Assembly (NCBI GenBank): GCA_030615105.1
Contig: JAUWZV010000010.1
Span: forward strand, 1 to 33,618
DNA length: 33,618 nt
Reading direction: 5' to 3'
DNA from: Desulfobacteraceae bacterium
Lineage (GTDB): Bacteria; Desulfobacterota; DSM-4660; Desulfatiglandales; B25-G16
A program made the translations under genes and the position numbers. The notes below the pieces were generated by a model. It was not told the origin of the DNA. It was given only the letters and a program-made list of their open reading frames with translations, and made no database searches. Position 1 is the stretch's first letter; each line of letters opens with the position of its first letter. This document shows positions 1 through 33,618 of this stretch, in pieces.

Positions 1-1
1 T

Positions 2-589
2 AGCGATGGTCTTTGCCTTCAGGCAATGAAAATGGCCTTCGAGTGGCTCCCTAAGGCATGCCAGGATGGCAGCGATCTTATTGCCAGGGAGAAAATGCAG
101 AATGCTGCCACTATCGCAGGGTTAGGATTCGGAAATAGCAACACGGGGCTTTCCCATGCTTTGGCACATTCTGTAGGGGCCTTGTTTCACATGCCCCATG
201 GACGGTCAGTAGGGATAGCGTTGCCTTATTCGCTGGAGTATATCATTTCAAACCCGCCCATTCCTGATGCTCCTGACCCAGTAGAAAGACTTAGCACCGC
301 TGCTAAGTTCATAGGTATAGATGCTGAGTCAGTCCAAGAAGGAATACACAAGTTCATTCAGAAGATAAGAGAGTTGGAAAGAGAAATAGGGGAGCCTTTA
401 AGCCTGAAAGAGGCCGGCATAACGGAGAAGAAGATGAATGAAGGGATGGACGCCTTGGTCAAACTTGGCACTTCTGATCCCAACATTTATACGACCCCAT
501 GCGCGTGCAAAGAGGAAAACCTCCGGAAACTCTTTCAATGTATGTGGGAGGGGGATGTGTGTGGAGACGGGTCTGCTCTTTGCTCATAG
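2..589 (+). CDS. Iron-containing alcohol dehydrogenase, C-terminal part (5' end outside window)
   Basis: The reading frame is open from base 2 and runs off the left edge, so only the C-terminal ~195 residues of a ~380-400 residue protein are present. The segment LSHALAHSVGALFHMPHGRSVG carries the group III (Fe2+-dependent) alcohol dehydrogenase metal signature: the helix with H-x3-H spacing, then the PHG turn followed by a LPYSLEY stretch. These NAD(P)-dependent cytosolic enzymes interconvert alcohols and aldehydes or ketones using iron held by one Asp and three His; the Asp and first His lie before or near the cut. The C-terminus is Cys-rich (CACKEE...CMWEGDVCGDG), which is not essential to the fold. 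The substrate cannot be read from the fragment. An internal ATG at 26 is not the true start because coding homology continues upstream of it. Confidence 0.85.
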   Translation, partial: SDGLCLQAMKMAFEWLPKACQDGSDLIAREKMQNAATIAGLGFGNSNTGLSHALAHSVGALFHMPHGRSVGIALPYSLEYIISNPPIPDAPDPVERLSTAAKFIGIDAESVQEGIHKFIQKIRELEREIGEPLSLKEAGITEKKMNEGMDALVKLGTSDPNIYTTPCACKEENLRKLFQCMWEGDVCGDGSALCS

Positions 590-863
590 TTTTTGAAGTG
601 AATTTTAAAAAGCGGGCGTTGGTTTAAAAACAGCTTAAAAGTTGGCGTTGGTATGAATTTGCACCTCAAATCTTCAATCACGTCCTCATCAAACAATTCA
701 GGCCAGCCCTCCAGAATAACGGCGGGCAAGCCCTCGATCTATTGACAATCGCCATGAAAACTGATTCTGGTTAACCAAGGTACCAAGGAATTCCGCAAAC
801 ATAGAATATAGTAGGCTAAATAAAAATCCTTCTGCATAGGAATTGTTTGACGAAATTTTTCTA
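590..863. other. Non-coding stretch with a possible degraded ORF
   Basis: No convincing gene lies between the alcohol dehydrogenase stop and the toxin-antitoxin promoter. On the minus strand about 65 codons stay open from a TTG at 729. The first ~30 (PAVILEGWPELFDEDVIEDL) look protein-like, while the rest does not, so this may be the relic of a small gene. An 8-base motif (gcgttggt) occurs twice about 35 bases apart, at roughly 617 and 644. Nothing else could be assigned. Confidence 0.3.
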
Positions 864-892
864 TTGACAAAGTATAACTTTAGTTATACCAT
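864..892 (+). promoter_or_regulatory. Promoter/operator of the toxin-antitoxin operon
   Basis: A perfect -35 box TTGACA (864-869) is followed by a perfect 7-bp inverted repeat, GTATAAC (872-878) and GTTATAC (883-889) with a 4-base spacer. A -10-like hexamer overlaps the right arm (TATACC at 885, or TACCAT at 887 with 17-bp spacing). The palindrome lies between and over the core promoter elements, the expected place for autorepression by a dimeric ribbon-helix-helix antitoxin. The start codon at 899 follows the -10 so closely that the mRNA would have almost no 5' leader. Promoter and operator are inferred from sequence only. Confidence 0.6.
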
Positions 893-898
893 TCTAAC

Positions 899-1135
899 AT
901 GAAAACAGCGATATCCCTACCAAACTCAATTTTCGAGGCAGCAGAAAAATTAGCCAAGCGATTTGGAATTTCCCGAAGTCAATTATACGCTAACGCCGTT
1001 ACAGAATACCTTCGAGAGCATCAAAAAGATGGTGTAACCGAAAAGCTGAATGAAATCTATGAGAAAGAATCCTCTGAATTAGATCCTATCTGTCATGCAC
1101 TTCAATTTTCATCTCTTCAGAAGGATGAGTGGTAA
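899..1135 (+). CDS. Ribbon-helix-helix antitoxin (MazE-like partner)
   Basis: This 78-residue protein has an N-terminal ribbon-helix-helix DNA-binding domain (MKTAISLPNSIFEAAEKLAKRFG, residues 1-23, then a second helix SRSQLYANAVTEYLREH). Its acidic C-terminal tail is of the type that wraps a toxin. It is followed, with a 1-base TAATG overlap, by a MazF-family gene, so the pair is a type II toxin-antitoxin operon. The antitoxin would neutralise the toxin and repress its own promoter through the palindrome at 872-889. No Shine-Dalgarno precedes the ATG and the predicted transcript start is nearly at the start codon, suggesting leaderless translation. Assignment as antitoxin rests on both the fold and the partner. 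Confidence 0.85.
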   Translation: MKTAISLPNSIFEAAEKLAKRFGISRSQLYANAVTEYLREHQKDGVTEKLNEIYEKESSELDPICHALQFSSLQKDEW

Positions 1136-1473
1136 TGCTTCGGGGAGAAATATGGTGGGCTACTCTATCTGCGCCTACAGCATCAGAGCCTGGATATAGA
1201 CGCCCCTTGTTGATTATTCAATCCGATGACTTTAATCGGAGCCGCATAAACACATTTATTGCTGTTGTCATAACCTCGAATCTTCTATTAGCTGATGCTC
1301 CAGGGAACGTACTTCTGTCTAAAAAAGATACCAACCTTCCTAAAAAGTCAGTGGCAAATGTTTCCCAATTGATAACCGTTGACAAGTCATTCTTAACTGA
1401 AAAAGTTGGAGATTTAAGTTTAAATAAATTGCGGGAAGTTGAAGCAGGGGTACGTCTAGTTCTTTCCCTGTGA
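1135..1473 (+). CDS. MazF/PemK-family toxin endoribonuclease
   Basis: The product is 112 residues from the ATG at 1135; an alternative GTG lies at 1129. Typical MazF features are present: GEIWW near the N-terminus, the YRRPLLIIQSD strand with the conserved Arg-Pro, the VVITS strand and the late VANVSQLITVDK segment carrying the conserved Ser/Thr region. Family members are ribosome-independent, sequence-specific mRNA interferases that stop growth when the antitoxin is lost. The ATG overlaps the antitoxin TAA, giving translational coupling and supporting 1135 as the start. Cleavage specificity cannot be read from sequence. Length and motifs look complete, so the toxin is probably active. Confidence 0.88.
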   Translation: MLRGEIWWATLSAPTASEPGYRRPLLIIQSDDFNRSRINTFIAVVITSNLLLADAPGNVLLSKKDTNLPKKSVANVSQLITVDKSFLTEKVGDLSLNKLREVEAGVRLVLSL

Positions 1474-1517
1474 TGCATGCGCTTTAACAGGCCACTGTTT
1501 TGTGGTAAGATAAAAAA

Positions 1518-1943
1518 ATGATTTACATTACACGCACCATCGCAATTGACGAGAGGGAAATCCAACAGGAATTTATCCGCTCCTCAGGTCCAGGGGGGCA
1601 GAATGTCAATAAAGTTGCCACTGCCGTGCAGCTACGCTTTGATGTGAGAAACTCTCCCTCACTACCTGACGACGTTCGTGAACGTCTGGTTCGTCTGGCT
1701 GGCAGGCGGTTTACCGAAGATGGCTTACTGATTATTGACGCCCGGCGGTTCCGTAAGCAGGAACGAAATCGTCAAGATGCGATCGATCGTCTGGTCGAGT
1801 TGATACGCAAGGCGTCCGAAAAGCCCAAACTCCGCCGTAAGACAAGGCCGACACTCGCATCAAAGAGGCGCCGGTTAGAGACCAAGCGTTACCGAGGCGA
1901 GAAAAAACGTATGCGATGGCCCGTTTCAAGTTTAGAAGATTAG
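1518..1943 (+). CDS. arfB: ArfB/YaeJ peptidyl-tRNA hydrolase (ribosome rescue)
   Basis: The 141-residue protein has the class I release-factor catalytic loop RSSGPGGQNVNK (GGQ at residues 26-28) near the N-terminus. It lacks a stop-codon recognition domain and ends in a basic tail (TRPTLASKRRRLETKR...EKKRMRWP). This is the architecture of ArfB, which enters non-stop ribosomes, places its basic tail in the empty mRNA channel and hydrolyses peptidyl-tRNA with the GGQ motif. It stands alone, about 45 bases after the toxin gene. Rescue of ribosomes stalled on mRNAs cut by the adjacent MazF would be a plausible functional link, but that is inference. Its base composition is more GC-rich than the toxin-antitoxin genes, suggesting a different origin. 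Confidence 0.92.
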   Translation: MIYITRTIAIDEREIQQEFIRSSGPGGQNVNKVATAVQLRFDVRNSPSLPDDVRERLVRLAGRRFTEDGLLIIDARRFRKQERNRQDAIDRLVELIRKASEKPKLRRKTRPTLASKRRRLETKRYRGEKKRMRWPVSSLED

Positions 1944-2081
1944 CCCTGCGCAGCTACAGATGAGATTGTACTGGCCGAAAATAAGTATAGAATAGGGCAG
2001 AAAGTGGTAGTAAAGGTCAGATGGGCGGGCAGAACTAAGGAATTTAATGTAACTTTAGAGGCCTTTGATCCTTTTAATTAA
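1944..2081 (+). pseudogene. Start-less coding-like fragment after arfB
   Basis: After the arfB TAG the same frame stays open for 45 codons to TAA at 2079-2081. It encodes a plausible beta-rich tail (YRIGQKVVVKVRWAGRTKEF, ending in LEAFDPFN). There is no ATG before this segment, no Shine-Dalgarno and no recoding signal that I can see. It looks like the 3' end of a gene whose 5' part was lost, perhaps when arfB was inserted. A small OB- or S1-like beta domain is possible but I do not recognise the family. Readthrough of the arfB stop is the alternative and is considered less likely. Confidence 0.3.
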
Positions 2082-2146
2082 AATCTATGATAATCACAAT
2101 CGACTAATTTTAGGTAATCCGTTGAAATGGAGGCTAACTGATAGGA

Positions 2147-2473
2147 ATGATGTTTTATAAAAAGAATGAGACAGGATACAAGGTGGTAAAGGAGGGTATA
2201 CTGCTTAAAACGCTGGTTTATGGTGAAAAGACCTTGCTTTGTGAATTCAGGTTGGAGAAAGGGAAAATGGTTCCTTCTCACAAGCATCCCCATGAGCAGA
2301 CCGAATATCTGGTTTCTGGGCGGATGAAGTTCATCATAGGGGATAAAAGGTTTGATGCGGAACCAGGAGATAGCTGGTGTATCCCAGGGGATGTGGAACA
2401 TGCGGCAGAGGTCCTTGAGGATTCAGTGGTTGTGGCGGTCTTCTCCCCTGTAAGGGAAGACTATTTGCCCTGA
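2147..2473 (+). CDS. Small cupin-domain protein
   Basis: This 108-residue single-domain cupin has both conserved motifs. Motif 1 is SHKHPHEQTEYLVSGRMKF (His, His, Glu metal ligands at about residues 45-52). Motif 2 is PGDSWCIPGDVEHAAE with the fourth ligand His. The fold is a small beta-barrel binding Fe, Mn, Ni or Zn. Such proteins act as dioxygenases, isomerases or ligand sensors, and the substrate cannot be assigned here. Two adjacent ATGs occur at 2147 and 2150; a GGAGG-like stretch around 2129-2133 lies rather far upstream. It stands alone between arfB and a small unknown gene. Confidence 0.85.
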   Translation: MMFYKKNETGYKVVKEGILLKTLVYGEKTLLCEFRLEKGKMVPSHKHPHEQTEYLVSGRMKFIIGDKRFDAEPGDSWCIPGDVEHAAEVLEDSVVVAVFSPVREDYLP

Positions 2474-2526
2474 ATTTAGGATCTGGTTTTAAAGGAGGCA
2501 TGCATGAAACATGGAAAAAGGGGGTG

Positions 2527-2793
2527 ATGAATATGCATATAGGGGATTTAATCAAAACAACAAGGGGAATACATCAATCCTACCAGGACAAGGCCGAAAA
2601 ACATCCTGTAGAGGTGATCAGTCAGGAGGCTGCCAATTCCTTCAACAAGCTCCTGGATGAGTCGAAGAGGAGCTTTCCGGAGAACCATTTTATCAATAAA
2701 ATGCAACCTGTTAGCCCAACTCAAACCCAGTTGGCAGGCCTCCTGGCCAAGTTAGTTGTACTTGAGGAATCACTGAAGGCTGAGATGTCTTGA
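2527..2793 (+). CDS. Small protein of unknown function
   Basis: The frame is open from ATG 2500 (97 aa), but the strong AAAGGAGG at 2491-2498 leaves only one base before that ATG, so 2500 is unlikely. ATG 2527 or ATG 2533, the latter 8 bases after an AAGGGGG stretch, fit better and give ~86-88 residues. The protein is soluble and mostly helical, with a central segment SQEAANSFNKLLDESKR and a Leu-rich C-terminal helix AGLLAKLVVLEESLKAEM. I do not recognise it. A 7-codon ORF at 2504-2527 (MKHGKRG) has ideal Shine-Dalgarno spacing and its TGA overlaps ATG 2527, which could couple translation. It is convergent with the decarboxylase gene. Confidence 0.55.
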   Translation: MNMHIGDLIKTTRGIHQSYQDKAEKHPVEVISQEAANSFNKLLDESKRSFPENHFINKMQPVSPTQTQLAGLLAKLVVLEESLKAEMS

Positions 2794-2892
2794 AAAATCG
2801 AAAATGCGCTGTTTAGAGACCAAGTATTGCAGGGGCGAGACAAATTTAATACGACGTCCTGTATTACTTTCAGGAGATTAGACCCCGCATCC

Positions 2893-4317
2893 TCAGAAAT
2901 TGCTCGCAGAAGCACGGAGTTGATCCCAGGCATCTTGTACGTGCTCTCGAGTCGTGTTGGTCTGAGCAATACAGAGGCGTAATGTAAATTTCCCTTTCAG
3001 CCTTGTGTGTGTGATAAACATCTTTCCTGATCTGTTGAGTTCATCCATCAGAGCTTTATTGATTTGTTCAAGTTCCTCTTCGCTAAGGGTGTGGTTGGAA
3101 GGATGATACCTGAAACAGACCAGGTTTATTGTCACAGGTGCCATCAATTCGAATTGAGGGTCTTCCCGGACCCATGACTCAAATTCCTTTGCAAGCTCGA
3201 TGTGGGCTCGAATCTTTTCTTGAAGCCCCTTGACTCCGAAAGACCGTATCACGAACCACAGCTTGAGGGCCCTAAAACGGCGACCCAGGGGTATTCCCCA
3301 GTCGCGAAAATTCTTGACCTGGAGATCAGCATCGGTTTTCAAATACTCGGGCAGGATCTCGAAGGTCGAGGTCAGGGCCTTGGGGTCCTTGCAAAAATAG
3401 GCTGAACAGTCGAAATTCGTGAACATCCACTTGTGTGGATTGAAAACAAAGGAATCAGCAAACTCGATGCCGTCAAGTATGTAACGCATCTCTGGAAGTA
3501 TTGCTGCGGTGCCTGCCATGGCCGCATCCACATGGAGCCAAAGTCCATGATGATCACAGATCTCACCGATCGGCCTCAGTGGATCCATGGCGGTTGAAGA
3601 GGTCGTACCGACCGTTGCCACTACACAGCAGGGCAGGTACCCATCCTTGCTGTCAGCATTAATGGCCCGTTCCAGTTCCTCTGGAATCATAGCAAAGTCT
3701 GCTCCTGATGGTATAAGGCGGAGTTGGTCTTTGCCAAAACCAGAGATCTTTACACCTTTCTCAACAGAAGAATGTGCTTCTTCTGAGGTATAGACGATGA
3801 GGCTTTGACTGCTCCCATCTCGGAAACCGTGCTCATTAATGGCAAAGCTCGTTGCACGTTCCCTCGCGCACAGAAGGGCACAGAGCGTGGAGGTGGAAGC
3901 AGTGTCCTGGATCACGCCGGTAAAGTGCTCCGGAAGCCCCAGCATGTGATGAAGCCAATCCGTGACAACCTCCTCCAGCTCAGTGGCCGCTGGAGAAGTT
4001 TGCCATACCATGCATTGAGCACCCAGGGCAGCTGTTAGGAACTCGGCTAAGATAGATGGCTCGCTGGTATTTGCAGGAAAATAGGCGAAGAAGGAGGGAT
4101 GCTGCCAATGGGTCATCCCTGGTAAAAGGATACCCTTGAAATCATTAAAAATGGCCTCCATCTCCTCCGGTTCCTCAGGCGGACTTTTGGGAAGACTGTC
4201 TGCGATCTCACCGGGTTCAACCTGGGCAAGAACGGGATATTCATCGATATGCTCCATGTAGTCTGCTATCCAGTCTATCATGGCATGCCCATACTTCCGA
4301 AATGATTTCCTGTTCAT
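2893..4317 (-). CDS. PLP-dependent group II decarboxylase (aromatic-L-amino-acid decarboxylase family)
   Basis: The 474-residue protein matches the aromatic-amino-acid/tyrosine decarboxylase family over its full length. It has an N-terminal three-helix lid (RKYGHAMIDWIADYMEHID), the MTHWQHPSFFAYFPAN substrate-binding segment (~68-83), TSEEAHSSVEKG with the PLP-stacking His181, HVDAAMAG with Asp264 that binds the pyridine nitrogen, and NPHKW with the Schiff-base Lys296. These cytosolic enzymes remove CO2 from aromatic amino acids to give amines; some bacterial members are aldehyde synthases. Exact substrate is not readable. A good AAAGGAG precedes the ATG at 4317. The gene is monocistronic and divergent from the glycosyltransferase. 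Confidence 0.93.
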   Translation of the reverse strand: MNRKSFRKYGHAMIDWIADYMEHIDEYPVLAQVEPGEIADSLPKSPPEEPEEMEAIFNDFKGILLPGMTHWQHPSFFAYFPANTSEPSILAEFLTAALGAQCMVWQTSPAATELEEVVTDWLHHMLGLPEHFTGVIQDTASTSTLCALLCARERATSFAINEHGFRDGSSQSLIVYTSEEAHSSVEKGVKISGFGKDQLRLIPSGADFAMIPEELERAINADSKDGYLPCCVVATVGTTSSTAMDPLRPIGEICDHHGLWLHVDAAMAGTAAILPEMRYILDGIEFADSFVFNPHKWMFTNFDCSAYFCKDPKALTSTFEILPEYLKTDADLQVKNFRDWGIPLGRRFRALKLWFVIRSFGVKGLQEKIRAHIELAKEFESWVREDPQFELMAPVTINLVCFRYHPSNHTLSEEELEQINKALMDELNRSGKMFITHTRLKGKFTLRLCIAQTNTTREHVQDAWDQLRASASNF

Positions 4318-4426
4318 CTCTATTTCTCCTTTCTAATTGAGCCGGATCTTTACCAAGACCCCATAAACATGGATGTTCTCTGATCTATTCTAATAAGAAT
4401 GTGCGTAACTTGCAAATCTTTTCCGA

Positions 4427-4456
4427 TTGACACCCGGGCGTCTTTTCTTCTAAACT
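4427..4456 (+). promoter_or_regulatory. Probable sigma-70 promoter for the glycosyltransferase gene
   Basis: TTGACA (4427-4432) and TAAACT (4451-4456) are separated by 18 bases, about 70 bases before the ATG at 4527. Spacing and -35 match are good. The call is by consensus only. Confidence 0.45.
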
Positions 4457-4526
4457 ACTTTCTACAAAAAGGGCTATAGAGGGACTTCCTGTCAATTAAA
4501 CTCTATTACGGTCTCTATTCACCCAT

Positions 4527-5708
4527 ATGAAAGTATTGATTGTTCATTGGTATTACCCACCGCAGGTGGGGGGAGTTGAAACCTTGCTCCAACTGTGGGG
4601 GGAACAGTTATCCAAAAGAGGCTATGAAGTAACTATCCTTGCTGCCTGCCTTTCAGAGAAAGATGAAATACAGCGGGAAAAGGGTCCCAGAATTGTGAGG
4701 CTGGCTTCTTTTGACCCTGCTAAAACAGGGGGTCATGCCATTTCTGGGTTTAGAGAATATATCCACAATTTTTTTAAGGAAAACAGCTTCGATATCATCC
4801 ATCTCCACAATATGTTTGCCCCCCTTACCCCTCTGCGGACAGCACTTCTCTTTGAACAAGGGCTCAGACACAAAATTCCTATGCTCATGCATTCTCACTG
4901 TATGAATGACACTCAGATGGGCAAACTTCTGATTTCCCTTTCCTGGGATGATGTGATCTTTGTTAGCGCATGGCATAGGGAGGAAACTGTAAACCTTAAT
5001 CTTGCCTTCAAAAAAACGGATGTTCTCTATAACGGGGTCAGAGTCGATTATTTTCAAAAAGAGAAGGGCAACAGGGAAAAGGCTCGACAACAAATCCAGT
5101 CAGTACCAGGGGAGAAAATTTTGCTTTGGCCATCAAGGATAGTTAACCCGGATGGAAGACCAACAGCGAGAAAGAAACTTGACACCCTTCTTAAGGCAGG
5201 GGCCAGGGTAAAGGAAAAAACAGATAAATTTAAGATTATGCTCATGGCTTCTGCCTATGGCGATAAAGCCGTTCAAAAGCAGCAATTAGGAGCCTTTGAT
5301 GATTTGATGAAGGTAAACGACCTTTACCAGAACATAGTCCTCCTTGATACAACGCACAGCTACTCATTCATGCGGGATACCTATGCTGCCTGCGACATAA
5401 TGTGTTTACCTTCTGTTAATGAGGTCTTTGGCCTTGTTTTTATTGAGGCAATGGCTATGGAAAAGATCGTAGTGGGTGCAAGGAGCGGGGCGCTTCCTGA
5501 GATTGTGGATGACGGGCAGAACGGTTATCTCATTGAACCTGATAACGATCGACAATTAGCGGAACTCATTTTGAATATCTTTGAATTGGATGAAAAAGAG
5601 AAATCTGCAATAGGAAAGAGGGCGAGGGCTAAGGTGCTGGAAAATTTTTCTATGGAAAAGATGATTGACGAAACAATAAGAATTTACAAAGAGTTTGTGC
5701 CCCTCTAA
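4527..5708 (+). CDS. GT4-family glycosyltransferase
   Basis: The 393-residue protein is a GT-B fold glycosyltransferase of family 4. The N-terminal acceptor domain begins HWYYPPQVGGVETLLQLWGEQL with the glycine-rich loop, and contains DIIHLHNMF (~90-98). The C-terminal nucleotide-sugar domain has SRIVNPDGR, then MRDTYAACDIMCLPSVNEVFGLVFIEAMA, whose E-x7-E motif binds the donor. Members transfer sugars in LPS, exopolysaccharide or glycolipid synthesis on the cytoplasmic face of the membrane. Donor and acceptor cannot be read. It is a lone gene with its own promoter; a histidine kinase fragment starts 3 bases after its stop, so downstream DNA has been rearranged. Confidence 0.92.
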   Translation: MKVLIVHWYYPPQVGGVETLLQLWGEQLSKRGYEVTILAACLSEKDEIQREKGPRIVRLASFDPAKTGGHAISGFREYIHNFFKENSFDIIHLHNMFAPLTPLRTALLFEQGLRHKIPMLMHSHCMNDTQMGKLLISLSWDDVIFVSAWHREETVNLNLAFKKTDVLYNGVRVDYFQKEKGNREKARQQIQSVPGEKILLWPSRIVNPDGRPTARKKLDTLLKAGARVKEKTDKFKIMLMASAYGDKAVQKQQLGAFDDLMKVNDLYQNIVLLDTTHSYSFMRDTYAACDIMCLPSVNEVFGLVFIEAMAMEKIVVGARSGALPEIVDDGQNGYLIEPDNDRQLAELILNIFELDEKEKSAIGKRARAKVLENFSMEKMIDETIRIYKEFVPL

Positions 5709-5710
5709 TC

Positions 5711-5884
5711 TTCAGCACCAAAACCAATGGAGCAGGAATTGATCTTGCGGTGGTGAATCGGATTATCGACAGTCATGGAGGCCAAGTTGAAGTGGCATCA
5801 AAACATGGCGAAGGCACCACGTTCCTTTTGTTCTTTCCGTTGGAACAACGTCGTTTAACACGCATTTCTCGTTTAGAAGAATAA
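5711..5884 (+). pseudogene. Histidine kinase C-terminal remnant (HATPase end)
   Basis: Fifty-seven codons encode the end of a sensor kinase ATP-binding domain: FSTKTNGAGIDLAVVNRIID (F box and G2 box), then SHGGQVEVASKHGEGTTFLLFFPL. The rest of the kinase is missing: the frame begins in the F box, directly after the glycosyltransferase stop. The G2 box normally reads G-x-G-L and here reads GIDL, so the conserved Gly is lost. This is a gene remnant left by a deletion or recombination event, not a functional protein. Confidence 0.85.
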
Positions 5885-5938
5885 GAACAAAGAAAAGTAT
5901 AATTAAACTTGACCACTTCTATTAAATAAAATGAAGCT

Positions 5939-5958
5939 CCCCGCAGCAAGCTGCGGGG
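5939..5958. repeat. REP-like palindrome, copy 1
   Basis: CCCCGCAGC-AA-GCTGCGGGG is a perfect 9-bp inverted repeat with a 2-base centre, followed by a T-rich stretch. It is near-identical in design to a second palindrome at 6072-6091. The two differ at two positions in each arm, with matching changes on the other side, so base pairing is conserved. It could also act as a transcription terminator. Confidence 0.7.
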
Positions 5959-5975
5959 CATCTTTTATCGAGTCT

Positions 5976-6061
5976 CTCCTCCCTTGATGGGAGGAAATAA
6001 AGGGGAGGGTGGACAAACTGAGTATCACCCCCACCTAAACCTCACCCATCAAGGGGAGGAA
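5976..6061. repeat. MITE-like inverted-repeat element
   Basis: The left arm starts TCTCCTCCCTTGATGGGAGG and runs to ~6010. The right arm (about 6026-6061) contains CACCCCCACCTAAACCTCA and CCCATCAAGGGGAGGA. Reverse-complemented, the right arm resembles the left over ~35 bases with mismatches. There is no ORF inside. Similar CTCCC-TTGATGGGAG hairpins are familiar to me as dispersed non-coding repeats in environmental bacterial genomes, but this is from memory and unchecked. The element sits precisely between the two REP-like palindromes. Confidence 0.6.
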
Positions 6062-6071
6062 CAGTAAGGAA

Positions 6072-6091
6072 CCCTGTAGCAAGCTACAGGG
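6072..6091. repeat. REP-like palindrome, copy 2
   Basis: CCCTGTAGC-AA-GCTACAGGG is a perfect 9-bp inverted repeat with the same AGC-AA-GCT centre as copy 1. It ends 4 bases before the first possible ATG (6095) of the membrane protein gene, so if transcribed it would lie at the very start of that gene's translation initiation region. Confidence 0.7.
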
Positions 6092-6094
6092 AAT

Positions 6095-6853
6095 ATGCAA
6101 GTTCAATATATGAGGGAGATATGGCATAGGGCATTTGCCTCCTTGACCCGAGGAGCGGATATGCGCAGGGTTTTGGTGAAATCCTTTGCACTGGCAATAT
6201 GCTCAACCCTCTTTACCTTACCATACTTTCACTATTTGATATTCGTGGTTCCGGATGGGGGTGGTTTCCCAAAAGTCCTTAATCCCTGGGGCCTTCTTTT
6301 CACCGAACTCTTTTTACTATTTATCCTGTGTCTCCTCTCTGCCATAGTGGGTTTTTCATTTTCTAAGAGGTTTGAGCTTCCCGGTTTCGGGGATCCAAGG
6401 TATTTTATCCCCTCCATACCCCTCCTTTTGGTCTTGGGGATAGCAATGATGGCCCTGTCTTATTTCCTCTTTGACCGCTATTTTTTTGAGATATCCCCCA
6501 TCTCTTATCCCAAGGAGGTCTTATATCTCATATCGCTCCCCTTTAAGGGGGCCTTTTCTGAGGAGATAATTCTGAGACTCTGTCTGGTAACCCTCAGCGT
6601 GGGATTTTTAAAGAGCAAAGGGGCCGGAGTCGTTCTTGTATCGACCCTTGCATCCCTCTTTACAATAAAATATTTCCATTTCTTCGGTATAGAGTTCGGT
6701 TTAAATTACCTCTTTATAACCCAGGTTCTTCTGTCTTTTTCGGCCAACCTCTTTTTGGGTTACATTTTTATCACACGGGGGCTGCTTTACTCTATGTCCC
6801 TTAAATTTCTGTTTGGCATAAAGTATGTGATCGTATCATGGGCAATGGGATAG
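6095..6853 (+). CDS. CPBP-like intramembrane protease homologue (degenerate)
   Basis: The 252-residue protein has about seven predicted membrane segments (about 31-51, 67-88, 107-125, 143-153, 162-175, 185-200 and 210-245). FSEEIILR (EE at 156-157, Arg161) matches the EExxxR motif 1 of CPBP (Rce1/Abi-type) proteases. The later segment FLGYIFITRGLLYSMSLKFLFG resembles the third CPBP motif, but the metal-binding His is replaced by Lys (SLK), so activity is doubtful. Members act in prenyl-protein processing, bacteriocin immunity or membrane signalling. ATG 6095 or ATG 6110 could be the start; neither has a clean Shine-Dalgarno. The gene lies alone in a repeat-rich region. The family call is moderately secure. 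Confidence 0.6.
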   Translation: MQVQYMREIWHRAFASLTRGADMRRVLVKSFALAICSTLFTLPYFHYLIFVVPDGGGFPKVLNPWGLLFTELFLLFILCLLSAIVGFSFSKRFELPGFGDPRYFIPSIPLLLVLGIAMMALSYFLFDRYFFEISPISYPKEVLYLISLPFKGAFSEEIILRLCLVTLSVGFLKSKGAGVVLVSTLASLFTIKYFHFFGIEFGLNYLFITQVLLSFSANLFLGYIFITRGLLYSMSLKFLFGIKYVIVSWAMG

Positions 6854-6896
6854 TAAATGCCGTCTGCGCCTTTAAGGCAAGAGTTGAGAGTTTATT

Positions 6897-7015
6897 GGAC
6901 TGAATTATGGGTAATTTCGGAGTGCGAGCCAAAATTTTGTGACCTTTTGTCATGGCCAATCAGCAGGTTAGGGGGATTTTGAGCTTGAACAAGCCGAAAT
7001 TATTAAGTAATGTCC
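6897..7015. repeat. Imperfect ~119-bp palindromic element
   Basis: Two arms of about 48-50 bases are inverted relative to each other. The left arm carries GGAC (6897), TAATTTCGG (6912-6920), AGC (6927) and AAAAT (6931). The right arm carries ATTTT (6976), GCT (6983), CCGAAATTA (6994-7002) and GTCC (7012-7015) in mirrored order and similar spacing. The centre is ~20 bases with no ORF. It resembles a non-autonomous mobile element or a large structured RNA. No target duplication was identified. Confidence 0.5.
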
Positions 7016-7072
7016 TTTCAAGGCTTGAGTGAATTAAGGCTCAGGACTTGAATAAGGAATAGGAGGATATTG

Positions 7073-7279
7073 ATGGAATATGTAAATGCAGTTAATATAG
7101 TTACGGCGGTCATCGTATTGGTGATGCTAAATTGTTTGAGAATGCTCTTCTTCGGTGATATTGGCCGTAATAAGGTTTTTCATATCATCGTATTTGTGGG
7201 TTTGGGTATAGCATTGTATGTCTGGCGAAGTGGTGCAGCAGCTGAGGTAATAAAGCATATAATGGGAGTTGTGAAATAA
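7073..7279 (+). CDS. Small two-helix membrane protein of unknown function
   Basis: The product is 68 residues from ATG 7073, which has an excellent AGGAGG (7061-7066) 6 bases upstream. Two hydrophobic helices are evident (IVTAVIVLVMLNCLRMLFF, ~9-27, and VFHIIVFVGLGIALYVW, ~35-51) with a short charged loop GDIGRNK between. The good ribosome site supports a real gene. No family is recognised. It is preceded by the palindromic element at 6897-7015 and has no co-directional partner nearby. Confidence 0.6.
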   Translation: MEYVNAVNIVTAVIVLVMLNCLRMLFFGDIGRNKVFHIIVFVGLGIALYVWRSGAAAEVIKHIMGVVK

Positions 7280-7308
7280 TTAAATAGTATAGGAAATCCC
7301 ATTTTTTA

Positions 7309-7377
7309 GACAGGATAGACGGGATGTTCAGGATATAAAGAAAATAAAAAAATCTTGTTAATCTTGTTCATCCTGTC
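7309..7377. repeat. Inverted array of 9-base units (dispersed hairpin repeat)
   Basis: The left arm consists of three 9-base units, GACAGGATA, GACGGGATG and TTCAGGATA. The right arm is three inverted units, ATCTTGTTA, ATCTTGTTC and ATCCTGTC. The arms pair at 17 of 26 positions around an A-rich loop. Units of this ACAGGAT type are known to me as dispersed repeats in several bacterial genomes. No coding potential. Confidence 0.55.
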
Positions 7378-7387
7378 GAAAAACATT

Positions 7388-7400
7388 CCGCCGCAGGCGG
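7388..7400. repeat. Short CCGCC-GCA-GGCGG palindrome
   Basis: A perfect 5-bp stem with a 3-base loop. The surrounding string TCCGCCGCAGGCGGCTAA has a close relative at 33336-33353 (TCCGCCACAGGCAGACTAA-type), suggesting a small repeat family. Confidence 0.4.
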
Positions 7401-7449
7401 CTAAGTTCAGGTTTTCCAATGGTGTTTGAAGATACCTCAAGGGGGGATT

Positions 7450-7584
7450 ATGTGTGAACTATGCAAGCAGCATGGAAGAGGGAATCGCTGGTACCTGAAT
7501 CCAGAGAACTATGCCAGGCCCTTTTATAGAAAAGTTGAGAAGGAAAAGGAAAAGGAGCAATGGCAAGTGTTAATTCAGGATTGA
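7450..7584 (+). pseudogene. 44-codon ORF resembling the N-terminus of a 4Fe-4S/ferredoxin-type protein
   Basis: An ATG at 7450 follows a strong AAGGGGGG site and opens a 44-codon frame beginning MCELCKQHGRGNRWYLNPENY and ending at TGA 7582. The MCELC-x-HG-x-WYL start resembles, from memory, the opening of certain anaerobe 4Fe-4S binding proteins that are several hundred residues long. The remainder is replaced by a Lys/Glu-rich tail, so this is probably a truncated gene, although a genuine short zinc- or iron-binding peptide is possible. The stop is followed by another in-frame TGA two codons later, against selenocysteine decoding. It lies 66 bases before the MBL hydrolase. Confidence 0.5.
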
Positions 7585-7650
7585 GTGTGAGAATTAGCCT
7601 TTTTCCTTTTGAAGGCTTGGTGATAAGGGGCGGAGTACAAGGAGATATAT

Positions 7651-8280
7651 ATGGACATTGAACAGATGAAAGTCGGATTTATGGATGTATTCTGTTATGT
7701 TGTGGCATGTCCAAGGACTAAAGAGGCTTTGGTTATTGATCCGGCTGGAGATGAGGATCGGGTTGTTGAAAGGATTGAACAAAAAGATCTGAATTTGAAA
7801 TATATTGTGAATACCCACGGCCATCCGGATCATATCTGCGGTAATGCCAAAGTCAAGGCCCTTACAGGGGCCAGGATTATTATTCATGAGCTGGACGATC
7901 AAATTATCAATTCAGCCCATGGACACGAAATAGCCCGCCAGTGGGGTTTTACTCCTTCACCTCCTGCTGATTTAATAGTAAAGGATGGTGATCAGATTGC
8001 AGTGGGTGATGTTTCTCTCAAAGTCATCCATACCCCGGGACACAGCCCTGGGGGCATATGCCTTCTCGGTGATGGAAACCTTTTTACAGGAGATACCCTG
8101 TTTGTCGGTGGCATAGGTCGAACCGATCTTCCGGGTGCGTCCATGGCCCAGTTTATGAAATCCATAAAGGAGAGACTTTTCATTCTTCCTGGTGAAACAA
8201 TTGTTTGGCCTGGACATGACTATGGAGTTAGGCCTTCTTCAACTATTGAGGTTGAAAGAAAGACAAATCCCTGGCTATAG
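7651..8280 (+). CDS. MBL-fold metallo-hydrolase (glyoxalase II-like)
   Basis: The 209-residue protein has the metallo-beta-lactamase fold signature NTHGHPDH (H56, H58, D60, H61), then HTPGHSPGG, FTGDTLFVGGIGRTDLPG with the bridging Asp, and the C-terminal metal His in WPGHD. It therefore holds a dinuclear metal site. Members of this short subgroup hydrolyse thioesters such as glutathione or other thiol conjugates, but the exact substrate is not certain. AAGGAGA upstream gives a good ribosome site. A paralogue of similar size (13648-14232, minus) lies 5 kb away. The gene is followed, after 82 bases, by a sugar kinase and may share a transcript with it. Confidence 0.88.
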   Translation: MDIEQMKVGFMDVFCYVVACPRTKEALVIDPAGDEDRVVERIEQKDLNLKYIVNTHGHPDHICGNAKVKALTGARIIIHELDDQIINSAHGHEIARQWGFTPSPPADLIVKDGDQIAVGDVSLKVIHTPGHSPGGICLLGDGNLFTGDTLFVGGIGRTDLPGASMAQFMKSIKERLFILPGETIVWPGHDYGVRPSSTIEVERKTNPWL

Positions 8281-8362
8281 TATATGAGGATCAGAATGTT
8301 GGATCAAAGCCGATTGTGGACGAATTAGCCTGGATTCTGTACGGTTAGCATATAGAAAGAGG

Positions 8363-9265
8363 ATGATTATCACTAAGGATATTCAGGTCATCGGCCTTGG
8401 CCAAGCCTGCCTTGATTATCTGGGAAGACTCAGGTTCTATCCAGAAGAAGACGACAAGTGCGAGCTCATAGACCTTCACATTCAATGCGGGGGACCTGCC
8501 TCTACTGCCCTTGTTACTTTATCCCGCCTGGGCATAAAAACATCTTTTTTAGGCTCTATATCTGACGATACATTTGGCATTGAAATATTACAAGGGCTTA
8601 AAGAGGAAAAGGTGGATTCTACCTTTTTAAAGATTACTCCAGGATATACCTCCCAGTTTGCATTTATTGCCATAACAGAGAGTGGAAACAGGACAATCTT
8701 CTGGAACAGGGGAAGTGTTCCCCACCTAAGAGCGGGTGATGTGGACCTGGACCCTTTTTCAAAGGCCAGAATCCTACATGTAGATGGGCTGATGATTGAA
8801 GCGGCTCAGGAGGCAGCACGCCAGGCCAGAAGTATTGGACTTAAAGTGGTAATGGATGCCGGAACTATGAGGGAGGGTTCTAAAAAACTGGCATCTTTGG
8901 TGGATGTCCTGATTGCTTCAGAAAGATTTGCTGAGCCCATGGTAGGAGAGCTTTCACCTCCTGAAAAGGCCCTCGAGGCCCTTGGTCAATTAGGTCCCAA
9001 AGAGGTAATTATCACACTTGGTTCAAGAGGGAGTATTGGATTGAGTGGCGAGGAGATTATCTTTCAGAAAGCATTTCCTATTGTTGCAGTAGATACCACA
9101 GGGGCGGGTGATGTATATCATGGTGCATATATCTATGGCCTGCTTCAAGGGTGGGATATGCAGGAATGCATGCGTTTTGCCTCAGCCACCTCTGCCATGA
9201 AATGCAGGGAAATAGGGGCCCGTAAGGGAATCCCTTACCTTGAGGAAATAAGGGATATGGAATAA
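8363..9265 (+). CDS. PfkB-family carbohydrate kinase
   Basis: The 300-residue protein is a ribokinase/PfkB-family sugar kinase. The N-terminal signature region is CGGPASTALVTLSRLG (~42-57) with GSISDDTFG. The second signature is VDTTGAGDVYHGAY, which carries the catalytic Asp250 and the anion hole GAGD. The fold transfers ATP phosphate to a sugar, nucleoside or sugar phosphate in the cytosol; the lid residues do not identify the substrate for me. The DUF1573 protein follows after 73 bases. GAAAGG just before the ATG serves as ribosome site. Length is normal for the family. Confidence 0.9.
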   Translation: MIITKDIQVIGLGQACLDYLGRLRFYPEEDDKCELIDLHIQCGGPASTALVTLSRLGIKTSFLGSISDDTFGIEILQGLKEEKVDSTFLKITPGYTSQFAFIAITESGNRTIFWNRGSVPHLRAGDVDLDPFSKARILHVDGLMIEAAQEAARQARSIGLKVVMDAGTMREGSKKLASLVDVLIASERFAEPMVGELSPPEKALEALGQLGPKEVIITLGSRGSIGLSGEEIIFQKAFPIVAVDTTGAGDVYHGAYIYGLLQGWDMQECMRFASATSAMKCREIGARKGIPYLEEIRDME

Positions 9266-9338
9266 AGGAGATCCTTATCAATTCAACAATAAAGGGAAAC
9301 CGATTTTTCGATATTTTTTTATAGAGAGGGACAGAAGA

Positions 9339-10046
9339 GTGAAAAAGTTATTATATGGGATACCTTTTATGGTCTTTTGGATCATCTTCAACCTCACCAC
9401 AGGTTGGTCTCAACAGGCCATTGGACCAAGAATAGTTATAGAGGAAAAAAATTTTGATGCTAAACAGATCAAAGAAGGCAAAATTATAGAGCATCCCTTT
9501 AGAGTCCTTAATAAGGGAGACCGTCCACTTGAAATAAAAAGGGTCAGAACTGGTTGAGGCTGTGCATCGGTCCATTTTGACAGGACCATCCCCCCTGGAG
9601 GAGAGGGAAAGATTACCTTAAGGGTAAATACCAAAGGTTACCAGGGTGTGATCAGAAAAGGAGCTAGAGTTTACACCAATGACCCGCGCAATAATGTTCA
9701 AGTATTAAGCATTAAGGCCTTTGTCAAGGTAGCCATCTATATGTCTCCCAGATATGTCTACCTTAGGGGATTTGCTGGACAAAAAATCACCAGAACCGTT
9801 AGAATCAGCGCAAAAGAAGACAAACCCCTGAAACTTGAACAGAGCCATTTTAACCTCGGCAAAGAAGTGACTTACAGGATAGAAGAGGTTGAACTAGGGA
9901 GGGTATTTAGGATTCATTTCACCAGCATCCCTGGTCCTGTGGAAACCTACCGGGGTGTATTGAAACTGAAAACTAATTATCCTGAAAAGCCTGAGATTAT
10001 CATTCGGATAAGGGGTAAATTTCAGAAGGGTGGTCGAGTTAAATAA
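9339..10046 (+). CDS. DUF1573 protein, probable selenoprotein (UGA at codon 73)
   Basis: A GTG start (9339) with AGAGAGGGA 8 bases upstream opens a frame that meets UGA at 9555-9557 and continues in the same frame to TAA at 10046, 235 codons in all. Residues 1-24 form a signal peptide (LLYGIPFMVFWIIF core), so the product is exported. Before the UGA the text is the DUF1573 signature (EGKIIEHPFRVLNKGDRPLEI). After it come GCASVHFD, IPPGGEGKITLRVNTKGYQG and VYTNDP. DUF1573 proteins normally read Cys-Gly-Cys here; the UGA replaces the first Cys, giving Sec73-Gly-Cys. Residues ~120-232 form a second beta-sandwich. DUF1573 has no settled function; a Sec-Cys pair suggests thiol redox or metal chemistry. 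A nonsense mutation is the alternative. It ends directly against the convergent asd gene. Confidence 0.75.
9558..9596 (+). promoter_or_regulatory. Candidate bacterial SECIS element
   Basis: Directly after the UGA, 11 bases of spacer precede a 5-bp stem GGTCC (9569-9573) / GGACC (9583-9587) with a 9-base loop (9574-9582). The 11-nt gap equals that in the E. coli fdhF SECIS. The spacer even ends in CATC followed by GG, as it does there. A basal AGG/CCT pairing (9557-9559 with 9594-9596) may extend the helix. The apical loop lacks the typical leading G, so SelB fit is uncertain. Confidence 0.55.
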
Positions 10047-11162
10047 TTAGGATAAGTGCTCAATTAGAATATTTAAAATCCTGCGTATTGGCTCTGCAGC
10101 ACCCCAGAGGAGCTGGTCTCCCACGGTGAAGGCAGCCACATATTCAGGTCCCATGAGCATCTTTCGTAGTCTGCCCACAGGAATAGTCAGTGTACCGTTG
10201 ACCGCTGCAGGGGTTAAGGATTGAAGGGTGGATTCTTTATCGTTAGGTATTAGTTTTGTCCACTGGTTGCCCTTTTCAATTATCTCCGAGACCTCGTCAA
10301 GAGGCACATCCTTGTCCAGCTTGATGGTCAGGCCCTGGCTATGGCATCGCATGGCTCCCACACGAACGCAAACGCCATCTACTGGAATCGGTCTCTTGGT
10401 TTGCAAGATCTTGTTCGTTTCCACGGATCCCTTCCATTCCTCCCTGGTCTGTCCGGATTCCATAGGTGAGTCGATCCATGCAATCAGGCTACCTGCAAGG
10501 GGAACCGTGAAGTTTTGAGCTGGGAAAGTGTTACTTCTCAGTTCCTTTGTGACGACCTCATCAATGGCAATGGCAGTGGATGCAGGGTCATTAAGCAGGC
10601 TTTTGGAGGCATCACCGAGGACCGCCATTTGAGTAATAAGCTCTTTCATGTGCTTGGCGCCTGCGCCTGAGGCTGCCTGGTAGGTCATGGAAGAGATCCA
10701 TTCAATGTGACCGTGAGCAAAGAGACCTGAAAGGGCCATAAGCATCAGAGACACGGTGCAGTTGCCGCCCACATAGCTCTTTATACCTGATGATAAGCCA
10801 GAGTCGATCACTGTTCTGTTCACAGGATCCAGGACAATAATGCTGTCATCCTTCATGCGCAGTACAGAGGCAGAGTCTATCCAATAGCCGTTCCACCCGT
10901 GCTTGCGCAATTCAGGGTATACCTTCCTGGTATAATCGCCCCCCTGACAGGTAAGAATAATATCCATTGAGGAAAGCAGTTCTATGTCAAAGGCATCCTT
11001 TAATGGAGGAATTTCATGGCCCACATCAGGGCCTTTCCCGCCCACATTTGATGTGGTAAAAAAGATTGGCTCAAAGCCTTTGAAGTCCTGTTCTTGTCGC
11101 ATACGGTCCATGAGGACCGAACCAACCATACCTCTCCACCCGACAAAGCCGATTCGCAACAT
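10047..11162 (-). CDS. asd: Aspartate-semialdehyde dehydrogenase
   Basis: The 371-residue protein matches the Gram-negative (E. coli-type) Asd over its full length: [17 protein letters not shown] (NADP-binding loop, residues 5-21), [29 protein letters not shown] and GGNCTVSLM, with catalytic Cys135. It reduces beta-aspartyl phosphate to aspartate semialdehyde, feeding lysine/diaminopimelate, threonine and methionine synthesis in the cytosol. A clear GGAGGG site precedes the ATG at 11162. The sirtuin gene lies 76 bases upstream on the same strand and may be co-transcribed. Its stop directly abuts the stop of the convergent DUF1573 gene, so their 3' ends must overlap in mRNA. Confidence 0.96.
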
Positions 11163-11238
11163 GATACCCTCCGTAAAGATCGATTTTTGGAAAAAAATGC
11201 AAAGATAGACCTAATCTCTCCTTGCATCAAGGAAAAAA

Positions 11239-11991
11239 TTACATCTCCAGCATCTTCCCCAGGGCCTTGGAGACCGATTCGTGGACCACCACATCTGCCA
11301 CAGAATCAAGAGGCGTTTCATCACGGTTTATGATCATCAGTTTTGCCCCGCTTTCAACGGCCTTGGCTGGTACAGAGGCAGCAGGGTAGACCACCAGTGA
11401 AGAACCCAGTGTAATACAGAGATCACATTCCAGGGCATGATTGATTGCCCGTGCCATCTTGTCTTCAGGCATGGCCTGGCCAAAGGAGATGGTATCCGGT
11501 TTTAGAATACCAGAGCAGTCATCACAATAGGGCACCTTCACACCGAGCCTTATCCGCTCTTCGATGTCATCTCTGTCATACTTTTTCCCACAGCTCAGAC
11601 AGGAGACAGAGAAGGCGGTGCCGTGAATTTCAATGATTTTCTCAGGTGAGTTTCCTGCCCTGTGGTGGAGATGGTCGATATTCTGGGTGACAATAGCGAT
11701 CAGCTTTCCCATGTCTTCCAAGGTTTTGATCGCCAGGTGGGCATGGTTCGGTAAAGCATCTTTCATGGTCTGGTAAAACTCTGTGCTCATTTGCCAATAT
11801 TTGACCCTGGCCTTTTCATCCGATATAATTTTATCAAAATAAAAATCTGATGGATCGTATTTGCTCCAGACTCCTCCCGGACTTCTGAAATCAGGAATGC
11901 CCGATTCCGTACTCAGTCCTGCCCCAGAGAACACCAAAATCTTTTCAGCCTTTTTTATCATCTCTGCACCTTTGGCGATTAAAGACTCCAT
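11239..11991 (-). CDS. cobB: NAD-dependent protein deacylase, Sir2 family
   Basis: The 250-residue sirtuin contains FSGAGLSTESGIPDFRSPGG (NAD binding, ~21-40), TQNIDHLHHRAG (~102-112), catalytic His123 in EIHGTAF, and a zinc ribbon CLSC (131/134) with CDDC (156/159). GSSLVVYP and INRDETP follow. It removes acetyl groups from protein lysines, using NAD+ and forming O-acetyl-ADP-ribose. A typical bacterial target is acetyl-CoA synthetase. The Tyr/Arg pair diagnostic of desuccinylases is not apparent. AAGGGGAG precedes the ATG. It is the upstream gene of a likely two-gene transcript with asd; no functional link is obvious. Confidence 0.94.
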   Translation of the reverse strand: MESLIAKGAEMIKKAEKILVFSGAGLSTESGIPDFRSPGGVWSKYDPSDFYFDKIISDEKARVKYWQMSTEFYQTMKDALPNHAHLAIKTLEDMGKLIAIVTQNIDHLHHRAGNSPEKIIEIHGTAFSVSCLSCGKKYDRDDIEERIRLGVKVPYCDDCSGILKPDTISFGQAMPEDKMARAINHALECDLCITLGSSLVVYPAASVPAKAVESGAKLMIINRDETPLDSVADVVVHESVSKALGKMLEM

Positions 11992-12189
11992 GATATCTCC
12001 CCTTAATCCTTTCTGATCTTATAGGCTCATAATCCAGGTTTTCTAACTCAAATGACTACAGTTTATAGGAAAAGGCTTCCTCGTGCAACTTATAAAGGTA
12101 TAAAATACTATTCAGTAAAGCACATATATATTCAGAGCCTTGCATAACCAAACAACCTTTAACCATCATATGTTAAAATTCTTTCTTGC

Positions 12190-12218
12190 TTGACATGCAG
12201 GCCTCATTTCACTATTCT
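12190..12218 (+). promoter_or_regulatory. Promoter of the phosphoglycerate kinase gene
   Basis: TTGACA (12190-12195) and TATTCT (12213-12218) are separated by 17 bases, ideal sigma-70 geometry. The ATG at 12245 is 27 bases downstream with AAAGGAG between them. The ~200 bases between the sirtuin start and this promoter are AT-rich and hold no gene. Confidence 0.65.
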
Positions 12219-12244
12219 TCCTTTGCCAAAAAAGGAGCACTGCC

Positions 12245-13558
12245 ATGATAAAGCTGGATATAGATCCCGGTTTGCCCCTCATCCAGGATGCCGATCTCAA
12301 AGACAAGGTCGTCCTGGTTAGAGTGGATCACAACGTGGTCAAGAATGGGGAAATTCGTGATCCCTACCGCATCGATGCAACACTGGGCACTCTGTACAAC
12401 ATCGTGGAACGGGGAGGCCGGATTATCCTCATGACTCACGTGGGCCGGCCACGTGACAAGAAGACCGGCCGGATCAAAGTGGAAGATGACAACTCGGTCC
12501 AGCCGGTTGTCGAGTATCTGGAACGTAAACTGAATACCAGGTTTGTGGTGCCCCAGTTTCCTGCTGATCCAGAATGGGGCATCAGAGAGATCGACACCTC
12601 CATCAACTGGCATATCAGGGACCTGCGCGCTCACCGTATCGGGGTTATCTATCTGCCCAATACACGCTGGTTCGAGGGCGAAGAGTCAAGAGGAGAGAAG
12701 AGAAAGCGCTTTGCCATGCAACTGGCCGGCCTGGCCGACGTCTTTGTCAACGATGCTTTCGGCTCGTGGCAGGCCCATGTGTCCACTTTTGACATCACCA
12801 AGTATCTGCCAAGCTTTGCCGGTTTTCTTCTTCAAAGGGAACTCAGTAACCTCAAACACGTCCTGGAACCAGAACGGCCCTTTGTTGCTGTGGTAGCAGG
12901 AGCCAAATATGATACCAAAATCGGCCCCCTCAAACAGATCTACAAGAAGGTTGACCACCTGATACTGGGCGGAATTATTTACAATACCTTTCTATGTGCA
13001 AAATATGACATTCGTGTGGGCGGTGTTAGTGAGTCTGACATCAAAGCGGCCAAGGATCTGGTGAAGCAGGACAAGAATGCCAAGAAGGTAGTTGAGCTGC
13101 CTATTGTAGTCGAGTCGGACACCATTGAGAGGCGGGTGGAAGGCAAGTACCGTACACTTAACATCAAGGATTTCAAGAAGGGCAACGGGTATGGTTACTT
13201 CCTTGATGTGGCTCCCGAATCGTTCAATGCACCCGGGGTGGCCGAGGTTATTGGCTCTGCAAAGACCATATTTGTCAATGCGGTCATGGGACGCACCCCC
13301 CACTTTTTCGAGGGCTCAGAGAAATTAGACCGGACCATTGACAAGAACAGGCAAGCCCGAAAGTTCTATGGTGGGGGCGATACACTCCAGGAGTTTAAGA
13401 ACCTAAGCCCTGGTCTGTACCTGGCCGCTATGGACAATGCAAAGTATTACTTCTTTACCGGCGGCGGGACTGTGCTCAAAGCCATCGAGGAGGGTACGCC
13501 GTACGGCCTTGAACCGGTCAAGGCACTTATAGAAAATGCCGGGAAAGAGCCAAAATAA
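12245..13558 (+). CDS. pgk: Divergent phosphoglycerate kinase
   Basis: The 437-residue protein follows the PGK plan but is unusual throughout. RVDHNV-xx-NGEIRDPYRIDATLGTL replaces the usual RVDFNVP...RI-ALPTI. HVGRP stands for HLGRP, LPNTRWFEGEE for L-ENLRF--EE, VNDAFGSWQAHVST for NDAFG-AHRAHAS, and VAGAKYDTKI for GGAKVSDKI. NAVMGRTPHFFEG takes the place of GPMGVFE. YGGGDT (375-380) and FTGGGTVLKAIEEG (404-417) match the nucleotide-binding ends. It is ~40 residues longer than typical PGK. PGK interconverts 1,3-bisphosphoglycerate and 3-phosphoglycerate with ADP/ATP in glycolysis and gluconeogenesis. Key Arg, His and Lys positions appear kept, so kinase activity is likely, but a different substrate is possible. 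It is more GC-rich than its neighbours and monocistronic. Confidence 0.85.
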   Translation: MIKLDIDPGLPLIQDADLKDKVVLVRVDHNVVKNGEIRDPYRIDATLGTLYNIVERGGRIILMTHVGRPRDKKTGRIKVEDDNSVQPVVEYLERKLNTRFVVPQFPADPEWGIREIDTSINWHIRDLRAHRIGVIYLPNTRWFEGEESRGEKRKRFAMQLAGLADVFVNDAFGSWQAHVSTFDITKYLPSFAGFLLQRELSNLKHVLEPERPFVAVVAGAKYDTKIGPLKQIYKKVDHLILGGIIYNTFLCAKYDIRVGGVSESDIKAAKDLVKQDKNAKKVVELPIVVESDTIERRVEGKYRTLNIKDFKKGNGYGYFLDVAPESFNAPGVAEVIGSAKTIFVNAVMGRTPHFFEGSEKLDRTIDKNRQARKFYGGGDTLQEFKNLSPGLYLAAMDNAKYYFFTGGGTVLKAIEEGTPYGLEPVKALIENAGKEPK

Positions 13559-13647
13559 TCGGGTTTATTGTTTTATTTTAATGATTGAATTCTCGAGATT
13601 CTTGAAGTTTCTATGGATCAATGGATCAAGGTTAACAATATTTAAGC

Positions 13648-14232
13648 TCAGAGAGTTTGGCTAAGACGAAAAAAGGGGTTGGTAAGACGCTCCCTTCCAA
13701 CGGTGGTTGCTGGACCATGGCCCGGGTATATTCGCAAACCATCCCCCAGGGGAAAAATCTTTTCTATAACCCCTTCCACCAATCTGTGATGGTCTCCTCC
13801 AGGGAAGTCGGTCCGTCCCACTGAACCAGCAAATAGGGTATCACCGGTAAAGATAACACCAGGTGCATGCAAGCTCACTCCTCCTGGAGAATGACCGGGC
13901 GTATGAATCACGGATATAATATAATTGCCGAGGCGTATTTCCTGACCATCATAAAGATATCCATCAGGTCTGAAATTTAGGCCTGGAGCATCAAGGGTAT
14001 GGATCAATACAGGCGCACTGGTTATCCTTTTTAGCTCGCCTGCACCTCCTGTGTGATCAATGTGACCATGGGTGATAAGGATGTACAGGATCTTCAGCCC
14101 TATTTGTGATATTTCTTTTACAATACGAGATACTTCATCTCCGGGATCAATTACAAGACCCTCTTTTGTTTCTTTGTAACCTAAAATGTAACAGTTAACC
14201 TGATAGGGGCCAACGACCAATTTTCTAAGCAT
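13648..14232 (-). CDS. MBL-fold metallo-hydrolase (hydroxyacylglutathione hydrolase-like)
   Basis: This 194-residue protein shares the plan of the 7651 gene: LITHGHIDH (H55, H57, D59, H60), HTPGHSPGGVSLH, FTGDTLFAGSVGRTDFPGG and YPGHGP. The dinuclear metal site is complete. Members of this short subgroup hydrolyse thioesters or related substrates; they lack the C-terminal glutathione-binding domain of full-length glyoxalase II, so the thiol cofactor is unknown. It is convergent with pgk and divergent from hisF. The ribosome site is weak. The exact role cannot be fixed from sequence. Confidence 0.88.
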   Translation of the reverse strand: MLRKLVVGPYQVNCYILGYKETKEGLVIDPGDEVSRIVKEISQIGLKILYILITHGHIDHTGGAGELKRITSAPVLIHTLDAPGLNFRPDGYLYDGQEIRLGNYIISVIHTPGHSPGGVSLHAPGVIFTGDTLFAGSVGRTDFPGGDHHRLVEGVIEKIFPLGDGLRIYPGHGPATTVGRERLTNPFFRLSQTL

Positions 14233-14333
14233 AGTCCATTAATCCAAGTTAGTGTAATAAGTTAAAGAGGATTGTTTCCAAGAGAAATATCAATCATTAC
14301 TTTTCACCTAAAAAAATAACGTATTATTTTGCG

Positions 14334-14362
14334 TTGTCAACCATTGCTTTTTAAAGTACCCT
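14334..14362 (+). promoter_or_regulatory. Probable promoter of the hisF-dehydratase operon
   Basis: TTGTCA (14334-14339) and TACCCT (14357-14362) are 17 bases apart, 46 bases before the hisF ATG. An AAAGGAG site lies at 14396-14402. The hexamers are moderate matches to sigma-70. Confidence 0.4.
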
Positions 14363-14407
14363 GTCAGTCTGAGGCATATTGTTAATAAAGCAAAGAAAGG
14401 AGTAATT

Positions 14408-15175
14408 ATGGAGACAGTTAAGATAATGCCCTGTCTTGACATGAAAGAGGGTAGGGTAGTCAAGGGGATCCATTTTGTTGACCTGAAGGATGCAGGCGAT
14501 CCCGTAGAAAATGCGTCTTTTTATCAAAGAGAGGGAGCAGATGAGCTGGCCATGCTGGATATAGCGGCCACTGTAGAGAACCGAAAAACCAGGCTGGAAT
14601 GGGTGAGAAATGTCTCATCAGTCATTGATATCTCTCTTACCGTGGGAGGAGGGATATCTACTTTAGAGGACATTGATTTGGTCTTGGAGGCCGGGGCGGA
14701 TAAGATCTCTATGAACAGTGCAGCGGTAAAAGATCCTGATCTGGTCATGGAGGCAGCGAAACGATTTGGACCAGAAAGAATCACTGTAGCCATCGATGCA
14801 AGAAGAAACAGAGAGATGCAATCTGGTTTTGAGCTGGTGGTTTCAGGTGGTACAAGACCTGTGGGTAAAGATGCCATTGAATGGGCAAAGAGGTGTCAGG
14901 AACTGGGCGCAGGTGTGATTCTGCCCACCAGCATGGATGGAGATGGAACCCAGACTGGCTATGGCCTGGAATATACAAAGGCCATTTCGGATGTGGTTGA
15001 TCTACCGGTAGTAGCTTCAGGTGGTGCTGGGAAGCTGGAACATTTCTATGAAGGGGTAGTTTTGGGGGGAGCACAGATTTTACTGGCTGCCTCTGTTTTC
15101 CACTACCGCCTCTTAAGCATTAGAGAGGTCAAGGAGTATCTCAGGGGAAAGGGATTGAAAGTGAATTTAGAATAA
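14408..15175 (+). CDS. hisF: Imidazole glycerol phosphate synthase cyclase subunit
   Basis: The 255-residue (beta/alpha)8-barrel has both catalytic Asp residues of HisF at the canonical numbers: Asp11 in PCLDMKEGRVVKG and Asp130 in VAIDARR. The phosphate-binding loops LTVGGGI and ASGGAGKLEHF and the strand TSMDGDGT also match. HisF uses ammonia from HisH to close the imidazole ring, giving imidazole glycerol phosphate and AICAR in histidine synthesis. No HisH or other his gene is in the window; instead two dehydratase-type subunits follow 17 bases later on the same strand. Placement outside a his operon is notable but the residues argue for genuine HisF function. Confidence 0.92.
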   Translation: METVKIMPCLDMKEGRVVKGIHFVDLKDAGDPVENASFYQREGADELAMLDIAATVENRKTRLEWVRNVSSVIDISLTVGGGISTLEDIDLVLEAGADKISMNSAAVKDPDLVMEAAKRFGPERITVAIDARRNREMQSGFELVVSGGTRPVGKDAIEWAKRCQELGAGVILPTSMDGDGTQTGYGLEYTKAISDVVDLPVVASGGAGKLEHFYEGVVLGGAQILLAASVFHYRLLSIREVKEYLRGKGLKVNLE

Positions 15176-15192
15176 AGAGTTTACTTGGGTTG

Positions 15193-16275
15193 ATGACACG
15201 CAAGGAATATCTGATTAAACAAAAGGATGAAAAGGGCCGAAAACTTTTTGGAATCTTTCCTGCCCAATACCCCAGAGAGATCCTGTGGGCCATGAACGTG
15301 GTGCCAGTGGAGATCTGGGATCCGCCTCTGAAAGTAAGCCATGCCAACGCACACGTGCAGCCCTATATCTGCTCGGTGGTCAAACTGGGGTTGGAGCTAA
15401 TCCTGCAGGGCAAATGTGATGACCTGGACGGCTTCTTGTTTCCACACACCTGTGACTCTATCCAGAATCTGGCCTCCATTGTCTATAACTATCTAGGCCT
15501 GGAAAAGCCCTGCTACTTCTTCTACCACCCCAAGGCCCCCTACCGGGACTCATCCCGCCTCTATTACTTAGAGCAACTCAAGGTATTAGTCTCTCGGATG
15601 GAGAAGCAACTGGGGCCGTTGGACCTATCAGTGTTGAAGCAGTGTATAGAGCGAGGGCAGCAGGTGGCTTCTGTCCTCAGAGATCTTTACGGTTTAAGGG
15701 CTCGAGGGGAGCTTAAAGCCTCCAATTCGGAGTTCTACCAGGTAATCCGCCAAGGGGAGTATTTCCACCCTGACGATTTCCTCCCACTTCTGGAAGAGTT
15801 CCTGGCCGCATCAAAAGGCCAGGCTGACAGCGGGCCATCGGTGATCCTGAGCGGCATTTTGCCCAACCCAATGGGAATTCTTACCTTTTTGGATAATCTG
15901 GGGATTAGGGTGGCCTATGACGATTTTATGATTGGTAGCAGACGCCTACTTATTCCTCCCAGTGATCTGCCAGATCCCTTTGAACAGCTTACAGAGAGCT
16001 ATTTCAGAATGCCACCTTGCACCACCAGGGCTTCTCCTATTGCCCAGAGAAGGGATTATCTTTTTAACATGATCGATGATGCCACAGGTGTCAAGGGGGT
16101 CATTTTTTATATGGTTAAATTCTGCGAGCCCGAATGGTTCGATATTCCCAACCTGGTGGATGAACTAAAAACAAGAGAGATCCCTGCCTTGGTCTTGGAA
16201 ATAGAGCTGAACCAGGAGTTTTCAGGTCAGGTGGCTACTCGGTTGGAGGCATTTATGGAGATGATTGGTATATAA
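15193..16275 (+). CDS. 2-hydroxyacyl-CoA dehydratase / benzoyl-CoA reductase-family subunit (first)
   Basis: The ~360-residue protein belongs to the HgdB/BcrB-BcrC family. Recognisable parts are FPAQYPREILWAMNVVPVEIWD near the N-terminus, then YICSVVKLGLELIL and GFLFPHTCDSIQNL with conserved Cys that can ligate a [4Fe-4S] cluster, and KFCEPEWFDIPNLVDEL near the end. Family enzymes form two-subunit, oxygen-sensitive complexes that accept an electron from an ATP-driven activator and perform radical dehydration or aromatic ring reduction. ATG 15193 is preferred over TTG 15190. The partner subunit follows with 2 bases between. No activator ATPase gene is present in the window. Confidence 0.85.
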   Translation: MTRKEYLIKQKDEKGRKLFGIFPAQYPREILWAMNVVPVEIWDPPLKVSHANAHVQPYICSVVKLGLELILQGKCDDLDGFLFPHTCDSIQNLASIVYNYLGLEKPCYFFYHPKAPYRDSSRLYYLEQLKVLVSRMEKQLGPLDLSVLKQCIERGQQVASVLRDLYGLRARGELKASNSEFYQVIRQGEYFHPDDFLPLLEEFLAASKGQADSGPSVILSGILPNPMGILTFLDNLGIRVAYDDFMIGSRRLLIPPSDLPDPFEQLTESYFRMPPCTTRASPIAQRRDYLFNMIDDATGVKGVIFYMVKFCEPEWFDIPNLVDELKTREIPALVLEIELNQEFSGQVATRLEAFMEMIGI

Positions 16276-16277
16276 AA

Positions 16278-17609
16278 ATGGCGTTTTGGTTACATCCGAA
16301 ATACTATAAAACCATTCAGTATTATTTCATGAAAGATCTGGGTGCTCCAGCCCTCTTTTGGATTAATCAGAAACAAAAGAAAAGGCGAACACGAAGGCAT
16401 AGCCCCTATTTGGGGCCTCCTTTACAATGTGCAAGACGTCTAAGAGAGATCATGACGCGACATTATTACTTAGCCCGGTTTGCCAAAAGTGCTAAACCAG
16501 TTGCCTGGGTTACCAGCGGGGCCCCGGTTGAGCTTTTACATGTATTCAATTTCTATACAATTTATCCTGAGAACCATGGAGCGATCTGCGGTTCCAGAAG
16601 AATGGGACCTGAACTGTGCAATCAGGCTGAAAGGGAAGGGTACAGCCAGGACCTTTGTTCCTACGCACGAATAGATCTTGGCCACCTATTTTCGGGTAAG
16701 ACGCCAGCAGGAAAGTTACCAAAACCAGACGTGCTTTTCTGCTCTAACAACATCTGTCAAACTGTCCTATATTGGTTTAAGGAGCTGTCCTACTACTGGC
16801 ACATTCCTCTGATACTGTTCGATACCCCTTACAACTTCCTGGGCATCCACGAGAAGGACATCCAGTATATGTGCAGTCAATTTCAGGAGATGATTCCCGA
16901 GCTAGAGCGAATTTCTGGTCATGGATTTTCCCTTTCCAGATTTCAGGAGATCATTGGCATTGCCAGAGAAACATCATTGACATGGGGAAGGGTTCTGGAG
17001 ACTATGAAGCATAGCCCAGCTCCCATGACCATCTTTGAGGCCTTTGTCCACATTGCCCCCATTGTCTCGCTCAGAGGGCTTCCTGTCTGCTTAGATTATT
17101 ACCGTATTCTATTAAAGGAACTAGAGGAGCGGGTGGAGAAAGGGATTGCGGCTATCAAAAATGAACGGAGACGGCTCATGTGGGACAACATTGCCATATG
17201 GTTTAAATTACGTGACTGGGCTGAACTTTTTGCAGAAAGGGGATATAATTTCGTTGCAGCTACCTATACCAATGCCTGGGCAGAGACAATCCATCATCTG
17301 AACGAAAGGCATCCCTTTGAATCTATGGCCAAGGCATACAGCCTGGTCATTCTCAACAACAATCTGAACCATCGCTTGAAACTCATGGAAAAAATAATTC
17401 AAGAATACAAGATTGACGGTTTGGTGATTCATTCAGATCGGAGCTGTAAGCCCTATTCAATTGGCCAATACGGCCTCAAAAGACTTTTGACAGAAAGGTT
17501 AGGAATCAAATCAGTGCTCATTGAGTCTGATATGACCGATTTTCGTGTCTATTCTGAAGACCAGGCACGCATAAATCTGGAGGCATTTTTTGAGGCACTG
17601 GAAAATTGA
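16278..17609 (+). CDS. 2-hydroxyacyl-CoA dehydratase / benzoyl-CoA reductase-family subunit (second)
   Basis: This 443-residue paralogue of the upstream gene has PVAWVTSGAPVELLHVFNFYTIYPENHGAICGSRRMGPELC, then DVLFCSNNICQTVLYWF and a late DGLVIHSDRSCKPYSIGQY, which together supply Cys ligands for a second iron-sulfur cluster. The final ESDMTD is typical of the family. With the preceding gene it forms a heterodimer-type pair. Substrate could be a 2-hydroxyacyl-CoA, an aromatic acyl-CoA, or none known: double-cubane cluster proteins are homologous. It starts 2 bases after the first subunit, so the two are coupled. Because the activator is missing nearby, it must be encoded elsewhere or shared. 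Confidence 0.85.
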   Translation: MAFWLHPKYYKTIQYYFMKDLGAPALFWINQKQKKRRTRRHSPYLGPPLQCARRLREIMTRHYYLARFAKSAKPVAWVTSGAPVELLHVFNFYTIYPENHGAICGSRRMGPELCNQAEREGYSQDLCSYARIDLGHLFSGKTPAGKLPKPDVLFCSNNICQTVLYWFKELSYYWHIPLILFDTPYNFLGIHEKDIQYMCSQFQEMIPELERISGHGFSLSRFQEIIGIARETSLTWGRVLETMKHSPAPMTIFEAFVHIAPIVSLRGLPVCLDYYRILLKELEERVEKGIAAIKNERRRLMWDNIAIWFKLRDWAELFAERGYNFVAATYTNAWAETIHHLNERHPFESMAKAYSLVILNNNLNHRLKLMEKIIQEYKIDGLVIHSDRSCKPYSIGQYGLKRLLTERLGIKSVLIESDMTDFRVYSEDQARINLEAFFEALEN

Positions 17610-17656
17610 CCAGTTTTCCTTAGACCTCTTAAGCCCAAATCTCTGGTCCTCTTGCC

Positions 17657-17685
17657 TTGACATTCTTTCCTGCCTGTTTTATTTT
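17657..17685 (+). promoter_or_regulatory. Probable promoter upstream of the NifX-family gene
   Basis: TTGACA (17657-17662) and TATTTT (17680-17685) with 17-base spacing lie ~140 bases before the ATG at 17823. AAAGGAGAAG at 17808-17817 is a strong ribosome site. The leader is AT-rich with no obvious riboswitch. Confidence 0.45.
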
Positions 17686-17822
17686 TCTACGTAGCTTCTC
17701 GTTTTAAACAGTCTTTTATGGTGTGAGATTATAATCATGCCAGGATCTAATACTTTATAATTAGTCATAAAGAGGTTAATAAAAAACAAAAAAATTTAGC
17801 AAGATGAAAGGAGAAGAAAACC

Positions 17823-18311
17823 ATGAAAATTGCACTGGCTACAGACGATAATAGGGGGTTGGAGGCAGTTTTAAGCCAACATTTTGGTAGGTGTCCTTAC
17901 TATGTGCTGGTGGATATCGATGACAGGGAGATTAAAGAGGTTACTGCGGCCCAAAACCCCTTCTACGAAAGCCATGGTCAGCCTGGAGAGGTGCCCAATT
18001 TTATAAAGAATTTAGGGGCTCAGGTAATAATTGCCGGTGGGATGGGACCCAAAGCCATCGGTTTTTTTGAACAGTTCGGAATTCAAGCGATTACAGGGAC
18101 TTCTGGTATAGTGGGGGAGGTGATCAAAGCTTACATGAGTGGCCAGATCGAGGGAGCTGCTCCATGCAGTGATCATCATCCATCACATTCTATTGAGGCC
18201 CATGAACATAATGAGGCATCTCGATTGAAAGAAGAGATGATTGCCTTAAGAGGAGAGTTAGCTAAAGCCACAGAAAGGCTTAAAAGGTTAGAGGAAGAAA
18301 AGGGAAAATAG
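17823..18311 (+). CDS. NifX/NifB-type dinitrogenase FeMo-cofactor-binding family protein with His-rich, coiled-coil tail
   Basis: Residues 1-~115 form the RNase H-like NifX/NafY cofactor-binding domain: MKIALATDDNRGLEAVLSQHFGRCPYYVLVD, then GEVPNFIKNLGAQVIIAGGMGPKAIGFFEQFGI. It ends with a Pro-Cys (APC). A linker rich in His (CSDHHPSHSIEAHEHNE, ~120-136) may bind metal, and residues ~138-160 form a charged coiled coil (RLKEEMIALRGELAKATERL). Such stand-alone proteins are common in anaerobes without nitrogenase and probably carry or insert iron-sulfur/metal cofactors. The role is inference. It precedes htrA by 63 bases with its own promoter. Confidence 0.85.
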   Translation: MKIALATDDNRGLEAVLSQHFGRCPYYVLVDIDDREIKEVTAAQNPFYESHGQPGEVPNFIKNLGAQVIIAGGMGPKAIGFFEQFGIQAITGTSGIVGEVIKAYMSGQIEGAAPCSDHHPSHSIEAHEHNEASRLKEEMIALRGELAKATERLKRLEEEKGK

Positions 18312-18321
18312 GTAGTATGTA

Positions 18322-18358
18322 AATTTTCAATTTTCGATTGTCAATTTTCAATTGAAAA
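18322..18358. repeat. AT-rich TTTTCAA repeat with 14-bp palindrome
   Basis: The segment contains three TTTTC units with intervening AATTTTCGATTG, and ends in the perfect palindrome TTTTCAATTGAAAA (18345-18358). It fills the gap between the NifX-family gene and the htrA ribosome site GGAGGT (18360-18365). It could be an operator or just a low-complexity repeat. Confidence 0.4.
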
Positions 18359-18374
18359 CGGAGGTGGCCTGTTA

Positions 18375-19811
18375 ATGAAAAACAAATATCTTAAATTAAG
18401 CAACAAGATTTTTATGGGATTGGTTATTGCCCTTGTTTTGGGATTCGGGCTTGGCCATAATGCCTTAGCAAAAAGTAGTGTCCCTGATAGTTTTGCAGAG
18501 TTGGCAGCCAAACAGGGCCATGTTGCTGTTAATATCAGCACTACAAAGACAGTTAAGACAATCAGGAGATTTTTCCAGTTTCCGGGTAGGGAATTCAAGG
18601 ATTTTTTTGGAGATGATTTTTTCCGGCATTTCTTTGGTGGTGAGCCTGAAGAAAGGCTGAAACAGAGGAGCCTTGGTTCAGGTGTAGTTGTCAGCAAGGA
18701 TGGCTATATTTTGACCAATAACCATGTAGTAGCCGATGCAGAGGAAATCCTGGTCACACTTTATAACAAGGAAAAACACGAAGCAGAGATCATTGGCAGG
18801 GACCCCAAGACCGATATTGCCCTGATAAAGATTAAGGTTGAAAATTCTATCCCATCTGCCAGGCTTGGGGATTCAGATAAACTTAAGGTGGGTGATTGGG
18901 TTGTGGCCATAGGAAATCCTTTTGGACTCGGCAGCACTGTAACGGCTGGCATTGTAAGTGCAAAAGGACGGGTAATAGGTGCCGGGCCATATGATAATTT
19001 TATCCAGACTGATGCCTCTATAAACCCTGGAAATTCAGGTGGACCCCTATTTAACCTTGATGGAGAAGTTGTAGGAATCAATACAGCAATCTTTACCCGA
19101 AGTGGAGGTAACATAGGGATAGGATTTGCTATACCTATAAACACAGCCAAATCCGTTATGTCCCAGTTGAAAGAGAAAGGAAGGGTTGTCAGGGGATGGC
19201 TTGGTGTAGCTATTCAGAGGATTACACCTGAGATCAAGGAAAAATTCGGTCTCAAAACAACACAAGGGGCCCTAATAGGCGAGGTAAATAGGGATAGTCC
19301 TGCTGAAAAGGGAGGCCTCAAGATGGGAGACGTAATAGTCAGCTTTGACGGCAAAAAGGTCAAGGAGATGAAAGAGCTGCCATCTATGGTTGCAGAAACA
19401 CCAGTAGGTAAAAAGGTAGAAATAATCGTAATCAGGAAGGGAAAGGAAAAGAGATTAACGCTCAAGATAGGGGAGTTAAAAGAGGAGACCAGAATAGCTG
19501 CTACCACTACTCCTGAGATTGAAGAAAGTTTTGGATTATCTGTCCAAGAACTTACCCCTGAACTTGCTGAAAGCTTATCTTTAAAGGGCGAGAAGGGGGT
19601 AGTGGTATCAGGCGTAAGGAAGGGTAGCCCGGCTTCCGAGGCAGGATTGCAAAGGGGTGATCTGATTCAGGAGATAGAGCATGAGCCAATTGGGAACATG
19701 GATGATTATAAAAGGATAATGGGGGAGGCAGCTTCAAAGAAACAGATCCTCATGGTTATAAGGCATAGGGGGCATACAAGGTATGTAGTGCTAAAAAGGG
19801 AGAAGAAATAA
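18375..19811 (+). CDS. Do-family periplasmic serine protease/chaperone (DegP/HtrA)
   Basis: The 478-residue protein has an N-terminal signal peptide (KIFMGLVIALVLGFGLGHNALA, cleavage near Ala32). A trypsin-like domain follows with the triad His117 (LTNNHVV), Asp147 (KTDIAL) and Ser221 (NPGNSGGPLF), and two PDZ domains at about 275-365 and 385-475 carry RGWLGVAIQ and VVVSGVRKGSPA. This is the DegP/DegQ architecture: an envelope protease and chaperone that degrades misfolded exported proteins. The Phe-rich segment FQFPGREFKDFFGDDFFRHFFGG is the LA-loop region, typical of the family. GGAGGT sits 9 bases before the ATG. A strong hairpin follows the gene. Confidence 0.96.
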   Translation: MKNKYLKLSNKIFMGLVIALVLGFGLGHNALAKSSVPDSFAELAAKQGHVAVNISTTKTVKTIRRFFQFPGREFKDFFGDDFFRHFFGGEPEERLKQRSLGSGVVVSKDGYILTNNHVVADAEEILVTLYNKEKHEAEIIGRDPKTDIALIKIKVENSIPSARLGDSDKLKVGDWVVAIGNPFGLGSTVTAGIVSAKGRVIGAGPYDNFIQTDASINPGNSGGPLFNLDGEVVGINTAIFTRSGGNIGIGFAIPINTAKSVMSQLKEKGRVVRGWLGVAIQRITPEIKEKFGLKTTQGALIGEVNRDSPAEKGGLKMGDVIVSFDGKKVKEMKELPSMVAETPVGKKVEIIVIRKGKEKRLTLKIGELKEETRIAATTTPEIEESFGLSVQELTPELAESLSLKGEKGVVVSGVRKGSPASEAGLQRGDLIQEIEHEPIGNMDDYKRIMGEAASKKQILMVIRHRGHTRYVVLKREKK

Positions 19812-19868
19812 AGTTACGTAACTTATTCAATTTTATGCAATATATCTTTCTTCCCAGAAGATAGATTT

Positions 19869-19905
19869 ACCCTGTTAGAATGTCCCGTATGAAATCTAAC
19901 AGGGT
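19869..19905 (+). terminator. Hairpin downstream of htrA
   Basis: ACCCTGTTAGA (19869-19879) and TCTAACAGGGT (19895-19905) form a perfect 11-bp stem around a 15-base loop, followed by TTATTAC. It lies 58 bases after the htrA stop. The T-run is short, so it may be a terminator, a 3'-end stabiliser or a protein-binding palindrome. Confidence 0.5.
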
Positions 19906-20086
19906 TTATTACATTTAGAGGACTAACACACAAATAACGTTATAGGGTTAATGCTACTTATTTGATAGATAGACACCTGTTATCTTTCTTTTCTTAATCT
20001 TTTCAAGATTAGTATTCCTTGTTCGCTGAAGGCGAATTGCAAAATCGATTAATAACCAAAATCCTTGTGGCTAGTAAAGGTCTGGA

Positions 20087-22159
20087 ATGAAAGGAAATCT
20101 TTTCTCAAAGATTCAACGGGGTTTAAACAGAACTACGGTTGCCTTCACCCGTAGCGACCAGCTTTTTATGATTGTGATGGGTGGGATTGTAGGGGCAGTG
20201 GGGGGATATGGTGCCATCGGGTTCCGAAAACTAATCGGTGTAGTTACTCAATCCGGGTGGGGAAATGCAACCGGGATGGAGGGAAAGGATCTGCTGATCA
20301 TGGCCCTGGCAGCGCCCTACTGGATAAAGGTCTTAATCCCGGCAATAGGCGGCATTTTAGTGGGGGTCATTATCTATTTCTTTGCCCAAGAGGCCAAAGG
20401 GCATGGTGTGCCTGAAGTGATGGAATCTGTTGCCTTAAAAGATGGTAGGATGAGAACCCGTATAGTCTTTGCCAAGGCATTTGCCTCTGCTATTTGTATC
20501 GGTTCTGGTGGCTCAGTGGGCCGTGAAGGTCCTATTGTGCAGATTGGCTCCGCCATGGGCTCGGCCATCGGTAAACTGGTGAAAATATCAGCGGCACGCC
20601 TACGGATTTTAGTAGCCTGTGGTGCTGCAGCTGGTATTGCTGCTACCTTTAATGCTCCCATGGCAGGTGCCCTTTTCTCCCTGGAGATTATACTAAGTGA
20701 GTTTGCTGCCTACCTGTTTATCCCTATTGTCGTTTCTTCAGTGGTTGCCACTGCCCTATCCAGGCACTACTTGGGAAACTTTCCTGCCTTTGAGATTCCT
20801 CCCTATGATCTTTTGCATTACAGCGAGTTGTTCCTGTATTTGATATTGGGTGTCTTGGCCGGGGTTGTTGCCTATGCCTTTATCCGTATTCTTTACGGTA
20901 TGGAGGATTTTTTTGAAAGATGGAAGTTGCCTGAATATATTAAACCCGCTATCGGGGGAGCTATTATTGGGTGCATTGGAATTATTTTCCCCCAGATCTT
21001 TGGTGTAGGATATGAATCAGTTACCCAGATCTTACGCGGTGAGATGTTAGGGATTATACTTGTTGGGCTCCTGATTGCAAAGATATTAGCTACCAGTATT
21101 AGCATCGGCTCTGGTGGTTCAGGGGGGATATTTGCACCATCCATATTTATGGGGGCAGTGCTGGGAGGGATCTTTGGTCAAATTGTCCATATACTTTTCC
21201 CATACACCACTGCATCCCCTGGTGCATATGCCTTAGTGGGCATGGGTGCAATTGTTGCAGGTACCACCAGGGCCCCTATTACTGCTATGCTCATCATCTT
21301 TGAGATGACTGCAAACTACCGGATAATACTGCCTTTAATGTTCGCCTGTACCATAGGTTTGGTGATCTCTGCTCGTCTTTCCAGAGAGTCAATATATACC
21401 CTCAAGCTGATAAGGAGGGGAGTGAATATATACGGTGGAAAGGAACTCAACGTCCTTAAGCGCCTAAAGGTTTCTCAGGTTATGATTTCTGGCATTGAGC
21501 TTGTATCTCCCTCGGAACCTTTAACCGAGCTCGCTACGAGGATGATGGCTAGTTCCCATTCCCAAATTTTTGTAGTTGGGAATGATAACCGAATCCATGG
21601 CCATATTTCACTTGAGAATTTACGACCTATCCTGAAGGATTATGAAAGTGTTTGTGATGTGGTAATTGCCTCGGATCTCATGGATCAAGATGTGACAGTG
21701 GTGAATACCGAGGAATCCCTTGATATGGTTATGCAGGTCTTTGGAAAGTCTGATCTTGATGAAATCCCTGTAGTAAGCAAAGGACAGTTAGTGGGCACCA
21801 TACGGAGGAGTGATGTAATAGAGGCTTACAACAGAGAGATCTTTAAATTAGATATGGCCTCTGGTTTGGCAACCTCTCTTCGTGTTCAACAAAAGATGCA
21901 CTCAAAGCAATTGGCTTTAGTGGGAGGATTTCTAATATTAGAAGTTACCGCCCCCAGGATTTTTATAGGTAATAGCTTGGAGGCATTAAAACTCCGGGAG
22001 CACTTTGGGGCCACGGTTTTAACCATCAAAAGGGAGGATGAAGAGGGAAGTGATAAGATCTCTTATATGCTCCCCACATCTTCTACTATTATAGAAGAGG
22101 GGGATATACTAATAATCTTCGGCCTCCAGAAGGAACTCTCCAGTTTTCCACATGATTAG
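20087..22159 (+). CDS. ClC-family chloride channel/transporter with CBS pair and TrkA-C domain
   Basis: The 690-residue protein has a full ClC membrane core (residues ~25-450) with GSGGSVGREGPIVQIG, whose Glu147 matches the gating/proton glutamate, and GSGGSGGIFAPSIF for the second anion-binding loop. Two CBS motifs follow (about 465-590: SQVMISGIELVSPSEPLTELA and ASDLMDQDVTVVNTEESLDMV), which usually bind adenine nucleotides. The C-terminus (~605-690) is a TrkA-C/RCK-C-type domain (ALKLREHFGATVLTIKRED, IIEEGDILIIFG). The glutamate suggests Cl-/H+ exchange or voltage gating. The CBS plus RCK_C tail suggests regulation by nucleotides or ions. It is monocistronic and convergent with the transglycosylase gene. 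Confidence 0.94.
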   Translation: MKGNLFSKIQRGLNRTTVAFTRSDQLFMIVMGGIVGAVGGYGAIGFRKLIGVVTQSGWGNATGMEGKDLLIMALAAPYWIKVLIPAIGGILVGVIIYFFAQEAKGHGVPEVMESVALKDGRMRTRIVFAKAFASAICIGSGGSVGREGPIVQIGSAMGSAIGKLVKISAARLRILVACGAAAGIAATFNAPMAGALFSLEIILSEFAAYLFIPIVVSSVVATALSRHYLGNFPAFEIPPYDLLHYSELFLYLILGVLAGVVAYAFIRILYGMEDFFERWKLPEYIKPAIGGAIIGCIGIIFPQIFGVGYESVTQILRGEMLGIILVGLLIAKILATSISIGSGGSGGIFAPSIFMGAVLGGIFGQIVHILFPYTTASPGAYALVGMGAIVAGTTRAPITAMLIIFEMTANYRIILPLMFACTIGLVISARLSRESIYTLKLIRRGVNIYGGKELNVLKRLKVSQVMISGIELVSPSEPLTELATRMMASSHSQIFVVGNDNRIHGHISLENLRPILKDYESVCDVVIASDLMDQDVTVVNTEESLDMVMQVFGKSDLDEIPVVSKGQLVGTIRRSDVIEAYNREIFKLDMASGLATSLRVQQKMHSKQLALVGGFLILEVTAPRIFIGNSLEALKLREHFGATVLTIKREDEEGSDKISYMLPTSSTIIEEGDILIIFGLQKELSSFPHD

Positions 22160-22213
22160 GCCTTTACCTTTAAATTGACTTTCAGCTTAGATATAAATCT
22201 TGAAAAAAAGCCT

Positions 22214-23596
22214 TTAAGATTCAATGGCCTTTCTTTTAAGAATATCATAATAAGTTAAAATTCTATTTACATAACGAACCGGTTCTGTTCCCCGGCAGTA
22301 GCCATTTTTACTTTTTTTGTAATACTTTTTAAAACGCAACAGGGGCAGGGTTTTTTCTAAGGATGACCATTTATAGGGATCGAGACCCATCTCCAAGGCT
22401 ATTTTTTGGGCGTCCACTATATGACCATGACCTACATTGTAGCTGGCAAGATTGATGAGTATCCTGTCTCTAACTTCCGCCTTTTCATATTTCTGGTGAA
22501 GTTTTTTTAGGTATCTGACCCCGGCTGGAATACTCTCTTCCGGGTCCAGCCTGTTGCTGACCCCCATCTCTTTTGCAGTGGGTTGGGTGAGCTGCATAAT
22601 GCCCCTTACTCCTGTGTAACTTCTGGCATTTTCATCAAAGTGGGATTCCTGATAGATCATTGCTGCGATCAACCTCCAGTCAAAACCATATTTTTTAGCT
22701 GTTTTTTTTATGATGGCTTCATACTTGGGAAGCCTGGTCTCTATTCTCTTATGGAATTTTTTCAGATCCAGATAATCGAATATTTCTACTCCAGCATAAT
22801 ATTTCTCGTAGATCTTGGCAAAGGTGCCATCCAGTTTTATTGTTTCGAAAAAATTATTTATCTTGCTTAAAAGGGCCTTTTCGCCTTTTCTTGCAGCCCA
22901 TGCAAGTGACTGAGGTTCTTCTATAGGAAAGGCGATTCGGATATCCGGGTAATACCTGCGGTTCAAAAGGGCTATGTTAGAATCTGCAACTGTTATTTCG
23001 ATCTCTCTTTTTGCTACCTGACGTATCAGTTCCTCTGTAGGGACGTCATCACGTTCTTTGATGTCTATCTCAAGGCCCTCTTCGTTTAACTCATTTAGCC
23101 GTTCCTGGTAGGAGGTGCCACGTCGTACGTGTATGATTTTTCCTTTTAGGTCTTTTATCTCATTAATCCGGGTGTTTCCTTTATGGAATATGATCCTTTG
23201 CTGGACAGATAGATATTCATTTGAAAAATCGACCACATCTTGCCTTGATGGGGTTACTGTCATGCTTGCGGCGATGATATCCCCTTTTCCTTCTAAGATT
23301 TCATTAATCAGATTTTCCCATCCTGTTACCCTTATCTTTAATTTAACACCCAAATAGTCAGCAAAGGCCTTGGCCAGATCATATTCGAATCCCATCTTTT
23401 TGTCTTGATATATATAATAACAGTGGCCATTATTTCTTGTTAAAACAATAAGTTCTCCCGATTCATTAATCTTTTTTATTACATCTTTTTCCATGCAATG
23501 ACTAAATAGGAAGATAGGAAGGGTAAGAAGAATAGGGATAAAGATCTTCCAATTTATATGACTGCTTAATGGATAACTACTTAATCTTGAAGGCAA
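22214..23596 (-). CDS. mltF: MltF-like lytic murein transglycosylase with solute-binding domain
   Basis: The 460-residue protein begins with a hydrophobic export segment (WKIFIPILLTLPIFLFSHC, ~16-34). A family 3 periplasmic solute-binding domain follows (~48-268; GFEYDLAKAFADYLGVKL, AASMTVTPSRQDVVDFS). An SLT domain (~295-450) carries catalytic Glu317 in YQESHFDENA and the GVRGIMQLTQPTA motif. This is the MltF plan: the enzyme cleaves peptidoglycan to 1,6-anhydro-muropeptides while the binding domain senses cell-wall peptides. The TTG start at 23596 is supported by AGGAG 8 bases upstream on the minus strand. The Cys34 context FSHC is not a standard lipobox, so a membrane anchor by signal sequence is more likely. 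Confidence 0.92.
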   Translation of the reverse strand: MPSRLSSYPLSSHINWKIFIPILLTLPIFLFSHCMEKDVIKKINESGELIVLTRNNGHCYYIYQDKKMGFEYDLAKAFADYLGVKLKIRVTGWENLINEILEGKGDIIAASMTVTPSRQDVVDFSNEYLSVQQRIIFHKGNTRINEIKDLKGKIIHVRRGTSYQERLNELNEEGLEIDIKERDDVPTEELIRQVAKREIEITVADSNIALLNRRYYPDIRIAFPIEEPQSLAWAARKGEKALLSKINNFFETIKLDGTFAKIYEKYYAGVEIFDYLDLKKFHKRIETRLPKYEAIIKKTAKKYGFDWRLIAAMIYQESHFDENARSYTGVRGIMQLTQPTAKEMGVSNRLDPEESIPAGVRYLKKLHQKYEKAEVRDRILINLASYNVGHGHIVDAQKIALEMGLDPYKWSSLEKTLPLLRFKKYYKKSKNGYCRGTEPVRYVNRILTYYDILKRKAIES

Positions 23597-23803
23597 TTTT
23601 GAAACTCCTGATCATGAGTTATAAATATCTCACCCAGTTTTTTATTTACTATACTATCATAAGCCAGGGATTTCAATTTGTTCAGACCTATGGGTTTTTA
23701 TAATTCTTCTACAAAAAAAATTTAAGAATTTTTTCATTACTTATTTATGTAAGTATATTCAGGGAATCAGAAGAATAAAGGAAGATAACTCCCAAAAAAT
23801 GAG

Positions 23804-23832
23804 TTGACAATTTTTGGTAACAGGGATAGAAA
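23804..23832 (+). promoter_or_regulatory. Promoter of the ribosomal protein operon
   Basis: TTGACA (23804-23809) and TAGAAA (23827-23832) are separated by 17 bases just upstream of rpsF. The predicted leader is under 30 bases, too short for the conserved S6:S18 autoregulatory RNA motif, so that control element is probably absent or located inside the operon. Confidence 0.55.
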
Positions 23833-23850
23833 AATATAAAATAAAAAGGG

Positions 23851-24237
23851 GTGTCAAATTCAATGAAACGTTACGAGACGATTTACATTATTAATCCTAC
23901 TCTTGATGCTGATTCTTTAGGTGAAGTAGTTACCAAGTTTTCGGATCTAATCAAAAGACTGAAAGGCTATATTGTAAAGGTTAATGAGTGGGGTAAGAGG
24001 AAATTGGCCTATGAGGTCAAGCGATTTGATAAAGGTTACTATATCGTGTTAGATTTTTGTGGGCTACCTGAGATAGTAAAGGAGTTAGAGAGGAATCTAA
24101 AATTAGATGATCGGATCCTTAAATATTCAACCGTAAAAATTGATGAAGACGTTGACCCAGAGGATTTAACAGGCAAAGAGCAGGAAAAGGAAGATAAAAT
24201 AGAAGACAGCACAAATGAATCAATTGAGGAAGAATAA
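23851..24237 (+). CDS. rpsF: 30S ribosomal protein bS6
   Basis: The product starts either at GTG 23851 (128 aa) or, more likely, at ATG 23863 (124 aa, [15 protein letters not shown]), which lies 11 bases after AAGGGG. The N-terminal ~95 residues are the ferredoxin-like bS6 fold with [27 protein letters not shown] and [19 protein letters not shown] highly acidic tail follows (DEDVDPEDL...[15 protein letters not shown]), as in many bS6 proteins. bS6 pairs with bS18 on the small-subunit platform. Its stop overlaps the rpsR start by one base (TAATG). Confidence 0.96.
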
Positions 24238-24506
24238 TGGCCTATGATGATAAGAGAAAAAGGATTTTTGTTAAGCACAAAATCTGTCGCTTTTGCGCTG
24301 ACCCGAACCTAAAGATCGACTACAAAGAGCCAAAGATTCTTGCAGTTTTTATTACAGAAAGGGGAAAAATTATACCTCGGAGAATTTCTGGCAACTGTGC
24401 CAAGCATCAAAGAATAATAGCGTTAGTTATAAAAAGAGCCAGAAACATTGCCCTCCTACCTTTTACTACGGCAAAAATAAAAACGAAGGAACACCGAGAA
24501 TTTTAA
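24237..24506 (+). CDS. rpsR: 30S ribosomal protein bS18
   Basis: The 89-residue protein has the conserved bS18 body ([32 protein letters not shown], then [15 protein letters not shown]). It also keeps an N-terminal CRFC plus the NCAKH pair, the four-ligand zinc form (C+ type). Many bacteria carry zinc-free paralogues that replace it under zinc limitation; none is seen here. It is coupled to rpsF by a 1-base overlap and binds bS6 in the ribosome platform. Confidence 0.96.
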
Positions 24507-24727
24507 AAGATGGAACCTCTTTCTCTGGCAAAACAACAACATATTTTTAAGAATTGATTAATTTACGTAATAGGGTTAATCTTTTTGATATATTTTTACT
24601 TGCCTTAGCCCTTACTATTCTTCATGCACCTTTCTTTTCGGGGCCTCCCCTGTAGAAGAACTTGTTGGTGAGGTAATTTCTTAGCCTTAGCTTAGATTGT
24701 GAAATAAACATGAATGGGAGCAAGTAA
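24507..24727 (+). other. rpsR-rplI gap with a possible 33-codon membrane peptide
   Basis: The 221-base gap interrupts an otherwise tight operon. One frame, from TTG 24554 to TAG 24655, encodes 33 residues with a clear hydrophobic helix (LFDIFLLALALTILHAPFF). It lacks a Shine-Dalgarno, so it may be a gene remnant. In many related bacteria a DUF2232 membrane protein gene sits in exactly this position. The gap could be what remains of it. Confidence 0.3.
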
Positions 24728-25183
24728 ATGAAGATTATATTGATGGAAGATTTTGAATCTCTTGGTTTTGAAGGTGATACCGTAGATGTAGCTAAGGGTT
24801 ATGCCAGGAATTATCTTATCCCCAAAGGCGTTGCCATTGAGGCTAATAAAGCCAATTTAAAGGCCCTGGAGATGAGGAAAGAGAAGATAATGGCTAAACG
24901 CATGAAGGATAAGGGGGCAGCTGAAAGAGTCAGGGAAAAGATTTCGCAGATAATAGTAACTATCAGACGAAAGGCCGGTGAGGAGAGAAAGCTTTACGGT
25001 TCTGTAACAAGTCGAGATATTGCTCAAGAGCTTGAAAGGGAAGGGATCATGGTAGATAGGAGAAAAATTATCACTGATGAAGCAATCAGGACTCTTGGGG
25101 AGTTTGAGGTACCTATTAAACTCCACCCAGAGGTTATAGCCAACATCAAAGTATCTGTTGAGATAGAGGAAGAAAAGGCTTAA
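24728..25183 (+). CDS. rplI: 50S ribosomal protein bL9
   Basis: The 151-residue protein has the N-terminal bL9 domain with GDTVDVAKGYARNYLIPKGVA. A long connecting helix follows (NLKALEMRKEKIMAKRMKDKGAAERV), then the C-terminal RNA-binding domain (ERKLYGSVTSRDIAQELEREG). bL9 binds 23S rRNA near the L1 stalk and restrains translational slippage. GGGAGCAAGTAA upstream supplies a moderate ribosome site. dnaB follows 4 bases after its stop, so they are co-transcribed. Confidence 0.96.
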   Translation: MKIILMEDFESLGFEGDTVDVAKGYARNYLIPKGVAIEANKANLKALEMRKEKIMAKRMKDKGAAERVREKISQIIVTIRRKAGEERKLYGSVTSRDIAQELEREGIMVDRRKIITDEAIRTLGEFEVPIKLHPEVIANIKVSVEIEEEKA

Positions 25184-25187
25184 AAAG

Positions 25188-26552
25188 ATGGTTATGCCTA
25201 AGAAAAAAGAAGATGCGGCTCATTCCATCTATAAGGTCCCCCCACATAATCTGGAGGCTGAACAGGCTATATTGGGTGGGATATTGATTAATAATGATGC
25301 ACTTAACCAGGTTGTGGATATCCTGGCGGGTGAGGACTTTTACAGGGAGGCCCATGCACTCACATTTGAAGGAATGCTTACCCTATACAATAGGGATGAT
25401 CCTGTCGACCTGATAACGCTTTCCCAGGTGTTGAAGGAAAAAGGTGTCCTGGATAATGTGGGAGGAACAAAGTATCTGGCATCCCTGGCAGAGGCAACAT
25501 CAACCTCTGCTGGAATACTGTATCATTCTGAAATTGTTAAAGATTTATCTACAAGAAGAGGTTTGATTAGCCAGTGTTCCCATATCTCTGAAGTTTGCTT
25601 CCAGTCTTCTAATGATACTGATGAAATCCTTGATTTAGCCGAGCAATCCATATTTGAGATAGCCGAGAGGAATATAGATCAAAATTTTTTCCCTCTCAAT
25701 GAAGTGGTCAAGGAAAGCTTCAAGAAAATAGAAAAAACTACGGAGAGCAACATTACGGGTATTTCAACTGGATTTACAGATTTTGACAATCTTACCGCCG
25801 GCCTTCAACCTTCTGATCTTATTATTATTGCAGGCAGACCAAGCATGGGTAAGACAGCATTGGCCTTAAATATTGCGTATAATGCTGCACTGGAGGACAA
25901 GGTAAGTGTAGGTATATTCTCCCTTGAGATGTCAAGACTCCAGCTTGGCATTAGGCTGTTGGGAGCGGATGCTATGATAGATGCCTGGAAGTTAAGGAAG
26001 GGAGCCCTGCAGGATGATGACTACCTTCGTTTGACAGACTCTGCCAATAGACTCTCAGAGCTGCCTATATATATTGATGATTCTTCTGGTTTGTCAGGCC
26101 TGGAGATGAAGGCCAAGGCAAGGAGATTGAAGAAGAAATATGATATATCCTTACTGATTATTGATTATCTTCAATTGATGCAGAGCAGGAAGTCAGTTGA
26201 ATCAAGGCAGCTGGAGATCTCTGATATATCAAGGTCTTTGAAGGCCCTTGCAAAGGATTTGGATATCCCTGTCGTGGCAATTTCCCAGTTGAACAGAAAG
26301 GTTGAGGATAGGCCAAATAAGAGGCCAATATTAGCTGACTTGAGGGAGTCGGGCGCTATAGAACAGGATGCAGATCTTATATTGTTTATTTACAGGGAAG
26401 AGTTGTATAATCGGACAGAGGAAAACAAGGGGAAGGCGGAGGTTATTATTGCCAAACACAGGAACGGCCCCACTGGCATGTTTAATCTGACCTTTAGGGA
26501 GAAATATACAAAATTCGAAAACTACTTTAAAGAGGCATTGGTAGAAGGGTAA
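25188..26552 (+). CDS. dnaB: Replicative DNA helicase
   Basis: The 454-residue protein has an N-terminal primase-interacting domain (PPHNLEAEQAILGGILI, ~16-32) and a RecA-like motor with Walker A GRPSMGKT (216-223), the SLEMS motif, LLIIDYLQLM (Walker B) and AISQLNRKVEDR. The RPILADLRESGAIEQDAD segment is intact, so no intein interrupts any of the usual insertion sites. DnaB is the hexameric 5'-3' helicase at the replication fork. ATG 25188 or ATG 25194 could start. The rplI-dnaB link is widely conserved. Confidence 0.96.
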   Translation: MVMPKKKEDAAHSIYKVPPHNLEAEQAILGGILINNDALNQVVDILAGEDFYREAHALTFEGMLTLYNRDDPVDLITLSQVLKEKGVLDNVGGTKYLASLAEATSTSAGILYHSEIVKDLSTRRGLISQCSHISEVCFQSSNDTDEILDLAEQSIFEIAERNIDQNFFPLNEVVKESFKKIEKTTESNITGISTGFTDFDNLTAGLQPSDLIIIAGRPSMGKTALALNIAYNAALEDKVSVGIFSLEMSRLQLGIRLLGADAMIDAWKLRKGALQDDDYLRLTDSANRLSELPIYIDDSSGLSGLEMKAKARRLKKKYDISLLIIDYLQLMQSRKSVESRQLEISDISRSLKALAKDLDIPVVAISQLNRKVEDRPNKRPILADLRESGAIEQDADLILFIYREELYNRTEENKGKAEVIIAKHRNGPTGMFNLTFREKYTKFENYFKEALVEG

Positions 26553-26602
26553 TATTGGTATTTCAGATTTTTCCATCTTTCACTAAAACTTGAGGCAAGG
26601 CC

Positions 26603-28216
26603 ATAGAGAAGGTATATGGCAAAATAGGTGGTCTCAAGGCCAGCCATTTAAAAAGACTCCAAAGTATTTATAGACGACGCATCTCTAAGGGCGAGATAAT
26701 CTCTCGAGAAATAGCACGCCGGTTAGCAGAAATTTCCTCCGACATCAAAAAACAGGTGGCGCTCCTTATAGGAAGGAGGGGCGATGTGGAATATGTGGTT
26801 GTGGGCAATGATCACAGCATCCTTATACCTGATTTAGCCCGGTTTAGATCCGGGGCAGGTAGACTGAAGGGCCTCAGGTGTATCCATACCCATCTCCATG
26901 GAGAGCCATTAAGTCAAGAGGATTTAATGGATTTAGCACTGCTCAAGCTGGATCTGATGTTGTGCATCAAGGTTAACAACAAAGGGATTCCGGCCGATCT
27001 ATATTATGCCCATCTACTTCCCAAAAATAATTCAGGACGTCCGTGGTTTGTAGAGCATGCACCTGATATTGGCAGGTTAAATCTCAATTTTTCGGAATTT
27101 ATAAGAGATCTTGAAACTGAACTCGCCAAAACAGGCACAGGCCTTGGTATGGAGAAAGAGGAAAGGGCTGTGCTTGTTAGTGTAACTAAGGCCTTGAGGC
27201 GGGAGGCGGAGGAATCACTTGAAGAATTAAAAGAGCTGGCCATAACAAGTAATCTCTTGGTTGTGGATTCTATTATCCAGAGGAAAACAGAGGTAAGTTC
27301 TCGTTTTCTTTTAGGAAAAGGAAAATTAAGCGAGTTAGTTGTACGTTCTGTTCAAGCAGGGGCTAACCTTTTAATCTTTGACTGTGAACTGACTCCTGCA
27401 CAGGTCAGGGTTCTGACAGATTACACAGAAATGAAGATAATTGATAGAAGCCAGTTGATATTGGATATATTTGCCAGGAGGGCAATCACCAGAGAAGGGA
27501 AGATACAGGTGGAGCTTGCTCAATTAAGGTATCTTCTCCCTCGTTTGATTACCAAGAATACAGCCATGTCAAGACTTACCGGTGGGATAGGTGGTCGAGG
27601 TCCGGGGGAGACCAAGTTGGAGATTAATAGGAGGAGGGTTAGGGATAGGATTTCCATCCTTAACAAAGAGTTAAAGGAAGTCGGGCAACAGAGGAAAGAG
27701 AGGAGAAAAAAGAGAAGGGATAAGGGTCTTCCAGTAGTTTCAATTGTTGGGTATACAAATGCGGGAAAATCGACACTTCTTAATACCCTTACAAAAAGTC
27801 ATGTAAGGATAGAAGATAGGCTTTTTGTTACACTCGATCCTACAAGTCGACGGCTCAGGCTAAAAGAAGGGGAGGTTATTATCACCGATACCGTTGGATT
27901 TATCAGGGATTTACCAGAAGATCTTTTGGATGCCTTTGCTGCAACACTTGAGGAACTTCATGAGGCAGACATCCTTGTCCATGTAGCAGATATTAGTAAT
28001 TCAAGACTGGAAGATCAGATAGAATCAGTAAGCAAGACCTTAAACAGCCTTGATCTGACTGAAATCCCGACTATTTTAGCCTTAAATAAAAGCGATAGGC
28101 TGAATAGAATACAGACAGCTCGTCTTGCTAAGAAGCTCGGTGGAATCCCAATTTCGGCTCTAAATCCATCTACCATGTCAGAACTGAAAAAGGCAATGGC
28201 GGATATTATATTCTGA
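26603..28216 (+). CDS. hflX: GTPase HflX, long form, with probable non-AUG (AUA) start
   Basis: HflX-type protein sequence begins well before the first conventional start (GTG 26756). From ATA 26603 the frame reads IEKVYGKIGGLKASHLKRLQ and continues SIYRRRISKGEIISREIARRL, the typical opening of long HflX proteins. An in-frame TGA at 26591 blocks earlier starts. GAGG at 26592-26595 is 7 bases from the ATA. No ATG, GTG or TTG lies between, and GTG 26756 has no ribosome site. The 537-residue product has the HflX domain with GGRGPGETKLE, a GTPase domain with GYTNAGKST (383-391), DTVGFIRDLP and NKSD. HflX binds the 50S subunit and splits stalled ribosomes. Its 3' end overlaps the convergent apbE gene by 11 bases. 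Confidence 0.85.
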   Translation: MEKVYGKIGGLKASHLKRLQSIYRRRISKGEIISREIARRLAEISSDIKKQVALLIGRRGDVEYVVVGNDHSILIPDLARFRSGAGRLKGLRCIHTHLHGEPLSQEDLMDLALLKLDLMLCIKVNNKGIPADLYYAHLLPKNNSGRPWFVEHAPDIGRLNLNFSEFIRDLETELAKTGTGLGMEKEERAVLVSVTKALRREAEESLEELKELAITSNLLVVDSIIQRKTEVSSRFLLGKGKLSELVVRSVQAGANLLIFDCELTPAQVRVLTDYTEMKIIDRSQLILDIFARRAITREGKIQVELAQLRYLLPRLITKNTAMSRLTGGIGGRGPGETKLEINRRRVRDRISILNKELKEVGQQRKERRKKRRDKGLPVVSIVGYTNAGKSTLLNTLTKSHVRIEDRLFVTLDPTSRRLRLKEGEVIITDTVGFIRDLPEDLLDAFAATLEELHEADILVHVADISNSRLEDQIESVSKTLNSLDLTEIPTILALNKSDRLNRIQTARLAKKLGGIPISALNPSTMSELKKAMADIIF

Positions 28217-29267
28217 TACCCTGCCATCCATTGGATTTGATCTTTTTCTGATTCTTGGTAATCATCAGGCTTTGACAGTTAGGAAGGGAATTTATTAATC
28301 TCGTGCCTCGAGCTGGGTCAAGGATAAATAGTGTGGTTGAAAGGGCATCAGCTGCAATTGTTGTTGGAGCCTGAACCGAAACGCTTATATTAATTAGGGG
28401 TGATAATCCGGTCTTGGGATTAACAATATGATGAAAGATCTTCTCATGGTCAAAGAATACCTCATAGTTGCCAGAGGTGGCGATAGAACTGTTTGTGATA
28501 GCGACCATGTCAGGGTAATTTTTTTTCTTTTTGGGGTCTTCAATGGCTATTTTCCAGGGCCTGTTATTTCCTTTGTCACCTATTGTCCTGATATCCCCAC
28601 CTGCATTTATAAGGGCATGTTTTATGCCTCGCTTCATCAATTTTTCAATCGCCTTATCCACAATAAAGCCCTTGGCTATGCCATCCAGAGAAATTCCCAT
28701 ACCATCTTTTTTAAATAATATGGTCTTTCCATTTAGAGAAATTAGCTTGGAATCAACAAGTTCCAAGAGTTCAGTAATCTTTTCCTCATTTGGAATAGCC
28801 TTTTTTGAGCCTTTAAAGGATTTAGTAAATAGATCCAGGACTGGTTTCACTGTGATATCAAAAAGGCCATTACTGATTTGATGGTAATATATGGATTTAT
28901 TAATCACAAAGGAAAGTTCAGGGGGGCTCTCCTTGAGAAAGCCGTAGCTGTTCAGTCGAGAAACAGGTGTATCAGGGTCAAACCTGCTCATCATATTTGT
29001 AAGTCTTTCTATCTCTTCAAAGGCCACAGCAATGGCTTCCTCTGCCTGGTCTCTGGAGGGGTCAAGAACGGTTATAGACACTATTGTCCCCATGCCTGTT
29101 CTGGACTTTGAAACCTTATATAATTTTCTGTCAAATTTTACTGCCTCGGCTATGGATACTCCTATAGGGCATGTTGTCAAGCCAAGGCCGACTATACCGG
29201 AAATTTTTAGGAAGTCCCTCCTATCTATATATCTGTGTTTCATTGATCGGTAGGATTCTCTAATCAT
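28206..29267 (-). CDS. apbE: FAD:protein FMN transferase (ApbE) with Tat-type signal
   Basis: The ~350-residue protein starts with a twin-arginine-type leader (RRDFLKISGIVGLGLTTCPIG), so it is exported folded; ATG at the internal MKHRYIDRR is also possible as start. ApbE motifs follow: GMGTIVSITV, MSRFDPDTPVSRLN, FDITVKPVLDLF, SLDGIAKGFIVDKA, NAGGDIRTIG, SIATSGNYE, HHIVNPKTG and AADALSTTLFIL. The enzyme transfers FMN from FAD to a Thr of target proteins in the periplasm, such as Rnf or Nqr subunits or other FMN-binding domains. No target gene lies in the window. It overlaps the end of hflX convergently. Confidence 0.94.
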   Translation of the reverse strand: MIRESYRSMKHRYIDRRDFLKISGIVGLGLTTCPIGVSIAEAVKFDRKLYKVSKSRTGMGTIVSITVLDPSRDQAEEAIAVAFEEIERLTNMMSRFDPDTPVSRLNSYGFLKESPPELSFVINKSIYYHQISNGLFDITVKPVLDLFTKSFKGSKKAIPNEEKITELLELVDSKLISLNGKTILFKKDGMGISLDGIAKGFIVDKAIEKLMKRGIKHALINAGGDIRTIGDKGNNRPWKIAIEDPKKKKNYPDMVAITNSSIATSGNYEVFFDHEKIFHHIVNPKTGLSPLINISVSVQAPTTIAADALSTTLFILDPARGTRLINSLPNCQSLMITKNQKKIKSNGWQGIRI

Positions 29268-29332
29268 TGTATTCCTCCAGGAAAATTTTTCCTGTCTATA
29301 TCACTTGAGTCAATTAATTACAAGATTTTTTT

Positions 29333-29632
29333 TCATTCATTTTTCCCATGCGATATTTTCTCCACGTTCATCTCATACAACGGTTTACCATTCTTAATGG
29401 ATAGGGTGAATTTCACCCGTTCCCCGTTTACAATGTGCTTTTCTGATTGTCCTCTAAGATTACCAAAGTCTGCTGTTTCGAGAAAGGCCCTAAGAAGCTC
29501 TATTTTTTCCTCAAGTTTTTTGTCCTCTTTTCTTTTTTTAAGATATTCATCTACACTTTTCCAGTATTCCCTTTTAGCTATAGTTTCAATACAATGAGAT
29601 AATGTTGGAGTGAGTTCAATACGGATTGTCAC
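29333..29632 (-). CDS. Small charged protein of unknown function
   Basis: The 99-residue protein starts at GTG 29632 with GAGGGA 9 bases upstream on the minus strand, which supports translation. It has an N-terminal strand (TIRIELTPTLSHCIETIAKR) reminiscent of short ribbon-helix-helix or antitoxin N-termini, then a Lys/Glu-rich helix (YLKKRKEDKKLEEKIELLRAF) and a beta-rich tail (RVKFTLSIKNGKPLYEMNV). I do not recognise a family. There is no obvious toxin partner. It precedes apbE on the same strand by ~65 bases. Confidence 0.5.
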   Translation of the reverse strand: MTIRIELTPTLSHCIETIAKREYWKSVDEYLKKRKEDKKLEEKIELLRAFLETADFGNLRGQSEKHIVNGERVKFTLSIKNGKPLYEMNVEKISHGKNE

Positions 29633-29874
29633 TGTATTATATCCCTCATCAGCTTTATCATTCTTTCCTTCACAAAACTTTGCTTGTAATATTGCATATG
29701 GACAATTTGCATGTCAAATGAAAGGGTATCTCAATATGGCAGGTGAGCAGGGGCACGCTGGTTATCCTTACTGATGGCAAGACTGAGTAATACTACCAGC
29801 AGATTGTAAGGTAGGTATTGATAAAAATGGAAATTGTGGCTAAAATTAAGCTAAATAAAAAAAGGTAAAATACA

Positions 29875-30837
29875 ATGACAGTTAATATTACAGATATTAA
29901 GGGAATTTCTGTTGGCCATGCATCGGATTTTGATGGGCTAACAGGAGTTACAGTTATACTTGCTCCATCTGGCATGACAGGTGGGGTTAATATTAGTGGA
30001 TCTGCCACAAGCACAAGACAGATTGATGCCCTTAGTCCCTCTCATATTGTATCAAAGGTGCATGCAATCTGCATTGTAGGTGGTAGTGCCTATGGGCTTG
30101 ATGCCGCCTCAGGTGTAATGAGATACCTTGAAGAGAAGGGCAGTGGATTTGATGTTGGTGTAGCCCGGATTCCCATTGTACCAACTGCTGCAATCTTTGA
30201 TCTCAGAGTTGGTTCGGCAAAAATAAGACCTGACAAAGATATGGGCTATCTGGCATGTCAGCAGGCAACTGATGGAAAGGTTGCCGAGGGCTCTGTTGGA
30301 GCAGGAACTGGAGCAACAGTGGGTAAGTTTTATGGGATTGAGCAGGCAATGAAGGGTGGGGCAGGAGTGGCAGCGGACTCCCTTGATAATGGTTTATTAG
30401 TAGGGGCATTGGCAGTGGTAAATGCCTTTGGCGACGTAAAAGACCCTTCTACAGGAAAGATTCTGGCTGGAGCCAGGAAGGATAAAAATAGCTATGAGTT
30501 TGCAGATACATTAGAACTAATGAGAAAAGGGGTTCAACGGCCTGTGTCTGCATTTCATAATACCACAATTGGCGTAATTGTTACCAATGCGAAATTAAAT
30601 AAACAAACTGCCTCTGCTGTGGCAAGGATGGGCAGCCTTGGTATTACAAAGGCTGTTAGCCCTGGACAGACAATATATGATGGTGATATTGTCTTTACAC
30701 TGGCATCTGGTCATATTGAGGTTGACTATCACACGGTGGGACTGATTGCTGAAGAGATGCTTATAAAGGCAATAATCAGGGCTGTTACCAAGGCGAAAGA
30801 GGTTAAAGGAATACCATCATTTCTGATTCTGAGATAG
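29875..30837 (+). CDS. P1-family (NylC/DmpA-type) N-terminal nucleophile peptidase
   Basis: The 320-residue protein matches family S58/P1: ITDIKGISVGHASDFDGLTGVTVI at the start, GGSAYGLDAASGVMRYLEE (~69-87), GSVGAGTGATVGK and GGAGVAADSLDNG. It ends with the autocleavage region AFHNTTIGVIVTNAKL. Cleavage is expected between Asn229 and Thr230, exposing Thr230 as the nucleophile, the NylC pattern. DmpA relatives are aminopeptidases for D- or beta-amino acids; NylC relatives open amide oligomers. The physiological substrate is unknown. The ribosome site (AAAGGT) is modest. A small membrane protein gene follows 27 bases later. Confidence 0.9.
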   Translation: MTVNITDIKGISVGHASDFDGLTGVTVILAPSGMTGGVNISGSATSTRQIDALSPSHIVSKVHAICIVGGSAYGLDAASGVMRYLEEKGSGFDVGVARIPIVPTAAIFDLRVGSAKIRPDKDMGYLACQQATDGKVAEGSVGAGTGATVGKFYGIEQAMKGGAGVAADSLDNGLLVGALAVVNAFGDVKDPSTGKILAGARKDKNSYEFADTLELMRKGVQRPVSAFHNTTIGVIVTNAKLNKQTASAVARMGSLGITKAVSPGQTIYDGDIVFTLASGHIEVDYHTVGLIAEEMLIKAIIRAVTKAKEVKGIPSFLILR

Positions 30838-30864
30838 TAGTTAGAGGGTTTTTAAGGGAATTAC

Positions 30865-31200
30865 ATGGAGAGGAATTTCAGTGATAAACTTATGAGAGTG
30901 GCTAAAGCAGCCTTTTTAGGCTTCCTGGGTGCCACTGCAATGATCCATATCACTCTAATTTTTATACCAATCTTTAGAGATTTTGAAAATAGGTACCTTA
31001 GTGAGGAACATTATGAATCTGAAACGGCAATGTTATTGACTGTGGGTTTCCTTACGATGATTATGGAATTAGTAATCTATATAGTAAACCTGGCAATATC
31101 TTTAGAGAAACATGGTTCCATAGGCTTTCTCTGGCTTGCACCTATTGCTATTTCTCAGTCCTATGCATCTGTCAGGTGGATTATGAAAAGACAATCTTGA
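30865..31200 (+). CDS. Small membrane protein of unknown function
   Basis: The 111-residue protein has AAGGGA 6 bases before its ATG. It contains about three hydrophobic segments: AAFLGFLGATAMIHITLIFIP (~15-35), AMLLTVGFLTMIMELVIYIV (~55-74) and IGFLWLAPIAISQSYA (~86-101). An acidic loop (RDFENRYLSEEHYESE) lies between the first two. No family is recognised. It is likely co-transcribed with the upstream peptidase gene and the short coiled-coil ORF that follows. Confidence 0.65.
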   Translation: MERNFSDKLMRVAKAAFLGFLGATAMIHITLIFIPIFRDFENRYLSEEHYESETAMLLTVGFLTMIMELVIYIVNLAISLEKHGSIGFLWLAPIAISQSYASVRWIMKRQS

Positions 31201-31217
31201 CCAATGAGTTTATAGCT

Positions 31218-31364
31218 ATGGAATATACATGTTTAGATTATCAGTCTGAGATGAAGCTTTTGGGTCTGAAGAAAAGATTAAAGGAAGAAGATCTAACCGA
31301 AGAGGAGAGGAACCAGATAGTTCAGGAGATCGAGGAGCTGGAAAAGGCGATGAAAATGAATTAG
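31218..31364 (+). CDS. Short helical/coiled-coil ORF
   Basis: From ATG 31218 the ORF encodes 48 residues (MEYTCLDYQSEMKLLGLKKR, then an Glu/Lys-rich helix EERNQIVQEIEELEKAMKM). A GTG at 31176 would extend it to 62 residues and overlap the membrane protein gene by 25 bases. The C-terminal half is a clear amphipathic coiled coil. There is no strong ribosome site. It follows the membrane protein closely and may be co-translated. Function unknown. Confidence 0.5.
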   Translation: MEYTCLDYQSEMKLLGLKKRLKEEDLTEEERNQIVQEIEELEKAMKMN

Positions 31365-31806
31365 GATGATGTATCGGCCTATCCCTGGAAAGATTTAAAT
31401 ACAGAACTATTTTCCATATATCTCGAGCAAACCTATAAGGAAGGCCAGATTTTTCTTGACTTGGAGATCTTTTTCCTATCCTTATAGTTAAAATTTTCCC
31501 TTCAATCAGTTAATCCCTATTAAGAGAGGTTATCCCAGGGGAAACCCCTCAAAATGGGTCCGCCTATCTCCTAAAGGGACTTTGAATTTGGTGCTCGTAT
31601 AAATACGTTTTAATAGCTTCCCTTTTGGCCGATTCGAAGGTTTCTTATCACTATATGGTGTTAACCTATAGGGTAGGGAAATATAGACGGATTATTGCAT
31701 ATACCCCAAAATTGGTGGTATCGCTGAACCAGTTCAGATATAAACAAATTAGTCGAAACCTTTTTGTCGCTTTTCAAAGAAAGCATGAACAAGGAAGGAA
31801 GATAGC
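31365..31806. other. 442-base stretch without a supported gene
   Basis: The stretch is AT-rich. A small hairpin AGGGG-AAA-CCCCT lies near 31538-31550. A 61-codon frame from TTG 31625 reads YRVGKYRRIIAYTPKLVV and runs into the next start, but has no ribosome site and looks like chance. No riboswitch could be recognised, including no cobalamin-type consensus, although the next gene is a B12 protein. Confidence 0.4.
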
Positions 31807-33288
31807 ATGAAGATACTTCTTGTTTATCCAAAATATCTTGATACCTTCTGGAGTTTTAAGGATGCCTTAAAATTTATCTCGAAAAAGGCAAATCAGCCGC
31901 CTTTGGGGTTGTTGACTGTAGCAGCAATGCTGCCAAAGGAGTGGGAGAAAAAACTTGTAGATATGAATGTAACCACACTAAGGGATAAAGACCTTGAATG
32001 GGCTGATTTCGTTTTTATCAGCGCTATGTCTATCCAAAAGGCATCGGTAAAAGAAGTGGTTAACAGGTGCAAAAAAATGGATATCAAGACTGTTGCAGGT
32101 GGTCCACTCTTTACTACTGAATATGAAGATTTCGAGGATGTAGACCATATAGTGTGTAATGAGGCTGAAGTCACACTTCCAGCCTTTTTAGCGGATTTGA
32201 AAAATGGATGTGCTAAACATATTTATACCTCTAAAGAATTTCCTGATATAGAGAAGACACCTATTCCACTCTGGGAACTTATCAACATGAAAGAATATGC
32301 AGATATGAATATCCAGTATTCCCGGGGCTGTCCTTTTAATTGTGAATTCTGCAATATCTCGGTTCTTTATGGGCATAAGGTGCGCACAAAGAGCAAAGGC
32401 CAAATCGTAGCCGAATTAGAAAATCTCTACTCCCGGCGCTGGAGAGGTGATGTATTTTTTGTTGATGATAACTTCATAGGGAATAAGAGAAGGTTAAAAA
32501 AGGAAATTTTGCCCACTATAATTGAATGGATGGAAAGAAAAAGGCACCCCTTCTCTTTTAATACAGAGGCATCTATAGATCTTTCTGACGATGAGGAACT
32601 TATGCAGTTGATGGTTAAGGCGGGGTTTAATTCAGTATTTGTCGGCATTGAGACACCCAACGAGGAAAGTCTGGCAGAATGCAATAAGGTTCAGAACAAA
32701 AATCGTGATTTGTTAGCCTGTGTAAAAAAGATCCAGAAGTTTGGTTTACAGGTACAGGGGGGATTCATCATAGGGTTTGATAATGATCCTCCTTCAATTT
32801 TCGGAAGGCTTAGTGCATTTGTACAGGAAAGTGGAATTGTCACCGCCATGGTGGGGTTGTTAAATGCTCCTCGCGGTACCAACCTCTACCAGCGACTTGT
32901 AAAAGAGGGCAGGTTATTGAAGGATGTGACAGGTGATAACACAGATTTTTCGATCAACTTTATCCCTAAAATGGATTACGAAAAACTAATTGAGGGCTAT
33001 AAAAGGATTATCAGCAGAATCTATTCCCCTGAACCTTACTATAAACGGGTTAGGGAATTTTTAAGAGACTATAAGCCATTGGGAAAAAAGACATTTCGCT
33101 TTCATTTCAGCTACCTTGGGGCATTCTTAAAATCCATATTGTTCCTGGGTATAATAGAGAAAGAAAGGGTATATTACTGGAGGCTCTTTTTCTGGTCTTT
33201 ATTCAGGCGACCACAACTTTTCCATTTGGCAATTACTTTTGCCATTTATGGATTCAATTTTCGAAAGATTTTCGAAAATTGTTTGTGA
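31807..33288 (+). CDS. B12-binding radical SAM protein with DUF4070-type C-terminus
   Basis: The 493-residue protein has an N-terminal cobalamin-binding Rossmann domain (residues ~1-130; PPLGLLTVAAML, VAGGPLFTTEY). A radical SAM barrel follows with YSRGCPFNCEFCNI (Cys175, Cys179, Cys182 for the [4Fe-4S] cluster), FFVDDNFIGNK and FVGIETPN. A C-terminal domain (~350-430) with INFIPKMDYEKLIEGYKRI resembles DUF4070. Relatives include the hopanoid C-2 methylase HpnP and many class B methyltransferases. Residues 435-490 include hydrophobic stretches suggesting membrane association. GGAAGGAAG lies 5 bases before the ATG. The substrate, probably a lipid or other small molecule, is not readable. Confidence 0.88.
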   Translation: MKILLVYPKYLDTFWSFKDALKFISKKANQPPLGLLTVAAMLPKEWEKKLVDMNVTTLRDKDLEWADFVFISAMSIQKASVKEVVNRCKKMDIKTVAGGPLFTTEYEDFEDVDHIVCNEAEVTLPAFLADLKNGCAKHIYTSKEFPDIEKTPIPLWELINMKEYADMNIQYSRGCPFNCEFCNISVLYGHKVRTKSKGQIVAELENLYSRRWRGDVFFVDDNFIGNKRRLKKEILPTIIEWMERKRHPFSFNTEASIDLSDDEELMQLMVKAGFNSVFVGIETPNEESLAECNKVQNKNRDLLACVKKIQKFGLQVQGGFIIGFDNDPPSIFGRLSAFVQESGIVTAMVGLLNAPRGTNLYQRLVKEGRLLKDVTGDNTDFSINFIPKMDYEKLIEGYKRIISRIYSPEPYYKRVREFLRDYKPLGKKTFRFHFSYLGAFLKSILFLGIIEKERVYYWRLFFWSLFRRPQLFHLAITFAIYGFNFRKIFENCL

Positions 33289-33335
33289 AATATTCAAAAA
33301 GAAAAAACTTCGCCTAACACAGAATAAAAGGTTTA

Positions 33336-33354
33336 TCCGCCACAGGCAGACTAA
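33336..33354. repeat. Degenerate copy of the CCGCC-GCA-GGCGG repeat
   Basis: TCCGCCACAGGCAGACTAA matches the 7387-7404 sequence apart from three G-to-A changes. The palindrome is weakened but recognisable. It lies in the leader of the RRM gene. Confidence 0.35.
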
Positions 33355-33444
33355 CTCGCATTTTTGCTTCGGGAAAACTTCTTTTCTGCTGGGACAGTTA
33401 GTCGAAATTCCGGTATAAATATTCAAGATACAAAGGAGGTCAGA

Positions 33445-33618
33445 ATGAATATCTATGTAGGCAGTTTGTCGTACAAAGCCACCGAGGAGGACCTAAAACA
33501 GGCGTTTGAGGGCTTCGGGCAGGTTGAATCCGTGAAAATCATTAAGGACAAGTACAGTGGAGAATCAAGAGGGTTCGGATTCGTGGAGATGCCCGATAAA
33601 GCTGAAGCCCAATCCGCT
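33445..33618 (+). CDS. RRM-domain RNA-binding protein (5' part, runs off window)
   Basis: An ATG at 33445 with a perfect AAGGAGGT (33433-33440) opens a frame that continues past the right edge. The first 58 residues are an RNA recognition motif. They show RNP2 as NIYVGSL (2-8), the ATEEDLKQAFEGFGQVESVKI helix-strand, and RNP1 as SRGFGFVEM (~42-50). Bacterial single-RRM proteins are short (80-110 residues), bind single-stranded RNA and are often cold-induced. The ~155-base leader upstream has no gene and could regulate expression. The 3' end is outside the window. Confidence 0.9.
   Translation, partial: MNIYVGSLSYKATEEDLKQAFEGFGQVESVKIIKDKYSGESRGFGFVEMPDKAEAQSA

Follow-up and report, generated by a model that had tools for sequence, protein, structure and literature searches.

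Selenocysteine in proteins with a DUF1573 domain has been described before, a point that the original prediction for the locus analyzed here had raised as a question. OS_HP2 (pfam07610) appears with the motif UxC in the 2008 paper on Global Ocean Sampling (PMC2398784), and reviews from 2022 and 2026 list a DUF1573 domain protein with the motif UGC (PMC9312934, PMC13188914); the 2022 review cites Zhang and Gladyshev 2007, on the Olavius algarvensis symbiont, for the DUF1573 selenoprotein (PMC9312934). The family is already described as OS_HP2, first listed in 2007-2008, and the case reported below is real and not new in kind.

The window (the whole stretch of 33,618 nucleotides analyzed here) carries a gene whose product scores above the cut-off of NCBIfam NF041425, “OS_HP2 family (seleno)protein” (Table 1), a model that also matches 22 of 22 relatives tested and all 23 members of alignment A1 at E <= 1e-5. 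This match and the published selenoprotein tables place the gene, as a new member, in a selenoprotein family that is already known, and from the sequence evidence we put the probability that it encodes an OS_HP2 selenoprotein (DUF1573, UGC motif) at about 0.95, a figure that applies to this identity and not to the redox role. Domain, place of the UGA and U-G-C motif are those of OS_HP2 as modelled in NF041425; the window protein has a second Ig-like domain beyond the 98 residues of that model, and otherwise nothing essential differs. The domain and the position of the motif are also shared with the DUF1573 proteins (PF07610) that have C-x-C, in whose genes a Cys codon stands in place of the UGA; the few Cys genes found here do not share the sequence pattern that is consistent after the UGA.

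Table 1 Features of the predicted selenoprotein gene, in coordinates of the window
Feature	Position	Strand	Details and evidence
Probable DUF1573 selenoprotein gene (OS_HP2 family)	9339..10046	+	starts at GTG and ends at TAA; 235 codons, the UGA counted as Sec
Probable signal peptide of Sec type, hydrophobic N-terminus (VKKLLYGIPFMVFWIIFNLTTGWSQ)	9339..9413	+	sequence; segment recurs in homologues
DUF1573 Ig-like domain spanning the UGA	9435..9725	+	PF07610 65.8 bits; NF041425 116.1 bits, cut-off 100
UGA at the first position of the U-G-C motif, probably selenocysteine 73	9555..9557	+	TGA in 77/85 homologues, TGT/TGC in 8
Cys75, proposed partner of Sec73	9561..9563	+	invariant in alignment A1
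SECIS-like hairpin	9567..9589	+	GGUCC (9569-9573) pairs with GGACC (9583-9587), loop AUUUUGACA; family pairing, shuffles, window fold
Second hairpin, rich in G+C, which may belong to the same element	9589..9608	+	weaker family-wide folding excess; window fold
Second Ig-like domain	9735..10043	+	strands 133-229 of the model; conserved TNYPEKPEI motif

Reading frame and domain organization

From the GTG at 9339-9341 to the TAA at 10044-10046 the TGA is the sole interruption of the frame, and its translation as U places this residue in the context TGUGCAS. The PF07610 profile runs straight over the TGA (E 5.8e-18, a single internal stop) and reaches 72 bits on the joined protein, which bears out the prediction of one frame in register broken only by this codon. 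The prediction further held that 162 codons after the UGA are intact and family-like. They are intact, but only about the first 57 belong to DUF1573 as defined by Pfam, and those that follow form the second Ig-like domain. A standard gene caller was expected to split the gene in two; the gene is indeed cut, but the plain list of open reading frames gives the second part alone, a 132-residue piece at 9648-10046 that starts from an internal GTG. Other long TGA-bridged frames in the window lie mostly opposite known genes, and none was accepted as a gene. Elsewhere in the window, two adjacent genes for 2-hydroxyglutaryl-CoA dehydratase D-components (PF06050; 15190-17609) suggest an anaerobic acyl-CoA dehydratase or a benzoyl-CoA-reductase-like enzyme.

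The predicted structure (mean pLDDT 89.8) consists of two Ig-like sandwiches, with a hydrophobic N-terminal helix (residues 7-22) modelled at low confidence. U-G-C lies in a turn between strands 64-71 and 76-80 of the first domain, a part of the model that is confident. Solved structures gave no match by sequence, and Foldseek points to a Porphyromonas protein of unknown function and to Ig-like domains from proteins of cilia, so no mechanism follows from the fold. It is shared with domains of the ASPM/SPD-2/Hydin type (PF22544; cilia central-pair proteins; Porphyromonas gingivalis 2qsv), whereas sequence identity to these is 8-14% and the TM-score about 0.4 or less.

Homologues and exchange between selenocysteine and cysteine

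In searches made without selection for TGA we extracted and aligned 85 distinct homologous proteins, mostly from Desulfobacterota. Matches were found in 48 of 61 genomes (60 relatives and the host itself), the good ones nearly all with exactly one internal TGA, and a search of named genomes found 25 loci, all with titles of Desulfobacteraceae, Desulfobacterales, Desulfobacteria or Deltaproteobacteria, among them strain NaphS2. The column of residue 73 holds 77 TGA, five TGT and three TGC codons and no other; so exact a placement of the TGA, with Cys codons in all remaining sequences, excludes chance and agrees with the prediction that the UGA occupies the first Cys of a Cys-Gly-Cys motif and would alternate with Cys codons in an alignment. 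On the tree, Sec and Cys switch seven times by parsimony, at least three of these switches being forced by well-supported branches, and thus each residue has taken the place of the other during evolution, which is the behavior expected at a Sec/Cys position. Several genomes have at least two UGA-bearing paralogues, and some relatives are longer, at 330-450 residues, with extra sequence after both domains (L057, L062, L064, L048, L130 and others).

Among close pairs, dN/dS stays under 1 on either side of the UGA, an indication that the part after it is translated. Decay of the homologues after the UGA, named in the prediction as evidence that would speak against it, was not seen; purifying selection extends to the true stop.

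Hairpin and silent-site constraint downstream of the UGA

A conserved RNA hairpin is present just downstream of the UGA across the family. Where two sequences carry the same residue, the excess of identical codons above expectation is 0.177 for codons 74-92, compared with 0.037 (sd 0.055) elsewhere; the best 12-codon windows for synonymous conservation in the whole gene lie over codons 72-90, and identity at codon 78 is 0.96 where 0.29 is expected. Positions equivalent to 9567-9573 and 9583-9589 form standard pairs in 82% of cells (66 sequences), compared with 31-47% when one side is slid, and the true register stands above all 2000 column shuffles. When 11-codon windows were folded against synonymous shuffles, a comparison that tells RNA constraint apart from protein constraint, the mean z was -1.60 (sem 0.16) at three and -1.16 at eleven codons past the UGA, and about zero at most other places tested.

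The published model of bacterial SECIS elements has a loop of 3-9 nt, a stem of 4-16 bp, a spacing of 16-37 nt and an MFE of -7.5 or lower, together with a G in the first two loop positions, and some bacterial elements fall outside it (PMC13188914). The window hairpin agrees with this model in loop (9 bases), stem, spacing (16 nt after the UGA) and energy (about -8 kcal/mol); what it lacks is an early G in the loop, AUUUUGACA. A 42-base fold of the window is no better than that of dinucleotide shuffles (z 0.38), and a strict SECIS scan passes 60 of the 77 TGA homologues but also three of the eight Cys genes; for these three reasons the case for a SECIS element is made from the family comparison. 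When RNAalifold was run on the gapless alignment the main hairpin was not recovered, which slight shifts of register among the homologues probably explain, and the hairpin was instead counted pair by pair. An Rfam search at the locus gave no family; the variability of bacterial SECIS elements exceeds what a single curated model can cover.

Selenocysteine machinery in the host and its relatives

The prediction had proposed a search of the host genome for selenocysteine machinery, which was recovered in part: in an assembly of 171 contigs that is 81% complete, selB is present (370 bits), and selA, tRNA-Sec (selC) and, over the cut-off, selD were not found. Candidates for a host tRNA-Sec were assigned by ARAGORN to Trp, Ser, Tyr, Thr and Arg tRNAs. 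One weak selD match (L018), a stop-free frame of 335 residues, remained below the cut-off and was judged to be ThiL-like; low-scoring matches of this kind occur beside a true SelD in relatives. The full set is present in most relatives: among the 61 genomes, 52 have selA, 46 have tRNA-Sec and 48 have a SelD that scores over the cut-off, and most SelD genes of the relatives carry a TGA themselves. The host gene for FlpD, considered as a second selenoprotein, has no TGA.

A genome of the same genus (G001) has selA and tRNA-Sec on one contig. A host contig (C101) aligns beside this selA up to position 6077 of the G001 locus (L097), after which about 150 bases of contig remain; the G001 selA starts at about 6520, and the host contig ends about 290 bases short of it. 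Thus selA is missing from the host assembly because the contig ends before its position. The 10 kb around the G001 tRNA-Sec have no counterpart in the host assembly except dispersed repeats, which fits a missing piece, and we infer that tRNA-Sec and selD are likewise absent through incompleteness of the assembly.

The dispersed repeats measure about 100-165 bases, are up to 95% identical and occur at dozens of places in the host genome, some of them at contig ends, and are therefore a likely cause of the assembly breaks. Related copies lie at L097:4074-4320 and at L096:1472-1636 and 3780-3913; none is listed in the contig of the window. The gene adjoining selB (L010:404-1462, host contig C102) encodes a membrane protein that has two cysteine clusters resembling those of ferredoxins and may act in electron transfer.

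Alternative readings of the UGA and of the motif

The missing selA, tRNA-Sec and selD would also be expected if the TGA were a real stop that had recently broken a Cys-containing DUF1573 gene by point mutation. This reading is refuted by the conservation of the TGA, which is shared by 77 distinct homologues over several families of the order, and the purifying selection on the downstream part and the constrained silent sites after the TGA count against it as well; we hold it to be extremely improbable. An error of sequencing or assembly at 9555-9557 might be suspected in so fragmented a source assembly, but the identical codon stands in the identical column in independent assemblies from many projects, by which this explanation is refuted and its probability becomes negligible. 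It could also be supposed that the UGA is read as another residue, such as Trp, or by general read-through, given that the identity of the residue is deduced here from the sequence. Against this, the alternative in the homologues is always Cys and never Trp, many of the genes themselves end in TGA as their stop codon, and selB is present, so that insertion of a residue other than selenocysteine seems very unlikely. Of the sequence tests that the prediction had named, all but the search for selA, tRNA-Sec and selD favor a selenocysteine-containing DUF1573 protein, which is supported by the UGA/Cys column, by the hairpin and silent-site constraint, by the lack of decay after the UGA and by selB.

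Given selenocysteine at this place, its role may be read in two ways. The U-G-C motif might be a metal ligand or trafficking site of the envelope instead of an electron-exchanging pair, a reading that competes with the redox role only. In other families soft metals are bound by motifs of the CxC type, and the Ig-like scaffold has no known redox fold. On the other side, the replacement of sulphur by selenium at a Cys is usually the sign of a redox residue, and the gene adjoins rex in many relatives, although neither point is decisive. We regard the metal site as possible but the less probable of the two and somewhat favor a redox function over structural metal binding.

Proposed function and the rex neighbourhood

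The motif, the exchange between Sec and Cys and the likely export signal together suggest a thiol/selenol redox protein of the envelope. SelB bound to the hairpin just after the UGA would deliver Sec-tRNA to 9555-9557, and the full protein of 235 residues would then be made, exported into the envelope by way of its N-terminal signal peptide and folded there as two Ig-like domains. Sec73 and Cys75 may form a reversible selenenylsulfide on the turn of the first domain, exchanging electrons with a thiol partner.

Among 24 loci from genome contigs that have the Sec codon (L050-L073), the selenoprotein gene starts 2-114 bases behind rex in 13, three of the others having less than 1.4 kb of upstream sequence; Rex is an NADH-sensing repressor. 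An RNase H gene (rnhA) follows the selenoprotein gene in 12 loci. The conserved order (L051-L065, e.g. L051:2304-2954) is rex, DUF1573 selenoprotein, rnhA and a zinc-ribbon-like protein without a Pfam match, the last of these found in 11 loci. This order is seen neither in the window nor in its nearest relatives; in the window the genes upstream encode a protein with a metallo-beta-lactamase fold and a kinase of the PfkB type, and the link to Rex is therefore a lead and not a result. In the papers searched there is no mention of an association between rex and a DUF1573 selenoprotein. One might speculate that in Desulfobacterota OS_HP2 forms the envelope arm of a redox circuit under the control of Rex. 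The protein would be an exported relay of Sec and Cys built on an Ig-like scaffold and co-expressed with Rex, and would sense or carry periplasmic electrons. This proposal is drawn solely from the order of genes at 13 of 24 loci, the window not among them, and we consider it rather unlikely as it stands.

The gene extends by one well-supported member a selenoprotein family whose Sec form is the rule in Desulfobacterota, across several paralogous lineages, even as plain gene calling still cuts the gene, and the rex neighbourhood offers a lead, open to test, to what DUF1573 selenoproteins do.
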